This document shows positions 1 to 64,000 of a stretch of 64,000 nucleotides of DNA, piece after piece; positions within the stretch are counted from its first letter, which is position 1, and every line of letters starts with the position of its first letter. The notes beneath the pieces were generated by a model. The model saw nothing but the letters and a program-made list of their open reading frames with translations. It was not told the DNA's origin and made no database searches. Source of the DNA: Oscillatoriales cyanobacterium (GTDB taxonomy: Bacteria > Cyanobacteriota > Cyanobacteriia > Cyanobacteriales > Laspinemataceae); NCBI GenBank assembly GCA_011390955.1, contig JAABRM010000004.1, positions 62,001 to 126,000 on the forward strand, written 5' to 3'. A program made the translations under genes and the position numbers.

Positions 1-2
1 GG

Positions 3-113
3 ATGGGGAAACGAGCAGAAAACTGTGTACTGATTGACGATGACATTTTTGAGAATCATCTTGATTTAAAGCAGATGAAAGAAACCCACGGATTAAAATC
101 TGTGGCTGCATGA
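3..113 (+). CDS. C-terminal end of a protein, cut by window edge
   Basis: An open frame enters from the left edge and stops at TGA 111-113. The visible 36 residues are acidic and charged (they include the stretch VLIDDDIFENHLDLKQM) and end in KSVAA. An ATG at 3-5 is present, but it cannot be told whether this is the start or an internal Met because the window begins here. I do not recognise the family. The following 550 bp hold no gene, so this is probably the last gene of whatever lies upstream. Confidence 0.4.
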   Translation: MGKRAENCVLIDDDIFENHLDLKQMKETHGLKSVAA

Positions 114-670
114 ATCAAATCCGATCCTCCATCGTCTCAGCCAAAACCCGATCGCGATCTATTGTAAGGATTGCCTTGCTGCCTTTGGGTTGAATTTACT
201 CCAATAACCTAGAGAAACTTTTGTGATTTCCTCTGCTGTAAATAGCGATCGCCTATGTTAACGATATTTTCACTGAATAGCGATCGGCTGCTGCTATCTA
301 ATACCATTTTGAATAAATCATACAACAGTAGCAATTATCGGGGCATTATCTCCCGATCCCTAAGCTTACAAGTCAGTTGACCACAGCAAATAAAGGTGGG
401 CAGGGATTCACCTTACAGGAGAAAAATTTTTACCGTTCAAAACCTGCCCACCCTACCTCTGGAGATAAAATTTATGATAAACTATTAGTGGCTTTCCCAG
501 AGAGGAGAAAATCATGCTAACCCTAGACATGGCTATTCAAAAATTTCAGGAATTACCCCCATAATCACAAAATTAAGTATTTTTTATTTATTTTTTATAA
601 TTAAAATGTGATAAATAGGTGAAAAAAACCGCGACAATAAACATTAATTTTATTACAATAAAAGTAAATT
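114..670. other. gene-poor spacer with decayed coding traces and repeats
   Basis: No intact gene is seen. On the minus strand just after 113 (about 115-190) a short open stretch reads like protein (it includes ILTIDRDRVLAETMEDRI and then a stop), possibly a remnant. Positions 298-345 share a dispersed repeat with 4136-4170 (AATACCAT...AATAAATCAT). 395-460 holds a GGTGGGCAGG...CCTGCCCACC inverted repeat. The last 100 bp before the ATPase gene are very AT-rich, as expected of a promoter region. Confidence 0.5.
514..564 (+). pseudogene. truncated DUF2281/VapB-type antitoxin start
   Basis: A 16-codon open frame begins with ATG 514 behind a good ribosome site (GAGAGGAG at about 500-508). Its peptide MLTLDMAIQKFQELPP resembles the first 16 residues of the small DUF2281 antitoxin-like proteins common in cyanobacteria, which usually go on with a helix rich in Glu and Gln. 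Here a TAA follows directly, and the sequence after it is AT-rich and does not continue the family. It looks like the surviving 5' end of a deleted gene. The identification rests on a short match, so it is tentative. Confidence 0.4.
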
Positions 671-1855
671 ATGAAAATTGTTTATATCAGAATAAAAAAC
701 TATCGAATATTTAAATTCATAGAAATTAATCATATACCGGCATTTTGTGTAATTATCGGAGCAAATGGTACAGGCAAATCAACCCTTTTTGATGTCTTTG
801 GTTTTCTCCGCGATGCCCTAAAAAATAATATCCGTCAAGCACTCCAAGTTCGCGGCGGATTTAACGAAGTTGTCACCAGAGGCCAAGAACAAGAAGACAT
901 AGAAATAGAGTTAAAGTTTCGCATGGAAATCTTAGGAAATGAACGCTTAGTCACCTATATTTTAATCGTTGGGCAAGAGAAAAAACGACCTGTGGTTAAA
1001 CGAGAAATATTGCGCTATAGAAGAGGCGAATATGGCCAAGAATTTCACCTTATCGAATTTCAAAACGGGAAAGGATACGCTATTATCAACGAGGAAGATT
1101 TTAGCCAACCCGATGAAGACCTAAAACCGCAAGAACAACAACTCGAATCTAGCGATATTTTAGCCATAAAAGGCTTAGGACAATTCCAACGCTTTAAAGC
1201 TGCTAGTGCATTGCGTTCATTCATCGAAAATTGGCACGTTTCCGACTTTCATATTAGTGAAGCTAGAGGCAGCAAAGATGCACTCTATGCGGAACACCTA
1301 TCTTCCACCGGAGATAATATGGCAGTAGTTGCCCAATATATTTATCAAGAACACCCGGAAATATTCGAGCAGATTCTCCAGAGAATGAAAGAAAGAGTCC
1401 CCGGCATTTCCCAAGTAGAAGCCAAAAACACAGAAGATGGGCGCTTAATTCTCAAATTTCAAGACGAAGCCTTTAAAGACCCCTTTATCGATCGCTATGT
1501 TTCTGATGGCACAATGAAAATGTTTGGCTATTTGCTCTTACTATTCGATCCGAAACCTCACCCTTTACTCTGTGTTGAAGAACCGGAAAATCAACTCTAT
1601 CCCAGCCTTTTACATGAACTTGCTGAAGAATTTGCCAGCTATGCTAACCGAGGGGGACAAGTTTTTGTCTCTACCCATTCTCCCGACTTTCTTAATGCTG
1701 TTCCCTTAGAAAGTATTTTTTGGCTAACCAAAGAGCAAGGGATCGCAAAAATCTCAAAAGCGATCGATGACGAAATTCTCATAAATTTATTTAAAGCAGG
1801 AGACTTACCGGGATATCTCTGGAATCAAGGCTGGTTTAAAGGAGTTGCCCCCTAA
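671..1855 (+). CDS. AAA family ATPase (AAA15/OLD-like, SMC-type)
   Basis: A 394-residue ATPase of the RecF/OLD/AAA15 type. The Walker A motif GANGTGKST is at residues 30-38 after an N-terminal strand that starts MKIVYIRIKNYRIFK, typical of this class. Walker B is in LLCVEEPENQLYP, where the double Glu fits an ABC-type catalytic site, and the switch histidine is in VFVSTHSPDF. The protein has no TOPRIM domain of its own. The stop codon overlaps the ATG of the next gene (TAATG), so the two are translationally coupled. OLD nucleases and the PARIS system pair such an ATPase with a TOPRIM nuclease, in one chain or two. Function as a DNA- or invasion-sensing ATPase that controls the partner is inference. 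Confidence 0.85.
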   Translation: MKIVYIRIKNYRIFKFIEINHIPAFCVIIGANGTGKSTLFDVFGFLRDALKNNIRQALQVRGGFNEVVTRGQEQEDIEIELKFRMEILGNERLVTYILIVGQEKKRPVVKREILRYRRGEYGQEFHLIEFQNGKGYAIINEEDFSQPDEDLKPQEQQLESSDILAIKGLGQFQRFKAASALRSFIENWHVSDFHISEARGSKDALYAEHLSSTGDNMAVVAQYIYQEHPEIFEQILQRMKERVPGISQVEAKNTEDGRLILKFQDEAFKDPFIDRYVSDGTMKMFGYLLLLFDPKPHPLLCVEEPENQLYPSLLHELAEEFASYANRGGQVFVSTHSPDFLNAVPLESIFWLTKEQGIAKISKAIDDEILINLFKAGDLPGYLWNQGWFKGVAP

Positions 1856-2421
1856 TGAGTTATGACCTAATTTTTTTATTAGAAGAACCCTCGATAAAAA
1901 ACGTTTTAGAGGTCATATTACCTAAACTGATTCCCGCTGAGATGACCTACATTTGTATTTCCCATCAAGGCAAACAAGACCTCGCGAAATCTATCCCCAG
2001 AAAAATTGAAGCTTTTCGCTTTAGTCCCACGACAAAATTTATTATTGTCCATGACCAAGACTCCCATGATTGTCAAGAACTCAAATCTGAGCTATTAAAA
2101 ATTTGTGAAACTGCGGAACAAAGCAATGTAATGATTCGGATCATCTGCCACGAACTAGAATCCTGGTTTTTAGGTGATTTAATTGCTGTTGAAAAAGCCT
2201 ATAACCTCAAACCTAATACTCTCAGTAAACAACAGAATAACAGCAAGTACCGTGACCCCGATCTGCTTAACTCTGCCAAACAAGAACTGAAAAATCTAGT
2301 CAATGAATATTATGCCGGAACACATTCTAAAAAAATTGCTCCCTATCTATCCTTAACCACCAATAAATCCCGCAGCTTTCAAGTTTTTATTCAAGGGATC
2401 CAAAAACTAATCACATCTTAG
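1855..2421 (+). CDS. DUF4276 family TOPRIM-like protein, partner of the ATPase
   Basis: A 188-residue protein of the DUF4276 type. The first strand ends in LLEEPS, a position where TOPRIM-like folds carry a catalytic Glu. An acidic cluster, IIVHDQDSHDC (about residues 62-72), matches the TOPRIM DxD-type strand, and the family motif HELESWFLGD follows at about 99-108. The ATG overlaps the stop of the upstream AAA ATPase by one base. DUF4276 genes are regularly found behind AAA15 ATPases. By analogy with OLD and with PARIS (AriA ATPase, AriB DUF4435 TOPRIM) it is likely the nuclease or toxin half of a defence-like pair. The catalytic role is inferred from the acidic motifs only. Confidence 0.75.
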   Translation: MSYDLIFLLEEPSIKNVLEVILPKLIPAEMTYICISHQGKQDLAKSIPRKIEAFRFSPTTKFIIVHDQDSHDCQELKSELLKICETAEQSNVMIRIICHELESWFLGDLIAVEKAYNLKPNTLSKQQNNSKYRDPDLLNSAKQELKNLVNEYYAGTHSKKIAPYLSLTTNKSRSFQVFIQGIQKLITS

Positions 2422-2782
2422 ACCATGATTTAAACAGATGATCCCCTTGAACAGCCGATCGCTTCAGTTCAAAGTAATATCCCAGACTTGACAGAGTATG
2501 ATAAAGATTAGTTGCGATAAAATTTATGATAAACTATTATCCTAAAGGTGGGCAGAATTTATTTGAGTAGGGTGGGCAACCGGGTGCAGACCCTACTTGT
2601 AGCCAGAAAAAGCGCCAGTTGCCCACCGCGCCTAAACCTGGGCAGACATTGAACTCACAAAGGATAAATTTTACTGAGAAAATCCTGCCCGCCCTACCAC
2701 TAGCCATTAGTATTATTATAAAATCACTATGCCCACGTAGATGCTAATCAGTATTTGGACAAGTTAGGATGTTTATAATGCT
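2422..2782. repeat. spacer with GGTGGGCAG-type dispersed repeats
   Basis: The segment 2515-2545 (GATAAAATTTATGATAAACT) is nearly identical to 466-485. Positions 2582-2629 contain a 48-bp element (core GTAGCCAGAAAAAGCG) that recurs with few changes at 4190-4236, on the other side of the next two genes. GGTGGGCA/TGCCCACC inverted arms occur several times. A short open stretch before 2510 (ends TEYDKD, then a stop) has no start codon and may be a gene remnant. Confidence 0.6.
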
Positions 2783-3286
2783 ATGCCAAGACAACTTCTT
2801 CAACGGTGCCAACCTGATAGCATTGCTGAATTTAGATCCGCTTCTCGTCAGCGATATGACGATGGTCTATCTTTAGCGATTCAAGGTCGGCGTACAGCGG
2901 CGATTTATCTGTGGGGATATGCGATCGAAATGACCTTGAAAGCTGCTTATTTTTCCTTTATTGGTAAGGGAGTAAGAGATCCGATTACCTGGTCGGGGGA
3001 TTTACACCCTGCAATTAGAACCGCTCGATCGCAGGGGGTTTTGTGGTCAAATCAAGGAGCGGGACATAACTTATTAGCTTGGACTGAATGGTTAATTTTA
3101 AATAGAATCAATTATTCTATGGGTTACGCTGCTGATTTTCAATCGGAGCTTTATTATCAAGCACAGCAAGCCCATCAGCTATGGAATGAAACCCTGAGAT
3201 ACCATAAAAATATCGCCTATTTATTTGAAGTTAAACGAATGCAAGAATCAACGGAATGGTTTTTAGTTAATTCTAATTTATTGTGA
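2783..3286 (+). CDS. HEPN-like small helical protein
   Basis: A 167-residue, mostly helical protein. The stretch YAIEMTLKA (residues 46-54) and the late helix LWNETLRYHKN (about 134-144) resemble HEPN proteins, which are often toxic RNases or RNA-binding partners in two-gene modules. A canonical Rx4-6H catalytic motif is not clear; R and H are separated by only one residue in LRYHKN, so RNase activity is uncertain. The next gene starts 7 bp downstream in the same direction, so they form an operon. It could equally be an uncharacterised cyanobacterial family outside HEPN. Confidence 0.55.
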   Translation: MPRQLLQRCQPDSIAEFRSASRQRYDDGLSLAIQGRRTAAIYLWGYAIEMTLKAAYFSFIGKGVRDPITWSGDLHPAIRTARSQGVLWSNQGAGHNLLAWTEWLILNRINYSMGYAADFQSELYYQAQQAHQLWNETLRYHKNIAYLFEVKRMQESTEWFLVNSNLL

Positions 3287-3293
3287 GGTAAAT

Positions 3294-3863
3294 ATGTCCA
3301 GGATCAGTTTAACCAAAGCATCTTATAGTTCCTCATTCTCTCGGATTAATCATAATTTAGTAGAGGAGTTAAGCCAGCAATTAATTGATGAAAATCAAGT
3401 AGCTCAACCGTTAATTTATGAATATGAGCTTCGGGGGGGATTACTTCGGGTTATTGTGGTTTGGGATCAATGGTTATCGATTCATTTGGAAGAGCGAACA
3501 GCTATTATTTTGGCAGCCTATAAATCCCACGGACATGAAAATATAGCTTTGGCCAGTGGGCTAACTGTCCCGGAGGCAGTGGCGCTTGGGTTATTACAAT
3601 TTCGGGTCATTCCTGCCTTGAGAAAAAGCGATCGTATTAGTCCAGAAACTTGTTGGGAAACGATGAAAAGTTTAGGAGCTTCTCTACTTTTTGATGAGAA
3701 TAAACCTGAGTTATATTTTGCCACGCGGGAAGAAGCAGAGCAGACGATTGTGGAGTTAGTGAAGCTTTTACCTGGAAGTGATGAGATTTGGACGATCGTC
3801 CAGGAGGCTGGAGGCATGGTTCGAGAGGATGTACTTGAGCCATATTTTGAAACAGCTTACTAA
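3294..3863 (+). CDS. hypothetical protein, second gene of the HEPN-like unit
   Basis: A 189-residue acidic protein that I do not assign to a family. The N-terminal part is polar with a beta-type stretch (LIYEYELRGGLLRVIVVWDQW, about 42-62 split by Gly), the middle is alanine-rich and helical (ENIALASGLTVPEAVALGL), and the C-terminus is acidic. It follows the HEPN-like gene by 7 bp with a GAGG ribosome site just upstream, so the two are surely co-transcribed. HEPN genes are usually paired with a nucleotidyltransferase (MNT) antitoxin, but the MNT motif GSxxxGxxxxxSDxD is absent. If the pair is a toxin-antitoxin system, this partner is of a different kind. Confidence 0.6.
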   Translation: MSRISLTKASYSSSFSRINHNLVEELSQQLIDENQVAQPLIYEYELRGGLLRVIVVWDQWLSIHLEERTAIILAAYKSHGHENIALASGLTVPEAVALGLLQFRVIPALRKSDRISPETCWETMKSLGASLLFDENKPELYFATREEAEQTIVELVKLLPGSDEIWTIVQEAGGMVREDVLEPYFETAY

Positions 3864-4286
3864 GCGACGATCGATTGAACTAATAAGTCACATGAAATCA
3901 ATTAAAAAGCAAGTTGCGATAGATCAGTTTTTTCAGCCGGTGGCGGCGATTATGAATTACCAATATTTGCAGTAAATTGAGAGATTATTACCGCAATTTA
4001 AACAGTAATATCATGTTTAATAGTAAACAAATATATCTGAGGTTTTGATTTCCTTTGCCGGTCGCTTTTTTATTTGCCGATCGCAATATTTATCCCTCAA
4101 ATTCAGATTGCAGGAAATTTCCTAAAATTTTTGCTAATACCATGTTTAATAAATCATGCAACAATAGCTTACAAGTAGGTTGAACCACCAGGGGCAGACC
4201 CTGCCTGTAGCCAGAAAAAGCGTCAGTTGCCCACCATACCTCTGGATTCAATTATAATTTAGTAGTTCATTACGGGAGTTATCGGC
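3864..4286. repeat. spacer before dnaE-C with two dispersed repeat copies
   Basis: No convincing gene is present; a 27-codon frame at about 3892-3975 is too short and unmatched to call. Positions 4136-4170 repeat the element at 298-345, and 4190-4236 repeat the element at 2582-2629. The ribosome site for dnaE-C (GGGAG, about 4274-4278) lies at the right end. Confidence 0.6.
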
Positions 4287-4394
4287 GTGGTTAAAATTGT
4301 TTCTCGTCAACGAGTTGGCACCGAGAATGTTTATGATATTGGCGTGGTGCAAGACCACAATTTTCTGTTAGGCAATGGGTTAGTGGCTTCTAAT
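4287..4394 (+). other. split DnaE intein, C-terminal fragment coding region (36 codons)
   Basis: Residues 1-36 carry intein block F (NVYDIGVVQDHNF, with the conserved Asp-His) and block G ending in VASN. The terminal Asn36 cyclises and the +1 Cys37 begins the extein. The fragment closely resembles the C-intein of other cyanobacterial DnaE genes in length and motif order, but it has substitutions such as Leu-Leu-Gly in place of the usual Ala-Leu-Lys before the NG turn. Confidence 0.95.
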
Positions 4395-5630
4395 TGCTTT
4401 AATAAATCTCACTCTACTGCCTACGCTTATGTCACCTACCAAACCGCCTATTTAAAAGCGAATTATCCCGCCGAATATATGGCCGCGCTGCTGACCGCTA
4501 ACAGTGGCGATCAGGATAAGGTGAATAAATATATCGCCAACTGTACCAGTATGGGGATTAAAGTAGAACCGCCGAATATTAATGAGTCAGAAGTGGATTT
4601 TACCCCGGTGGGCGATCGCAAAATTTTGTTTGGACTTTCCGCCATTAAAAATGTGGGTGAAGGAGCAATTCGTTCTATTCTAGAGGCGCGGGCAGAGGGA
4701 AAACCTTTTAAATCTTTACCAGATTTATGTCAACGAGTAGACTTGCATAAAGTCAATAGCCGAACTTTAGAATCTTTGATTAAATGTGGGGCATTAGATT
4801 GTCTAAATTCTAATCGCCAACAAACTATTGACCATTTGAAACTGGTGATTGATTGGGCGCAAAAAAAAGCCAAAGAAAAAGAAAGTGGTCAAATGAATAT
4901 TTTTGATGTTATTGGCGGCAATGATAACGGGAATCAAGCAGAATTTGAAGTCGCACCCAGCCCGCCCAATACTCCCGATTTTAGCCCCCAAGAAAAACTC
5001 CAATTTGAAAAAGAACTGCTGGGTTTTTATGTTTCTGACCATCCCCTGAAAGCGATTGAAACAGCTTCTCACTTGCTTGGCCCAATTCATTTGGGGGATT
5101 TAGCTCATTATACATCAGAAAAGAAAACTATTAGCGCCATTGTGATGCTAAGTGCAGTCAAGGAAGTGATTACTAAAAAAGGCGATCGCATGGCCATTGT
5201 GCAAATGGAAGACCTCACCGGATCTGCTGAGGCGGTGATTTTTCCTAAGTCCTATCAACCCATTGAAGCTTATATCAAAGCAGATCGTCGGTTAATTATT
5301 TGGGGAAAAGTAGACCAACGAGATGACAAAGTGCAAATTATTCTCGAAGATGCCGAACCCATCGAACAGGTAAAAATGGTGATGGTAGAACTCAGCCCCC
5401 ACCAAGCAGGGGATATTCAAGAACAGCATCGGTTAAAAGATATTTTACTGACCAATAAAGGGGAAGTCGATCGCGCTAAAGTTCCGGTGGTAGGAGTTGT
5501 AACTTGTTCCACTAAGCGCATTTTTGTGCCATTTGGTCAACAGTTTCGGGTGGAAAATAGCCAGACTTTAGTAAATGCTTTAAAATCAGCGGGATATGAT
5601 GCTCGGTCAGAGGCGATCGCGGCAAATTAA
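4287..5630 (+). CDS. dnaE: DNA polymerase III alpha subunit, C-terminal half with split-intein C-part
   Basis: This 447-residue gene encodes residues 1-36 of a C-terminal intein fragment followed by 411 residues of the DnaE C-terminal region. The extein begins CFNKSHSTAYAYVTYQTAYL, the classic junction used by cyanobacterial split DnaE inteins. It includes the helix-hairpin-helix region (ESLIKCGALDCLN) and an OB-fold (about 290-370: KTISAIVMLSAVKEV...VIFPKSYQP). The start is GTG at 4287 with GGGAG about 8 bp upstream; starting there gives MVKIVSRQ, the usual length for these intein parts. Full-length DnaE forms only after trans-splicing with a separately encoded DnaE-N/intein-N, which is not in this window. 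It is the replicative polymerase catalytic subunit. No partner gene lies alongside. Confidence 0.96.
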   Translation: MVKIVSRQRVGTENVYDIGVVQDHNFLLGNGLVASNCFNKSHSTAYAYVTYQTAYLKANYPAEYMAALLTANSGDQDKVNKYIANCTSMGIKVEPPNINESEVDFTPVGDRKILFGLSAIKNVGEGAIRSILEARAEGKPFKSLPDLCQRVDLHKVNSRTLESLIKCGALDCLNSNRQQTIDHLKLVIDWAQKKAKEKESGQMNIFDVIGGNDNGNQAEFEVAPSPPNTPDFSPQEKLQFEKELLGFYVSDHPLKAIETASHLLGPIHLGDLAHYTSEKKTISAIVMLSAVKEVITKKGDRMAIVQMEDLTGSAEAVIFPKSYQPIEAYIKADRRLIIWGKVDQRDDKVQIILEDAEPIEQVKMVMVELSPHQAGDIQEQHRLKDILLTNKGEVDRAKVPVVGVVTCSTKRIFVPFGQQFRVENSQTLVNALKSAGYDARSEAIAAN

Positions 5631-5747
5631 GGGGAGTTAAATGGTTGACTATTCACCAGAAAAATTATCCCTCTTGTGAACAGTTAACCCCAATCGGCAA
5701 TAAAATCGCTAAAATTGGGATTGATGATATTCCAGCGAGTTTGATTT

Positions 5748-6092
5748 ATGCCACAGTTTTTACTAACTTGGTTGGTTGCAGCAATTTCCTTGGTGATTAC
5801 GGCTAAAATTGTCCCCGGTTTTAACCTAGATACTGTCACTGCTGCCGCGATCGCCGCCATAATTATGGGATTAATCAATGCGATCGTCCGACCCATTTTA
5901 GTTTTGATGACGTTACCCCTAACGATTTTAACTTTGGGTTTATTTCTGTTAGTCGTCAACGCCATCTCCATTGGGTTGGTCGCTTACCTAACTCCCGGAT
6001 TTGATGTCACGGGTTTCTTCCCGGCGATGATTGGTTCAATTGTTCTGTCCTTGGTTTCTGGTTTACTGAGTAAATTTGTCGGCACCGAATAA
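5748..6092 (+). CDS. phage holin superfamily IV-like membrane protein (PF04020 type)
   Basis: A 114-residue hydrophobic protein with about four membrane-spanning stretches (roughly 4-23, 32-50, 55-80 and 88-108) and conserved loops such as GLINAIVRPILVLMTLPLTI and the TPGFDV turn. This pattern matches the small membrane family often annotated as phage holin IV in cyanobacteria and actinobacteria. Despite that name there are no phage genes nearby, and the cellular role is unknown. It lies 117 bp after dnaE-C and is followed by a repeat-rich spacer. The gene has HIP1 sites and normal composition, so it looks native. Confidence 0.85.
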   Translation: MPQFLLTWLVAAISLVITAKIVPGFNLDTVTAAAIAAIIMGLINAIVRPILVLMTLPLTILTLGLFLLVVNAISIGLVAYLTPGFDVTGFFPAMIGSIVLSLVSGLLSKFVGTE

Positions 6093-6484
6093 TCAGGAAG
6101 CTTAATCTCAGCCTCAATGCAGAGGAGCAGGGGGGATGAGGAGCAGGGGAAAACAATTAACAATTGACAATTGACAATTGACAATTAAACACGATCGTCA
6201 ATTATCAATTATTCCCTCTCTCCTCTGCTCCTCTGCTCCTCTGCCCCTCCGCTCCCCTGCACCCCTGCACCCCCGCACCCCTGCACCCCCGCTCCCCTGC
6301 GCCTCACCGTAGAGGATAGAGAATATTTTTAGCGATCGCCTTGACAAGTCATACTGATTATGATTAAGTAAAAATTGCCAAGTTAATTATGGGGTTGTCA
6401 AATCACCCCATTAGGGATCTGAGATAATTCTCAGGGCTCTAATTTGATAGTTCTAAACATCTAATCAAGAGTAAGGATAATACT
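6093..6484. repeat. short tandem repeats and promoter region of peroxiredoxin gene
   Basis: Positions 6115-6300 are built of several short tandem units: CAATTGA/TCAATTA heptamers (about 6155-6210), CTCCTCTG octamers (6215-6250) and CACCCCTG-type units (6250-6300). The right end (6330-6484) is ordinary AT-rich sequence that should hold the promoter, with an AAGGA ribosome site directly upstream of 6485. Confidence 0.7.
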
Positions 6485-7018
6485 ATGCATCATCTAGAAA
6501 AAGTGCCAGATGTCGTGTTCAAAACCCGCGTCAGAGATGAGTCCGTCGAAGGCCCTAATCCATTTCGTTGGCAAGACCGTACCACTCAAGAATTGTTTGC
6601 CGGTAAGCGAGTAGTTGTATTTTCTCTTCCTGGTGCATTTACTCCCACTTGTTCTTCTACCCATCTTCCTCGCTACGAAGAACTGTATGAAGAAATCAAA
6701 GCCCAAGGCGTCGATGAAATCATGTGTCTATCCGTAAACGACGCCTTTGTGATGTTCCAATGGGGCAAACACCAAGGAGCAGAAAAAGTCTTCTTACTCC
6801 CCGATGGCAACGGTGAATTTACCCGTAAAATGGGGATGCTGGTTGACAAATCTAATCTGGGCTTTGGGATGCGTTCTTGGCGCTATTCAATGGTGGTGAA
6901 CGACGGCAACATTGAAAAGCTGTTTGTGGAACCCGGTTACTCTGATAACTGCCCCACCGATCCCTTTGAAGTGTCTGATGCAGATACCATGCTGAATTAC
7001 CTGAAATCTGCTAAGTAA
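6485..7018 (+). CDS. type II peroxiredoxin (Prx5/AhpE-type thiol peroxidase)
   Basis: A 177-residue cytosolic peroxiredoxin that reduces H2O2 and alkyl hydroperoxides. The peroxidatic site is [16 protein letters not shown] (about residues 50-65), with the active Cys in TPTCS and the conserved Pro/Thr. A second Cys lies in LSVND-preceding EIMCLS, and another in DNCPTD near the C-terminus, so resolution could be intramolecular or by glutaredoxin. No signal peptide is present. The start ATG at 6485 has AAGGATAATACT upstream. A strong hairpin terminator follows at 7062-7105. Homologues in cyanobacteria are oxidative-stress proteins; regulation cannot be read from the sequence. Confidence 0.93.
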
Positions 7019-7061
7019 TCAGCGATTTTCGTTGGTTTCTGAATAGATAAACGGGAAAAAT

Positions 7062-7105
7062 AAGGGGAAGAATTTAGAGAATTAATGCTCTCAATTCTTC
7101 CCCTT
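7062..7105. terminator. hairpin terminator after peroxiredoxin gene
   Basis: Arms AAGGGGAAGAATT and AATTCTTCCCCTT pair across a short loop that itself has a GAG/CTC match. The position, 44 bp after the peroxiredoxin stop and before the next gene, fits an intrinsic terminator, although the T run after it is weak. The hairpin covers an alternative upstream start of the next frame (7085), which argues against that start. Confidence 0.7.
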
Positions 7106-7147
7106 TGCTATATCTACTTAATCTACCGATTAAAAGAGGATTCAACC

Positions 7148-7735
7148 ATGCCGATCGCACCAAAAATTCTCGCCTTTGCTGGCAGTACACGCACCGATTC
7201 TTTTAACAAAAAATTGGTAAAAATTGCCGCTGCCGGGGCGAAAGCTGCCGGGGCGGAAGTCACTTATTTAGACTTGCGTGATTTGCCCATGCCTTTGTAT
7301 GACCAAGATTTAGAAGATCAAGCCGGACTCCCGGAAAATGTCCTCAAGTTTAAGCAGTTAATGAAATCACATCAAGGGTTATTAATTGCTTGTCCTGAAT
7401 ACAATAGCTCGATTACTCCTGTGTTAAAAAATGCTATTGATTGGGCTTCTCGTTCCGAACCCGGAGAACCTCCTCCGGGCTTAAGTTGTTTTAGAGATAA
7501 AGTGGCGGTGATTATGAGTGCCGCTGCGGGTGGTTTCGGCGGTTTGCGCGGCTTGGTTCATGTGCGAGCTATTCTTGGTAATATTGGGGTGTTAGTTTTG
7601 CCCGACCAAAGATGCATTCCCCAAGCTTATGAAGCATTTGATGAACAGGGTAATTTAAAAGATGCCCAACAACACGCATCGGTGGCAGAACTGGGGGCTA
7701 AATTAACCAGAGTTGTGGGTAAATTACATAGTTAA
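7148..7735 (+). CDS. NADPH-dependent FMN reductase (flavodoxin-like)
   Basis: A 195-residue flavoprotein of the NADPH-dependent FMN reductase family (ArsH/chromate reductase/SsuE fold). The phosphate-binding loop is AGSTRTDSFNKKL (about 11-23), the PEYNSSITPVLKNAIDW segment (about 81-97) is the family's signature flavin-contact region, and SAAAGGFGG (about 121-129) binds the isoalloxazine side. The frame is open from 7085, but ATG 7148 follows an AGAGGA ribosome site and removes a hydrophobic 21-residue extension that would be coded within a terminator hairpin. It reduces flavins or quinones with NADPH; the true substrate is unknown. The gene stands alone between repeats. Confidence 0.92.
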   Translation: MPIAPKILAFAGSTRTDSFNKKLVKIAAAGAKAAGAEVTYLDLRDLPMPLYDQDLEDQAGLPENVLKFKQLMKSHQGLLIACPEYNSSITPVLKNAIDWASRSEPGEPPPGLSCFRDKVAVIMSAAAGGFGGLRGLVHVRAILGNIGVLVLPDQRCIPQAYEAFDEQGNLKDAQQHASVAELGAKLTRVVGKLHS

Positions 7736-7977
7736 ATTATCTAGTTAATTAGGGAACAGGGAGCAGGGGAGCGGGGGAAACAATTAACAATTGATAATTG
7801 ACAATTGACAATTAAATAAAATTATCAATTGTTAATTATCAATTATCAATTGTTAATTAACAATTATCAATTATCAATTATCAATTATCAATTATCAATT
7901 CTCAATTATCAATTATCAATTATCAATTACACCCCAACCAACAACCAACAACCAACAACCAACAACCAACTTTAAAC
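7736..7977. repeat. heptamer short tandem repeats (TCAATTA and CCAACAA)
   Basis: From about 7780 to 7928 the sequence is almost only the heptamer CAATTAT/CAATTGA on both strands, with inverted runs able to fold. At 7935-7970 it changes to CCAACAA heptamers. These resemble the short tandemly repeated repetitive (STRR) sequences known from filamentous cyanobacteria. The repeat separates the FMN reductase gene from the convergent diguanylate cyclase gene. Confidence 0.85.
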
Positions 7978-9453
7978 TTATGCCACTTCCACCCGATCGC
8001 GTCCTTGTTTTTTTGCCAGGTAAAGTGCCGCATCTGCTGCCCGAATCACTTCTTCAGCAGTAGCCCCATGACAGGGAAAACAAGCGACACCTACAGAAGT
8101 GGTAATGCGATTGAGAACTTGGCCATCATACCGGATTTCTAATTGGCGAATTCCTTGCTGAATTTGGATCGCTCGCTGAGTGCTATTTTCTAAATTGGCT
8201 TCCGGTAAAATTAAGATGAATTCCTCGCCGCCATAGCGACAGGCTATATCGGAATTTCTGATGCTTTTTTGCAAAAATTGACCCAATTCTCTCAACACCC
8301 GATCGCCAGCTTCGTGACCAAAATTATCATTAAATTGCTTAAAATGATCCACATCGAGCAGAATCATGCCTAGGGGAAGTTTTTTCCTGACAGCGCGGTG
8401 AATTTCCCGGTTTAAAAATTCTTCCAGATAACGCCGGTTAAATAGTCCGGTCAGCGGGTCGCGAATACTTTGGTAATGCAAAGTTTCTCGTAATTTTAAA
8501 TTGGCCAATGCCAGAGAAATATGTTCGGTGAGATATCCGACTAATAATTGTTTGTCGGGAGTTAATTTACCCGGTTGTGCAGCATTCAAATAAAGCAATC
8601 CTAATGCTTGGCTTTGGGCGATGATGGGAATACAGCAATATTCCCCCGGTTGGCTGTGGATATGTTTACACATTAAACTGGGGTGAATTTGCGTCACCCA
8701 ATGAGCTTGCGATCGCCTCAATGCCCAGCAGTCTGAGTACATAAATGATTTTAAATCGGCAAATAAGTCACCCCAATTTTCCACCAGTTCGACAAATTCT
8801 CCCGCTTCATCAATTCTAAATAAAGCCCCAGAAATGTCGGGAAATAGAATTTGTACCGTGGCAGCGATCGCCTTGTAAGCTTCTTCCACGGTCAGACAAA
8901 CTTGCAATAAATCACTCATTTTACTGAGTTGAGTTAATTCAAAATTGCGCTGTTCTAGTTCTTGAGTTTTCTGGGATAAAGCTAATTCTGCTTGCTTGCG
9001 TTCTTCGATTTCCGCTAAAGCGCGATCGCGCATCACCCGATACTCTTGGATCCGGTTCGTAACATCCGTCACATCTTGCAAAACTACCAAAGCATAATAT
9101 CCCGGTCGATCGCCTTGAGGCACTGGGGAAACCGTGGTATGCAAAATCCTTAATGCGCCATTCGGCAGCGGTGCCTGAATAAAATGTTTATGGAGTTGCG
9201 CGGAAAAAATTGTCGGCGGGCCTCCAGCAAAAATTTGTTTCAGCCGCATGGCATATTTCGGCTGCATAATATGGGGAAAATATTGCTCAATATGCTGGCA
9301 GACAATCTCATTTTTAGGAATATTTGTCCAAGCTTCCAAACATTTATTCCAAAACAAGATAATAAAATCTGAACTGAGAACCATTGCCCCCACGGGAAGC
9401 CGATCTAGAATCCCAAAATTGTTGGTAAGATGCCAGACTTCTTCATTCATCAT
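7978..9453 (-). CDS. PAS-GAF diguanylate cyclase
   Basis: A 491-residue cytoplasmic enzyme that should make cyclic di-GMP. The order is PAS (about 12-125), coiled-coil linker rich in Glu/Gln (130-175), GAF (about 180-315) and GGDEF (about 325-490). The catalytic motif is GGEEF in RYGGEEFILIL, and an RxxD inhibitory site (RNSD) sits five residues before it, so product feedback is expected. It is the last gene of a three-gene operon with a response regulator and CheC; its start overlaps the end of the CheC gene. The GAF-GGDEF half is strikingly like that of the 1620-residue protein encoded at 10757-15619 (shared LTGLFNRRYLEEFL and a CxHIH stretch in the GAF), so the two are paralogues. Confidence 0.92.
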   Translation of the reverse strand: MMNEEVWHLTNNFGILDRLPVGAMVLSSDFIILFWNKCLEAWTNIPKNEIVCQHIEQYFPHIMQPKYAMRLKQIFAGGPPTIFSAQLHKHFIQAPLPNGALRILHTTVSPVPQGDRPGYYALVVLQDVTDVTNRIQEYRVMRDRALAEIEERKQAELALSQKTQELEQRNFELTQLSKMSDLLQVCLTVEEAYKAIAATVQILFPDISGALFRIDEAGEFVELVENWGDLFADLKSFMYSDCWALRRSQAHWVTQIHPSLMCKHIHSQPGEYCCIPIIAQSQALGLLYLNAAQPGKLTPDKQLLVGYLTEHISLALANLKLRETLHYQSIRDPLTGLFNRRYLEEFLNREIHRAVRKKLPLGMILLDVDHFKQFNDNFGHEAGDRVLRELGQFLQKSIRNSDIACRYGGEEFILILPEANLENSTQRAIQIQQGIRQLEIRYDGQVLNRITTSVGVACFPCHGATAEEVIRAADAALYLAKKQGRDRVEVA

Positions 9454-10060
9454 CGATATCCATTAGCTGAGAAATTGCCGCCATTAAATTTTCAAATGAC
9501 CCCAATTTAAATAGTAAAATAATATTACCTTTAATCGGCATATCTTCAATTTGAAAACTGTTTTGGGCTAACAATATTGTCTGCTTACTATCATAACCTG
9601 GAAGTTCTAATAAGTGTTCTACACTGTCTTCCAGATAATTGGGGATCAAATATTCAAAATCTTGTTGGAGTAAGTTACTCATCGCTCCCATAATCCCACT
9701 GAGGACAATATTCCCGACCTCGGTTAAGGCACCAATTTTCAGGGAATCGAGGTCGGGACTACTGAGTTCTCCATCAGTCAGCAGGGAGACTAATTCAGAA
9801 GCACTATCCGTAGGAAAAACCAGTTGGGCATTGCCAGTTAATGTGCCGCCAAAAGTTAACCGCACTGTGGATAGAGGATTGACACCCAAGCGATCGCCCA
9901 ACTCTTGTTGTGCCTCCAATGGGGACAGAACTTTCACCCAAGGAATTTCTAAACAAATATGCAGGCCAATCATCTCATTTAAAACCCCAGCGGAGCGCCC
10001 CACGCCAATGTTGAACACTTCCTGTAAAGTATTTAGTTGATTTTCCGTCAAGTTCATCAT
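9443..10060 (-). CDS. cheC: CheC-like phosphatase
   Basis: A 205-residue CheC/CheX/FliY-family protein. Both active-site helices are present: EVFNIGVGRSAGVLNEM (about 14-30) and EVGNIVLSGIMGAMSNLL (about 112-129), each keeping the Glu and Asn that position water for dephosphorylating a CheY aspartate. The start overlaps the end of the response-regulator gene (ATGATG at 10060) and the stop region overlaps the diguanylate cyclase gene, so the three are translationally coupled. No CheA, CheD or methyl-accepting protein is nearby. The likely job is to reset the phosphorylation of the operon's own receiver protein. That partnership is inferred from gene order. Confidence 0.87.
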   Translation of the reverse strand: MMNLTENQLNTLQEVFNIGVGRSAGVLNEMIGLHICLEIPWVKVLSPLEAQQELGDRLGVNPLSTVRLTFGGTLTGNAQLVFPTDSASELVSLLTDGELSSPDLDSLKIGALTEVGNIVLSGIMGAMSNLLQQDFEYLIPNYLEDSVEHLLELPGYDSKQTILLAQNSFQIEDMPIKGNIILLFKLGSFENLMAAISQLMDIDDE

Positions 10061-10431
10061 TTTGGTTCCTTTTCAGCGGGGATATTTTGGTTGATTAATT
10101 CTAGCAACTCTCCCGGTTTAGGCGGTTTATAAAGCACTGCTTTAGCGCCAAAATTTAAACACTTTTGCCTCGCGGTTTCTTGGGTATCGGCAGTAATCAC
10201 AATCACCGGAATGGGGCAATTTTCTGCTTGTAAAATCTTAAGAATCTCTAACCCATTCGGAGCGGGGAGTAACAGGTCTAATAAAATACAATCGGGCTGG
10301 TAGCTATGAATCATTTCTAAGGCTTGGGTGCCATTGGCGGCTTCCAAGGTTTTGTGATTCTCCGCGATTAAGGTTTTCCGAATGACTGTGCGGCTAATTA
10401 AGGCATCGTCAACAATAAGAATTAAGGCCAT
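10057..10431 (-). CDS. CheY-like single-domain response regulator
   Basis: A 124-residue receiver domain with no output domain. The acidic pocket is D8-D9, the phospho-acceptor is D52 (ILLDLLLP), the switch Thr is T80 (VIVITAD) and the conserved Lys is K102 (VLYKPP). It is the first gene of an operon with CheC and a PAS-GAF-GGDEF enzyme. A standalone receiver with a CheC phosphatase and a cyclase suggests a phospho-relay that tunes cyclic di-GMP production or motility. The sensor kinase is not evident in the operon. Confidence 0.92.
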   Translation of the reverse strand: MALILIVDDALISRTVIRKTLIAENHKTLEAANGTQALEMIHSYQPDCILLDLLLPAPNGLEILKILQAENCPIPVIVITADTQETARQKCLNFGAKAVLYKPPKPGELLELINQNIPAEKEPK

Positions 10432-10756
10432 ATTTCTGTTTTTCTCGAAAATTAAATGGATGGCGATCGCTGACCAGAGTAATGATGCGGTTTCAATGCT
10501 TTCTCTGAACTATTACAGGACTATAGTACCATTGTTGTCATTGTTAGGGCTGACATTAGGGCTGACATTAGTATTTATATTGTAGGGTGGGCAGGCATTC
10601 CATCATCATATATGGTAAGGTGGGGTGAATATTTTTGCCCACCCTACGAATGTTAGGGGCTGACATTAGGGCAGACCCTGGCAAATCTAGATCGAGTATT
10701 TTTGAGGGGCAAGTCCTCAAGGAGGTGGTTGCCCCCGTAGACTGCCTAAGTCCTAA
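10432..10756. other. promoter spacer of the receiver-CheC-cyclase operon, with a dispersed repeat
   Basis: The left part contains the upstream region of the minus-strand operon. It also holds two direct copies of GGGCTGACATTAG (10548-10572) and the 92-bp repeat listed separately. No gene is supported. Confidence 0.5.
10571..10662. repeat. 92-bp dispersed repeat, copy 1
   Basis: The segment begins GTATTTATATTGTAGGGTGG and ends GAATGTTAGGGGCTG, with GTAGGGTGGGCA and TGCCCACCCTAC as inverted arms around CATATATGGTA. A second copy with the same length and ends lies at 27651-27742. The size, the inverted arms and the lack of coding suggest a MITE-like or hairpin repeat. No transposase is in the window. 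Confidence 0.8.
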
Positions 10757-13700
10757 TTATGATTTCGCTGTCACGACGCGATCGCGTCCCTGGTCTTTTG
10801 CTTCGTACAAAGCGGCGTCTACCTTACGAAACAAGTCTTGATAGGTATTGCCATGTTCGGGACAGCAGACCACCCCAATTGAAACTGTAATTGCTCCCAA
10901 AGATCGATCCTCATGGGTTAAATGAAGATTTCTCATTTCTTGGCGGAGTTGTTCCGCCCGGTTCTGGCTATTTTCCAGGGAAGAATCCGGTAAAATCACC
11001 ATAAATTCCTCACCACCATAGCGGCTGGCAATATCTGAGTTGCGGATATGGCTATGCAACACATGGCTTAACTCTCGCAAAACTAAATCTCCGGCTTCGT
11101 GACCAAAGGTATCATTAAAATGCTTGAAATGATCCACATCCAACAGCAAAATGCCGATAGTTTGTTGATTTCGCAAGCACCGACTTAACTCTCGTTCTAG
11201 AAATTCTTCCAGATAACGCCGATTAAATAAGCCGGTTAACGAGTCCCGGATGCTTTGCTGTCGTAAAGTTTCCCGTAGTTTTAAATTACCCAAAGCCAGG
11301 GCAATTTGTTCCGCAACCGTTCGCGCTAACTGCTGTTTTGCCGATGAAAGTTGCCCCCCTTGTTCATCGCCTAAAACTAACAGTCCCAAGGATTTTCCTT
11401 GGGCCATCATTGGCACGCAGAGGGTTTCAATGGGCGATCGCTGATGATGAATATGTTGGCAAAGTAAACGCGGTTCGCTATTTTTGACCCAATGAGAACG
11501 TCCGCGACGCAGCGCCCAACATTCATGGGCGCTAAACAAAGTTTCACTGATTTCCAAAGTTCCCCAATTGCTCACTTGTTCCACCAAATTATTCGCCGCA
11601 TTAATCATATAAACCCCCCCAGAACTTTGGGGAAACATGGGCTCAACTAAAGTGGCGATCGCATTGTAAGCTTCTGCCAAGGTCAAACAAGCTTGGAGAA
11701 AATCACTTAATTCTGCTAAAAATGCCAAATCTTGATTACGCACTTCCAATTCTTGAATCCAGCATCTTAAAGTTTCATTAGCTTGTTGTAATTGTTCTTC
11801 CGCCTGTTTTCTGGAAGTAATATCCGCCGCATTCCCTAGAATCTGCAAAACTTCCCCTTTTTCAGTCCGGTAAAATACCGTATCTCGGCTATAAAACCAG
11901 TGCCACTGATGCTGAATATCTTGAATCCGATACTCGATTTCCCGGATTTGACTATTTTCTAAGGTGCTACATTTTTGATAGTGCTCTTCCAGCTTTTCCA
12001 CATCTTCTGGATGCAATAGCTGCATGAAAAAATTGTTGCCGATTTCTGGTAATTTTTGGGGAGAATAACCCAGCAGTTCGGTAATTGCAGGATTGACATA
12101 ACTTGTCACCTTGTCTTTGAGGTTGTAAATATAGACTAAGTTGGGATTGGTTTGCACAATCTTCTCTACAAATCTCTGGCTTTCTTGCAGGGACTTAATT
12201 AATTGGGTTTTTTCTTTCTCCACCTTTTTGCTTTCTCGAATATCCCGCGCCACCCAAATTACCGACTTTTCTGACATAGCCGAAATACTCGCAGAAAACC
12301 AAATTTCTTCGGCGATCGACTCATTCTGTGAATTTTGTGAATCTGGACTAATATTCCGTGCAGTTGCTCCGGACAAAGCCCCGGTTTTCATCGGTTTTGG
12401 CAAGCATAGAGCATATTCAAAATGAATGGTTTTTTGAGTATGAATTGCCTCTTGAATTTTCTGTAACCAGATTTCTCGTTCCTTACCACGGCTTAACGCT
12501 TCAATGGTTTGATTAATCACATCAGCAGTTAATTCCCCGTATAATTTTGCGGGATTAGTCGGCGCCACATTAATTTGATTTCCTGTGTGGTCAATTTCCA
12601 TCACAATATCCGTAATCGCCGCAAATAAGCCCCGCATTTCCGTTTTCGATGTCTTCAGTTTATCTTCAATTAGTTTACGTTCTGTTACATCAGAAAAACA
12701 AGTAAGAACTGCATAAGGCTTAGAGATTAAATACTTAAAAAATGGCTGGGAATTTACTAAAATCCACTTAATTAATTTTTCCCGAAATTTTAAGCCGATA
12801 ATTACATTTTCTTGGGGCAACCCGGTTGCTAAAGTCAGTTGTAAAGGATTTCTTTCAATTGGGAACGGAGAACCATCTTCGCCGATCGCTTCCATATCTG
12901 GATTTAAAAACAAAAAACCTGACTTTTTTTTCTCTACTTGTGGATTTATCGACCCCGGAACATATTGGAATATTTCCCGTTTGGATAACTCCAGGATTTC
13001 TTGGGCTCGGTGATTACAAGCGAGAACCTTTCCCGATGCTTCTTGGAGGATAATTCCGTCATTCATCGCTTCTAAAACTAATCGATAACGTTCTTCACTT
13101 TCTCGCAAAGCCTCCGCCACTTGTTTGTGATCGGTAATATCTAGACCGACAAATACCGCTGCTTGATTTTGATGATACTTTTGGGCGACAATTAAATAAA
13201 TTCTGGTGTCTCCTTTGACCGATAATTGAAACTCAAAAGCGAACTTGTTCACCGAACTGGCAAAAAACTGTTCTACATATTCGGCAAATTGGTCGTCAGA
13301 ATGGAGGGAGCCAACTCTTTGACCGATAAATGCCTGAATTGATAAGTTAAACAGTTTGGCTAAATACTGATTCACCCCAAAATATTGTAAATCTGCACTC
13401 ACCCAAGAAATACAACCAGGAACCGCATCTAAAACCACTTGTAGTTGGTCTTTCGCTTCTTGCAAGGCAAGTTGAGTTTTTTCCCGTTGGGCAATTTCTT
13501 CATGGAGTTGAATGTTAATCGTTTCTAACTCTAAAGTTCGCTCTTTAACCCGGAATTCTAACTCTTCATTCAGTTGTTTAAGTTGCTGTTGGGCAAGTTG
13601 TCGTTCGGTAATATCTAACCCGGTGGCAATCACATATTCTACGGTTCCACTGGGAGAAATAATCGCGGTATTCGACCAAAGAATACAGCGGCGATCGCCA

Positions 13701-15619
13701 GATTTTGTCCCCCAGTAAGTTTCATGCTGGTTGGGAATATTTCCCTGAATAATTTCGGCAAAAACAGCTTTCTCTGCCTCTAGGTTTTCCGCGACCAAAG
13801 CTAAATCCCAAATACATCGATCTTCGACTTCTGCCCAAGCATATTCGGTAGTTAACTCACAAGCTTTATTAAATCTAAGAATCTGTGCATCTCGGTTTAA
13901 AACCAGGACTAAACTGCCGACCGTATCCAGCACCGCTGAGACAAATTGATGTTCTTTTTTTAAGGCAATTTCGCTATTTTGCCGAGCGATAGACGCGGCT
14001 TCAGCTTGCTGTTCCAGTTCGACTTGATGCGCGGCGATCGCCAATTGAGTTGATAAGTTTTCTAATAACTCAATTTCCCAATCTTGCCAAGGTCGTGACT
14101 CAGAACATTGTTGCGCTACCAACAACCCCCAGAGGTGGTTTCCTGGAACAATCGCCACCATTAAATGAGCCATTGCTTCCAACTCAGTCCAGTCATCAAG
14201 CTGAGATTGGGTAAACCCCCCTCGATCGATATTTTCAATAACTTGAATCCAACCATTTTCGTATTGGTCAAATAAGTTGGTTAAACAAGTTTTGGGGATG
14301 GATTTACCCATCAAAGAAGAAATATGTTGAGCGAGAGATTCACTAATGACCAAACCCTGCAAGTTAGAGTCGAAACGGTACAGGAACACTCGCTCAAGTT
14401 TTAGCAACATTCGGACTTCACTCACCACACCTTGCAGCAGTTCTTCCAGATGCAAAGATTGCCGCATACTCAGGGCTATTTTTTCTAACAAGCGATCGCC
14501 GCTTGACTGTTGCGAAAGCTGGGTCATCTGCGCCTTAATTTGTTTTTCTAGGAGCAAATTTCGTTGTTCTAAAAGATCGATATTTTCGGTTTTGATCTCG
14601 CGCATTTGTGTTTGCAAGCTTTGCATAATCCCGTAGATTTCTGTGGGATCTAACCCTTGCAAAATACTGGTTTGCGTGATAATTCCCCGCAGTTCTCCCC
14701 CAGACCCAGAAACCACCAAACGCCGCAGCCCGCGACGCTGCATTTCTTGATGGGCAGTCCACAAAGACTCCTCCTGACCGACATCAATAACCGGCGTACT
14801 CATCACCTCTCCAGCTTCAATTTGCTCAAGATTTAATTCCAAAGCTTGAAACTGCACCATATCTCGTTCAGTGACAATTCCTACGGCCACTTCTATGCTG
14901 GCATTCTCACTATTTGCCCCTTGAATATTGACATCTCGATCTCCCGGATCTGGCGGATTTATTTGCGGGATTTTCTGTTCTGTAATTACCACAGAACTTA
15001 CCTGATTATTAGTCATTAACTGGGCTAAATCTTTTAAACAAGTAGTTGGGGGAGCGCAGACGACTGTTTTGGTCATCACTTCTTCCACCCGGCGCCATTT
15101 GAGTAAGTCTGTGGGTTGGATGACTTGGCGAATACTTTCAGGGGTGACTAATCCCACCAGTTGGTTTTGAGCATTTACAATCGGTAAATGCCGAATTTTA
15201 TACTGATTTAATAGATTGACAACGGTGAAAATATCTCGCAATTCAGATTCGGGCAATGTAATAAAAATTTTTGTCATTATATCGACGACTTTAGTATTTT
15301 TAATCGGAATATTTTCCGTGGCAATAATGTTGACTAAGTTCTGCTCAGTGACTAATCCGATTAAATTCTGCTGGTTGACCACACATAAACAAGTTCGATC
15401 GGAATTTTGGTCGGGAGTATTTGTTAAAGTTGCGCGATTATAATCTAGTCGGTTAATCTGGTTGTTATGACAACAAGTTCGGCAATATTGTCCCGGCTTG
15501 CTGAGAATAGCGATCGCTTCTGACAATTCTGTCTCTGGTTCGACAACAGTCGGATTAAAAAGAATTATTAGATCGCTGAGTTTTTCTTTGTGATGTATAA
15601 TCTTTTTGCTATTTTTCAT
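10757..15619 (-). CDS. CBS-GAF-multi-PAS-GAF diguanylate cyclase, 1620 residues
   Basis: A very large cytoplasmic signal protein. From the N-terminus there are four CBS-type repeats in two pairs (about 20-350; motifs such as VEEVMTKTVVCAPPTTCLKD), a phytochrome-like GAF (about 390-545), about five PAS domains (560-690, 715-845, 850-985, 990-1115, 1150-1275), a second GAF (about 1290-1440) and GGDEF (about 1450-1618). The cyclase site is RYGGEEFMVIL with the RNSD inhibitory site before it, so it should make cyclic di-GMP. The first GAF keeps the LWGLLVAQQCSESRPW signature of bilin-binding GAFs, but the chromophore Cys-His appears to be replaced (DDWTELEAMAHL). It is monocistronic and divergent from the region at 15.7 kb. 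No membrane segments are seen. Confidence 0.9.
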   Translation of the reverse strand: MKNSKKIIHHKEKLSDLIILFNPTVVEPETELSEAIAILSKPGQYCRTCCHNNQINRLDYNRATLTNTPDQNSDRTCLCVVNQQNLIGLVTEQNLVNIIATENIPIKNTKVVDIMTKIFITLPESELRDIFTVVNLLNQYKIRHLPIVNAQNQLVGLVTPESIRQVIQPTDLLKWRRVEEVMTKTVVCAPPTTCLKDLAQLMTNNQVSSVVITEQKIPQINPPDPGDRDVNIQGANSENASIEVAVGIVTERDMVQFQALELNLEQIEAGEVMSTPVIDVGQEESLWTAHQEMQRRGLRRLVVSGSGGELRGIITQTSILQGLDPTEIYGIMQSLQTQMREIKTENIDLLEQRNLLLEKQIKAQMTQLSQQSSGDRLLEKIALSMRQSLHLEELLQGVVSEVRMLLKLERVFLYRFDSNLQGLVISESLAQHISSLMGKSIPKTCLTNLFDQYENGWIQVIENIDRGGFTQSQLDDWTELEAMAHLMVAIVPGNHLWGLLVAQQCSESRPWQDWEIELLENLSTQLAIAAHQVELEQQAEAASIARQNSEIALKKEHQFVSAVLDTVGSLVLVLNRDAQILRFNKACELTTEYAWAEVEDRCIWDLALVAENLEAEKAVFAEIIQGNIPNQHETYWGTKSGDRRCILWSNTAIISPSGTVEYVIATGLDITERQLAQQQLKQLNEELEFRVKERTLELETINIQLHEEIAQREKTQLALQEAKDQLQVVLDAVPGCISWVSADLQYFGVNQYLAKLFNLSIQAFIGQRVGSLHSDDQFAEYVEQFFASSVNKFAFEFQLSVKGDTRIYLIVAQKYHQNQAAVFVGLDITDHKQVAEALRESEERYRLVLEAMNDGIILQEASGKVLACNHRAQEILELSKREIFQYVPGSINPQVEKKKSGFLFLNPDMEAIGEDGSPFPIERNPLQLTLATGLPQENVIIGLKFREKLIKWILVNSQPFFKYLISKPYAVLTCFSDVTERKLIEDKLKTSKTEMRGLFAAITDIVMEIDHTGNQINVAPTNPAKLYGELTADVINQTIEALSRGKEREIWLQKIQEAIHTQKTIHFEYALCLPKPMKTGALSGATARNISPDSQNSQNESIAEEIWFSASISAMSEKSVIWVARDIRESKKVEKEKTQLIKSLQESQRFVEKIVQTNPNLVYIYNLKDKVTSYVNPAITELLGYSPQKLPEIGNNFFMQLLHPEDVEKLEEHYQKCSTLENSQIREIEYRIQDIQHQWHWFYSRDTVFYRTEKGEVLQILGNAADITSRKQAEEQLQQANETLRCWIQELEVRNQDLAFLAELSDFLQACLTLAEAYNAIATLVEPMFPQSSGGVYMINAANNLVEQVSNWGTLEISETLFSAHECWALRRGRSHWVKNSEPRLLCQHIHHQRSPIETLCVPMMAQGKSLGLLVLGDEQGGQLSSAKQQLARTVAEQIALALGNLKLRETLRQQSIRDSLTGLFNRRYLEEFLERELSRCLRNQQTIGILLLDVDHFKHFNDTFGHEAGDLVLRELSHVLHSHIRNSDIASRYGGEEFMVILPDSSLENSQNRAEQLRQEMRNLHLTHEDRSLGAITVSIGVVCCPEHGNTYQDLFRKVDAALYEAKDQGRDRVVTAKS

Positions 15620-15992
15620 CTGGAAAATTATGGTTAATTTGGTTGATTTAAGCTAAATTGAATTGATTGATGATAAACTGAGGTAAATTTAAGGATAAAA
15701 GCCACCGATCGGCAGTTCACATGATGATTCACTGATTTACTGTTACGGGTAAACTATTCACGAATGCCCGTCTCTTGCCCGTCTCTTGGTGCGGGTTCTG
15801 TGGTTGCCGATTAAAGGGTAAGAAGCTGAAACGATTTACGCGATTTTTAATCGGGATTAACTATGTATTATACTTTACACAGTTTTATTTTGACGAAAAT
15901 CAAATTTATTTGTTATTAGTTGTTCGTTCCAGATCCGAATTTTCCCGCTATTCCGTTCCCCTTTCTCGCCCTGTTCCTCTGAGAACCGCTAT
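15620..15992. other. spacer upstream of two divergent genes
   Basis: Between the start of the sensor-cyclase and endonuclease V there is AT-rich sequence with a direct repeat GCCCGTCTCTTG at 15768-15790. It should hold both promoters. No gene or recognised RNA is seen. Confidence 0.4.
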
Positions 15993-16655
15993 ATGATGCA
16001 GATTCATCCGCCCCACCCTTGGCCACAAACTGAATCAGAAGCCCTGGCAATTCAAGAAAAATGGCGATCGCAGGTGAAGACCACTCCAGACCTGTCATCG
16101 GTCAACTATGTAGCGGGGGTGGATTTGGCCTATAGTGCCGATGATAGCATCACCAAAGCCGCGATCGTCGTGTTAAGTCTTCCTGAATTGCAACTATGCG
16201 ATCGCGCGATCGCCTTGCGTCCCACGACCTTTCCCTACATTCCCGGTTTTCTCTCATTTCGAGAAGTTCCTGCGGTCTTGGATGCCTGGGAAAAACTGAC
16301 GATTTGCCCGGATTTACTACTCTGTGATGGTCAGGGTTTGGCCCATCCCCGTCGATTTGGGTTGGCTTGTCATCTGGGAGTTTTGACCAATATTCCCGCA
16401 ATTGGAGTGGCGAAATCTCGATTTATTGGCGAACACGATTTATTAGGGGAAAAGCGGGGCAGTTGGCAACCGTTAATTGACCAAGGAGAAATTGTCGGCG
16501 CTGTGGTGCGATCGCGCACTGGCGTTCAGCCGATTTATGTTTCGATTGGCCATCGTCTTGATTTAACCACCGCGATCGACTATGTTTTGCAATGTACCCC
16601 GAAATATCGTTTACCAGAAACCACTCGTCTTGCGGATCGACTCGCTTCAATGTAG
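15993..16655 (+). CDS. nfi: endonuclease V
   Basis: A 220-residue endonuclease V, which nicks DNA (or RNA) near deaminated bases such as inosine. Family signatures are clear: AGVDLAYSAD (catalytic Asp, about 41-50), REVPAVL (catalytic Glu region, about 92-98), the DGQGLAHPRRFGLACHLGV segment (about 116-134; substrate wedge and catalytic Asp) and VAKSRFIGEH (conserved Lys). Length is normal. It starts MM, so the exact start could be 15993 or 15996; no strong ribosome site is seen. The gene has many HIP1 sites and is followed by an 80-residue conserved protein. Confidence 0.95.
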   Translation: MMQIHPPHPWPQTESEALAIQEKWRSQVKTTPDLSSVNYVAGVDLAYSADDSITKAAIVVLSLPELQLCDRAIALRPTTFPYIPGFLSFREVPAVLDAWEKLTICPDLLLCDGQGLAHPRRFGLACHLGVLTNIPAIGVAKSRFIGEHDLLGEKRGSWQPLIDQGEIVGAVVRSRTGVQPIYVSIGHRLDLTTAIDYVLQCTPKYRLPETTRLADRLASM

Positions 16656-16746
16656 GAGCACTACACAGATAGTTGCATTGTTCGTTACATTGAAGATCCT
16701 GATTAAGTAAGTAAAAATAGCTACCAGTAATCCGAGGATTGATCCA

Positions 16747-16989
16747 ATGGCATTTCATATCTACGATCTAGGCCCAGTGAGTGGAAAACTCCAGGAATAT
16801 GCCGATATGGACGGCATGATTCCCGAAACCGGGGACAAGTGGCAGGATTTTCGGTGGACCCACAGCAATACCAAAGCTTTTAAAGCGCAAGATGAGGATG
16901 AACAACTCTGGCAGGAGTTCGTGGAACGGGCGATCGCTGCTACCTCCAAAGCATTTCAGCAATTAAGCGATCTGGAATGGTCGGATTAA
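16747..16989 (+). CDS. conserved cyanobacterial small protein
   Basis: An 80-residue soluble, acidic protein rich in Asp, Gln and Trp, starting MAFHIYDLGPVSGKLQEY. It has a GAGGA ribosome site about 10 bp before the ATG. The middle reads WQDFRWTHSNTKAFKAQDED and the end is a helix (FVERAIAATSKAFQQL). No known motif or membrane segment is seen. Complete frame, good start and native codon use make it a real gene; its role is unknown. It lies 91 bp after the endonuclease V gene. Confidence 0.7.
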   Translation: MAFHIYDLGPVSGKLQEYADMDGMIPETGDKWQDFRWTHSNTKAFKAQDEDEQLWQEFVERAIAATSKAFQQLSDLEWSD

Positions 16990-17091
16990 TGCCATGTGCA
17001 TCACTCATTTGATCCCACAAATGATCCCACAAAAACCGGGTTTCTGACCCCAGGGTCCCAGCGGCCAAAATTACCCCAGAAACTCGGTTTT

Positions 17092-18165
17092 TCATGCGGT
17101 TTTTGATGCGGTTTTTGATGCGGAATTCACCTCAGAATAGCATACGGCGCGATCGCGTCCCTGGGTTTTCGCCTGATAAAGTGCCACATCAGCTTGGGCA
17201 ATTAAAGTTGCCGGTACTTCTTCCGGTGTGGGAATCATCGTTGATATGCCTAAACTCAACGTCACCCAAGGACTAACCTGAGAAGCGGCATGATGAATAT
17301 GCAATCTGTTGACCTCCTCCCGGATATTTTCTGCTACTTTCATCGCCCCAGACTGGGGCGTATTTGGTAAAATTACCGCAAATTCTTCGCCCCCATAACG
17401 AGCTACTAAATCAGCCGGTCGCTGCACTGCTTTTTGCACGGCATAAACAACTTTTTGCAAACAGTCATCCCCAGCTAAATGCCCATAAGTATCGTTATAA
17501 TTCTTAAAATAGTCAATATCACAAAGAATCAGCGACAAATCCTGACGTTCTCGGCTTAATCTTTGCCATTCTTGCTGGAGACATTGGTCAAATTGTCGTC
17601 GGTTAGCCACTTGAGTTAACCCGTCTAATGTCGCCAGACGATTTAACCGATCGTTGGCTTGTTCTAGTAACCGAATCGTCACCAAATGAATTTGGGCTTG
17701 AGCATAAATTAACTGATGTACATCCACCAAACGGTAAACTTGCGGCTCAATTTCGACAATAATTGGCTCTAACAACATAGCAGGCGATCGGCGCACTGCA
17801 TCCGCTGCCGCTGTCACAATCGTCGTTGAACCGGGATAGATTAATAACTCAATTTGGGCAAAATTATATAATGCTTTAATTGGCCGTTGTAAAAATAATT
17901 CTAAACCATAAGGACGGCTGAGATGTTGCAAAAACCGTTGTCGGGAAACCATCCCCATTAACCGACCCTGCTGCATTAAAATCACTCCAGGCAACAAGGG
18001 ATTTTTGTTCAATTGTTTCTCCACATCTTCCCCTGTTTGATACCATTCAACTTGAGCATCATATAATAAGAGTTCTTCGAGAGTTGACTGGGGGTTCCAC
18101 AAGTGCGGATTACTCAGAAATGGCGGTGTATTAGCTGGTTGGGAATCTGTGGAAATACTTAACAT
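17092..18165 (-). CDS. CBS-like/GGDEF diguanylate cyclase
   Basis: A 357-residue protein with an N-terminal region (about 20-160) that contains a CBS-like half (LPGVILMQQGRLMGMVSRQR) and a C-terminal GGDEF (about 180-345). The site RYGGEEFAVIL and the RPAD inhibitory site, spaced five residues before it, are intact, so it is likely an active, feedback-controlled cyclic di-GMP synthase. The extreme C-terminus, SASKTASKTA, is encoded by a 12-bp tandem repeat (about 17092-17120), so its length may vary. The order is similar to other cyanobacterial one-component cyclases; the N-terminal ligand is unknown. Confidence 0.88.
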   Translation of the reverse strand: MLSISTDSQPANTPPFLSNPHLWNPQSTLEELLLYDAQVEWYQTGEDVEKQLNKNPLLPGVILMQQGRLMGMVSRQRFLQHLSRPYGLELFLQRPIKALYNFAQIELLIYPGSTTIVTAAADAVRRSPAMLLEPIIVEIEPQVYRLVDVHQLIYAQAQIHLVTIRLLEQANDRLNRLATLDGLTQVANRRQFDQCLQQEWQRLSRERQDLSLILCDIDYFKNYNDTYGHLAGDDCLQKVVYAVQKAVQRPADLVARYGGEEFAVILPNTPQSGAMKVAENIREEVNRLHIHHAASQVSPWVTLSLGISTMIPTPEEVPATLIAQADVALYQAKTQGRDRAVCYSEVNSASKTASKTA

Positions 18166-18968
18166 AAGTGTGAAAAATGTCTTGATAGGGTTGATTTAAT
18201 TTAATACCAAATACGGTTCTCAAAAACCACTTATAAAGTCAGATGTCATTCCCGCGAACGCGGGAATCCATCAGCATTTTTGGAGATTGTAGGGGCGATT
18301 CGCTTGCTCGCCCGATTCGTCAGATGTCATTCCCGCGAACGCGGGAATCCATCAGCATTTTTGGAGATTGTAGGGGCGATTCGCTTGCTCGCCCGATTCG
18401 TCAGATGTCATTCCCGCGAACGCGGGAATCCATCAGCATTTTTGGAGATTGTAGGGGCGATTCGCTTGCTCGCCCGATTCGTCAGATGTCATTCCCGCGA
18501 ACGCGGGAATCCATCAGCATTTTATGGTATTTTAGGGGCAGATTTGGTATAACAAGTCTATCCGGGCTGCACCTCTGAGAAACGGTCTTTTTTGCCATTT
18601 TTACCCTATTTCTGGGTCAACCCGTCAAAAATCCCGTTTTTGCCTCCCCGCCCCCTCTATTACACCAATGTTCTATTCACTGGATCCTAGAAGCGATCGC
18701 GGGTCTTTTGCCCAGTATCTTCGCCCAGCATCTTCGCCAAGCATCATTGAGTTTTAATCAATTAATTCTGAGCTTATAATAATTTTAACTCAAGGATAGA
18801 TTTTATCTCAACTAAAGTTATAATTTGGTCATCATTAACTTAATTTAATCAAGCTTAATTTATTTTTAAAGTAAACTTAAGTTTTTATTAAAGCTGCAAA
18901 AAATCTGCGGATGACGGTTTTAAGGGGGTTGGGGCGATCGATTTGGTATGCAAGCTTTCTTGTCTAAT
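18166..18968. other. long spacer with 81-bp tandem repeat and AT-rich tail
   Basis: Apart from the tandem repeat described separately (18241-18524), there is C-rich sequence at 18570-18670 and an AT-rich stretch (18720-18900). Open frames across the repeat encode reiterated MSFPRTRESI-type peptides and are repeat artefacts. No gene is supported. Confidence 0.6.
18241..18524. repeat. 81-bp tandem repeat, about 3.5 copies
   Basis: Copies start at 18241, 18322, 18403 and 18484, an exact 81-bp period with almost no changes. Each unit contains the inverted repeat ATTCCCGCGAACGCGGGAAT followed by TGTAGGGGCGATTCGCTTGC. The last copy is partial and diverges after the ATCAGCATTTT. The inverted repeat resembles the RS3/REP-type ATTCCC...GGGAAT elements of other bacteria. 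A degenerate relative is at 25577-25640. The period is a multiple of three, which is why frames stay open. Confidence 0.95.
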
Positions 18969-19583
18969 TTATTGCAAAACCCGAAAAGTTAGATTAATTC
19001 TGGGCTGAGTTGACTTAGCCGTTTTCGGAACATGATGCTGCCAAAACTTTTGAGTATCACCCCCCATCACCAAAAAATCGCCATCACTTAAATTAAGTTC
19101 AAATTTGTTTTGATGATTATCCCTACGTCTAAAAATAAACCGCCTGGTTTCTCCCAAACTCAGAGAACCAATAACCGCACCTTTAGCTAAGTCCTTTTCA
19201 TCATCACTATGCCAACCCATATAATCCTGACCATTTTGATATAAATTCAGCAGAACGCCATTAAAATGAGTATTAACTAAAGGCTCGATTTTTTCTCTAA
19301 TTTGTAATAGAGGTGCATTCCAGGGCAATGGCTGCATTGTCACCTGGGAATAAGTATAAGCCTTAGTTCCATAATAAGCGGTTAAGCGAGGCTGAAGCAC
19401 CGATTTGCCAAAGATTTTAATCGGTTCGTGTTTCCATTCAATTTGATTCAATAAATCGGTAAATAGTTGGTGACTTTCTGGCGGTTGAAATAAGCCGGGA
19501 TAGAAAATAACTTCGGCATTTGGTAGTTCTAGGTTTTTGCCAAGGGGATTTGCATTGCTTTTAGGCATAGGATTATCCAGCAA
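18969..19583 (-). CDS. AlkB-like 2-oxoglutarate/Fe(II) dioxygenase
   Basis: A 204-residue protein of the AlkB (ALKBH2/3-like) family, which removes alkyl groups from bases by oxidation. Iron ligands are the HxD in WHSDDEKDL (about 125-133) and the distal His in QHHVPK (about 183-188). The 2-oxoglutarate Arg is in PRINLTFR near the C-terminus. The substrate-side segment YYGTKAYTYSQV (about 70-81) is typical. Length is normal. It is alone, minus strand, facing the tandem repeat. An upstream Met (MLDNPMPKS) gives two possible starts six codons apart. The repair role is established for the family; its natural substrate here is not known. Confidence 0.93.
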   Translation of the reverse strand: MLDNPMPKSNANPLGKNLELPNAEVIFYPGLFQPPESHQLFTDLLNQIEWKHEPIKIFGKSVLQPRLTAYYGTKAYTYSQVTMQPLPWNAPLLQIREKIEPLVNTHFNGVLLNLYQNGQDYMGWHSDDEKDLAKGAVIGSLSLGETRRFIFRRRDNHQNKFELNLSDGDFLVMGGDTQKFWQHHVPKTAKSTQPRINLTFRVLQ

Positions 19584-20196
19584 AAAAATTTTTTGTTTAT
19601 TTTATTTAACTGACAATAATTATCTCATTTTAATCAGCAAAAAAGAAAAAATACATATTTTTAATTAAATAACTTTAATAAAATAAAATGTTTTTGCATT
19701 AAATTAATATAAGCCAGTTTTTTAAGATAAAATAAGGGGCGATCGCTTTTCTCACCCAAGCATGAAAGAAACCGGGTTTCTGCTGTTGGGAGAAAGAAAC
19801 CGGGTTTCTGTTGTGGGCATCATCAGTTATCTGTGGGAAGCGAGAAAGAAACCCGGTTTCTGTGGTTCTGGGGGTGGCTGTTGGGGCAAAGAAACCGGGT
19901 TTCTGTTGTGAATATCAGGAGTTATCTGTGGAATGCGGGAAAGAAACCCGGTTTCTGGGGTTCTGGGTTCCTGGGGGGTGGCTGTTGGGGCAAAGAAACC
20001 GGGTTTCTGCTGTTAATATTAGGAGTTATCTGTGGGAAGCGGGAAAGAAACCCGGTTTCTGGGGTGTTTCCCCCCAGTCAGGGTAATTTGTTAGGGGCGA
20101 TGCAAAGTTGGGTAGAGGAAATGATATAATAAAACTGACTAATCTTAGCACAAATTAAAGAGAACTTTTACCCAATACTAATCCTAATGAATATCA
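19584..20196. repeat. cluster of seven GAAACCCGGTTTC palindromes
   Basis: Positions 19765-20062 hold seven copies of GAAACC(C/G)GGTTTC(T) set in a longer unit of about 105 bp, including the strings AGTTATCTGTGGGAAGCG and GGGGGTGGCTGTTGGGGCA. The palindromes alternate between the two orientations (CCGGG and CCCGG). The first 170 bp (19584-19750) are AT-rich and empty. Frames that are open across the cluster are artefacts of the repeat. Confidence 0.9.
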
Positions 20197-20508
20197 ATGC
20201 AATTAAAAAATATTATTGATGCCATATTAGATCAGAGAATCTGGATTACAGATCATGCCGATGAAGAAGCCGCCAACGATCAACTTTCCTTTGATGAAAT
20301 TTATTTTTCTGTCATGTATGGTGAAATCATTGAAACCTATCCTAACAACTACCCTTATCCTCGCTGCTTAATTTATGGTGAAAATTTTTCCCATGAACCC
20401 GTACACAGTGTTTGGGATTATGATGTAGAAACCAAAACAGCTACCCTAGTAACTGTTTACCGTCCTGATTATCAACGATGGCTCAATTATAAAAAAAGGA
20501 GATACTAA
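20197..20508 (+). CDS. DUF4258 protein, probable toxin of a DUF4258/YgiT pair
   Basis: A 103-residue DUF4258 protein. The N-terminal helix contains ITDHADEEAA, where the family has a conserved His, and the middle carries GEIIETYPNNYPYPRCLIYG, a hallmark of the family, ending with VYRPDYQRW. DUF4258 proteins belong to the RelE/MqsR-like RNase group and usually precede a YgiT-type zinc finger antitoxin, as here: the next gene starts 1 bp later. It likely cleaves mRNA on the ribosome; activity is inferred. The pair sits between two palindrome-repeat clusters. Start MQLKN at 20197 has no strong ribosome site but fits family length. Confidence 0.85.
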   Translation: MQLKNIIDAILDQRIWITDHADEEAANDQLSFDEIYFSVMYGEIIETYPNNYPYPRCLIYGENFSHEPVHSVWDYDVETKTATLVTVYRPDYQRWLNYKKRRY

Positions 20509-20509
20509 A

Positions 20510-20752
20510 ATGCAAACCCTCAAAAAATGCCCGATTTGTTCAGGAGAGATGATAGAGAAAGAAGTTGAAAAAATTTTACGGGGAGGGAATCATACTGCGA
20601 TTATTCAAATTACTGCACAAGTTTGTTTAAGCTGCGGTGAACGCTTATACACTCCTGCCCAAGTCCAAAAATTTGCGGAAATTAGACGAAAATTAAAACA
20701 ACAAAATTTAGATCAATTTGAAGCCATTGGTCAATCTTTCCGAGTTCAATGA
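20510..20752 (+). CDS. YgiT-type zinc finger antitoxin
   Basis: An 80-residue protein with two CxxC knuckles, CPICSG (about 8-13) and CLSCGE (about 43-48), like the N-terminal zinc domain of MqsA/YgiT. The C-terminal part is a helix rich in Lys/Gln (FAEIRRKLKQQNLDQF). It follows the DUF4258 gene by one base with an AAGGAG ribosome site inside the preceding gene's end, so they are co-translated. It is expected to bind and neutralise the DUF4258 toxin, and may act as a repressor, although no HTH is evident. Confidence 0.87.
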   Translation: MQTLKKCPICSGEMIEKEVEKILRGGNHTAIIQITAQVCLSCGERLYTPAQVQKFAEIRRKLKQQNLDQFEAIGQSFRVQ

Positions 20753-21153
20753 ATCGATAAAACCCTGGAAGCGTCTTTTCGGAATTTTAGGGAATAACCC
20801 CGGTTTCTGGGGTTTCTGGGGGTGGCTGTTGGGGCAAAGAAACCGGGTTTAAAGTTGTAAATATTACAGCAATTTTCTCCGCGAGTAAACCACAAATACC
20901 TGTAGGGGCGAAGCATTCCGGCAGACAAATTATTGCTGAAAATATTAATCTGAATACCGGAATGCTTCGCCCTACCGTGGTCTAGTAAGAAAGAAAACCG
21001 CTGTAGGAGTTATCTGTGGGAAGCGAAAAAGAAACCCGGTTTCTAGGTTTTTGGGGTGGCTGGTGGGGCAAAGAAACCGGGTTTCTGTTGTTGGTATCAA
21101 GAGTTATCTGTGGAATGCGAGAAAGAAACCCGGTTTCTGTGGTCCTGGGGGTT
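20753..21153. repeat. palindrome repeat cluster between TA modules
   Basis: Degenerate copies lie at 20805-20850, and three full GAAACC(C/G)GGTTTC copies at about 21030, 21077 and 21126, with the same linker strings as at 19.8-20.1 kb (GAGTTATCTGTGG). A second inverted element, AATGCTTCGCCCTAC with GTAGGGGCGAAGCATT, lies at 20902-20975. No gene is supported. Confidence 0.85.
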
Positions 21154-21519
21154 TCAAACAATCTCTCGCAAATGAACTATTTGATCCTGATATTCATCAT
21201 CAAAAGATGCCTCAGCAATAAAAATTAATTGCCGAATATTTTGTCCGATACTTAATTTGGCATTGAGGAGAAAAATCCCTGGTATATGACGACCCTCAGC
21301 TAAATGATCTGCCAAATGCAAGGGCATCGATTTACGATTATTCGTCACCAAGATAAAGTTATATTCCTCACACCATTTAAGAATTTCTGGATCTAAAGTT
21401 CCCCGACTCGGTGCTTCGGGTTCGCCCACGCACCAAATTATCAAATCGGGATTGCGTGTCAAGATTTCAGCTTTATAGCTAGGATCCACATTTTCATCCA
21501 ACAGATAATTCAGACTCAT
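21154..21519 (-). CDS. DUF5615 PIN-like protein, probable toxin
   Basis: A 121-residue PIN-like (DUF5615) protein. It starts MSLNYLLDENVDPSYK, with the acidic LLDENV motif that begins such domains, and has EYNFILVTNNRKSM (about 52-65) with the second acidic/strand region. The order DUF433 then DUF5615, with a 26-bp overlap, is the common toxin-antitoxin arrangement in cyanobacteria. Predicted role: metal-dependent RNase held in check by the DUF433 partner. Its 3' end lies next to a palindrome-repeat cluster and is AT-rich. Activity has not been shown by the sequence alone. Confidence 0.85.
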   Translation of the reverse strand: MSLNYLLDENVDPSYKAEILTRNPDLIIWCVGEPEAPSRGTLDPEILKWCEEYNFILVTNNRKSMPLHLADHLAEGRHIPGIFLLNAKLSIGQNIRQLIFIAEASFDDEYQDQIVHLREIV

Positions 21520-21847
21520 TTTTGATTTGTTTAGCTTTTTGTTCCGCTCTCAATTTTTGCAGTCTAGCAATACCAGGTGGAGGATTAAGTTGCTGGGCTT
21601 TAAGTTGCTGATGACTCCACTCTAACCAGTCAGCAATGTAGTTACTAACGGCTTCTTTATTATGCAGATAATAAAGGATAGTTGCATAAACTTGTTCCAA
21701 GTTTAGAGATGGATAAGTTTGGGCAATTTGTTCGGGAGTGCGAGCGCGATGAATGAAATCATATAGGATAGTTTCAATGCCGATTCGCGTTCCTTTGACC
21801 CGAATATCATCCGATCGCTGAAAATCAAAATAGTCTTCCAGTTGCAT
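21494..21847 (-). CDS. DUF433 protein, probable antitoxin
   Basis: A 117-residue DUF433 protein with the HTH-like core KGTRIGIETILYDFIHRAR (about 18-36) and YPSLNLEQVYATILYYL (about 45-61), a typical DUF433 pattern in which a small winged-helix may act as antitoxin and autorepressor. The C-terminal tail is charged and long. Its end overlaps the start of the PIN-like gene by 26 bp, so translation is coupled. It is the first gene of the two-gene unit. Confidence 0.85.
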   Translation of the reverse strand: MQLEDYFDFQRSDDIRVKGTRIGIETILYDFIHRARTPEQIAQTYPSLNLEQVYATILYYLHNKEAVSNYIADWLEWSHQQLKAQQLNPPPGIARLQKLRAEQKAKQIKNESELSVG

Positions 21848-22270
21848 CGGTGAATACTCCTATTTTAAAGTTGGTGTAAATTGACTGGGTAATTGATATT
21901 ATATCATGGGAAAAGGAGTGTTGGGAGAAAGAAACCGGGTTTCTGTTGTGAATATCACGAGTTATTTGTGGGAAGAGGGAAAGAAACCCGGTTTCTGAGT
22001 TCCTGGGGGTTGGCTGTTGGGGCAAGGAAACCGGGTTTCTGTTGTGGGTATCAAGAGTTATCTGTGGGTGGCGAGAAAGAAACCCGGTTTCTAGGTTTCT
22101 GGGGGTGGCGGTTGGGGAGTTATTCAAGCTTGGTTAGAGGAATATTATGGAATTGAGTTATAATAATTAACGTATTACCTAAACCAATAGGATCGTCAAA
22201 ATATCGCTATTGTCAAAATTACAACAAAAATCATGATTCAAGAGCAACAGTCCGTAACCTTTTTGGCACA
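21848..22270. repeat. palindrome repeat cluster before brnT
   Basis: Four GAAACC(C/G)GGTTTC copies (about 21928, 21982, 22025 and 22078) with the same linkers as the neighbouring clusters. The remaining 150 bp next to brnT are AT-rich and should contain its promoter. No gene is supported. Confidence 0.85.
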
Positions 22271-22555
22271 ATGAATCCAATAACCTTTCAGTGGGATGAG
22301 CAAAAAAACCAAATAAATCAAGAAAAGCATGGGATTTCCTTTGAAGAAGCTAAATCCGTTTTCTTTGATGATTACGCTATTCAATTTTGGGATGAGGAAC
22401 ATTCCCAAGACGAAGAACGTTTTTTACTTCTGGGCAGAAGCTCTCAAATGAGAATATTAATTGTCGTTCATTGTTTTAGAGAAGACGATTCTATTATCAG
22501 AATTATCTCAGCCAGAAAAGCCACTAAAAATGAAAGTAAAGAATATAGGAGATAG
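22271..22555 (+). CDS. brnT: BrnT family toxin
   Basis: A 94-residue BrnT toxin. The N-terminus has the family pattern FQWDEQKNQINQEKHGISFEE (residues about 5-25, with the DExKNxxNxxKHGxxF motif shown in part), then SVFFDD, and the C-terminus has IIRIISARKATKNESK, the RelE-fold catalytic strand with conserved Arg/Ser. BrnT cleaves RNA and stops growth; BrnA binds it and represses the operon. The next gene starts 4 bp downstream. The pair is the third of three TA modules within 2.6 kb. Confidence 0.92.
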   Translation: MNPITFQWDEQKNQINQEKHGISFEEAKSVFFDDYAIQFWDEEHSQDEERFLLLGRSSQMRILIVVHCFREDDSIIRIISARKATKNESKEYRR

Positions 22556-22559
22556 AACA

Positions 22560-22781
22560 ATGGAAGCAGAATACGATCTATCAAAAATGAAAAGAAGACC
22601 GAATCCTTTTGCCAAACAGTTAAAAAAACAGATTGTGATAGATGTGGGAATTGATGTGATAGAATATTTTGAAGCGATCGCTCAGGAGAAAGGGATATCT
22701 TCCCAGGAAATCATTAATCTTTATTTGCAAGATTGCGTGGTTTCTAAGCGTAAATTATCTTTAAGCATCAATCAGCCATGA
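22560..22781 (+). CDS. brnA: BrnA family antitoxin
   Basis: A 73-residue antitoxin with a ribbon-helix-helix core: KQIVIDVGIDVIEYFEAIAQ (about 25-44) and GISSQEIINLYLQDCV (about 47-62). The N-terminal part (SKMKRRPNPFAKQLKK) is the region that usually contacts the toxin. An in-frame upstream start at 22461 would overlap brnT, but ATG 22560 has an AGGAGAT ribosome site and matches family length. It is followed by a hairpin that should end transcription before the convergent lepA. Confidence 0.88.
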   Translation: MEAEYDLSKMKRRPNPFAKQLKKQIVIDVGIDVIEYFEAIAQEKGISSQEIINLYLQDCVVSKRKLSLSINQP

Positions 22782-22782
22782 A

Positions 22783-22816
22783 AAAAACCGGGTTTCTTGA
22801 AGAAACCCGGTTTCTA
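22783..22816. terminator. hairpin terminator between convergent brnA and lepA
   Basis: Arms AAACCGGGTTTCTT and AGAAACCCGGTTT pair across a GA loop. The element is formed by two opposed copies of the dispersed palindrome. It lies between two converging stop codons, so it probably terminates both transcripts. Confidence 0.8.
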
Positions 22817-22819
22817 AAC

Positions 22820-24631
22820 TTAGCTTTGATCCAGTTTTAACACCGCCATGAAAGCTTCTTGAGGTACATCAACAGTACCGATCGCCTTCATGCGTTTTTT
22901 CCCTTTAGCTTGCTTTTGTAGCAGTTTCTTTTTCCGGCTAATATCACCGCCATAACATTTTGCCAACACATCCTTACGCAAAGCCGGAATATGTTCGCTG
23001 GCAATCACTCGACTGCCGATCGCTGCTTGAATGGGCACCTTAAACTGATGACGGGGGATTAATTCTTTCAGTTTTTCCACCAAAGCCCGTCCTACCCCAT
23101 AAGCCTTATCACGATGGACAATCATCGCCAAAGCATCCACAGGGTCATTATTAATCATAATATCCATCCGCACCAGGGGATTTTCCCGATAGCCAATCAA
23201 GTGATATTCCATACTGGCATAGCCGCGAGAGCGGGATTTCATCTGGTCGAAAAAGTCCGTCACCACCTCAGCCAAAGGCACCTCATAGACCAAAGTCGTC
23301 CGTCCTTGGGCGAGATATTTCATATCCTTAAACACCCCACGGCGATTTTGCCCCAATTCCATCAAAGTCCCCACAAATTCCTCTGGAGTAATCATCTCCA
23401 CATGGACATAAGGCTCCTCAATTTTTTCCCGTTCCGTCGGTTCGGGCAAATGGCTAGGATTATCCACCAGCAACACCTCTCCCTGTACCGTTGTCACCCG
23501 GTAAACCACCGAAGGAGAAGTGGTGATTAAGTCCAAGTTATATTCGCGTTCCAAACGCTCTTGGACAATTTCCATGTGCAACAAGCCCAAGAAACCACAG
23601 CGGAACCCAAATCCCATCGCGCTAGAAGTTTCTGGTTCATAAGACAGGGCGGCATCATTCAGCTTCAGCTTTTCCAAGGCTTCCCGTAAATCCCCAAACT
23701 GATCCGCGTCCGTGGGAAATAAACCCGAAAATACCATCGGCTGGGCTTCTTTATAACCGGGCAAAGGTTGGGTGGCGGGTTTTTTCGCCAAGGTAATGGT
23801 ATCGCCGACCCGGGCATCTTGCACCGCCTTAATTGCTGCGGCGATATAGCCCACTTCCCCCGCGTGGAGTTCTCCAACTTGTTTTTGATACGGTGCGAGG
23901 ACGCCGAGTTCGTCAATTTCATACTCTTTGCCCGTAGCCATCAAGCGGATGCGATCGCCCTTTCTCACCGTGCCATCCATCACCCGGAAATAGACAACCA
24001 CCCCGCGATAAGCATCGTAATAACTATCAAAAATCAATGCTCGCAGGGGGTCCGACACCGTATCTACGGGTGCGGGGACTAAATGGACAATTGACTCCAG
24101 AATTTCCGGGATGCCGATGCCTTCTTTGGCGGATGCCATAATTGCACCCGTGCAATCTAAGCCAATAATTTGTTCAATTTCTTCCTTCACCCGGTCTGGT
24201 TCCGCCCCAGGCAGATCAATCTTATTCAGGACGGGGATAATCTCTAAATTATGTTCTAAAGCTAAATAGACATTGGCCAAGGTTTGCGCCTCGACTCCCT
24301 GAGAAGCATCGACCACCAGCAAAGCCCCTTCACAAGCGGCCAAACTGCGGGACACTTCATAAGAAAAGTCCACGTGCCCCGGGGTATCAATCAGATTCAG
24401 CACATACTCTTGACCATCACTGGCTGTATAATTCATCCTGGCCGCTTGCAGTTTAATCGTAATCCCGCGCTCCCGTTCTAAGTCCATATTGTCTAGAAAC
24501 TGTTGTTTCATCTGACGGTCATCGACGGTGCCGGTAATATGCAACAGGCGATCGGCCAGGGTAGACTTACCGTGGTCGATGTGAGCAATAATCGAAAAAT
24601 TACGAATCCGAGAAACAGGAACGTCGGTCAT
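22820..24631 (-). CDS. lepA: elongation factor 4 (LepA)
   Basis: A 603-residue translational GTPase. The P-loop is AHIDHGKST (about residues 15-23), switch II is DTPGHVDF, and NKIDLPGA is the base-recognition motif. The C-terminal LepA-specific domain is visible in [18 protein letters not shown] and [16 protein letters not shown]. The frame could start at 24676, but ATG 24631 gives [15 protein letters not shown], the usual start, and the length equals that of cyanobacterial LepA. LepA back-translocates or rescues stalled ribosomes. It is single, convergent with brnA. Confidence 0.97.
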
Positions 24632-25195
24632 GGGTTTGGCTATATTAGGCAGATAAATAGTTAGCGATCGATTCACTCAAGCAGATGCCCGGACGATCGC
24701 CAAAGGCATCCTCAGCGATTCGCTCCGCGATCCCGAAAGGGAATCGAAATCGGCAACTTAACATATTGTAAATATATTGTAATCCCGATTCTGCCCCACC
24801 ATGGTTAAGCAGAAAGCAATTTCCTTGGCTGATTGAGGCATTCCCTTATCTATATATAGTAGGGGATATATTACGCGATATAGTCGGGGCAAGCGATCGC
24901 TTGCCCCTAACAGATATGGAGGCGCCCATCCCGTAAGTTATGGGCTTTTCGTTTTTCTCTTTTCCCTTTCACTTCACCCCAAAGTCCGCCAATCAAGCCC
25001 AGGTAAGGTTTTTTTGACAAATGGGAGAAATATTTAAATCCCGTCACAATAATTTCCCTAAACTCTGCTTCTTCTGTCGTTTTCCTTTCTCTTTCACAAC
25101 CAATGCATCGTACAATTACTGATATGAGGTTAGCCAACCGCCAATCCTCTATGAAGTTTTTCAGTTGTTTTGGTGAATATTTTGGACTTTTTACT
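24632..25195. other. spacer with a 22-bp perfect palindrome
   Basis: A perfect 22-bp palindrome at 24886-24907 is centred on the HIP1 octamer (GGGGCAA-GCGATCGC-TTGCCCC). Around 24715-24760 a run of GCGATTCGCTCCGCGATCCC-type sequence appears. A frame on the minus strand at 24907-25137 (76 codons) has no recognisable family and is not called. No other gene is seen. Confidence 0.5.
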
Positions 25196-25426
25196 ATGGA
25201 TGAACAGATTGTAGAGTATCGGAGATCCCCTCAAAAGGTAGAATTGTCTGTCCATCTGGATTCTCAACTGGTCGATCAAGTCAACCACCTGACCAATGAC
25301 CCCAGCAAGGTGATTGAGGCGGCTTTAAGACAGTGGCTTCGAGGTGAATTAAAACAAGATGAGGATCTCACTCGTAACCTGTTGAGAAATCCACCTGTAC
25401 CGCCGAGAGGTGAATGGAATGATTAA
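25196..25426 (+). CDS. CcdA/RHH-type orphan antitoxin-like protein
   Basis: A 76-residue protein with a ribbon-helix-helix-like core, KVELSVHLDSQLVDQVNHL (about 14-32), then SKVIEAALRQWLRG, and an acidic, proline-rich tail with NPPVPPRGEWND. The tail is of the kind found in antitoxins paired with MazF-type toxins. No toxin gene follows: the next 60 bp end in a terminator. The frame is open further upstream to 25103, but ATG 25196 gives the normal length. It could be an orphan antitoxin or a small DNA-binding protein. Confidence 0.65.
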   Translation: MDEQIVEYRRSPQKVELSVHLDSQLVDQVNHLTNDPSKVIEAALRQWLRGELKQDEDLTRNLLRNPPVPPRGEWND

Positions 25427-25453
25427 ACAAGCTTAGACAATCTTAAAGAATTG

Positions 25454-25488
25454 GCGTGAATGTATCGGAAATGCGTTCACGTTTTTTT
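25454..25488 (+). terminator. intrinsic terminator after antitoxin-like gene
   Basis: Stem CGTGAATG/CGTTCACG (one G-T pair) followed by seven T. It lies about 30 bp after the stop and ends the transcript, which supports the antitoxin gene being monocistronic. Confidence 0.8.
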
Positions 25489-26303
25489 ATTACTCCAGAT
25501 ACATTTAACCCTTTCCCCTGGGACAGTTTCAGGTCATACCAAATCCGGTTGTCAAAACCCGTTTATAAAGCAATCTGTCATTCCCGCCGATGGCGGCCTT
25601 CGCGGGGGTAAACTCCTGCGGGAATCCACAAGCGTTTTAGGGGATTATCGTAGAGGCGATTCGCTTTCTCGCTTGTAGGGGCGAGCAAGCGAATCGCCCG
25701 TACTAGAATAACCGGATTTGGTATGAATACCAAATTCAGAATATGTGATAATTAATGCTGATATTAAATCATCCTTAATGTTTAATTAAATATATGTAAT
25801 TAATTTAGCCTTGAATCTCGCTGGTTAGCATTATATATTACGGCGGATTCCAGGCAAAATCAGCCAGAAATAAGTAATTTCCACTATGCTGACGTTCGGT
25901 AAATATACGGGGTGCCTGTCCGCCACTCTGTCACAAAAATCAGGGATTTTGGCTATTGCTTTTGCGGGGACTCTGGGAATCTTTTTTAAAGATTTGGTAA
26001 AGACTATCGGATTTATACCAAAAAGTTCAGGCAAATATGTAAAAATTTTCAGTATATACTCGGACGTAATACCTCAGATTGCTTTCCGAGAATTTACGGA
26101 GTCCCCTAGGGATTTACACTGATGGATATTTCCCTACAAGGCTCGGGAGAGGAAAATCTCAATGAGGGCGATCGATTCAAGGAATGACAGTCTTTGGTCG
26201 CGGTTTAAAGCCAAAAGCCAGTAAAGATTTGCCAGTTAAAATTTTGAATAATCAACAAAAGTAATGCGGAAAACCGCAGCAGTTTTGCTCATCAAGGGTG
26301 ACA
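25489..26303. other. long spacer with repeat fragments
   Basis: Positions 25577-25640 are a degenerate relative of the 81-bp unit, with an insertion between its inverted arms (TCATTCCCGCC...GCGGGAATCC). At 25645-25710 AGGCGATTCGC and GCGAATCGCC form inverted arms around GTAGGGGCGAGCAAG. The rest is AT-rich. A plus-strand frame at 25886-26122 has no recognisable family and no good start, so I do not call it. Confidence 0.5.
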
Positions 26304-27617
26304 ATGAAAATGATTCAGGTTATGTGCAATCAATATACTCAAAATACTCACAATACTCAATATAATCAACTCTTACTTGAGGCGATCGCTCGACTTCGGT
26401 CAATCCAAGAACTGCCCGAATTATATGAGCAAACCGCCCATAGTTTAACGGCTGCTTTGGGGGTTAGCAAATGTTTAATTCTCGACCGACCATCGAGCCA
26501 GTTTTGTACAGTAGTTGCCGCAAGCGATCGCGAAGGGTCATCGGCATCAATGTTAGGACAAGAAACGATTAAATTTAATGAAATTTATGCCCAAAAAGCC
26601 CTAACCAGTCTTCATCCCATCACTCTGAAAAATCTGCCCAGCGATCGCCCATTTCCCGCCCAATCATTGATGATTATGGCCACTAGCTATCATCAAGAAC
26701 CGAATGCTTTAATTTATTTATATCAGTGCGATCGACCTCGGTCTTGGACTGAAGCTGAACTAGACTTTGTGGCACAGTTAGCCGCACAAGTGGGCTACTA
26801 TATCGCTCACTTGACCATGCAACAAGAGTTAGAAGCATCCCAAAAAAAAGTTAAACAAGCCACGAGTACGATCGAAAAATTTTTACAGAATATTAGTGAT
26901 AAATTGCGTAACCCAATGAACGCAATTATTGGCTCACTCACATTAGTTTTAGATGATGTGTTTGACGATCCAGAAGAACAGCGAGAATTTATCCAAGACG
27001 CCCATCGTTCCTCCTTGGAACTCCTGCATATTATTAATGATTTACTGCATTTTTCTAATCTGCGACATAATCAAATGTCCAAAGAATTGGGAAAACCTGT
27101 GAAGTTAAGTAAAATTCTCAAAGAGGTAGAACGACTAACCCAAGCCCGCGCCGAACATCAAAATTTATACTTAAATATCATTAAACCATCTAATTATGAC
27201 GATATTATTTTATCTGCCAATGAATCTCGATTATTACAAGTTTTCTTAAATGTCGTCGGCAACGGGATTAAATTCACTCACTCTGGGGGCGTCACCATTA
27301 CTTGTGAGGTGATTACCGAGCCAGCTATAGTGCATCATCAAGAATATCCTGGATGGGTAGAAATTCGCGTGAATGATACGGGAATTGGGGTTCCCAGTGA
27401 ATATCTGCCACGAGTTTTTGAGCCATTTTTTCAAGTTCACGATCCCCGGACAAGTCCTTATCCCGGTACAGGGTTAGGATTATCTATTTCTAAAAAATTG
27501 ATCGAACTGATGGGTGGGGAAGTGCATTTTTACAGTATGGGTGAAGGCTTGGGATCGACTACGATTTTTACCGTCCCACTGTATCAAACTCCCCTCAAAA
27601 TTTACCGGGCGGCATAG
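26304..27617 (+). CDS. GAF sensor histidine kinase-like protein lacking the phospho-acceptor His
   Basis: A 437-residue cytoplasmic protein: GAF domain (about 20-170), a short coiled coil, a HisKA-like dimerisation helix (about 185-250) and a HATPase domain (about 290-430). The ATP site is complete: NVVGNGIKFTHSG (N box), DTGIGVP (G1), FEPFFQV (F box) and GTGLGLSISKKLIELMGG (G2). The H box reads NISDKLRNPMNAIIG, with Asp at about residue 199 where kinases have His (usual SHELRTPLNAIIG). The codon is GAT 26898-26900. It therefore cannot autophosphorylate in the usual way and may be a pseudokinase or phosphatase. ATG 26304 has AAGGG upstream. No response regulator is adjacent. Confidence 0.9.
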   Translation: MKMIQVMCNQYTQNTHNTQYNQLLLEAIARLRSIQELPELYEQTAHSLTAALGVSKCLILDRPSSQFCTVVAASDREGSSASMLGQETIKFNEIYAQKALTSLHPITLKNLPSDRPFPAQSLMIMATSYHQEPNALIYLYQCDRPRSWTEAELDFVAQLAAQVGYYIAHLTMQQELEASQKKVKQATSTIEKFLQNISDKLRNPMNAIIGSLTLVLDDVFDDPEEQREFIQDAHRSSLELLHIINDLLHFSNLRHNQMSKELGKPVKLSKILKEVERLTQARAEHQNLYLNIIKPSNYDDIILSANESRLLQVFLNVVGNGIKFTHSGGVTITCEVITEPAIVHHQEYPGWVEIRVNDTGIGVPSEYLPRVFEPFFQVHDPRTSPYPGTGLGLSISKKLIELMGGEVHFYSMGEGLGSTTIFTVPLYQTPLKIYRAA

Positions 27618-27884
27618 TCGTAGCATTTACAAAAATTTAGGCGATAATAAGTATTTATATTGTAGGGTGGGCAGGCATTTCACCATCATATATGGTAGGG
27701 TGGGTAAAATATGCCTGCCCACCCGAAGAATGTTAGGGGCTGTTGGATTAATTTTTTATATCGCGTATTGGTGCGTTACGCTTCGCTAACACACCCTACG
27801 AATAGCTACGAATAGCGTTCATGCGTAAGTTCTGTTTTTGTAAAAAGTATCATGGCTAGGCACCGGCAATCAAGAATCTACGGA
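27618..27884. other. spacer with the second 92-bp repeat copy
   Basis: It contains the dispersed repeat copy listed separately and, at 27755-27805, TGCGTTACGC...ACACACCCTACG with a direct repeat AGCTACGAATAGC. No gene is supported. Confidence 0.5.
27651..27742. repeat. 92-bp dispersed repeat, copy 2
   Basis: Same ends as the copy at 10571-10662 (GTATTTATATTGTAGGGTGG to GAATGTTAGGGGCTG), same length, with a few substitutions in the middle. Inverted arms TAGGGTGGGCAGGCAT and ATGCCTGCCCACC can form a long stem around CATATATGGTAG. Confidence 0.8.
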
Positions 27885-30539
27885 CTAAAAACCATTGCCA
27901 ATTAAAATAAATGGCGACCAGTAGTAGGGATGCTTGATTTGAGCCTGATTATTTCCTGAGTTACTGTTATTAATTAGCGACAACTGTGCTTGGCGTAAGG
28001 CTTCAGCTTTGGTCACGTTTTCGGTGCTCAATTGATGGTAAAATTCAGTCATTAGCTGTTGCGTAGCGCGATCGTCTACACTCCACAAAGAGGCGATCGC
28101 AGCTTTGACTCCGGCTTTTTGCACCTGATAGCCAAAACCCAGAATTTCCTGACCATTGCCCAGGAATTCGCCCATCGCTGTTTGACAAGCACTTAAGACC
28201 ATTAATTGCACATTTGGCAGCGACCATGTTTCCAAGTCTCGTAAAGTAATCCGACTGCCATCTCCTAATAAAATAAATGACTCTTCCGGTTGACCATCGA
28301 TAAACGCGGCATGAGTGGCAAAATGGACGATGTTATATTGATTAAGCTGATTGGGCAGAGTTGTTTTTAGGTTAAAATTCTGGTTAAATAAGGTGGTAGT
28401 ATTGGGAATCAAACTGAGAATATTTGCCACTTCTTGACCGGCAAATTCCAGCCCAGATAAATTTAACTCCTGCCGTCCCACCTGAAACTGATAACTGCCT
28501 TGGGTAAATGCCGCCGCAAAAATTTGCATTTGGCTGATAGTTTGCGGTTGGAAGTTGGTTAAACTAGCCGCAGTAATGTTATTAATTCTAAATCTTTCAA
28601 TTAACCAGCGATCGCCATCATAGAGGGCAGCCAAAGGAATATAACGTAACTGACCATCTGGGGCATAAATAATCGTATCTGCTTTCAGTAAAGCCAGGTC
28701 ATTTTCTATAGGTTTAATCAGCCATTCATAGAGTTGTTTACCCGATTGATGGGCTACGTTAATTCGCCTTCTTTGGATCGGACTGGTTAAAGCCACCAGA
28801 AAATTTTTTACTCCCTGTTCTAGTTCTACTTGGGTGACGGGAACTGAACGATGAATTGGGGGATAATCCGGAATTACCAGGACTAATTCTAGGCGATCGC
28901 TCAATACCAGGGGATACAAAATTACCGCATTTTTTGATAGTTCCCCCAAACGCTGCTGTAAGCTGTTAAAATTTTTAATATCCAGACTTTCTCCCTGGGT
29001 GATAGTGTTGATTTGTGCCAGCCGATTCACCAAACCAGGACTTTGAATAAACTGATTAAACTGCTCAACAATTCGCTGGTCTTTCTGGACAAAATTAAAC
29101 AGTTCTTGTTCTTGGGGTAATAACTCAATTCCTTGAGCAGTTTCGGCATTGCCGGGAACATTTCGCAGATAGTTTTCTAGTTCTTGAATTTTTAGCAAAT
29201 CTAGAACTTGCTGGGCTTCTCTAATCCGGGTTTCTTGCAGTAAAACGTTTGCCAAAGTGCGGTAAGTTTTGCTAATAGTTTCCGTATAAGACCGCTGTTG
29301 TTCTAGGGAAAGTTCCTGTAAATTTTGGCGAATTTCTTCAGTGACATTCACCGCTTGTTTATAAAAAATAATCGCCAATTCGCGCTGATTTTCTTGCAGC
29401 AGCAAGTCCCCTAAATTGCTTAAAGTAATGCTAGAACTGCGGCGATCGCTAATTGCCTGATGAATCTTTAACGCCCCAAAATAATACTTTCTAGCTGCCT
29501 GAAAATCTCCCAAATTTTTATAAGTGCTGCCTAAACTATCTAGGGTGCGGGCTTCACTTGCTTGATTGCCAATTGCTTGGTAAATATTTAGGGCTTGATG
29601 CAGCAGTTCTAGGGCTTGGGCAGATTCGCCCATATCATTATAAACTGAACCAAGATTATTTAAACTTTGACCAATTCCAGCTTGGTCGCTCATTTCCTGC
29701 CGCAGGGCTAAAGCTTGTTGATAAAAGTCTATGGCTGGTTGATACTTACCTTGGAAATAATAGAGTAAGCCAATATTATTCAAAGTTTCACTTTGACCCA
29801 GGCGATCGCTCATTTGTTGCCGCATAGCTAAAGTTTTTTGGTAAAACTCTAAGGCTAAGTCATATTCACCTAAATGGTGATGAATTAATCCGATATTATT
29901 CAACAGGGCGGCAACTTCGTTCGGTTGTTCTAGGGCTTGAAAATTGGCCAATGCTTGTTGATAGTAATTCAGGGCTTGACCATATTTTCCTTGGTATTGG
30001 TACAGGGACGCAATATTATTTAGCGTCCGACTTATTCCTAAGCGATCGCCTAATTTTTCCCGAATCGCGATCGCTTCTTGAAAAACTGCTATCGCTGCAT
30101 CATATTGCCCCATTTGAAAATAAATTCCCCCAATACTGTTCAGACTACTGCCAACTCCCGATCGATCTCCAATACTTTGGCGAATGTTTAAAGATTGTTG
30201 ATAAAAATTAAACGCTTCCTGATAGTTCGCTAGTTTATTATAGACCCCCGCAATTCTATGCAAAGTGGCCGCTTCTCCAGCTAAATCGCCAATTTGTCGC
30301 CGCAATTTTAACACTTCTTGATAAATTTCCAACGCTTCTGAATAGCGGCGATTCCGATACGCATCTAATCCCGTTTGTTCTAGGCGATCGATTGAGTCTG
30401 CTTCCGGTATTTCGGCTGATTTTAACTGGGTAACAGCCCCAGGGTTTTTTGGCATATTTTCTATAGCAAATAATGGTGTATGCCACCAAGAAAAAACCAC
30501 AGGCAACAGGCAACTAACAACCGGCAAGAAACGTTTCAT
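27885..30539 (-). CDS. TPR-CHAT caspase-like protein
   Basis: An 884-residue protein with an N-terminal Sec-type signal or anchor (MKRFLPVVSCLLPVVF), about eight tetratricopeptide repeats (roughly 45-420, many with the ALEIYQEVLKL or ALNYYQQALANF pattern), a coiled linker and a C-terminal CHAT domain (about 590-884). The caspase-like dyad is present: His743 in HFATHAAF and Cys785 in LSACQTAMG. CHAT proteins are cysteine peptidases, and TPR-CHAT proteins in cyanobacteria are abundant and mostly of unknown target; in Craspase/gRAMP systems a TPR-CHAT peptidase acts in defence. No CRISPR genes are near. A smaller TPR protein lies 235 bp upstream in the same direction. Confidence 0.92.
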   Translation of the reverse strand: MKRFLPVVSCLLPVVFSWWHTPLFAIENMPKNPGAVTQLKSAEIPEADSIDRLEQTGLDAYRNRRYSEALEIYQEVLKLRRQIGDLAGEAATLHRIAGVYNKLANYQEAFNFYQQSLNIRQSIGDRSGVGSSLNSIGGIYFQMGQYDAAIAVFQEAIAIREKLGDRLGISRTLNNIASLYQYQGKYGQALNYYQQALANFQALEQPNEVAALLNNIGLIHHHLGEYDLALEFYQKTLAMRQQMSDRLGQSETLNNIGLLYYFQGKYQPAIDFYQQALALRQEMSDQAGIGQSLNNLGSVYNDMGESAQALELLHQALNIYQAIGNQASEARTLDSLGSTYKNLGDFQAARKYYFGALKIHQAISDRRSSSITLSNLGDLLLQENQRELAIIFYKQAVNVTEEIRQNLQELSLEQQRSYTETISKTYRTLANVLLQETRIREAQQVLDLLKIQELENYLRNVPGNAETAQGIELLPQEQELFNFVQKDQRIVEQFNQFIQSPGLVNRLAQINTITQGESLDIKNFNSLQQRLGELSKNAVILYPLVLSDRLELVLVIPDYPPIHRSVPVTQVELEQGVKNFLVALTSPIQRRRINVAHQSGKQLYEWLIKPIENDLALLKADTIIYAPDGQLRYIPLAALYDGDRWLIERFRINNITAASLTNFQPQTISQMQIFAAAFTQGSYQFQVGRQELNLSGLEFAGQEVANILSLIPNTTTLFNQNFNLKTTLPNQLNQYNIVHFATHAAFIDGQPEESFILLGDGSRITLRDLETWSLPNVQLMVLSACQTAMGEFLGNGQEILGFGYQVQKAGVKAAIASLWSVDDRATQQLMTEFYHQLSTENVTKAEALRQAQLSLINNSNSGNNQAQIKHPYYWSPFILIGNGF

Positions 30540-30774
30540 TTTATCCTCACAACTGTGCTAATTTAAGTTTGCTTAGGAGCAGAGGAGCAGAGGAGCAGAG
30601 GAGCGGGGGAGCGGAGGAGCAGAGGAGAAAAACATCTCCCCCACACCCTACACCCCAATTAACAAACAACCAACAACATGCATAATCCCTACCCAACAAC
30701 CAACAACCAACAACAACCAACCAACAACCAACAACAACCAACAACCAACAAACAACAACCAACAACAAATAACC
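30540..30774. repeat. short tandem repeats between the TPR genes
   Basis: At 30575-30630 the unit GGAGCAGA repeats, and at 30660-30770 the sequence is mostly CAACCAA/CAACAAC heptamers. The tract lies between two same-strand TPR genes. A short open frame on the minus strand (30547-30768) translates the repeat into LLVVVCWLL-type peptides and is an artefact. Confidence 0.85.
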
Positions 30775-31356
30775 TTAATTAATCATTGGTTTTTCTGGAG
30801 GAATAACGTTTTCTTCGGCATCTTCATCAAATAACATGATGGCCGCCCCTTCCGTGCTTTCTTTTAAGCAATCAATTGGTTCATCATCGGGCTGCCAAAG
30901 TTCGGCGCCGAATTCCGTATTGCAGTAAACTTCATATTCCGCATTAAAAGTCGCTTTATTACTAATTTTATCCGCAATCTGTAAAACCTCCCAATAGGTG
31001 TCTAAAGCTTCTTCTTTCCTGCCCAATTTTTCATAAACCCTCCCTAGATTAAATAGCAGATATCCTTCGCCTCGGACATCGCGATTTTTTTGATAGATTA
31101 GCAACGCTTGTTCAAACGCCGCTAACGCCTCCGACCAGGCTTCATTTTGATAATGTGCGATTCCTTCTCGATTTAACCTAATAGCGGTTTCGGCTTCAGT
31201 CTCGCTGTTTGACTGAGCAATTGCTGGCGGAATCGCCCATTCATTGATCCCGCGATCGCCGGACAATAAATTAAGGTGATGTACAGTCAATCCCACAAGA
31301 TTAACCGCCAGCAAGGTACTAAAAATTGCGATCGACTTAGAGATAGGCATCATCAC
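30775..31356 (-). CDS. small TPR protein, membrane-anchored or exported
   Basis: A 193-residue protein with an N-terminal hydrophobic stretch (about 8-28; SIAIFSTLLAVNLVGLTV) consistent with a signal peptide or anchor, and two to three TPR units (about 60-130; NREGIAHYQNEAWSEALAAF and YLLFNLGRVYEKLGR). The C-terminus is acidic. It is upstream of the TPR-CHAT gene on the same strand but separated by a repeat tract, so an operon is possible but not certain. Likely a periplasmic or membrane-side adaptor; role unknown. Confidence 0.8.
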   Translation of the reverse strand: MMMPISKSIAIFSTLLAVNLVGLTVHHLNLLSGDRGINEWAIPPAIAQSNSETEAETAIRLNREGIAHYQNEAWSEALAAFEQALLIYQKNRDVRGEGYLLFNLGRVYEKLGRKEEALDTYWEVLQIADKISNKATFNAEYEVYCNTEFGAELWQPDDEPIDCLKESTEGAAIMLFDEDAEENVIPPEKPMIN

Positions 31357-31718
31357 AGCCTCCTAAATTCCCAAGAAATATGCTCCTACTTTTAATTGTA
31401 TCCCCAGAATCAAAAAATATCATCAACGAACAGATAGCGAGAACATCAAGAACATCAGGATAAATCCGCAGATTCCCTATAATGCGATCGCTAAAGTTCT
31501 ATCTTTTAGGCAATTTTAGGCAAGCTTATGTCCAAAACGATCGGCAAAGCTTTGTCGGAGATAAATCGCGAGATTTCAGAAGTTTATTAAGGTTAATGGG
31601 CTAACCTGTTAGGGCAGGCATGGGAGCGCTGCCCCTACCATCGGTGGTCAACCCCCTGCCGATCGCCGCCACTTACTGTAAACTTATGTAAAGTTACTCT
31701 CAGAATTCATCAATCAAT
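31357..31718. other. divergent promoter spacer
   Basis: Between divergently transcribed TPR and peroxiredoxin genes. A hairpin-like element, GGGCAGGCATGGGAGCGCTGCCC, is at about 31613-31637, derived from the same TAGGGGCAG family as elsewhere. The sequence just before 31719 should hold the peroxiredoxin promoter. No gene seen. Confidence 0.4.
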
Positions 31719-32276
31719 ATGCTCTCATATCGCAAAATACTCACCACCTTGCTGGTCAGTTGCCTTACCCTGATGCTGTGGTTAAACTTTGTCCCTGCGG
31801 CGGCGGCTCTCGGTGGACTACAACCCACCATTGGCGAACCGGCGCCCGCATTCACCCTACCCACGAATAGCGGCGATGGCAAAATTTCTCTCCGGGACTA
31901 TCGGGGTCAGTGGTTAGTGGTCTATTTTTACCCCAAAGATTTCACCTCTGGCTGCACTCTTGAAGCCCGAAAGTTTCAGCAAGACTTACCGAAATATATC
32001 GAAAAAAATACCCAAATTTTGGGGATTAGCGCCGATGATATAGACTCTCATGCGAAATTTTGCGATGCGGAAGGTTTAAAATTTCCGTTGTTAGCAGATA
32101 CCGATGGGGCAGTTAGTAAAGCTTACGGTTCTTGGTTGTCCCCTTATTCTTTACGTCACACTTATATTATTGACCCCAATGGCATTTTGCAGGAGAAATT
32201 TTTAGGGGTCAGACCGCCGATTCATAGCCAAGAAGTGCTGGCTCGTTTGGATGAGTTACAAGGAAGTGCTTCTTAG
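31719..32276 (+). CDS. exported PrxQ/Bcp-type peroxiredoxin
   Basis: A 185-residue peroxiredoxin with a Sec signal peptide (about 1-32; hydrophobic core LLVSCLTLMLWL, cleavage near VPAAAA). The catalytic site is PKDFTSGCTLEARKF (about 80-94). The usual PrxQ resolving Cys, five residues after the peroxidatic one, is replaced by Arg, so the enzyme looks like a 1-Cys or distant-Cys form; another Cys lies in HAKFCDAEGL. The rest (ILGISADD, LRHTYIIDPNG) is normal. It would reduce hydroperoxides in the periplasm or thylakoid lumen. It is monocistronic; no terminator is evident. Confidence 0.92.
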   Translation: MLSYRKILTTLLVSCLTLMLWLNFVPAAAALGGLQPTIGEPAPAFTLPTNSGDGKISLRDYRGQWLVVYFYPKDFTSGCTLEARKFQQDLPKYIEKNTQILGISADDIDSHAKFCDAEGLKFPLLADTDGAVSKAYGSWLSPYSLRHTYIIDPNGILQEKFLGVRPPIHSQEVLARLDELQGSAS

Positions 32277-32518
32277 GGAGAATCTTATCCCATTTTCAAT
32301 TAAAAGTGCCTAGGGTCGGTAGGGTGCGTTAGCGGTTCAGCAAACCCGGCGAAAGTCAAGTAAATTATCTGACCGCGTAACGCACCGATTTTTATAGTTA
32401 AAATGGTGCGTCTAGGCGGACAGATAAATTAACTCTGGGGAATCAAATATTATCGCCGCCTTTAGCTTTCGCCATGCCCGTAGGGCTATACACACCCTAC
32501 AACTACCAGACTACACCA

Positions 32519-33907
32519 TTAAAAATCAATAGTCATCGGCGCACGGGGGAAAGGAATTACATCCCGAATATTTTGCATCCCGGTCATAAATTGCACCAGA
32601 CGCTCAAATCCTAAACCAAAACCAGCGTGTTCTACAGTTCCATAACGGCGTAAATCTAAATACCACCAATAGTCATCTAATGCTAGTCCTTGCTTTTGAA
32701 TTCGGGACTCTAAAACATCCAGCCGTTCTTCTCTTTGGGAACCGCCGATAATTTCGCCAATTTTCGGGGCTAAAATATCCATCGCCGCTACGGTTTTATT
32801 GTCATCATTTAACCGCATATAAAACGCTTTGATTCCTACGGGATAATCTGTGACGATCGCGGGCTTTTTAAACAGTTCTTCCGCTAAGTAGCGCTCGTGT
32901 TCCGATTGTAAATCTAAACCCCATTTTACCGGAAATTCAAAAGTTTTCGAGGCTTTTTCCAGGAGAGAAACTGCTTCGGTGTAGGTAATCCGTTCGAATT
33001 GGTTATTGATAATATTATCAGCGGTGGCTAATACGGTATTATCAATGCGTTGATTGAAAAATTCCATGTCGTCCGGGCAAGTTTCTAGGACGAATTTGAA
33101 AATATATTTTAAGAACGCTTCGGCTAAATCCATGTCCCCTTTCAGGTTACAAAAAGCCATTTCCGGTTCCACCATCCAAAATTCCGCTAGGTGGCGAGAA
33201 GTGTTGGAATTTTCCGCCCGAAAAGTTGGCCCAAAAGTGTAGACATTGCTAAAAGCCATCGCCATGACTTCCGCTTCTAACTGTCCGCTGACCGTGAGAA
33301 ATGCCGGTTTGCCAAAGAAGTCTTGACTATAGTCAATGTCTTGGGATTTGGTGCGCGGGGGTTCTTTGAGGTTAAAGTTGGTCGCGGCAAACATTTCCCC
33401 CGCCCCTTCGCAGTCACTTGCGGTGAGGATAGGAGTATGAACCCAGAGAAAACCCCGTTCTTGGAAGAATTGATGAATGGCGTTAGCGGCAGCGTTGCGG
33501 ACTCGGAACACGGCCCCAAAGGTGTTGGTGCGCGATCGCAGATGGCTAATCGTCCGCAAGAACTCAAAAGAGTGCCGTTTCTTTTGCAGGGGATAGGTTT
33601 CTGGATCCGACTCTCCCAACAGTTCGCAGGTTGACGCTTTCAGTTCAATGCGCTGTCCTTTAGCGGGGGATGCCACTAATACCCCGGTTAATTCTACGGA
33701 AGCCCCAGTATTTAAGCCTTTGACTACTTCCTGGTAGTTGGACATCTCAGGACTGAGGACAACTTGCAAATTGCCCATAGAGGAACCGTCGTTAATCTCT
33801 AAAAAGGCAAAATCTTTTAATTCTCGTTTGGTGCGAACCCACCCTTGAACCGTCAAAGCGTCATCAGGTTCGCCACTGCGTAAAATTTCAGCAATCCGTT
33901 TAGTCAT
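32519..33907 (-). CDS. asnS: asparaginyl-tRNA synthetase
   Basis: A 462-residue class II aminoacyl-tRNA synthetase that charges tRNA-Asn. It has an N-terminal anticodon-binding OB-fold ([19 protein letters not shown], about 20-38), motif 2 with [20 protein letters not shown] (about 220-239), and motif 3 near the end, [12 protein letters not shown]. The C-terminus is RAPMTIDF. The frame is open to 34018, but ATG 33907 ([12 protein letters not shown]) is the standard start. It lies 41 bp after the small coiled-coil gene on the same strand, so it may be co-transcribed with it. Confidence 0.97.
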
Positions 33908-33948
33908 TTTTTTTCGCGGTATTTGAGAGGTTATCAATAAAAATCCGG

Positions 33949-34368
33949 TCAACCAGCACAAGATTTTAAGATCCAGCCTATAATAAGGCCCAACCCGCCA
34001 AACCGGATCGCTTGCCAAAAAGGTTCTTTTAAACTGGATAAGCTAAAAAGTTGACTTTCTAAGTTGAGTTCAATGGTGTCGAGTTGTTCCTGGATATGTC
34101 GCAGTTCGTCGCGCAGGGGTTGACGACGCGATCGCTCATAACTGGGAGTACGGCGTAATTCTTTTTTTAACTCTGCCGCTCGTTCCCTGAGTTGTGCTTG
34201 CAGGACTTGATTTGGCTCGATTTCGCTATAGCGTTGCTTTAAATCACTCAGAGATTTTTCGACTTCTTGCAAGGCTGTGGCAAAATCCAAGTCATCATCA
34301 GACTGTTGAGTGCTTTCTGGGGTGGGGGTGGGTTCGTTGGGGGTGGGAGTGGGCGATGTCATCGGCAA
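33949..34368 (-). CDS. coiled-coil protein with C-terminal membrane anchor
   Basis: A 139-residue protein with a Pro/Thr-rich N-terminus ([12 protein letters not shown]), a long charged coiled coil (about 25-110; [16 protein letters not shown] and [19 protein letters not shown]) and one C-terminal hydrophobic segment ([15 protein letters not shown], about 122-136). It looks like a tail-anchored cyanobacterial protein of unknown role. The stop is 41 bp from the asnS start, so the two may share a message. The Pro/Thr stretch is coded by a tandem GGGGTGG-type repeat. Confidence 0.7.
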
Positions 34369-34423
34369 ACCTAAAATATCTGTAGAGTAAAAATATTGTT
34401 GTATTAACTGCTGGATTTATTTT

Positions 34424-34747
34424 ATGGCCACAATGCCGAACAATCCCTTATTTGCCATCTCCGCGAATTTACAAAGTCCCACCTCTGCCAAATTGCAGGA
34501 TGTCAGCACCTTAGAATTGGCTCAAGCTTTGGCGGAACGCTTGAGTATTACCGATCTGAATTGGCATAAAAACAAATCTAACCGTAATGCCCGATCGCTG
34601 GAACAAACTGCGGTTGCTCTAGTCTTCTTGTTAAAAAATAATCCCGAAGCAGCCCTGGCGCATTTACAACAAGCAACAGGGTGGTTAGATCGGTCAATTT
34701 CGGCGCCTCCTTGTCCCACTCATGGCGATCGCCGTCAGTCCAAATAA
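34424..34747 (+). CDS. conserved cyanobacterial small protein (DUF6439-like)
   Basis: A 107-residue soluble protein with an all-helical pattern: VSTLELAQALAERLSITDL (about 28-46), RNARSLEQTAVALVFLLKN (about 54-72) and EAALAHLQQATGWLDRSI. It looks like the small cyanobacterial family often annotated as DUF6439, but I can only judge by general pattern. A later Met (34433) is an alternative start. It is divergent from the coiled-coil gene. Role unknown. Confidence 0.65.
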   Translation: MATMPNNPLFAISANLQSPTSAKLQDVSTLELAQALAERLSITDLNWHKNKSNRNARSLEQTAVALVFLLKNNPEAALAHLQQATGWLDRSISAPPCPTHGDRRQSK

Positions 34748-34957
34748 GTCAATAGAAACCAACTTCGATCGATTTAAAAGATGATTCCTTGGTTGACTGG
34801 TGAAGATTAGATAATTAACCACTATTCTGTAAGCATTCAGTGGGTAGCCAAAGCGCGATCGGCCAGGGTGAAAACCTATCAATCGCTGAAAAGCGCTGCT
34901 CTCTGAACGCTTACCGCCATCATCAATAATTCACGGTTTACCGTGAGGGAGCAAAGC

Positions 34958-35410
34958 TTAATGCAATATTGGGCTACGAGAATAGTGATTCACAACCTTA
35001 CATAGACTTAATTCTCTCAGGTTATTATTCCAATGAACTTTATCGAAAATCTGGTGTAAAATAAACAATCCTCTGCCGCATTCATCTTCCTCGTGGGGAA
35101 ATTCTTCGTTAGTTTCATTGGCATAAGCGGAATTGGGGCAATAAAAACCATTTCCTCGATCGGAAATGATCCACCAATACTCATCACGAACTACTGAAAA
35201 ACGAATTTCAACTGTTTTACTTGGGTCTAGGTTATTGCCATGTTTAGCTGCATTCACTAAAGCTTCTTGTAGTCCCAGTCTAATTTCTGCTTGCCATTGA
35301 CTGGGAATTTCTGCCAATAGCAAATCTAAAATTGGACAGAGATATAGCGTGGAGGCAAAGCTAATTTTGTTCCAGCTACGTCCTTTGATCCGAGGTGATA
35401 TAGCAATCAC
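34958..35410 (-). CDS. anti-sigma factor-type ATPase (RsbW-like)
   Basis: A 150-residue single-domain GHKL protein. It has the N box EALVNAAKHGNN (about 49-60) and the G1 box SDRGNGF (about 82-88), and GRGLFILHQIF (about 113-123) stands for the lid/G2 region. No HisKA domain is present. Proteins of this form are Ser/Thr kinases that phosphorylate an anti-anti-sigma partner (RsbW/SpoIIAB type) in partner-switching networks. No STAS partner or PP2C phosphatase gene is adjacent, so its target is unknown. Next to it is a long gene-free region. Confidence 0.88.
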   Translation of the reverse strand: MIAISPRIKGRSWNKISFASTLYLCPILDLLLAEIPSQWQAEIRLGLQEALVNAAKHGNNLDPSKTVEIRFSVVRDEYWWIISDRGNGFYCPNSAYANETNEEFPHEEDECGRGLFILHQIFDKVHWNNNLRELSLCKVVNHYSRSPILH

Positions 35411-36664
35411 AGAAAAACCCCGCAGTTTTGATTAATAAATGAACATGGTTTGTCTAGGTGTCACCCTAAATATCCTTGAGGATTTGCTGATTGCCTAAAT
35501 GCTAATCACCCAGTTACTTTCGCAGGCATCTCAGAATCATAGACAAAAATCGTCAATGATGCTTGAATGTATCGAAAGATACTGATGATTGCAGGTGATG
35601 GCAACTCACCAAAGAGCGGATATTTGTGTCACCCCGATCGCGAATTGTTGTGGATTCCGACAACAAAGCGATCGCATCTAAAAAGGTAAGTTGCTCCCCA
35701 AGGTGGATCGTTGAGTTTCAGATCGATATAGGGTCAAACCCGCACAGTCTGTGACTCGTTAAGCAGGATCCAGTTGACCGATTAAATATTAATTATTGAT
35801 CAGTGCGTGTGCGGCATTGACAGCCGACGGATCGGCCTTTGTTTGTCATCAAACTTGCCAGCCTTTATTGGCGGCAGGTCACGGAATTTGTAGTTGCCAA
35901 ATCATCCAAACCATACTGCTCGTGACCCAAAGCTCTAACTAAGTATATTTTTATTTTATCTCAAGAATCAGCAAAATACCAGAGGTTTAGTCAGATTTAA
36001 ATAATTGCTAGGGAATTATTCCATCTAAAATCCCAGACTAATGGTTCCCTATTTAGGCGTTCATAGTTATAATAGCTTATTTGTCGATTCACCGTAGCAT
36101 CCGAGTTTTTACTGATTTGGTCTGTATGGGAAATCCTGACATAGCTGGGGTTAATCAATACTTTTCTAGGCTCTGAGAGCCTAGTCAGGACTCTCTCCTG
36201 CGTAATTTCACGGAATTAGATCGGTCAACGGCGCCAAAGTCAATTTCCTCCCCATCGAGTGATTTACATCCCATGCTTAACCAGGGTCTAAATATGAGAA
36301 AAAAATTAATTTTTATTAAAATTTTTTATTAAAGAATGACTAATTATTTGAATTTACAAATCTATCCGATGTAGGGCCGCCATCGGGGAAGCCGCCGTCG
36401 TGTAGGGTGTAGGGTGTAGGGTGTGGGGGAAGAGGGGCAGAGGTGCGGAGGGGCAGAGGTGCGGAGGGGAAAATTTCTGATGGCGGACTCCCCTGCACCG
36501 GGGCACCGGGGCAACCACCGCCACCGGATTGCCCCTACCTCCCCTACACCGATGGCGGCCGATGGCGGCCGATGGCGGCCCTACACCCTACACCCCAGAA
36601 CCCAAGGACAAAAAAATCTGCTTAAGATACAATTATTCACAAAACTTATTATTTCTTAATCATC
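35411..36664. other. 1.25-kb gene-free region with tandem hairpins, possible RNA gene
   Basis: No protein frame looks real. At 35823-35876 three hairpins follow each other: GCCGA/TCGGC, GTTTG/CAAAC and a bulged TTGCCAGCC/GGCGGCA. At 36134-36190 an outer stem TCCTGA/TCAGGA encloses a perfect 9-bp hairpin (CTAGGCTCT/AGAGCCTAG). The sequence between 35450 and 36290 is not repeat-like, which is unusual for this genome's spacers. From 36375 to 36600 it turns into GTAGGGT and GATGGCGGCC tandem repeats. A structured RNA or a leader is possible; no known family was recognised. Confidence 0.45.
36375..36600. repeat. tandem repeats (GTAGGGT, GGCAGAGGTGCGGAG, GATGGCGGCC)
   Basis: At 36402-36426 the heptamer GTAGGGT repeats; at 36430-36470 GGGGCAGAGGTGCGGAG is duplicated; at 36551-36583 GATGGCGGCC repeats three times; then CCTACAC heptamers close the tract. 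This is the last repeat block before the hydrolase gene. Confidence 0.8.
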
Positions 36665-37585
36665 ATGGCGGATAGTGCAGTCCTGGCTTCAGCAGAAATT
36701 TGCGGTGATTACTGGCAATGGCGCGAACAGTCGATTTATTATGTTCGGGCAGGAAACCGACATTCGGGGCGCCCACCGTTGTTATTAGTACATGGTTTTG
36801 GGGCTTCCACCGACCATTGGCGGAAAAATATTCAGGAATTACAACAAGATTTTGAAGTATGGGCGATCGACCTGATTGGTTTTGGCCGTTCGGCGAAACC
36901 GAAATGGGTTTATGGGGGCGACCTTTGGCGCGATCAACTGCATGATTTCATCCAAGGACAAATCGGGGCGCCCGTGGTGTTAGCGGGGAACTCCCTGGGG
37001 GGTTATGCTTCCTTATGTTTGGCCGCCCAGCGCCCTGAGTCTGCCGTTGGGGTGATTTTACTGAATAGTGCGGGACCTTTTAGCGAGACATCAACCGAGA
37101 CATCAACGGACACATCATCGGCGCCCAAACCATCACCCATTCGCCAAGGGATGAATCAACTGATCCGGGGAGTTTTTCGCCAAGATTGGGTCAGCTTTTT
37201 GATTTTCCAATGGACCAGACGGCGATCGGTGATTCGGAAAACCCTGGAAAAAGTCTATCTAGATACCACTGCGGTGACAGACCAACTGGTAGAAGAAATT
37301 TATCGTCCTTCTTGCGATCCGGGGGCGGCGGGGGTTTTTGCTTCGGTGTTCAAGTCTCCTTCGGGGGAAAAAGTAGACCAGCTACTCCAAGAGTTGAACT
37401 GTCCCCTGTTGACTCTGTGGGGGGAAGGCGATCCCTGGATGAATGTGCGCGATCGCAGTCAAAAGTTTCGCCAACATTATCCCCAACTCACCGAACACTT
37501 CCTCAAAGCGGGTCATTGCCCCCATGATGAAATTCCCCAACAGGTCAATGAATTGATCAAAACGTGGGTTTTATCAATTCGTTGA
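36665..37585 (+). CDS. alpha/beta hydrolase
   Basis: A 306-residue alpha/beta hydrolase. The oxyanion region is LVHGFGASTDHWRKN (about 38-52), the nucleophile elbow is AGNSLGGYASL (Ser, about 111-121), the acid is in LWGEGDPWMN (about 257-266) and the base is the His in AGHCPHDE near the end. There is no signal peptide. The pattern, with an Asp-containing DLIGFGRSAKP after the first strand, is shared by cyanobacterial hydrolases related to epoxide hydrolases, MenH-like enzymes and chlorophyllase-type proteins; the substrate is unknown. Start ATG at 36665. It converges on the ferredoxin-like gene, with hairpins in between. Confidence 0.9.
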   Translation: MADSAVLASAEICGDYWQWREQSIYYVRAGNRHSGRPPLLLVHGFGASTDHWRKNIQELQQDFEVWAIDLIGFGRSAKPKWVYGGDLWRDQLHDFIQGQIGAPVVLAGNSLGGYASLCLAAQRPESAVGVILLNSAGPFSETSTETSTDTSSAPKPSPIRQGMNQLIRGVFRQDWVSFLIFQWTRRRSVIRKTLEKVYLDTTAVTDQLVEEIYRPSCDPGAAGVFASVFKSPSGEKVDQLLQELNCPLLTLWGEGDPWMNVRDRSQKFRQHYPQLTEHFLKAGHCPHDEIPQQVNELIKTWVLSIR

Positions 37586-37591
37586 CCTGTT

Positions 37592-37644
37592 GGGTGGGCG
37601 AAACTGCCCACCCTACTGCTAAGGTGGGCAATTTTGCCCACCCT
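37592..37644. terminator. two hairpins between convergent genes
   Basis: GGGTGGGC...GCCCACCC at 37592-37613 and AGGTGGGC...GCCCACCT-like arms at 37622-37644 form adjacent stem-loops made from the dispersed GGTGGGCA element. They lie between the hydrolase stop and the convergent ferredoxin-like stop, where they could terminate both. Confidence 0.6.
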
Positions 37645-37659
37645 ACTTAATCAAACTAT

Positions 37660-38007
37660 TTAATAAAACCGGGGATGAATCCTGGGGTGGAGTAAGCGAT
37701 CCACAGGTTTACCCTCTTGAAGATGTTGTGCGATAATCTCCGGCACATCAGTGGGTTTAACCCGGCAATACCAAACATCATCGGGATTTACCTTCACCGT
37801 CGGGCCGGAACTGCACTGACCGAGACAACCACAGCCACTCACCGTGAACTCCGGCAATCTAAGTTGCTGAAACATCGCCAGCACCTCTGCGGATCCGTTG
37901 CGCTGACAAGATTGATACTGGCAAATGGAAACACACTTATATGTTGTCTGTACCATTGACGGTGCGGTTGACGGTGGCGTTGCTTGTGGATCGTTTATGG
38001 GTGTCAT
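37660..38007 (-). CDS. thioredoxin-like [2Fe-2S] ferredoxin domain protein
   Basis: A 115-residue protein with the thioredoxin-like ferredoxin Cys pattern: CVSICQYQSCQRNG (about 27-40) and CGCLGQCSSGP (about 59-69), which together can ligate a [2Fe-2S] cluster as in NuoE-like and shethna-type domains. The rest reads VKVNPDDVWYCRVKPTDVPEI. An N-terminal 20 residues are polar. It is the kind of electron carrier annotated (2Fe-2S) ferredoxin domain in cyanobacteria. It is monocistronic, with about 480 bp of spacer on its upstream side. The electron partner is unknown. Confidence 0.88.
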   Translation of the reverse strand: MTPINDPQATPPSTAPSMVQTTYKCVSICQYQSCQRNGSAEVLAMFQQLRLPEFTVSGCGCLGQCSSGPTVKVNPDDVWYCRVKPTDVPEIIAQHLQEGKPVDRLLHPRIHPRFY

Positions 38008-38487
38008 CGCTCAAATCCCTACATAAATCTTTACAAAAGATCATAACAAGCCCAACGATAGTTTGCCGATCGCCTTTCTTTGGAAGTAATAGTTTAAATT
38101 TCCAGAAAAGATCGACTTTTGTGCGGATATCTGCGAAAATTTTTGTAGCACAGTCTAAAACTCAAGCAATCTAATCTGATTGATTAGGATCTGGATCCGA
38201 AGTCATTCAAACGCCTGGGTTAGAGAAAACATCACCTAGGCTAAAAATTAGCTAGACTCTAGTCTCGTTTATTGGGTTCGGTTCAGGAAAATAGCAGATC
38301 CATCATCTTAGATAAAATTGGGGCAACCCATCATCTAAGCTGGTAATAAGCTGGTAAAAAGAAATGCTTGTTTAGCTTACTTAGCAGATAGCTTAGATGT
38401 CTTGATGCGGATAAGAAATATTCTAAACAAGATTCTAAGCAAGCAGATTTCGATGGCTGAAAATTAGTGATAAATGTAATCAGAATT
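38008..38487. other. long spacer, divergent promoters
   Basis: Upstream region for both the ferredoxin-like gene (minus) and the CBS gene (plus). A direct repeat-like run (AAGCTGGTAATAAGCTGGTAAAAAG) is at 38338-38362. No gene or recognised RNA. Confidence 0.4.
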
Positions 38488-38952
38488 ATGTCAAAAAACG
38501 TTGGTGAAGCAATGACCCGCGATCCGATCTTAGTGCAACCTCAAACTTCTTTAGAAGAGGCGATTAAGATTTTAGCGGAAAAACGAATTGGTGGTTTGCC
38601 TGTGGTCGATGAGTCAGGAAAACTGCTGGGACTTCTGTCAGAAAGTGACTTAATGTGGCAAGAAACGGAGGTAAAACCGCCAGCTTATATTATGTTACTG
38701 GATAGCGTGATTTATTTGGAAAATCCAGGGCGTTATCAGCGAGAACTTCATAAGGCATTAGGCCAAACTGTAGGCGAAGTGATGAGCGACCATGTTTCAA
38801 CGATTAAACCCGAAAAATCTGTTAAAGATGCCGCCAGATTAATGAATGAAAAGCGGATCGATCGCCTGCCGGTAATTGATGACAATGGCCATGTTGTAGG
38901 AATTATTACTCGTGGAGATATTGTCAGAGTGATGGCTGCCGGTGAAGATTAG
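38488..38952 (+). CDS. CBS domain pair protein
   Basis: A 154-residue Bateman module. The first CBS is about 1-60 (VGEAMTRDPILVQPQTSLEE and RIGGLPVVDESGKLLGLLS) and the second about 90-150 (VGEVMSDHVSTIKPEKSVKD and RIDRLPVIDDNGHVVGIIT). Between them is a short insertion (KPPAYIMLLDSVIYLENPG). It would bind adenine nucleotides and signal energy state. A GTG 7 codons upstream is possible, but ATG 38488 gives the familiar MSKNVGEAMTRDP start. It is followed 62 bp later by a HEAT protein on the same strand, perhaps co-transcribed. Confidence 0.9.
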   Translation: MSKNVGEAMTRDPILVQPQTSLEEAIKILAEKRIGGLPVVDESGKLLGLLSESDLMWQETEVKPPAYIMLLDSVIYLENPGRYQRELHKALGQTVGEVMSDHVSTIKPEKSVKDAARLMNEKRIDRLPVIDDNGHVVGIITRGDIVRVMAAGED

Positions 38953-39014
38953 TTGATTGTATCCTTGTAAGAATCTCTAGCGAATAATAATCGAGCATTT
39001 ATTAAATTACGAAC

Positions 39015-39680
39015 ATGACGATAACTCCTGAGTCTATCCAGCAACAGCTACAGTCAGAAAATGTGGGCGATCGCCTCCGTGCAGTCAATGATTTACGTCA
39101 CCTTGACCCGGCGATCGCATTTCAACTGATCCAAACAGCTATTAAAGACCAAAGTGCTCGAGTTCGCTATGCTGCGGTGAGTCAGATAGCGACTTTGGGT
39201 CATCAGGATCGAGAAACGGCTTTAACTGTACTGCGCGATCGGCTACAGAATGACTCAGAAGCCGATGTTCAAGCCGCCGCTGCGGATGCTTTAGCCGCCT
39301 TAAAATTGACCGAAGCCTTTGATGACTTGCGCCAACAATACGAAACCACTAAAGAATGGTTGATTAAATTTAGTATTGTGGCCGCCCTGGGAGAAATGGG
39401 AGATCCGCGATCGTTTGAAATCCTAGAAGATGCCCTCCTCAACGGGGAACAACTGGTAAAAACTGTGGCGATTAGCGCATTAGGGGAACTGGGCGATCGA
39501 CGGGCGATCGCGTTATTACTGCCTTATGCCACGGATCCCGATTGGCAAATTCGCCACCGACTGACCCAAGCATTAGGGACACTCGGTGGGCCAGAAGCAC
39601 GAGCGACTTTAGAGCAACTGGCAACCGATGAAATGGAAGTAGTGGCTCAAAGTGCTCAAGTCCATCTCCAGCAGATATAA
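39015..39680 (+). CDS. HEAT-repeat protein
   Basis: A 221-residue protein with about six HEAT-type repeats (about 20-215; units such as ARVRYAAVSQIATLG, ADVQAAAADALAALK and LVKTVAISALGELGD). Similar to the PBS-lyase-type HEAT proteins of cyanobacteria such as NblB and CpcE/F relatives, but no lyase-specific residues can be claimed. Probable protein-protein adaptor. It lies behind the CBS gene. The 3' end abuts a heptamer repeat tract. Confidence 0.87.
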   Translation: MTITPESIQQQLQSENVGDRLRAVNDLRHLDPAIAFQLIQTAIKDQSARVRYAAVSQIATLGHQDRETALTVLRDRLQNDSEADVQAAAADALAALKLTEAFDDLRQQYETTKEWLIKFSIVAALGEMGDPRSFEILEDALLNGEQLVKTVAISALGELGDRRAIALLLPYATDPDWQIRHRLTQALGTLGGPEARATLEQLATDEMEVVAQSAQVHLQQI

Positions 39681-39970
39681 AGTCATTGATAATTGATAAT
39701 TGATAATTGATAATTGATAATTGATAATTATATTTAATTGTCAATTATCAATTGTTAATTGTTCTCCCCTGCCCCCCACACTCTACACTCTACACCCTAC
39801 ACCCTACACCCTACACCCTACACCCTACACGACGGCGGCTTCCCCCACACCCTACACTCTACACTCTACACTCTGTTGGTTATTTGTGATTTGAAAAATA
39901 AAAAAACTTTTTGTGGCTAGATTTCGTATAATTTTTTATGAATCCAATTTAATCACAACCGGAGCGAATC
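39681..39970. repeat. heptamer tandem repeats (TTGATAA and CCCTACA)
   Basis: At 39686-39757 the heptamer TTGATAA runs and then its complement, able to fold back. At 39778-39875 there are ACCCTACACC and CTACACT heptamers. AT-rich promoter sequence for msrB lies at 39890-39970. Confidence 0.9.
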
Positions 39971-40369
39971 ATGGTTCAAAGAGTAGAAAAAGCCGAACAA
40001 GAGTGGAAACAGCAATTAAGCGAAGAACAGTTTAAAGTTGCCCGCAAAAAAGGCACGGAAAGAGCCTTTACTGGGGCTTATCACGACAATAAAGAAAAAG
40101 GCAAGTATCAATGTATTTGTTGTGGGGCGGATCTCTTTACTTCAGATACAAAATTTGACTCTGGCACAGGTTGGCCATCTTTCTGGGCTCCCAGCCAGGA
40201 TGAAAATATCAAAGAAGAGAGTGACTTTAGCTTTTTTATGCGGCGCACCGAGGTACTTTGTGCCGCTTGTGATGCTCACTTGGGTCACGTTTTTAATGAT
40301 GGCCCAAACCCCACCGGATTACGCTATTGCATTAATTCTGCTTCGTTGAACTTTGTGAAATCTGAATAG
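39971..40369 (+). CDS. msrB: peptide methionine-R-sulfoxide reductase
   Basis: A 132-residue MsrB. It has the zinc CxxC pairs (CICCGADLF, about 49-57, and [10 protein letters not shown], about 98-107), the substrate loop GTGWPSFW (about 68-75) and the catalytic Cys in RYCINSASL near the C-terminus. It reduces the R form of methionine sulfoxide, with thioredoxin as electron donor. Length is normal and there is no signal peptide. Ribosome site GGAGCG lies upstream of ATG 39971. A hairpin terminator follows at 40414-40450. Confidence 0.97.
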
Positions 40370-40413
40370 TTAAACCGATTCAGAAAATACCTCACAAAAT
40401 ATTTTTTTTGATT

Positions 40414-40450
40414 ATAGGGACAATTAATTCATTAATTGCCCCTATTTTTA
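40414..40450 (+). terminator. terminator between convergent msrB and pirin genes
   Basis: Stem ATAGGG-CAATTAA/TTAATTG-CCCTAT with a T run after it. It is 45 bp after the msrB stop and just beyond the stop of the convergent pirin gene, so it can serve both. Confidence 0.8.
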
Positions 40451-40477
40451 TCCCAAAATTTGATTGAATAATGTTGA

Positions 40478-41179
40478 TTATCTGCCTAAGTCAAATAGTA
40501 AAAATTCTGCATCGCTTTCGGCAGATAAAATAATGGTTGATTCATCCACCATTGCCACCGCATCTCCGGCAGAAATTGCCCGATCGTTGACAGTAATTTG
40601 TCCTTTGATAAGCTGTAACCAGATTAGGCGATCGCGCTTAATTTCCGATTCAATTTTCTCTCCAGCAACCAACAAACTAGCATATAAATTAACATCTTGG
40701 TGAATTGTCACTGAACCATCTCGACCATCCCTAGAACCCACTAAACGTAACTGACCGCGCTTTTCTGCGGGGGCATACATTTTTTGTTCATAACTGGCAG
40801 ACAGACCCTTTTTTTCTGGCAAAATCCAAATTTGTAGCAGATGAACTAACTCATTATCCGACTGGTTGTATTCGCTGTGGCTGACTCCGGTTCCCGCACT
40901 CATGCGCTGCACTTCCCCCGGACGAATCACCGAACTATTTCCCATGCTATCTTTATGTTCTAAAGCGCCTTCAATAACATAAGTGACAATTTCCATATCT
41001 TGATGGGAATGAGTGGGAAAACCCATTTTTGGTTGCACTCGGTCTTCATTAATCACGCGAAGATTGCCAAATCCCATGAAATTTGGATCGTAATAGTTGG
41101 CAAAAGAAAAAGTATGATAGGAGTCTAACCAACCACGATTAGCGTGTCCGCGTTCTGGAGATTTTCTAATTGTTAGCAT
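40478..41179 (-). CDS. pirin family protein
   Basis: A 233-residue bicupin. The N-terminal cupin carries GFPTHSHQDMEIVTYVIEG (metal-binding His residues) and ALEHKDSMG; the start MLTIRKSPERGHANRGWL is the usual one. The C-terminal part is the second cupin (VSGAISAGDAVAMVDEST-like). Pirins bind iron, and some have quercetinase activity; the role in cyanobacteria is unclear. Monocistronic, facing msrB. Confidence 0.93.
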   Translation of the reverse strand: MLTIRKSPERGHANRGWLDSYHTFSFANYYDPNFMGFGNLRVINEDRVQPKMGFPTHSHQDMEIVTYVIEGALEHKDSMGNSSVIRPGEVQRMSAGTGVSHSEYNQSDNELVHLLQIWILPEKKGLSASYEQKMYAPAEKRGQLRLVGSRDGRDGSVTIHQDVNLYASLLVAGEKIESEIKRDRLIWLQLIKGQITVNDRAISAGDAVAMVDESTIILSAESDAEFLLFDLGR

Positions 41180-41251
41180 AATGGTTTGGAAGATGGTTGG
41201 GAAAATGTTTGGGAATATAAAATATTATACCAAATTATACCAAATTATACT

Positions 41252-41295
41252 AAATCCTGTAGGGGCTTTTCAAGCGAATCGCCCCTACAGGATTT
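41252..41295. terminator. 15-bp inverted repeat between pirin and small protein genes
   Basis: Perfect arms AAATCCTGTAGGGGC and GCCCCTACAGGATTT with a 14-nt loop. It lies behind the next minus-strand gene (stop 41321), so it can end its transcript. The loop carries the AAGCGAATC string seen in other repeats. Confidence 0.65.
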
Positions 41296-41320
41296 GATTG
41301 TGGTAATTTAATTTTGGTAA

Positions 41321-41584
41321 TTAGGCCATTTGATCTCGATCCATATTGGTCGATCCAAAAATAGGTTCTACCCGAATGGCTAAGACCGCAGATGGTCGGA
41401 CTACCATGTATTCCCCTTGGATATTTTTAATGGGGACGTTGACAAATTCTTGACTTTCCGCTTTGGGGACTAATACCCCTTGATACCATTTTTGAAAGTC
41501 TTGGATGGTGGGAAATTTGACACATTCCCGTTGCCCACCTGTCAGAAATATATAAACCGCAATTTCATCTGGAGTTCTTGGCAT
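41321..41584 (-). CDS. conserved cyanobacterial small protein
   Basis: An 87-residue protein starting MPRTPDEIAVYIFLTGGQRE, with a mixed strand pattern (NVPIKNIQGEYMVVRPSAVLAI, shown in part) and an acidic C-terminus. No known motif. It is complete, has an AAGGAG ribosome site upstream and codon use like its neighbours, so it is a real gene. It is 99 bp after the TIR-like gene on the same strand and might be co-transcribed with it. Role unknown. Confidence 0.65.
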   Translation of the reverse strand: MPRTPDEIAVYIFLTGGQRECVKFPTIQDFQKWYQGVLVPKAESQEFVNVPIKNIQGEYMVVRPSAVLAIRVEPIFGSTNMDRDQMA

Positions 41585-41682
41585 GACAAATTCTCCTTAA
41601 CTAATTATCACCAATCGGATCTGGGAAGATTTGCGATCGGTATGAAAAAAATAAATTGGCAAGAATTGACTAATTTTCTGGG

Positions 41683-42462
41683 TTAAGAAAATAAGCTATA
41701 ACGTTGCAGTTGAGCTTCGATCGCACCGGGTAAAATTTCCTCTAATTCGGCGCGATCGCGGAACTGAATCATCTGTAATGAAGGCCAATCAAAGGGCAAT
41801 TCTTTTGGGGTGTCCTCTGATAATTGTTGCACCAGCAAGATTTGTTCCCGACGCTTGCTTTGTAGAGCATAGCCCAATTCGACGCAAACCGTCGGACTGG
41901 GAATTCCCCGGGCAGGATTTCCGAAGCGATCTTTAGCAGTGGCAACTGGAGTCATATCGGCAATAAACAGTAAACTCTGGCGCAATTTCCGCATCCGACT
42001 ATTACTCGGACGCAACAGCCCCGTATCTGGGCGCTGGGCTTCTTCCAGGGATAAGGTGAGGCGCGATCGCTGATTTAAGTGAGCGATCGCCTCTTGCAAT
42101 CCTTCCCGGAGGTCATCACTCAAGCTGGGATTTTCCGTTTGCACAGAGAAATAGATGGTCGGATCCAAACGGGCCATCACGTCTTGTTTCGTAAAATAGA
42201 TTTCCTGGGAAATCAAGTCAATATTGGCCACCGCATAGCCGCCACTGCCTTCAATATAAAATTCGACTGGATCCCCTTCTAAGTAGCGCTCAAACCAAGC
42301 TGAACGTCTGACCTCATCCTTGTCATCGAGAAAATCAGCCCTTAGTCCGGTTTTTAACAAACTATTTTTGTTCAGTCGTAAATCCGCCTTCGGTCGTTTT
42401 TCCAATTCTCGAATTGGTTCATACTCCTGAAGATACCAAGCTCGCACCGCAATAATCGCCAT
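41683..42462 (-). CDS. protein with TIR-like/nucleoside-transferase-like C-terminal domain
   Basis: A 259-residue protein. The C-terminal half carries LLFIADMTPVATA (about 166-178) and SPTVCVELGYALQSKR (about 190-205), a strand followed by a loop with a Glu as in TIR-like and nucleoside 2-deoxyribosyltransferase-like folds (usual form ADLT...NPNVFYELGYA), and then ILLVQQ and PFDWPSLQMIQF as the next strands. The N-terminal half (about 1-160) is unassigned. The catalytic role in NAD or nucleotide cleavage is inference by pattern; it may instead only bind a nucleotide. The protein is perhaps a conserved cyanobacterial family. Confidence 0.55.
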   Translation of the reverse strand: MAIIAVRAWYLQEYEPIRELEKRPKADLRLNKNSLLKTGLRADFLDDKDEVRRSAWFERYLEGDPVEFYIEGSGGYAVANIDLISQEIYFTKQDVMARLDPTIYFSVQTENPSLSDDLREGLQEAIAHLNQRSRLTLSLEEAQRPDTGLLRPSNSRMRKLRQSLLFIADMTPVATAKDRFGNPARGIPSPTVCVELGYALQSKRREQILLVQQLSEDTPKELPFDWPSLQMIQFRDRAELEEILPGAIEAQLQRYSLFS

Positions 42463-42971
42463 CTGATGCTTTCATCCATCACAATCCGATTCATCACTTT
42501 AGCATAAGTTGGATCGGTGGTTTACGGCAAAGGTTATTTGTTATTTGTTATTTGTTATTTGCTATTTGTTGATTGTTGTTTGTTGATTGTTGTTTGTTGG
42601 TTGTTGTCAGTGATGATGATTTCGCTCTTATGCTCACGGGGGAGGGATAAATTTTAGCTTTTTAAGACTTTTTGGCCAAGAGGCGATCGCTCGTTATAGT
42701 ATTTCTCATCTTTATGGTGTATAAAAATAATCAGTCCAGACATTCACGGGAATTAACACCAATAAATCCTAAGAATTTTTTGTTCATCAAATAAAAACAT
42801 TACCTTTTTAATCTAGGTTATTTTGCTTAATATTTCTTATAAATGTATCAAGAAAATTTTTTACTCACCCCCTTGTTATTTTTGATTTTTATTGTGATCG
42901 TGAGTAAATAATAAATCTTAGACGAAAAATCAAGCCTAAGATTTTGATTTTTTTTGAGGATAATAGCCTGT
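42463..42971. other. spacer with TTATTTG heptamers and AT-rich promoter
   Basis: Positions 42532-42605 are TTATTTG/TTGTTGA heptamers. The remaining part (42700-42960) is AT-rich, with a GAGGA ribosome site at 42955-42959. No gene. Confidence 0.5.
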
Positions 42972-43361
42972 ATGGCAAATTTCGGTTTAGCAAAAAAACT
43001 GGTTATGGGTTCCGTCTTGGTTATCACTACAACCACAATTCCCCTTGTCTCAAAAGCTGCGTTAATGTTTGGTGAGTCTCAGGAAAATCATCAGTCAACG
43101 GTTCAATTGCTCGCTTATGAAAATGCCTGTACAACTGAAGAACTCCAAGCGGGTGACACCGTTATCGTGAATGAAAAGGAATATACCCTGGAAGAAGATG
43201 AAAATGGTCTGTTTATTAGCTATATGGTAGTTGATGAGAACGGCCAAGAGATTGAGGGTCAGGATGGGACTCTTTCAGTAGTTAACTTTGGGGCAGATTG
43301 TTCAACAGTTGAGTTTGAAGAAGTAGAAGGAGTCGATACGGTAGGAGAGGAGCAAGACTAG
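42972..43361 (+). CDS. small secreted acidic protein
   Basis: A 129-residue protein with a Sec signal peptide (about 1-30; hydrophobic core KLVMGSVLVITTTTIPLV, cleavage near SKAAL). The mature part is very acidic, with EEDENGLFISYMVVDENGQ and two Cys (CTTEEL and DCSTVE) that might form a disulfide. The frame is open from TTG 42954, but ATG 42972 gives the proper signal peptide. No family recognised. It is probably a periplasmic or cell-surface protein. Confidence 0.65.
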   Translation: MANFGLAKKLVMGSVLVITTTTIPLVSKAALMFGESQENHQSTVQLLAYENACTTEELQAGDTVIVNEKEYTLEEDENGLFISYMVVDENGQEIEGQDGTLSVVNFGADCSTVEFEEVEGVDTVGEEQD

Positions 43362-43443
43362 GAAGTTGAGCAAGATGATTCAGGGCAATAAAAATCAGTC
43401 AAAGTAATTTCGGCTAAGGGAGATTATTGCCTATATTTATCAG

Positions 43444-43474
43444 TATCCACGGGGGGTTAAACCCCCCGTGGATA
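43444..43474. terminator. strong hairpin between convergent genes
   Basis: Perfect 13-bp arms, TATCCACGGGGGG and CCCCCCGTGGATA, with a 5-nt loop. There is no long T run. It is placed between the plus-strand secreted protein gene and the minus-strand YgiT gene. A related but shorter element (TCCACGGG/CCCGTGGA) lies at 44035-44056. Confidence 0.7.
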
Positions 43475-43493
43475 TGATAATTTTGCTCTATCT

Positions 43494-43718
43494 CTAAGCG
43501 GCATATCGGATAATTTCCACTTCAGCCCCGTTATTTGCCGCAATTTCGGCGCGGTGTAAAATTTCCTCGGTAATTTGATTACTCAAATAATATTCTCCAC
43601 AATTGTTACACACTTCCGCTGGTACTTTTTTAATAATAATAATAGATTCTCCCCGTTCTAATGTCACCGTAACTAAACCTGGGCTAGTTTCTCCATTTTT
43701 ACAAATGATACAATTCAT
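43494..43718 (-). CDS. YgiT-type zinc finger antitoxin
   Basis: A 74-residue protein with CIICKNGE (about 3-10) and CNNCGEYYLS (about 37-46) as the two zinc knuckles, like the N-terminal domain of MqsA. The C-terminal helix is ITEEILHRAEIAANNGA. It overlaps, by ATGA, the end of a DUF4258 gene that has a frameshift (43715-44003), so this is the antitoxin half of a DUF4258/YgiT module. The antitoxin frame is intact. It is a second, separate copy of the pair at 20.2 kb, but with only modest similarity. Confidence 0.85.
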   Translation of the reverse strand: MNCIICKNGETSPGLVTVTLERGESIIIIKKVPAEVCNNCGEYYLSNQITEEILHRAEIAANNGAEVEIIRYAA

Positions 43719-44003
43719 CTATTCAACCTCCTAACGCGAAAATCATCTGTCCAAAAATTTGGATCGGGAATATACGCTGTAACCACATACGCCGTATCCA
43801 TAGATCGATCATAGGACAATACCACGTGAATTGGCTTACTGCCAACGTAATCAAGTTAAATAACTAGGAAAAGGAGAGTCGTCTGGTTTTTGTTCGATTA
43901 CCTTTCCATAAGCAATAACGGTTTGTACCTCAGATTTACTAATCTTACGAAAAAACATTTGTTGGATAGCATGACGAGAAAAAACTAGGTTTTGGTATTC
44001 CAC
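43715..44003 (-). pseudogene. DUF4258 toxin gene with a 1-bp frameshift
   Basis: Read on the minus strand from GTG 44003 (CAGGGA upstream), the frame gives VEYQNLVFSRHAIQQMFF and then VIAYGKVIEQKPDDSPFPSY, a DUF4258 pattern, and hits a stop after about 57 codons. In the next frame the protein continues as LLDYVGSKPIHVVLSYDRSM and VVTAYIPDPNFWTDDF, ending at a TGA that overlaps the YgiT start. Removing one A in TATTTAACTTGAT (about 43853-43860) restores one frame across 96 codons. It is therefore a broken toxin or a sequencing error. The full gene would be an MqsR/RelE-like RNase. Confidence 0.82.
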
Positions 44004-44090
44004 AATTTAATCCCTGATAGAACTGAATTCATGTCTCCACGGGGTTGAACCCGTGGATATCTATTCAATTATTCCCAGATTATTCCCAGA

Positions 44091-47000
44091 TTATTCCCAG
44101 GTTTCTAACTCAGCGATCGCCTGTTGTACCAGGATAATAATTCTTTGGCGACTGCGTTCAAAAGTAGCGGCAATCCAAATAAAGGCAATGCCAACTAATA
44201 AACCGATCGCCCATTTGAGTTGAGGCTGTTGATAAATCAGTACCACCATTTGGTAAATTGCATTGAGCAAAAATACCACAGTTCCCACATAAAGATAGGC
44301 GCGAACTCGTAAGATTAAACCGGCAAATATTGCCATTATACAAATGAATCCCGTCACTAGCCAATTGGCTGTGAATAAAGACACCACACAAATGGCACCC
44401 GTGGCGCAAAAACGAATCACAGAACGGTTTTCTTTTTGCTCCGGGGTCTTTAAATCAGGATCGACTTGGGCAATATATAAAAACAAAAACGCAATTGGGA
44501 TGACATACCCCAAAGGTTCGGTAAAATTGATTTGGACTAACCACCGAATCAGCGCCCAATCAATCAGAAAGCCGCTGAGATAAGTGAACCGCAAAGAGTT
44601 TGGCGATCGCCGATTAAACCAGGCCAGAAACATATAAAATGCCGCTGGCATTAAGAGACTACTGGGGACAAAGGTAATTGAGGAAAGATTGCCCCCGAAT
44701 ATCATAGCAGTGGTGATGGGTAATATGACAGCAGTGGTCTGCCAAGGTTGCCAAGGCCATCCCCATTTTTCCCAGGGGATAAAATAGAAAAAGTAAGCAA
44801 TTATGGCAGCGATCGCCCCTGCCCAACTGATGACCCAATTAGACCAAAAATCCGGCAATTGAGTCACGGCATAAATTAGCAAAATTGCGGTTTCTATTAA
44901 ACCCAGATAAACCCAAGTTTCGGCGATATTCTTATAGGGATTATGGCGACCTTGCATAATCGCATATCGGGCTAATAAAGCCCCGGTGCCAATACCCACC
45001 AGGGTATTTAAGGTAATCGGATAAGCGATCGCGGTAATTAACAAGCTACTGCCAATGACCCAGTGAGTATGGGCGCAGATAACTAACTCTTCTTTGGTGA
45101 GTTTTAAGTAATAAGTTAACCAAGGAGTTAGCAGCCGATAGGCGTATAATATTCCCGTGGTTAAAGCCGCGCTCGCGACTAATCGATCTCCGGTGCCGAA
45201 AGCGGAAATTTGATAATATAAAACCTCATAAGCGGATAACCAAACTCCCACTAAGGCTAAATAAATTAGTAACTTACCTTGGGGACTGCGACGACCCACT
45301 CCAATGGCGGTTAATGCTAATCCCAAGGTAGTTAAACCTGTCCAAGAACTTAAGGTGCCGGAGCGAAAAATAGTCCCTAAAATCCCATAACATAAGGGGA
45401 TAATGTCCAAACTGCGGGGGGTATTTTTTTCGGTAGTTTGACGCCGCGAATCATACCAATCTCCTAATAGTTGGCTTGCCAGTCCGAGGACAATATTGGC
45501 AATGGCTAAATTTAGGAGTGAGCGATCGAAAAATGCCAAAGTTTCTACGGCTAAAATTTCTATGCACCAAGCTAAGGCATATATAGACTCATTACTAAAT
45601 ATCGGGAAATTCCAATAGGCGATCGCCACAGTCAGAATGATTGTGGCAATTAAGGCGTTGGAATGTAAATTAAATTCGGGGGCGACAATATCTGACCCAA
45701 ACGAGTATATGGTAAAGGAATGAGCAGTTAGGGCAATTAGGAGAAAAGCTGAGAGAAAAATTGCCCAACCATTCACTGCTGGTTCATAGACCAATCCCAA
45801 GCTTTTAATCTGGTTTGGTTCTGCTTCTGCTGCCGGTGCTTCGTTCTCCGTTCCCTGTTTCTCTATGAAGGGGCTTAAATACTTATGTAGTAAGACTAAA
45901 ACCGCGATCGCCACCGCAGCGACCACTAACCAACCGTTCCCGGTGACTGGGGGTAAACCAAATATGCCAAAATCCAGGACAAACGCCGTCAAACTGAGGC
46001 CAAAACCAAGGGTCATTGCTGCTGCCCCTGTTTGGCGTAAATAACCCGTATTAATAAACATCAAAACCGTGGCTACGGCAAAACCAATTAACCGAATGAC
46101 CGGCATTTCTAGGATGATTAAATTGGCCATAACTAGGGCGATCGCGCTCAACCAACTGGCCATAATCCGCCGTTTTTTGCACCAATAGGCTACCGCTGTT
46201 AGGGAAATGGGCGCAATCAGCCAGATCCCATATAATTCTTGAGTCCCAGGGGTATAATTCGGCCCCATATTCTGGTTTAATAAATAATAACTGAGTCCAG
46301 CCAAACCCAACCCTAGATAATATGCACTTTCTGCAAAAAAATAAGCCCAATATGAAATAACTTCTCGGTTCTGGTTACGGCTTTCTGCCCAGAGATAAAC
46401 TGCCCACTCAAAGACCATTGCCCCCAAGCAAATTACCCCCCAAATTTGTGGGGATAAATTGGGTAAAAATCGGTCAATTACGGAAAAGCCCGTGAATCCC
46501 CCAAAAATATGTGTCAAATACACCAGGGTTAAGCTGGTGGCAGTGGTTACAGGGGGAAAACTATAATGTTGGCGAGAGTCTGTATTTGGTAATCCAATAC
46601 CTGATGTTAACCGTCGATAAGTAATTACCGCCAAAATTAGCGTACTGGCTAATAAATTGAGCGATCGCACATTCGCGTTTGCCAAACTCAGCAACGCCAT
46701 ACCTGTGCCTAACCCTAAACTCAAATAATCTCCGGTTAAACCACATTGGATCGCATTTGATTTGTCTTGTCTGTAAATCCAATCGGTGAACCAAACCGTC
46801 AAGATTAAATAAGGAATCAGAGTAATTGCATAAATCGTAAATGGGGCATCAGCAGCTTGGGCAATTTCTACCGCTGTATTCACCGCTTGCGAGCGAAAAC
46901 CAGGGGGAATAATTTGGCGAATTAGAATACAAGCTTGTAAACCAATCAAGAAAATTGCGGTCAAATTATTGCGGTTAAAATTCGCCAAAAAGCGGCGAAA

Positions 47001-48236
47001 TAGCAGCCACAAACCCAAAGCGCTGACGCCAATTGCTTGCAATGCTTCCCACGGTTGCCACCCTTCACTTGTCCAAGGAATACTGGCAAATGAAATCAAC
47101 CAACCCAGACATAATAAAAATATGCCAATTTGCGATAAAGGCAACTCTGTATCTGGGGGAACATTAGCCGCTGAATCTGCTGCATCAGGGTTTTTCTCCT
47201 CCGACAACCAAACAAATAGCCAACCACTAATCCCGATCGCTAATCCTAATTGAGTAATGTCAATTCCTTGTAGAAAAATTCCCCGAAATAATAAGACTGA
47301 TGTGGCATAAAGCAGTAATAAATCAGACCGCTGATTAGCTTTGGGATTATTTAAAACCTGTTCTATTTCTAACCCTTTAGTTCCAATATAACTGCTAGAT
47401 TTTTTCCGAGCGTTTGTTTGATAAACAGTTGTAAAAGAAGAGGATATCGTCCCCAAATATACGGCAATTAAAGGCAAAAAGGGCAAAGCCCAACCCCAGT
47501 GGAGAAAACTAACAAAGATATAATTTACCCAAGCAATTGAGGAGTAAGGGGCTTTTTTAATATTTTTAACACTTGGATAAATCCCAATGGTCATAGCAGC
47601 TAAACTCATGGCAGCGATCGCAGCAGTAATCCATCCGAGGGGGGAATCCCACAAATGAAATCCATCCATCGCCCAAAAATTTAACGGCACCAGTAACATA
47701 GTTACTGTCTGTAAAGTTTGCGCGGTTAACTGTAAATTTGATTGCTTAACCGTCCACTGACTAACCAACCAAAATAAACAAGTGTAGGCAAATAAGACTA
47801 AATATTGACCAAACGGGGGAAACTGTTCCCATTGAGTTGCAACCAATACCCCAGAAGAGAGTGTCACCATAAACACCCCTAGGAATAGCAACCACTGCAC
47901 GCTTAACTCCGCCATCAGGGATTTTAACCCTTGGGCAATGTAAGACGGACGAGGTGGGGTGGTCGTCGGGGCGGAGGGGCGGAGGGGAATTTCTGCGGCT
48001 GGTTCTGGTGGTGATTCGGAGATTAATTCTGGGATTAATTCCGGGATTAATTCCGGGATTAATTCTGCCACCACCAATGGGGGCAAAGGACTGGTCAGAG
48101 ATTCCTGACAAAGTTGCCTGACTTGCTCGTCAGTCACCAATCCCAGACGCAATAAAGCGTCTAACCCGTCGAGCAAATGGGGGTTAGACTTGCGGATATT
48201 CAGTTGAATGCTGATTATATTTTGTGGGTCGTACAT
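44091..48236 (-). CDS. very large multi-pass membrane protein
   Basis: A 1381-residue protein. Residues about 1-60 form a polar, helical region (LLDGLDALLRLGLVTDEQVR), followed by a Pro/Glu stretch with ELIPELIPELIPELI encoded by a 12-bp tandem repeat (near 48000-48065), and from about 115 on there are very many hydrophobic segments (I estimate over 30 membrane spans). I do not assign it to a transporter family. Similar proteins in cyanobacteria are annotated DUF2157-like or unknown. The C-terminus ends in a helix and polar tail (RSRQRIIILVQQAIAELETWE in part). The message is probably monocistronic. HIP1 sites and normal composition suggest a native gene. Confidence 0.85.
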   Translation of the reverse strand: MYDPQNIISIQLNIRKSNPHLLDGLDALLRLGLVTDEQVRQLCQESLTSPLPPLVVAELIPELIPELIPELISESPPEPAAEIPLRPSAPTTTPPRPSYIAQGLKSLMAELSVQWLLFLGVFMVTLSSGVLVATQWEQFPPFGQYLVLFAYTCLFWLVSQWTVKQSNLQLTAQTLQTVTMLLVPLNFWAMDGFHLWDSPLGWITAAIAAMSLAAMTIGIYPSVKNIKKAPYSSIAWVNYIFVSFLHWGWALPFLPLIAVYLGTISSSFTTVYQTNARKKSSSYIGTKGLEIEQVLNNPKANQRSDLLLLYATSVLLFRGIFLQGIDITQLGLAIGISGWLFVWLSEEKNPDAADSAANVPPDTELPLSQIGIFLLCLGWLISFASIPWTSEGWQPWEALQAIGVSALGLWLLFRRFLANFNRNNLTAIFLIGLQACILIRQIIPPGFRSQAVNTAVEIAQAADAPFTIYAITLIPYLILTVWFTDWIYRQDKSNAIQCGLTGDYLSLGLGTGMALLSLANANVRSLNLLASTLILAVITYRRLTSGIGLPNTDSRQHYSFPPVTTATSLTLVYLTHIFGGFTGFSVIDRFLPNLSPQIWGVICLGAMVFEWAVYLWAESRNQNREVISYWAYFFAESAYYLGLGLAGLSYYLLNQNMGPNYTPGTQELYGIWLIAPISLTAVAYWCKKRRIMASWLSAIALVMANLIILEMPVIRLIGFAVATVLMFINTGYLRQTGAAAMTLGFGLSLTAFVLDFGIFGLPPVTGNGWLVVAAVAIAVLVLLHKYLSPFIEKQGTENEAPAAEAEPNQIKSLGLVYEPAVNGWAIFLSAFLLIALTAHSFTIYSFGSDIVAPEFNLHSNALIATIILTVAIAYWNFPIFSNESIYALAWCIEILAVETLAFFDRSLLNLAIANIVLGLASQLLGDWYDSRRQTTEKNTPRSLDIIPLCYGILGTIFRSGTLSSWTGLTTLGLALTAIGVGRRSPQGKLLIYLALVGVWLSAYEVLYYQISAFGTGDRLVASAALTTGILYAYRLLTPWLTYYLKLTKEELVICAHTHWVIGSSLLITAIAYPITLNTLVGIGTGALLARYAIMQGRHNPYKNIAETWVYLGLIETAILLIYAVTQLPDFWSNWVISWAGAIAAIIAYFFYFIPWEKWGWPWQPWQTTAVILPITTAMIFGGNLSSITFVPSSLLMPAAFYMFLAWFNRRSPNSLRFTYLSGFLIDWALIRWLVQINFTEPLGYVIPIAFLFLYIAQVDPDLKTPEQKENRSVIRFCATGAICVVSLFTANWLVTGFICIMAIFAGLILRVRAYLYVGTVVFLLNAIYQMVVLIYQQPQLKWAIGLLVGIAFIWIAATFERSRQRIIILVQQAIAELETWE

Positions 48237-48493
48237 TGGCAGCCACCAATAGCGCTACCAAATTATCGTACTTTTACGGAGGATTGGCTATAAGACGGCG
48301 ATCGTTTGTCAAGTTTTGCTGGAATTGTTTGCTGGAATTAGATGACAACTACAGAGAACTACGGATTTGGTCGGGAGACTGCGATCGCTTCTTCCGTTCA
48401 GTTGACGGCAAAAACCCGGTCATTTATGATGAAAACATCAATTACAGAACAATCTATACCCATATATCAAGAGGATGGAGAGAAATTGTCGCT

Positions 48494-48832
48494 ATGCCAA
48501 CCTACGATTATTTTTGCGCTAGTAACAATAAAACCATCGAAGTGGTACACAGCATCCATGAAAAACTCGAAACCTGGGGTCAATTGTGCCAAATGGCTAA
48601 ATGCGATCCCGGAGACACTCCAGAAAATTCCCCAGTTCGGCGGTTAATCACCGCCCCCAGTGTTGTGGTTCCCACCTCTAATAGTGACTATAAGAGTATG
48701 GGATTTAGCAAGCTGGTGAAACGGGATGAGGGAGTCTATGAAAACGTCACGGCAACTGACAATGAAAGTAAAGTTGTCAGACCAGGCGATCGCAAAACTT
48801 ATCCTGATTTTCAGAAGAAAATTAGTGATTAA
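48494..48832 (+). CDS. FmdB-like zinc ribbon protein
   Basis: A 112-residue protein starting MPTYDYFCASNNKTIEVVHS. The N-terminal 45 residues look like the FmdB/zinc-ribbon regulatory family, with Cys in YFCASN, LCQMAKCDPG and similar spacing; the C-terminal part is polar and charged. The frame is open from 48224, but the MPTYDY start is the family's usual one and the upstream part has no match. It is divergent from the large membrane protein gene. A bidirectional terminator follows. Function unknown; likely a small metal-binding protein. Confidence 0.8.
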   Translation: MPTYDYFCASNNKTIEVVHSIHEKLETWGQLCQMAKCDPGDTPENSPVRRLITAPSVVVPTSNSDYKSMGFSKLVKRDEGVYENVTATDNESKVVRPGDRKTYPDFQKKISD

Positions 48833-48890
48833 ATCAGCGACTTAAAACCTCGTGTTTTTTTTGAAATAGCCGGGGAAATAGTCTCTAAAC

Positions 48891-48936
48891 AAAAATAGGT
48901 AGAAGGATTAACACTTAAATCCTCCTACCTATTTTT
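48891..48936. terminator. bidirectional terminator
   Basis: Stem AAAAATAGGTAG-AGGATT with AAATCCT-CTACCTATTTTT, flanked by an A run on the left and a T run on the right, so it works in both directions. It lies between the zinc ribbon gene (plus) and the NUDIX gene (minus). Confidence 0.88.
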
Positions 48937-48976
48937 AATCAGTCTTTCATGCAGGGGTATATTCGGCAAAAATTGC

Positions 48977-49423
48977 TTAAGAGAACAGTTCGGGAAAATG
49001 CTGCTGAATAAACTGAATTAAAATATCCTGATGCGGTCGCCCCAGGGGACGAACTTCACCGGCTTTTTCCGAATAGCGATCGCCCCGCAGAATCTCTTCC
49101 ACAGTCCATAAACCCATATCGCATCCTTCATTTAAAACCAACTGATTCATGTCCACGGTTAAGTCACCATAGTAAATATGACGAACCACTTCTGGCGTCA
49201 CAAAACTATCAAACCAAGAAATCACCCCAGGGGCATAGCCAATTTCTTCTTCTAACTCGCGCTTAACCGCCGCTTCTGGGGTTTCGTTGGGTTCAATATG
49301 ACCGCCAAAAAATGCCCAATAACCGGGATGAGCGATCGTCGGAATATTATCTCTTAATTGCAGTAAAAATTTGCTATCTTGGTGTAAAATACCTAAAGAA
49401 ACGTGCCGCAGTTTTGTGTTCAT
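48977..49423 (-). CDS. NUDIX hydrolase
   Basis: A 148-residue protein with a complete Nudix box: [20 protein letters not shown], then EIGY (about 39-62). It has YWAFFGG before the box. The protein would hydrolyse a nucleoside diphosphate linked to another moiety; the substrate cannot be told from the sequence. Start ATG 49423. It is the last gene of a same-strand group with a lipoprotein gene and a Uma2 gene upstream. Confidence 0.93.
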
Positions 49424-49447
49424 TTTTTAAAGAATTATTTTTTACCT

Positions 49448-49834
49448 TTATTTACTGTCATTCAATTCCAGTCGCTTAACCTGTTCCAGATAAACTTCGC
49501 CAAACTCTTGGTCAGAAATGGGAATACTTTGATACTTAACCTGACCTTGAATTAAGACTTGCTCTCCCAGTTTGGGTGGAGCATCTTTTTGGATGAAAAC
49601 CCAAATATTCCCGCTCTCGTCCGCTAATTGATAGGCGGCACTATCCACAAAAGGAACTACTTTTTGTACAGTTCCTTTGACATAAACTTTAGAATGTTTT
49701 TCCCAATTTTGTTCGATCGCGTTAATTCGGGTGACACCCAATCCTGATTTGACCAAGCCATTACAACTGGTTAGTCCGATCAATACAAATGCGATCGCAC
49801 TTATCTTAAGCAGTTTGGCGTCAAGTTGCATCAT
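49448..49834 (-). CDS. small lipoprotein with OB-fold-like domain
   Basis: A 128-residue protein with a lipoprotein signal peptide: hydrophobic core AIAFVLIGLTSC with lipobox LTSC (Cys about residue 23-24). The mature part has an OB-like strand pattern (VYVKGTVQKVVPFVDSAAYQ and IWVFIQKDAPPKLGEQVLIQ, in part), similar to tRNA-anti-type nucleic acid or DUF-type OB lipoproteins. The frame is open far upstream to 50140, but that part runs through a palindrome repeat and reads as low-complexity. It precedes the NUDIX gene by 24 bp, so the two may form an operon. Confidence 0.75.
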   Translation of the reverse strand: MMQLDAKLLKISAIAFVLIGLTSCNGLVKSGLGVTRINAIEQNWEKHSKVYVKGTVQKVVPFVDSAAYQLADESGNIWVFIQKDAPPKLGEQVLIQGQVKYQSIPISDQEFGEVYLEQVKRLELNDSK

Positions 49835-49997
49835 ATTGCTGGTTTTAGTGGAATGAAGTAGAGGCGGGGGATAGCCGGGAAAACCCGATTTCTTCAAGAA
49901 ACTGGGTTTTTCCGCGATGAAACCGGGTTTTTGGCTTGTCTCTGATTCTAGCGCATACCGCAGTAATACCCAGTTCAGAAAGCAATCTACAAGCCAT

Positions 49998-50741
49998 CTA
50001 CAAACTATCCGGGTCAATACCCAATTCTTGCAACTTGGCTGATAATTGAGCCACTTTTTCCAAGGCCAACTGTTTTTGCTGGCGTTCGGTTTCCGCTTGT
50101 GCCAAAGCCAACTCTTTCTGCTGACGTTCGGTTTCCGCACTTTCCTCTGGGGTGTTTACCAATTCCCCTTCCGGGGTAAAAAATCTTAATTGGCCGTTAA
50201 AAACCCCCAAATATAACCCTAATTGCTTACTCCACAAATATCCTGATTCATTTGGGGCGATCGCTTCATACTCAGAATCTAGCAAATGGAAACCAGCAAA
50301 TTCTAAAGTATCTGGGTCAAACCAAAAATAATCAGGAGTGCGAAAAATGTCTTGATAGAGTTGTTTTTTTAAGCCTCGGTCGATCGCTGCGGTACTTTTT
50401 GACAGCAGTTCAATAATGATATTAGGATATTTGCCGTCTTCTTCCCAAACCACCCAACTTTTGCGCGGTGTTTTTTCGGTGCCAAGAACGACAAAAAAAT
50501 CTGACCCGCGAAAATCTTCCGACTTCCGTTGCCGCGAAGAGTAATAAATGGTGAGATTGCCACTGGCAAAATAGTCAGTGCGATCGCGCCATAACCAATC
50601 TAAGCATTTCAGCAACAGCAGTATTTGCTGAAGATGTAAATGAGTTTCCACTGGGGGTTCATTGCTATATAAATCACTTTCAGGAAATATAACATCTTCT
50701 GGAGTATATTCAGAAATATTGCGTTCTTTAACCAAATTCAT
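49998..50741 (-). CDS. Uma2 family endonuclease (DUF820)
   Basis: A 247-residue protein of the Uma2/DUF820 restriction-endonuclease-like family, which is very expanded in cyanobacteria. It contains ADGNLTIYYSS-type strands, SDFFVVLG, PNIIIELLSKST (a catalytic-type Glu, about 108-119), KQLYQDIF and YFWFDPDTLEFAGF. The C-terminal 60 residues are a coiled coil with a duplicated AETERQQKELALAQ unit and end in LGIDPDSL. The nuclease activity is inferred. The members are thought to move as single genes. Confidence 0.88.
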   Translation of the reverse strand: MNLVKERNISEYTPEDVIFPESDLYSNEPPVETHLHLQQILLLLKCLDWLWRDRTDYFASGNLTIYYSSRQRKSEDFRGSDFFVVLGTEKTPRKSWVVWEEDGKYPNIIIELLSKSTAAIDRGLKKQLYQDIFRTPDYFWFDPDTLEFAGFHLLDSEYEAIAPNESGYLWSKQLGLYLGVFNGQLRFFTPEGELVNTPEESAETERQQKELALAQAETERQQKQLALEKVAQLSAKLQELGIDPDSL

Positions 50742-50848
50742 AAGCAGTTTTGATGACTATTTTATTTTTAGTTTAACTTAGTTTGGCGGATGCGGGACTG
50801 ATTTTTTCGATCCAATTTTCGTCTTTTATTATTCTGGTTAAAATTATG

Positions 50849-51067
50849 CTAAAGATTTTCCCATTCATCCCGATTAATCCCGGCTTGCCGCAATATTCTC
50901 ACCAACAACTCCATACCAATATCACTTTGATGCGGATTTGGCAGAGTTAGGGTAAGATCGCCTTTTTTCTTATGTTGATGTTTTCCGCCCGCGACCGGCC
51001 CGACAAATCCCAGTTCTTTTAAATAACGAATTAAGTCTTTTCTCTTAATTGGACCAATTGGAGGCAT
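50849..51067 (-). CDS. hicA: HicA family toxin
   Basis: A 72-residue HicA mRNA interferase. It has KRKDLIRYLKELGFVGPVAG (about 9-28), the catalytic His in GGKHQHKKKGDLTLTLPN (about 27-44) and the typical LVRILRQAGI end. HicA cleaves mRNA and is blocked by HicB. Its start overlaps the hicB stop by one base (TAATG), so translation is coupled. The order here is hicB then hicA. Confidence 0.93.
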   Translation of the reverse strand: MPPIGPIKRKDLIRYLKELGFVGPVAGGKHQHKKKGDLTLTLPNPHQSDIGMELLVRILRQAGINRDEWENL

Positions 51068-51309
51068 TAGACAGCCTCCTTAATTATTAATTCAATTCCA
51101 TCAACAATTGGTAAAAATTGACGATCTGCCAGTCTAATTAAAATCCAATCTTCTAAGGCAGACTGTAATTCTTCTCGACAATTTTCCAAAGTTAAAGCAT
51201 TTGCCCAAACTCCTGGAAAACCGGGGATTTCTCCATAGAAACTTCCATCATCGCTAAGAATTTGATAGGTGGCTCGGTGCATCGCTGCTTGAATGTAGCT
51301 GGTTAACAT
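51067..51309 (-). CDS. hicB: HicB family antitoxin
   Basis: An 80-residue HicB-type antitoxin with the partly degenerated RNase H-like fold: YQILSDDGSFYGEIPGFPGV (about 15-34), then WANALTLENCREELQSALED (about 35-54) and WILIRLADRQFLPIVDG. There is no separate HTH or RHH domain, so DNA binding is uncertain. It is the upstream gene of the module. The gene has few HIP1 sites and a lower GC content, so acquisition is possible. Confidence 0.9.
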   Translation of the reverse strand: MLTSYIQAAMHRATYQILSDDGSFYGEIPGFPGVWANALTLENCREELQSALEDWILIRLADRQFLPIVDGIELIIKEAV

Positions 51310-51617
51310 TTTGAGCTTTAATAAAATGAAACAAAATAAACAGACTCACTAAATAATTGTGACATACCTTTGAGCAAACCGGGGGATTCCCGCCCCTGAC
51401 CCGACCCGATCGCTACCATTGCTGATTTCTCGACGATAAGCGCGATCGGGAAATGCCCACGGAATGCCGGGAGGTGATGGCGGCGGCAAACATCTCCTGT
51501 CACCGCGATCGCACCTCAGACAAAATCATATTGACCCCAGAACTGTTAAAAGATCCCCGAAATATGGCAATCTGAAAGATAAAAGAGAATTTAAATAAAA
51601 TTCAAACTCTTGCAACT
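51310..51617. other. divergent promoter spacer of hicBA and ispG
   Basis: About 300 bp without a gene between the divergent hicBA and ispG. An in-frame 61-codon frame on the minus strand (51318-51503) has no recognisable family. The AT-rich end near 51600 should carry the ispG promoter. Confidence 0.4.
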
Positions 51618-52856
51618 ATGCAAACTCTGCCACTACCATCTGCCTTACCGACCACTTCTAAAGTGGATGCCAACGATGCCCTGATGGACACTACCATCCA
51701 TCGCCGCAAAACTCGCCCTGTAAAAGTCGGCAACGTCACCATTGGCGGCGGATATCCCGTAGTCGTCCAATCGATGATTAACGAAGATACCTTAGATATC
51801 GACGGATCCGTTGCTGGAATTCGGCGTCTCCATGAAATTGGCTGTGAAATCGTCCGGGTGACAGTGCCGAGTATGGCCCATGCCAAAGCTTTGGCCACCA
51901 TTAAAGAAAAACTCGCGGCCACCTATCAACCCGTGCCCTTAGTGGCAGACGTGCATCACAACGGCATGAAAATCGCCCTGGAAGTAGCCAAGCACGTCGA
52001 TAAAGTGCGGATTAATCCAGGGTTATATGTCTTTGAAAAGCCAAAAAGCGATCGCACCGAATACACCCCAGGGGAATTTGACGAAATTGGCGAAAAAATC
52101 CGGGAAACCTTAGAACCCTTAGTCATTTCCCTGCGGGATCAAGGGAAAGCCATGCGAATTGGGGTGAACCACGGTTCTCTCGCGGAACGGATGCTATTTA
52201 CCTACGGAGATACTCCCGAAGGAATGGTCGAATCCGCCCTAGAATTTATTCGCATTTGTGAATCTCTGGACTTCCGCAACCTGGTCATTTCCATGAAAGC
52301 CTCGCGAGTTCCCGTCATGTTAGCGGCTTATCGGCTGATGGCCAAACGGATGGATGAATTCGGCATGGACTATCCCCTGCACCTAGGAGTCACCGAAGCC
52401 GGAGACGGAGAATATGGGCGGATCAAGTCTACCGCAGGCATTGGCACTCTCTTAGCGGAAGGCATTGGCGACACCATTCGGGTTTCCTTAACCGAAGCCC
52501 CAGAAAAAGAAATCCCCGTTTGTTACAGCATTCTGCAAGCCTTGGGCTTGCGGAAAACAATGGTGGAATATGTAGCTTGTCCTTCTTGTGGTCGCACTTT
52601 ATTTAACTTAGAAGAAGTGCTGCATAAAGTCCGAGAAGCCACCAAGCATTTAACCGGGTTAGATATTGCGGTGATGGGCTGCATTGTCAATGGCCCAGGA
52701 GAAATGGCCGATGCTGACTATGGTTATGTGGGTAAGCAACCGGGCTATATTTCCCTCTATCGCGGACGGGACGAAATTAAGAAAGTCCCCGAAACCGAAG
52801 GGGTAGCAGAATTGATCGATTTAATTAAGGCCGACGGTCGCTGGGTCGATCCTTAA
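51618..52856 (+). CDS. ispG: 4-hydroxy-3-methylbut-2-enyl diphosphate synthase
   Basis: A 412-residue GcpE/IspG of the non-mevalonate isoprenoid pathway; it converts the cyclodiphosphate MEcPP to HMBPP. The substrate barrel is visible in [40 protein letters not shown] and [15 protein letters not shown]. The [4Fe-4S] ligands are in [15 protein letters not shown] (about 318-332) and [12 protein letters not shown] (about 353-364). Cyanobacterial ferredoxin is the usual electron donor. It is single; a following gene lies far away, past a heptamer repeat. The N-terminal 20 residues vary between species; Met 51618 or 51684 are both possible starts. Confidence 0.96.
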
Positions 52857-53729
52857 CTTTTGTTGTTGCTTGTTGGTTGTTGGTTATTTGTTATTGGTTG
52901 TTGGTTGTTGGTTATTGGTTGTTGGTTGTTGGTTATTTGTTTTATGGTGCCAGACATTGAATAACGAATAACCAATCACCAATAACCAACCACTCCACCA
53001 AAAACAATTATGGAAAGAATAATACTGAAGACTGGTTAAGGAAATCTGTGTTATCGTGAAAACTGAAGGGTGGGCAATTTTTCGGCGGCGTAAGTATCTT
53101 AATCAAAATCAACCGAGTTAACAAAGGTAGTTGAGTTGAGGCGATCCACGATCGCAAAAATGCCCTAGGAATAATCCCCGGTTGTATCGCCTCGGCTAAT
53201 TGTTTGGAGAAAAAGCCTTTAATAATTTAGCCAAATTCAGGAAAAATGCATCGCAATGCTTATGTAGGGGGCGATAGTATTCGGGCAAAAAACTTATCCG
53301 ATTTCACCATAACCTTTTACCAGAATGCTTCGCCCGGAGGATCGATTAACAACCTTTCTACTCAGTTGCTAATATTAAGACCAAGGTGCGTAGCAGCAGT
53401 CGAACCTCCGTGATATTACGGAAACTTTTTGTTAGGGGCAGGATCGGCCAACGTGAAAATCTTTAAAAAATTCTTTAAAATAAAGAGGAGTCCTGGAAAA
53501 TAACAGAAAAATAATGGAGAACTTATTGATATGAACATCTGATTCGAGTAAGGTAGCGAGTTGACTCGCTCCATATTTGAACCTTAGACACTTTAAGGCG
53601 TCAAAACCCCTAACCAGCCATCAAGTAATTATCGTTCGTGATGGATCTGGAAAATATTCAACCAGGATTTCAGTGATTCATAGCTGTAAATGTTTATATG
53701 TAATGTTTTCTTCCCGTCTCAGGAGACTT
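52857..53729. other. long spacer with heptamer repeats and possible terminator
   Basis: Positions 52865-52995 are TTGGTTG/TTATTTG and AATAACC heptamers in both orientations. At 53407-53422 TCCGT/ACGGA form a hairpin followed by AACTTTTTG, terminator-like. The frame open from 53577 merges into the protease gene but is not needed for its start. A ribosome site (AGGAGA) lies directly before ATG 53730. Confidence 0.6.
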
Positions 53730-55016
53730 ATGGTGAGTAAAAAACGCGGACTTGTACTCGGTACAACGGCATTTATGTTAACGGCGATTACGGTGACGGT
53801 CACGGGACTGTTGTCTCAAGGACAAGCCTTTTTTCAAGATAGCCCTAAAGAATTGGTCGATGAAGTCTGGCAGATCGTTGACCGGGAATATGTGGACGGC
53901 ACTTTTAATAGTGTAGATTGGCGAACGGTGCGTCAGGATTATGTGGAAAATCGATCCTATCAATCGATGGATCAAGCTTATGAAGCGATTAGAGAAATGC
54001 TGGAACAAATCCAGGATCCATACACCCGGTTTATGAATCCCGAAGAGTTCCGCAATATGCAAATTGATACTTCTGGGGAACTGACTGGGGTGGGTATCCA
54101 GTTGGCGCAAGATGAAGAAACGAAGCAACTGGTGGTGATTGCGCCGATTGAGGATACCCCGGCTTTCCGGGTGGGGATTCAAGCTAGAGATGTGATTGTG
54201 AAAATTAACGGTCAGAGTACCGAGGGCATGGATGTTAACCAAGCGGTTAATTTAATTCGCGGTCCGGTGGGTACAGAGGTGACTTTGACCATTAAGCGGG
54301 AAGAAGAACCGGAAAAAGATTATACGATTCGGCGCGATCGCATTGAAATCCACCCAGTTCGCTATAGCGTGCGTGAATCTGACAGTGGCAAAATTGGTTA
54401 TATTCGCCTCAACCAGTTCAACGCCAACGCCACCGAGGAAATGCGCCAAGCGATAAAAGACTTAGAAAGTCAAAAAGTCACGGGCTATATTCTGGATTTG
54501 CGTTCTAACCCAGGTGGTCTGTTGTACTCCAGTGTGGAAATTGCCCGGATGTGGCTGTCCAGTGGCAGCATTGTCTCGACGGTCAACCGACGCGGGGAAA
54601 TGGATCGCCAAGAAGCTTCGGGGCGATCGCTGACTGATAAACCCCTGGTGGTATTGGTGGATGGCGGTTCTGCCAGTGCCAGTGAAATTCTCTCTGGGGC
54701 ATTGCAAGATAACGGACGAGCAGTGGTTGTGGGGACGAAAACCTTTGGTAAAGGCTTAGTCCAATCGGTGCGCGGTTTAGGTGATGGCTCTGGTTTAGCC
54801 GTGACGATCGCCAAATATCTGACCCCTAATGGCACAGATATCAACCATGAAGGCATTCACCCAGACATTGAGATTGATTTGACGGAAGAAGCCAGAGAAG
54901 CGATTAAAAAAGATCGCACTTTAATTGGCACCGAAACCGATACTCAATATGCGAAAGCGTTAAATGTGTTAAAAGAGGAAATTGCCGCCGCTCGCCGCAT
55001 CCAAGCGGGAAATTAA
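53730..55016 (+). CDS. carboxyl-terminal processing protease (CtpA/CtpB type)
   Basis: A 428-residue S41 protease with a Sec signal (MVSKKRGLVLGTTAFMLTAI, about 1-25), an N-terminal helical part, a PDZ domain (about 100-185; PIEDTPAFRVGIQARDVIVK) and the S41 catalytic domain (about 190-390). The catalytic Ser lies in DGGSASASEILSGAL and the Lys in GTKTFGKGLVQ. In cyanobacteria Ctp proteases process the D1 protein of photosystem II (CtpA) or other lumenal/periplasmic proteins. The frame is open from 53577, but ATG 53730 has AGGAG five bases upstream and gives the signal peptide. Terminator follows. Confidence 0.94.
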   Translation: MVSKKRGLVLGTTAFMLTAITVTVTGLLSQGQAFFQDSPKELVDEVWQIVDREYVDGTFNSVDWRTVRQDYVENRSYQSMDQAYEAIREMLEQIQDPYTRFMNPEEFRNMQIDTSGELTGVGIQLAQDEETKQLVVIAPIEDTPAFRVGIQARDVIVKINGQSTEGMDVNQAVNLIRGPVGTEVTLTIKREEEPEKDYTIRRDRIEIHPVRYSVRESDSGKIGYIRLNQFNANATEEMRQAIKDLESQKVTGYILDLRSNPGGLLYSSVEIARMWLSSGSIVSTVNRRGEMDRQEASGRSLTDKPLVVLVDGGSASASEILSGALQDNGRAVVVGTKTFGKGLVQSVRGLGDGSGLAVTIAKYLTPNGTDINHEGIHPDIEIDLTEEAREAIKKDRTLIGTETDTQYAKALNVLKEEIAAARRIQAGN

Positions 55017-55111
55017 CGGTTTCCATTCAGCCTCAGATAAACCCGATGCGCGATGCCGCTTTTGCGATCGCGATTCGCGAATCGCCTCTCCTGGTGACGA
55101 AAAAGATACCC

Positions 55112-55150
55112 AAAAATACCCCCATCGTTCTACGATGTTGGGGTATTTTT
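55112..55150 (+). terminator. intrinsic terminator after the Ctp protease gene
   Basis: Stem AATACCCCCATCG with CGATGTTGGGGTATTTTT (one bulge), followed by a T run. It lies 96 bp after the stop and 18 bp upstream of mtnA, so it ends the protease message or acts as a leader of mtnA. Confidence 0.85.
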
Positions 55151-55168
55151 CGTTGAGTCCATATAATA

Positions 55169-56197
55169 ATGATTTATCCGATTCTGTGGCAAGATGACAG
55201 CGTTTTCCTGATTGACCAAACGCGAATTCCCGCTGAATATCGCCTGGTCAAAATCGATCGCATTGAGGATATGGCTGATGCGATTAAAACCATGATCGTT
55301 AGAGGCGCCCCGGCTATTGGGGTAGCGGCAGCCTACGGAATGTATTTAGGGGCTAGAGAAATTGAAACCGACCACAAAAGTATCTTTTTAGAAAAATTAG
55401 CCGAATTTGGCCAACAGTTGCGGCAAACTCGTCCCACTGCGGTCAACTTATTTTGGGCGATCGACCGGATGTTAAAAACTGCCCAAGAAACCGAGGGAAC
55501 CGTCGCGCAAATTAAGACTGTGCTTCTGGAAACTGCCAAAACTATTAATCAGGAAGACATCCAAACTTGTCAAGCTATTGGGGACAAAGGCTTAGAAGTT
55601 TTACCCCCCAGCCCGCAGAAACTGCGAATTCTGACCCATTGTAATGCTGGAGCCTTAGCCACTGCGGGTTATGGCACTGCTTTAGGGGTGATTCGTTCGG
55701 CTTGGAAAGCGGAACGTTTAGTGCGGGTCTATGCGGATGAAACTCGTCCCCGTTTACAAGGGGCCAAACTAACAGCTTGGGAATGCGTGCAAGAAGGAAT
55801 TCCCGTCACCGTGATTACCGATAATATGGCGGCTCATTGTATGAAACAAGGGATGATTGATGCAGTGATTGTCGGGGCCGATCGCATTGCCGCAAATGGG
55901 GATACAGCGAATAAAATTGGCACTTATTCTTTAGCATTAGTGGCCAAAGCCCACCAGATTCCTTTTTTTGTTGCGGCACCCCTTTCTACCATTGATTTTC
56001 AGTTAGCAACTGGGGCAGAAATTCCCATTGAGGAACGCGATTTTGCCGAAGTTTATCAAGTAGGTGAAACGGTTTTAACTCCCCCTGGAGTAGATTTTTA
56101 TAATCCAGCTTTTGATGTGACTCCGGCAGAGTTAATTACTAAAATTATTACGGAACATGGGGCAGTCAATCCAGGGGATTTAAAACCGTTTCAATAA
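55169..56197 (+). CDS. mtnA: methylthioribose-1-phosphate isomerase
   Basis: A 342-residue enzyme of the methionine salvage pathway that isomerises 5-methylthioribose 1-phosphate to the ribulose form; related to eIF-2B subunits. Signatures are [13 protein letters not shown] (about 47-59), [18 protein letters not shown] (about 151-168; Cys active site), [18 protein letters not shown] (about 186-203) and [20 protein letters not shown] (catalytic Asp, about 229-248). It follows a terminator and precedes a tandem repeat tract; no other salvage gene is nearby. A ribosome site is weak. Confidence 0.96.
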
Positions 56198-56603
56198 ATT
56201 TGTTGGTTGGTTGTTGTTGGTTGGTTGTTGTTGGTTGGTTGTTGTTGGTTGGTTGTTGTTGGTTGGTTGTTGTTGGTTGGTTGTTGTTGGTTGGTTGTTG
56301 TTGGTTGGTTGTTGTTGGTTGGTTGTTGTTGGTTGGTTGTTGTTGGTTGGTTGTTGTTGGTTGTTGTTTGTTCTCCTCTGCTCCTCTGCTCCTCTGCTCC
56401 TCTGCTCCTCACCCAACAACCAACAATCAACAATCAACAATCAACAATCAACAACCAACAACTAACCAATAACCAATAACCAATAACCAATAACCAATAA
56501 CCAAAAATGTAAAAGTTTGAGGATTTATTATTGTCTATTCCAAAATCCAGGTATTCTGATAGGTGTGTTGCTACGTCCATACAGTTGCTACAGGAGGATG
56601 GAG
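56198..56603. repeat. 14-bp tandem repeat, about 12 copies, plus other heptamers
   Basis: The unit TTGGTTGGTTGTTG (two heptamers) runs with hardly any change from about 56203 to 56375. It passes into CTCCTCTG units (56375-56405) and CAATCAA and AATAACC heptamers (56415-56505). Open frames on both strands across it are artefacts. The final 60 bp carry an AGGAGG ribosome site before the nitroreductase gene. Confidence 0.95.
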
Positions 56604-57260
56604 ATGAAACCTTCTATTGGTGTCAAGGAGTCCATTGAACAAAGACGGGCGGCCCGTGCGTTTCGTCCTGATGTTATTCCCAGGGTGATTTTGGCAGAAA
56701 TTCTGCGCTTAAGTTTGCACGCACCTTCTGGGTTTAATCTCCAGCCTTGGCGATTTATTGTGGTGCGCGATCGCGAAAATAAGGAAAAATTAAAAGCTTG
56801 TGCCTTTAATCAACGGCAAGTGACTGAGGCGCCGGTGGTGTTGATTTGTTGTGGCGATCGCCGGGTTCTTGACCCAGATTATATTGAATCAGTGATTTCT
56901 TTGGGGATGAAAACCGGGGCGATCGCCGATCCATTAGCGGAATATATGCGATCGGCGATTCCTAAGATTTTTGAGCATAAACCCTCTTTTGAAAACATAG
57001 AAACTTGGACAAATCGGCAAACCATGCTGGCAGTGGCGCATTTGATGATTGTGGCTAAAAGCTATGGGGTGGATAGTTGCCCAATGGAAGGGTTTATCGC
57101 TTCTGAGGTGAAAGCGGCATTTAATATCCCGGAAGAAGTAGATGTTTGCTGTCTGCTGCCCCTGGGTTATGCCGCTGAACCCATGAAACCTTATGGGGGA
57201 CGTTTTGAAACAGACCAACTTGTTTATAGTGAAACATTTGGCCAACCCTTTCACCGATAA
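56604..57260 (+). CDS. nitroreductase family protein
   Basis: A 218-residue FMN-dependent nitroreductase: the start MKPSIGVKESIEQRRAARAF has the SIEQRRAAR FMN phosphate-binding motif, LHAPSGFNLQPWRFIVVRD (about 39-57) is the conserved Ser-x-x-Asn-x-Gln loop, and the C-terminal part has CCLLPLGYAAEPMKPYGGR. It would reduce quinones, nitro compounds or flavins with NAD(P)H. The frame is open from 56517; AGGAGG at 56592-56597 fits ATG 56604 better than ATG 56598. It stands between repeats and an HTH gene. Confidence 0.9.
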   Translation: MKPSIGVKESIEQRRAARAFRPDVIPRVILAEILRLSLHAPSGFNLQPWRFIVVRDRENKEKLKACAFNQRQVTEAPVVLICCGDRRVLDPDYIESVISLGMKTGAIADPLAEYMRSAIPKIFEHKPSFENIETWTNRQTMLAVAHLMIVAKSYGVDSCPMEGFIASEVKAAFNIPEEVDVCCLLPLGYAAEPMKPYGGRFETDQLVYSETFGQPFHR

Positions 57261-57349
57261 CTACCGATAATTACCGATAATTTTAGACAAGTCAAACACA
57301 AACCACTCTCAAAAACTATTCTGGAAAGCAAGACTGTGGGACAAAAATT

Positions 57350-58006
57350 ATGAGTCAAACTGATTATACTGACTATCCCGAAAGATTACAACAGTTAATG
57401 CAGCAGGTAGGACTGAGAAGTTTGCGCGAACTCAGTCGCCAAGCGGGGGTTTCTCGTTGGCAGGTGCAACAATTACGGGAAGGCAAAGCGTTACAAATGC
57501 GGGGCGAAAGTTTGCTGAAACTCTGTGCCGCCCTGCAAATTTCCCTGCATGATTTAGTCAGCCAATTTGCGGCGGTGGAATTAACGCCCCAAGAAAGGCA
57601 AGAACCGAAAGACGGAACCGGAAAAACAGATTCCTATCAAGCCGAATATCAACGCTTAAAAACAGAGATGGCACAACAGCGAGAAGTGTTGATGCAGGAA
57701 TTTCAGCAGTCTGGTTTACAAATACTGGAATCTTGGTTAAAGCAATGGCCAAAAGCGGTCTATGCTGCCCAGCAAAATCCTCAGTTACTCGCGGTGAATT
57801 TGTTGCCGTTAATGCGTCCCGTGGAAGAGTTGGTGAAACAATGGGGAGTCGAGGCGATCGCCCCAGTTGGTTCCCAGGTGGCTTACGATCCCCGCTGGCA
57901 TCAACTCACCCAAGGAACGGCGGAACCGGGAGCAATGGTTACAGTAAAAAGTCCCGGTTATCGTCAAGGCGATCGCCTGCTTTATCGCACAGAAGTTAGT
58001 CCATAA
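57350..58006 (+). CDS. HTH (XRE) protein with GrpE-like C-terminus
   Basis: A 218-residue protein. The N-terminal XRE HTH is at about 10-70 (LRELSRQAGVSRWQVQQLRE and LLKLCAALQISLHDLV). A long coiled coil (about 90-125) and helices (ILESWLKQWPKAVYAAQQN) follow. The C-terminal about 50 residues (AIAPVGSQVAYDPRWHQL, then MVTVKSPGYRQGDRLLYRTE) resemble the beta-wing head of GrpE, the nucleotide exchange factor of DnaK. This is the same order as GrpE (coiled-coil then head) with an HTH in front. It may be a conserved cyanobacterial fusion. Activity is not known. Confidence 0.75.
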   Translation: MSQTDYTDYPERLQQLMQQVGLRSLRELSRQAGVSRWQVQQLREGKALQMRGESLLKLCAALQISLHDLVSQFAAVELTPQERQEPKDGTGKTDSYQAEYQRLKTEMAQQREVLMQEFQQSGLQILESWLKQWPKAVYAAQQNPQLLAVNLLPLMRPVEELVKQWGVEAIAPVGSQVAYDPRWHQLTQGTAEPGAMVTVKSPGYRQGDRLLYRTEVSP

Positions 58007-58081
58007 AAAGGGTTTTAAAAATGGTTTTTACCTGTAAAAAGTTCAGTAATTTATGTGAATTTATCTCGGTAAATTAGCGAT

Positions 58082-58852
58082 TTAGCTATTCACACCGAGA
58101 GGATTGAGCCAGCGGGAAATCTCTTGTTTAAGCAAATCCGGTTCTCGATGAATTTCTTGCTTCACCCATTGGGCGATCGCATCGATAGGCGAAAACTCTT
58201 TTCCCGGTTTCCATTGCACATTTTGACTCAACGGAGTCAGGTGATTTCCCGGCAGAATTTTCACCGTCACCATGTTAGAAAATAGTTGTTGTAAAATGGG
58301 ATTTAAACTGAGAGTTTGATCCAAATTGTCCTGCTTAAACTTAATTAACAAATTTCGCCGAACTTGGTATTTGCGACCAATAATATCATTAGTTTCCCTG
58401 GGATTTGGGCTAAAATCAAAATCAAAATCATCCGGTAAATTTTCCGCAAAAGGAATCGATCGCCGCGCCGGAAAATTGTTAAAAGAAATCAGAATATTTC
58501 CTGCCCGTTCCACGGAAAATAAACTACCAATTAATAAATGTACCTTGCAGCCCATACTATGCCCTAATCCGTAAACGGGCAAATAGCGATTCGGTAATTT
58601 TCCCGCCATTTGCAACTGTTCCACACACCACTCGAAGCTTTCCAAAACATTCCGGGCAATCTCGCGATGATCGAAAGTATTAATAAACGGTGTAGCGACG
58701 ATCGCATAACCTTTTTTACTGGTGTCTTCTAACAAAGAACGATAGGTTAAATGGGGCGCTGCACCGATAAAAGCACCGCCAATAAAATGCACTATTCCCT
58801 TGGGACGAGAAGGAATATAAACCCAGTTACCAGAAAATTCTTGCCACTCCAT
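58082..58852 (-). CDS. DUF1350 family protein
   Basis: A 256-residue alpha/beta-hydrolase-like protein of the DUF1350 family, found in cyanobacteria and plastids. It shows VHFIGGAFIGAAPHLTYRSL (about 21-40), YGLGHSMGCKVHLLIGS (nucleophile elbow GHSMG, about 104-120) and a late ILPGNHLTPLSQN with the His. The start is MEWQEFSGNWVYIPSRPKG. The catalytic role is unknown. It is single and ends next to a C-rich hairpin tract. Confidence 0.92.
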   Translation of the reverse strand: MEWQEFSGNWVYIPSRPKGIVHFIGGAFIGAAPHLTYRSLLEDTSKKGYAIVATPFINTFDHREIARNVLESFEWCVEQLQMAGKLPNRYLPVYGLGHSMGCKVHLLIGSLFSVERAGNILISFNNFPARRSIPFAENLPDDFDFDFSPNPRETNDIIGRKYQVRRNLLIKFKQDNLDQTLSLNPILQQLFSNMVTVKILPGNHLTPLSQNVQWKPGKEFSPIDAIAQWVKQEIHREPDLLKQEISRWLNPLGVNS

Positions 58853-59005
58853 ATTTGTTGTTGGTTGTTTGTTGTTGGTTGCCCCCCCCTTGAAGGGGGG
58901 GTTGGGGGGGGTGTTGTTGGTTGTTGTTTGTTGGTTGTTGGTTGTTGGTTGTTTTTTCTTCTGTCTAATATTACCACAAGTTGACTAAATTATCTCACAA
59001 ATTTT
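58853..59005. repeat. repeat tract with a GGGGGG inverted element
   Basis: At 58860-58960 there are TTGTTGG heptamers. In their middle (58879-58915) CCCCCCCTTGAAGGGGGGG forms a hairpin followed by TTGGGGGGG. A related hairpin lies at 61405-61430. No gene. Confidence 0.8.
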
Positions 59006-59482
59006 TCACCGATTACGACGTTGGGCAAACCAAGATTGTAACTGTTGACGGCAGGGAGTTTCAAGAATGCCACCCAGCACCGATAATTTATGAAAAGAAC
59101 AAGCACTATCGGGAATATTTGCTACAGTACGAATTGCCCCGGTTTTTGGGTCATCGGCGCCATAAACCAATAACTTTAAACGGGATTGCGCGATCGCACC
59201 GGCACACATGGGACAAGGTTCTAAAGTTACATACAAAGTACAATCATTCAGGTGCCAATTTTGTAACATTTTTCCGGCCAATCGTATGGCGATAATTTCG
59301 GCATGGGCGGTGGGGTCGTTGTCGCGTTCTCGGCGGTTTTCTCCTTCAGCAATTAATTCATTTTGACTATTAACAATCACCGCCCCTACGGGAATTTCCT
59401 CTGCTTTTCCGGCATTTTCTGCCAGTTCTAAAGCACGATTCATCCATTTTTTATGGTTAATATAAATTGGATTTTCTAGCAT
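59006..59482 (-). CDS. tadA: tRNA-specific adenosine deaminase
   Basis: A 158-residue deaminase that makes inosine 34 in tRNA-Arg(ACG). The zinc site is DPTAHAEIIAI (HAE, about 54-64) and TLEPCPMCAGAIAQSR (PCxxC, about 86-101). The substrate region VYGADDPKTGAI is present. The frame is open to 59542, but ATG 59482 gives the normal start, MLENPIYINHKKWMNRALEL. Interestingly, the window also has endonuclease V, which acts on inosine. Confidence 0.95.
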   Translation of the reverse strand: MLENPIYINHKKWMNRALELAENAGKAEEIPVGAVIVNSQNELIAEGENRRERDNDPTAHAEIIAIRLAGKMLQNWHLNDCTLYVTLEPCPMCAGAIAQSRLKLLVYGADDPKTGAIRTVANIPDSACSFHKLSVLGGILETPCRQQLQSWFAQRRNR

Positions 59483-59606
59483 AGGTTTAGGGAATTGGGT
59501 GTAGGGTGTAGGGTGTAGGGGAAAACAATTATCAATTATCAATTACACCCCAAACAACAAACAACAAACAACAAACAACAAATAACAATCAACCATCAAC
59601 AATTAT
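59483..59606. repeat. heptamer tracts between tadA and the nucleotidyltransferase gene
   Basis: At 59495-59517 GTGTAGG units, then TATCAAT heptamers (59525-59545) and CAACAAA heptamers (59550-59600). Together they show three heptamer families in 110 bp. Confidence 0.85.
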
Positions 59607-60956
59607 CTAGATAAAATAATTAACCTTTTCTTTGGCAAAGGCGATCGCCTCTTCTGGGGTAGATATTTTACCTTCAGCGCGGGCGATCGCAATTTCCGTC
59701 AGCAATTGACCGATTTGTGGGCCACTGGATATTTCTAAAGCTGTCATTAATTGCTGACCTGTGACTAAAGGCGTGGGATGAGCAATTTGATTTTCTGGGT
59801 TAAGATATTTTTCTATCAATTGATTCAGAAACCCGGTTTCTTCCGTTCCTTCTATTTTTGCGGCAATGATTCTAACAGCCAATGCCGGAAACATTTCTTT
59901 GACTTCCTGAAAGAAAGAATATTGCGATCGCACCCTCGTTCCCAGGCTCCAGCCTGGGAACGAGGTTTCAAAATCCTGCTCTGAATTATTCTGCTCAATA
60001 GTTTGATATAGCTGCCACCCCTGCACCACGCGAAGCACGGCGCTAATTTCCGCCCGACTAAACTTTAAACGGACTAATTGGCTTTCCGCTTGCTTTGGTT
60101 CAGGAGATACCAAACTCGCCAATTTAGCCACACCTAAATAACTAGAAATTCGCAAACTTTCCGACAAAGAAATAGAAAGTTGCAGCCCCAATTCTGGCCA
60201 AGTTTCTGCTAACTTAATCGCCGCTGCATCAATGCTTTCTACCACAGCGAAACTTTCCCTCGTTGCATTGGGAAACCACATCCCCAGTAACCCATCTTCC
60301 CACGCGGTAGTCAAGGGATTTGCCCCTTGGGGAGAATCAAGAATATAATTCAACTCCGTTCTAATTCGTTCTGCTGCCACCTGTTTCAAAAATGGTGCTA
60401 ATTGACGGATGGCTTTTTGGGTTTCTGGATCGATGGTAAAACCCAATTGGGCCGCCTGACGATAAGCCCGCAATAACCGCAATGGATCGTCTGCCAAATT
60501 AGTAGGCGAAACCATGCGAATGATGCCACTTTTAATATCTGCTTCACCATTAAAAGGGTCAACAAATTCACCAGTCCGGGGATGATAAGCGATCGCATTC
60601 ATGGTATAGTCCCGGCGGCCTAAATCTGTAATTAAAGTAGACCCTTCTTGTTTAGCAAAATCTACGGTTGCATTCTGAAAAACCACCCTAGCAATCTTAC
60701 GTTTCTCATCAAGTACCACAAAACCAGCCTTATATTCTTTGGCAATTTTACTAGCAACGCTCACCGCTTGACCGGGCAAAACAAAATCCAAATCAAGATA
60801 GCCTAATGCAGCGGACTGGATTTTCCCTTGCTGTTGCAGCAGGGCATTTCGCACCGCCCCTCCCACCAAATAAGCATCATTCGGCAACCATTCCAAGCTA
60901 AATGGCCAAGTTTTCGGGGATAAAATGGCGATATTTTCAAAATTTTGGTTGTTCAT
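59607..60956 (-). CDS. CCA tRNA nucleotidyltransferase / poly(A) polymerase family
   Basis: A 449-residue class II nucleotidyltransferase. The nucleotide site is YLVGGAVRNALL (about 30-41), the catalytic LDLDFVLPG (about 55-63) and RRDYTMNAIAYHP (about 119-131). The RNA-binding part has DDPLRLLRAYRQAAQLGF (about 156-173). The C-terminal half is variable. It completes the 3' CCA of tRNA; in cyanobacteria A-adding and CC-adding activities may be split between paralogues, so the exact role could be either. The codons include a repeat-like insertion near 59940 (CAGGCTCCAGCCTGGG). Start ATG 60956. Confidence 0.93.
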   Translation of the reverse strand: MNNQNFENIAILSPKTWPFSLEWLPNDAYLVGGAVRNALLQQQGKIQSAALGYLDLDFVLPGQAVSVASKIAKEYKAGFVVLDEKRKIARVVFQNATVDFAKQEGSTLITDLGRRDYTMNAIAYHPRTGEFVDPFNGEADIKSGIIRMVSPTNLADDPLRLLRAYRQAAQLGFTIDPETQKAIRQLAPFLKQVAAERIRTELNYILDSPQGANPLTTAWEDGLLGMWFPNATRESFAVVESIDAAAIKLAETWPELGLQLSISLSESLRISSYLGVAKLASLVSPEPKQAESQLVRLKFSRAEISAVLRVVQGWQLYQTIEQNNSEQDFETSFPGWSLGTRVRSQYSFFQEVKEMFPALAVRIIAAKIEGTEETGFLNQLIEKYLNPENQIAHPTPLVTGQQLMTALEISSGPQIGQLLTEIAIARAEGKISTPEEAIAFAKEKVNYFI

Positions 60957-61058
60957 GGGTATTAGGGTAGGTATCTAGACCGAGGGACTCGACAAATTTA
61001 GGACTGTATAAGCTAGATTAACAAAAAGGTCGTGGAGTTTGTCGTGGAGTTTGTCGAG

Positions 61059-61307
61059 ATGTGTATTTGTATTAACTGCCATTATGTAGACCGCTGCATC
61101 ACCTATCACGCGGTGGAAACCCAACACCAACAACCCCATTTAACTGATATTCCAGATTTTGATCCCATTGAACCATCGATTAATGTGAATATTCGCTCTC
61201 AAGCAGATGCGATCGAAATGGAATGGGATGTCGTGGGTTGTAACAGTTTTCAAGCAGAAATGGGTAAATGGGCTCGCTTGCGTCCGGGAGAAGCCATTCC
61301 CACATAA
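61059..61307 (+). CDS. ycf34: Ycf34 iron-sulfur protein
   Basis: An 82-residue Ycf34 protein, conserved in cyanobacteria and red-algal plastids. It starts MCICINCHYVDRCITYHAVE with three Cys that bind an Fe-S cluster, and goes on with PSINVNIRSQADAIEMEWDV and WARLRPGEAIPT. In Synechocystis the homologue binds an iron-sulfur cluster and affects photosynthetic electron flow. The frame is open from 61032, but ATG 61059 is the family start; an upstream GAG tandem is present. Confidence 0.95.
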   Translation: MCICINCHYVDRCITYHAVETQHQQPHLTDIPDFDPIEPSINVNIRSQADAIEMEWDVVGCNSFQAEMGKWARLRPGEAIPT

Positions 61308-61512
61308 CCGAGGGTCGGGGAAGGTAGGGACTGGGGGTAAAAAAAATCCTCTCGTCCCGAAAGCCCCTCTGCTTTACCATTAAAATAGACTTCTTGCAAC
61401 GCCCTAAAAAGCCCCCCTTAAAAAGGGGGGTTGGGGGGATCAATCCGTTATGAAAGCACTCTTGTAAAATCATCAAAAAAATCATCAAAATTCTCAATGA
61501 GAGGATAAAATA
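61308..61512. other. spacer with C-rich hairpin
   Basis: At 61404-61430 CCCCCCTT-AAAA-AAGGGGGG forms a hairpin followed by TTGGGGGG, the same element as at 58.9 kb. An AGAGGA ribosome site precedes ATG 61513. No gene. Confidence 0.6.
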
Positions 61513-62082
61513 ATGGTTGCTCAAATCGAGGCAAAAACCAGTAAAAACACCAATATTATTTATCCCGATAGTGATGGACAACCAATAGCAGATAATACCA
61601 AACAATTTCGCTAAATTACAGTGATTTATTATAATCTAGAATGGCTATTAGATCGGGATGAAAATATATTTGTGGCGGGGGATTTGCTCTGGTATCCAGT
61701 GGAAGGAAATAATAAGCTACGTCAAGCCCCAGATGTGATGGTTGTATTTGGGGCGAAAAAAGGCGATCGCGTAAGCGGTGCGGAGCACTATCGCGGTTCT
61801 TATATGCAATGGAAAGAACAAGGAATTAGCCCGCAAGTAGTGTTTGAAATTCTCTCTCCCGGTAATACCTTAACCGAAATGAATCGCAAACAGGTTTTTT
61901 ATAACCGTTACGGGGTAGAAGAATACTATGTCTATGACCCGGATAAAAATGATTTAAGTGGGTGGTTGAGAGGCGAACATGGACTAGATATTATTGAGAC
62001 TATGACTGGTTGGATCAGTCCTCGTTTAGGCATTCGCTTTGACTTATCCGAGGAGCAATTACAACTTTTCCGTATTTTTTGA
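61513..62082 (+). pseudogene. Uma2 family endonuclease gene with an in-frame stop and short C-terminus
   Basis: From ATG 61513 (ribosome site GAGAGGA) the frame reads MVAQIEAKTSKNTNIIYPDS and ends at TAA 61612-61614 after NTKQFR. Reading on in the same frame, GTG 61621 opens VIYYNLEWLLDRDENIFVAG, then APDVMVVFGAKKGDR and FEILSPGNTLTEMNRKQVF, with the family's GVEEYYVYDP. In intact relatives the two parts are joined, with NTKQFR followed directly by a residue such as Trp. It therefore looks like a nonsense mutation at codon 34. The protein also ends early (LFRIF), where relatives have a longer tail. The second part could be translated from GTG, so limited function is possible. Confidence 0.8.
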
Positions 62083-62092
62083 GATATTAATT

Positions 62093-62146
62093 GGTGGGCA
62101 ATGCCCACCCTACACCCGTAGGGACACGGCAATGCCGTGTCCCTAC
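62093..62146. terminator. two adjacent palindromes between convergent genes
   Basis: GGTGGGCA-ATGCCCACC (62093-62109) and GTAGGGACACGGCA paired with TGCCGTGTCCCTAC (62118-62146). The third half-copy follows at 62154-62168. The palindromes lie between the Uma2 gene and the convergent STAND gene and may terminate both; no T run follows. Confidence 0.6.
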
Positions 62147-62179
62147 ATTTATTGCCGTGTCCCTACATTTAATGTTAAT

Positions 62180-63589
62180 TTAATGTTGAAGATTTTTGAC
62201 ATATTGCTGAAAAGCAGGAATAACTTGAAACACAGTTTCCTGGTTGTGAATCTTTTGTGCAATTAAACCGCGTCTGACTAAAGATTGAATGGCGGAAAAT
62301 ACATCGGTTGGCGAACCTTGATAGGTTTTTAATAATTGAGGCAAATTAGCCGGGGCTGCTTGAGCGATCGATGCATTTAACACCTGTTTTTCTGTGGGGG
62401 AAAGTCTCTGATACTGTTGCTGTAAAATTAGGGTTAATTCATCTCCTAAGATGGAGAACTCTGATTGATAACTGAGATAGGCAGCGACTCTCCCAGCAAA
62501 TAAATTATTGATAGTCCGAGCGGTCAATTTTAAGTATAGGGGATTGGCTTGAAATAAGTTGATTAATTCTCCCCATTTATCTTGGTCTAATAAATCATTT
62601 TGTTGGAGAATTTCTCTGGCAGCGGCTTCACTGACCCCGGTGAGATATAAAACCTGTACTCCCTGATAATCCGGTGGAAAAGTGAGAATTTCTAAAGCCG
62701 GTTCCGAACTGGTGAAAATTAGACAACTATTATGATCCATTTCTCCCAGAAGTTTAAAAAAAGTGCCGTAATTTTCGTAACCTGTTTTATAAGTGCCGGA
62801 AAGTTGCTCACCCTGAAAAAGTTGTTGCCCGTCGTCGCAAATGATTAGACACCGAGAATTGCGTAAATATTCCAGCAATATTGCCAGTTGAGCCTCTATG
62901 CGATCGGGCAAGTCTGTAACTGGGCGATCGCAAATAAATTCAGTTAATTTTTTCAGGGTGGTTTCTAGGGGTGGAGAAGTGCGGAAGCTATGCCAGAAAA
63001 TGCAATCAAATTGAGTCTGAATTTGGGTAATTAAATGACGGGCGATCGCGCTTTTGCCAGTACCACTAATTCCCAAAATAGCTACGAGGCGACATTGTTT
63101 TTGGATAATCCAGTTTTCCAGGGTAGTGAGTTCACAAGTGCGACGATAAAATTTGGCGATCGCTGGTGCATCTCTTAAATTTAATCTGGGTTTGTCTTGG
63201 GGATTTTCTTCAGTTGCGGGTGGTGGAGGGGGTGAGTTTTGTTTAGCTTTTGAATGATGTAGGGGTTCGGTACAAACATTTAGGTGACTTTGTACAAAGT
63301 TAAAATCCCCGAAAGTTGAATGATAAACTTGATATCTTTCAATGGCGGATCTAAAACTAGACTTGGTGACATTTTCCTCTAATATCTCTGAAATCATTTG
63401 CCATAACTTTGAAGCCACATTACCCACATGGCGATCGCCACATTTAAATTCCTTAGCAATCTGGGAATATTTTTTCCCTTGCCAACTACCCCGCAATATT
63501 TTTTGTTGCAGATTATCTAAATGCTTGCCGGTTTTGGCTAAAACTAGCTCGTCAGCGACCCTTAAGGCTTCGTTAATATCCATATCCAA
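62180..63589 (-). CDS. STAND NTPase with vWA-MoxR-associated HTH-like N-terminus
   Basis: A 469-residue protein. Residues about 1-80 are an HTH-like domain of the type often found in front of cyanobacterial NB-ARC proteins (LAKTGKHLDNLQQKILRGSW and KYSQIAKEFKCGDRHVGNVA). A Pro-rich linker (SPPPPPATEENP) follows. The NB-ARC-like ATPase is about 140-390: Walker A GISGTGKS (173-180), Walker B CLIICDDGQ (about 246-254), a sensor LIFTSSEPALEI and the winged-helix end (about 395-469). There are no WD40, TPR or other C-terminal repeats, so the chain ends after the wing. STAND ATPases act as switches; the effector would have to be elsewhere. Start MDMDINEALR. Confidence 0.85.
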   Translation of the reverse strand: MDMDINEALRVADELVLAKTGKHLDNLQQKILRGSWQGKKYSQIAKEFKCGDRHVGNVASKLWQMISEILEENVTKSSFRSAIERYQVYHSTFGDFNFVQSHLNVCTEPLHHSKAKQNSPPPPPATEENPQDKPRLNLRDAPAIAKFYRRTCELTTLENWIIQKQCRLVAILGISGTGKSAIARHLITQIQTQFDCIFWHSFRTSPPLETTLKKLTEFICDRPVTDLPDRIEAQLAILLEYLRNSRCLIICDDGQQLFQGEQLSGTYKTGYENYGTFFKLLGEMDHNSCLIFTSSEPALEILTFPPDYQGVQVLYLTGVSEAAAREILQQNDLLDQDKWGELINLFQANPLYLKLTARTINNLFAGRVAAYLSYQSEFSILGDELTLILQQQYQRLSPTEKQVLNASIAQAAPANLPQLLKTYQGSPTDVFSAIQSLVRRGLIAQKIHNQETVFQVIPAFQQYVKNLQH

Positions 63590-63806
63590 GTAAATACAGA
63601 GACTGCGGGTATTATACCAAATTTTTGTGATATTTTGTGAGATTTTATTAAAAAATGTGATATTTTCTGAGATTATCTGACAAGTTTTTAGTTTTTTTGT
63701 CTAAAAAAATAGAGTAAATTAATGATCAAAAATGATATTTAAAACTTGATGAAATTTATTATTTTTGGTTAGTATATAAGAAATGAGCCATAGAAAATAG
63801 CTATAA
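63590..63806. other. AT-rich divergent promoter spacer
   Basis: About 215 bp of very AT-rich sequence between the divergent STAND gene and the partial gene at the right edge. TGTGATATTTTGTGAGA and GTGATATTTTCTGAGA form a direct repeat at 63627-63674. Both promoters should be here. Confidence 0.45.
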
Positions 63807-64000
63807 ATGAATTTAACATCTTTCATTCTTAACACGGCCAGTTCGGCGCTGTCTAACATCATAGCTAATATGGTCAACAATCAGACCAAAGCAGTAAACC
63901 AGGCAGAATTAGAGAGACAAGTCAGTCAGTTAGTGGCTGAAGAGATTAAAAAGCATAACCTAAGAACTCAAGATGAAGAATTAAAAAAAACAACTGCCGA
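63807..64000 (+). CDS. start of a gene that runs off the window
   Basis: ATG 63807 opens a frame with no stop to the right edge (64 codons visible). It begins MNLTSFILNTASSALSNIIA and continues with the polar, helical QAELERQVSQLVAEEIKKHN and a charged tail. It has no recognisable family. The helix-rich, amphipathic form and the divergent position next to a STAND ATPase make an effector or adaptor possible, but this is only inference. Start has no strong ribosome site. Confidence 0.5.
   Translation, partial: MNLTSFILNTASSALSNIIANMVNNQTKAVNQAELERQVSQLVAEEIKKHNLRTQDEELKKTTA

Follow-up and report, generated by a model that had tools for sequence, protein, structure and literature searches.

An open reading frame of only 11 codons, previously unannotated, was found in front of an RsbW/SpoIIAB-like serine kinase gene on the minus strand of the window, a stretch of 64,000 nucleotides that belongs to a 7.1-Mb cyanobacterial genome. 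Comparison with related genomes gives good support for the ORF itself, for its fixed length and stop codon and for its linkage to the kinase gene. According to the explanation that we hold with slightly better than even confidence, the stem-loops visible in this spacer belong to the leader of the kinase gene, and the ORF specifies a regulatory leader peptide at whose [Ile/Val]-Pro-UGA end the ribosome may pause and so tune the expression of the kinase.

The presumed target gene of the leader (34958..35410, minus strand) encodes a protein with a HATPase_c_2 domain (E 2.4e-16). The best solved relative is RsbW (E 2.2e-5), and the best NCBIfam RsbW score of 29.6 bits lies far under the cut-off of 145. 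The gene was detected in 96 of the 99 relatives searched at E <= 1e-20. A conserved ribosome-binding region, CTGCGGGGTTTTTCT, was recognized by comparison at 35411..35425 (minus strand) and ends at the GTG start of the kinase gene. A divergent gene for an alpha/beta hydrolase is located to the right of the spacer, past a repeat-rich stretch (36370-36600) that is composed of GTGTAGG, GATGGCGGCC and GGGGCAGAGG units; this stretch is missing in one congener, and the second congener carries other repeats.

The spacer probably represents a 5' leader of the kinase mRNA on the minus strand, with a length of about 540 nt. Conservation was examined within Planktothricoides, represented by the window genome and the congeners G001 and G002, which are almost identical to each other and were counted as one comparison. 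A DNA search in 59 relatives matched the spacer in these two congeners only. The alignment with G002 revealed an identity of 92-100% per 50-nt bin for positions 35400-35999, including the putative leader (35411..35946), followed by a drop to 58-84% for positions 36000-36349, with the lowest values (58-68%) at 36100-36249. The conserved block stops at the putative promoter. It is not far above the background (on average 93% for ORFs of at least 110 aa and 91% for the remainder of 28,721 aligned window positions); it is the drop on the far side of the promoter that stands out. The putative -10 box TAAAAT (35953..35958, minus strand) was assigned by comparison only and aligns with TACAAT of other genera; a consensus promoter scan did not report a box at this position. 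In its conserved, promoter-like form TACAATA the motif has a spacing that leaves about 32 nt to the ATG of the ORF, and the transcription start was placed, as a prediction, about 7 nt past the putative -10 box.

A weak similarity of the conserved block to the regions upstream of orthologous kinase genes led to the ORF, which reads ATG GTT TGG ATG ATT TGG CAA CTA CAA ATT CCG TGA (35914-35879, minus strand) and specifies the peptide MVWMIWQLQIP*. The element is also contained in the record of Planktothricoides sp. SR001. Of the 30 kinase-gene loci that were fetched, 15 contain it, and together with the divergent representatives G058 and G489 it was found in 17 genomes of two families, eight of which belong to one genus with one peptide and are not independent. 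The 17 intact ORFs consist without exception of 11 codons, end with [IV]P and are closed by UGA. They specify the eight variants MVWMIWQLQIP, MIWMIWQLQIP, MLWVIWLLTVP, MLWVIWRLTVP, MVWFMWRLKIP, MVWFIWRLKIP, MVLAIWRFTVP and MGTLICRQKIP, which are described by the pattern M-[VLI]-[WL]-x-[IM]-W-x-[LF]-x-[IV]-P-UGA, with MGTLICRQKIP as one divergent form. Tryptophan is not fully conserved: the third residue is Leu in one genus and the sixth is Cys in G489. An alternative GTG start 18 nt upstream was rejected, because Planktothricoides has no such codon and the frame is interrupted in G058.

The substitutions within the ORF bear a coding signature. Synonymous divergence exceeded non-synonymous divergence (pS > pN) in all ten pairs formed by five lineages. 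Moreover, the protein-similarity score of these five lineages, the G489 variant being left out, amounted to 367, compared with a mean of 150 (sd 42) after permutation of the 30 inner columns; in 20,000 such permutations, of which 13.7% contained no stop codon, a score as good was never attained. Since 6, 4 and 7 of the 10 columns at the first, second and third codon position are variable, it is the kind of change that carries the coding signal, and not a strong excess of third-position changes. These values apply to lineages that share ancestry and to a short ORF that was chosen after inspection. The region contains a short ORF with constraint at the amino-acid level, as is looked for in a regulatory leader ORF. 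Reading frames of about 11 codons are shorter than gene callers usually accept.

A search of 388 genomes of the order with model R1 yielded matches in 30 genomes at E <= 0.01, the scan being one whose filters discard weak ones. Every one of the 19 strong matches (E <= 8.6e-9; the genomes that built the model contribute 11) lies upstream of the kinase gene and in the same orientation. The kinase gene is missing from the loci of all 11 weak matches (E >= 5e-4), and these were taken as chance. A pattern scan of the genome contigs, in which the end codon was left free among TAA, TAG, TGA and TGG, detected 12 stretches. The ten cyanobacterial ones all end with TGA and are followed by the kinase gene in the same orientation, and the two from other phyla end with TGG and were judged to be chance matches. 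The ORF thus occupies a fixed position upstream of one same-strand target gene, as is expected of a leader ORF.

With respect to the two families, model R2 matched 12 of the 14 genomes of the window's own family, one of them with an additional weak match, and the ORF is missing in the remaining two (G004 and G005). In the second family, seven of eight genomes were matched, five with an intact and two with an interrupted ORF; the eighth, without an R2 match, is only 66% complete. The interrupted copies (G464 and G477, loci L106 and L107) belong to one genus of the second family; their ORF is split by an insertion of about 0.66 kb and 0.50 kb, respectively, which is flanked on both sides by imperfect copies of codons 3-7. 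Since it is absent from two genomes and interrupted in two others, the leader ORF is dispensable.

Conservation of the amino-acid pattern would also result if the ORF encoded a functional micropeptide, for instance a membrane-associated or kinase-binding one, that is merely carried on the kinase transcript and takes no part in ribosome-pausing control. The hydrophobic, Trp-containing composition and the constant co-location with one gene are in line with this explanation. Eleven residues are, however, very short for a stable protein, and the combination of a fixed length and a fixed UGA with variable residues 2-4 and 7-9 would better fit a role of the nascent chain or of termination. We therefore regard a micropeptide as unlikely and prefer the regulatory leader peptide.

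The first-pass annotation had directed attention to the spacer on account of tandem hairpins, which it interpreted as a possible RNA gene. The three hairpins at 35823-35876 are indeed present, in plus-strand reading as GCCGA(CGGA)TCGGC (35823-35836), GTTTG(TCAT)CAAAC (35841-35854) and TGCC.GCC(TTTATT)GGC.GGCA (35856-35876), and so is the nested structure at 36134-36190, an outer 7-bp stem around a 9-bp inverted repeat (36166-36174/36176-36184). The region was rightly described as not repeat-like, as the sole match of 35411-36310 in the genome is to itself and repeats begin at about 36370-36600. It is gene-free for reading frames of at least 60 aa within 35411-36310, but this description overlooked the conserved minus-strand ORF of 11 codons. 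Selection on a structured RNA had also been suggested; the first part of the spacer does show signs of constraint and probably forms part of a transcript, namely the kinase leader, but a separate structured RNA gene is not supported. The hairpins in the long spacer drew attention to a tiny, conserved ORF on the opposite strand.

As local folds the hairpins are mildly better than shuffled sequences and ordinary for this window. The z values were -2.45 (plus strand) and -2.71 (minus strand) for 35815-35885 and -1.58 (plus) and -2.92 (minus) for 36125-36200. Among 1598 stretches of 71 nt from the whole window, 5.6% reached z <= -2.45 on the plus strand, 4.6% reached z <= -2.71 on the minus strand and 9.4% reached z <= -2.45 on either strand. 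Both congeners retain the core stems of the three hairpins at 35823-35876, with three changes that are located in two loops and beside one stem, one of them eliminating a closing G-U pair. The inner stem of the nested hairpin is broken in both congeners. This second hairpin lies in the stretch of lowest identity to G002 and was judged to be incidental, since it is positioned upstream of the putative promoter and is not conserved. An additional strong stem-loop around CGATCGCG...AAGCGATCGC was observed at about 35635-35675, from which a congener differs by one change on the side of the loop; the fold of 35550-35690, in which it is contained, has a z value of -2.48.

These structures bear on a second alternative, in which the locus specifies an independent structured small RNA, or a kinase leader acting purely as structured RNA, and the ORF pattern is a by-product. 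Positions 35957-35408 of the minus strand, including the three hairpins, fold to -162.6 kcal/mol (z -3.62; none of 100 shuffles was as good), and this result speaks for a structured RNA along with the unchanged core stems in the congeners and an invariant 5-bp hairpin, GUGAUUCAGGUCAC, that precedes the ATG in seven leaders of other genera. Against it, the joint fold of seven leaders that represent five other genera reached a consensus energy of only -8.7 kcal/mol with short helices, and the stems at 35823-35876 do not reappear in it. The constraint on codon positions and amino acids within the ORF and the divergence of the second hairpin also speak against it, as does the minus strand, on which a simple consensus scan of 35300-36700 detected no terminator-like site. 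The only such site in this interval is located on the plus strand (35823-35836; 1 found, 1.2 expected by chance). The Rfam search that had been proposed as a check yielded zero matches at gathering scores, and four snoRNA-type matches far under the cut-offs at E <= 10. Additionally, a search for tRNA and tmRNA genes found none, and a search of a plasmid collection gave no match. This second alternative is considered quite improbable, and the leader peptide remains the preferred reading.

The sequence directly upstream of the ORF start is conserved as well. The motif GGGTCAC(GAGCAGT) at 35915..35928 (minus strand) was derived from alignments and corresponds mostly to AGGTCACAAnC in other genera, with GGGTCACGAGCAGT next to the ATG in Planktothricoides; its GGGT or AGGT is a weak candidate for a Shine-Dalgarno sequence. 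Since the GUGAUUCAGGUCAC hairpin is common to seven leaders, the conservation before the ATG may in part concern RNA or DNA rather than coding, with the qualification that this hairpin is devoid of covariation and absent from Planktothricoides. A larger hairpin, GGTCAC...GTGACC around the ORF, is perfect in Planktothricoides and G003, and was rejected as a general feature because in G058 and G032 an A comes after the stop codon (TGAA). A protein-binding DNA element, namely the sequence GTGA-N6-TCAC upstream of the ORF read as a CRP-type operator, is a very improbable cause of the conservation around the ORF start: GTGATT[C/T]AGGTCAC is found in the aligned intact lineages outside Planktothricoides, but Planktothricoides has lost the left half-site and retained GGTCAC, the two interrupted genomes read ACGTCAC, the N6 core is conserved nearly like the half-sites, and the codon pattern inside the ORF is left unexplained. 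What is conserved between genera is the 11-codon ORF with its codon and amino-acid pattern, together with a promoter-like and an upstream motif.

In the proposed mechanism, the kinase mRNA leader (35946-35411, minus strand) would present the 11-codon ORF about 32 nt from the predicted transcript start. Translation of the peptide would end with slow termination at [Ile/Val]-Pro-UGA, and a ribosome waiting on this UGA would cover or melt the first of the three short hairpins (35823..35876, minus strand), which starts 2 nt downstream of the stop codon, and the resulting change in folding, decay or transcript completion of the remaining leader could set the amount of kinase. The use of the putative promoter, translation, pausing, the nature of the signal and the direction of the effect on the kinase are inferred. 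The hairpins after the stop codon are not common to the genera, which weakens the case for a shared switch structure. Reinitiation at the kinase start is unlikely, because the starts of the ORF and of the kinase gene lie about 206-535 nt apart across the loci.

The same kinase gene is preceded by other leaders in other families. In four loci of one family, a conserved 16-codon ORF (MQGVKFIHLKVREFSE* and variants) is located before the kinase gene; its UGA overlaps the GTG start (GUGA), and a GGGAG ribosome site is present in three of the four loci. This arrangement is a candidate for translational coupling to the kinase gene. Eight of eleven leaders examined from other families open with a hairpin of varying sequence and, directly after it, CCUCUAGAGG, which in most cases reads CUCCUCUAGAGG; their ribosome-binding site repeatedly contains CUAGAGG. 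The combination appears to be a conserved cis-element of a different kind. In a third group (L080, L082 and L083), the short ORFs MVLMVQLLLKP..., MVLAVKLANKL... and MLLVGEI... follow a GAGG near the leader start and resemble the N-terminus MVLAIW of one form of the 11-codon peptide. Pairing between the leader start and the ribosome-binding site was rejected as a shared means of sequestration: over the 40 leaders, out of 63, with a hand-pointed promoter, own pairs were no better than shuffled ones, and 580 of 5000 permutations were as good, which is not significant.

On this basis a broader proposal can be made, which we advance tentatively and regard as possible at best. The 11-codon ORFs might represent a new cyanobacterial family of ribosome-arresting leader peptides, in which the 11-residue chain responds to a signal of the cell by stalling termination at [Ile/Val]-Pro-UGA and exerts control over a kinase of the anti-sigma type, with other families using the overlapping 16-codon ORF or the 5' hairpin with CUCCUCUAGAGG instead. 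If this is true, a partner-switching regulator would be controlled by the state of translation, in a phylum without reliable reports of peptide-based attenuation. Cyanobacteria would then use nascent-peptide control, and would do so on a gene that is present in nearly all relatives searched.

Leader ORFs as such are a known kind of element, and a literature search in open-licence papers found no description of this peptide or of any leader ORF for the kinase gene. The present ORF resembles the short leader ORFs of amino-acid attenuators (trpL type) in having two Trp codons among 11 in six of the eight variants and in being followed by hairpins, but its target is not a gene of Trp biosynthesis and its Trp codons are not strictly kept. 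Moreover, a trp-type attenuator needs a terminator after the ORF, and the minus strand of 35300-36700 contains no terminator-like site according to the simple consensus scan. To our knowledge, the kinase gene has no link to Trp synthesis. Classical Trp attenuation is therefore unlikely. For cyanobacteria in general, a 2016 survey states that reliable data on attenuation are lacking (PMC4833913).

With respect to the target, Slr1861 and PmgA of Synechocystis are termed RsbW-like kinases (PMC11863333), and the downstream gene described here belongs to the same RsbW/SpoIIAB-like family, a likeness at the level of the protein family. The non-coding RNA Ncr0700/PmgR1 of Synechocystis is said to act with PmgA (PMC12831587). 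It resembles the present case, by description, as an RNA tied to an RsbW-like kinase, whereas the feature seen at the locus analyzed here is an ORF and not a set of conserved stems.

A close mechanistic parallel may be TnaC of Escherichia coli, in which residues 23 and 24 (Pro24) hinder the release of the chain by RF2 (PMC8429421). Both elements are short Trp-containing leader ORFs upstream of their target that end with Pro-UGA, here in 17 of 17 intact ORFs. TnaC differs in having 24 codons and controlling the tryptophanase operon, compared with 11 codons and a kinase target, and its Trp12/Asp16 motif, as described in the same paper, is missing from the eight variants, which comprise only 11 residues and are devoid of Asp. 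By analogy, TnaC-like pausing is predicted for the 11-codon peptide, with the arrest and its ligand both being part of the prediction.
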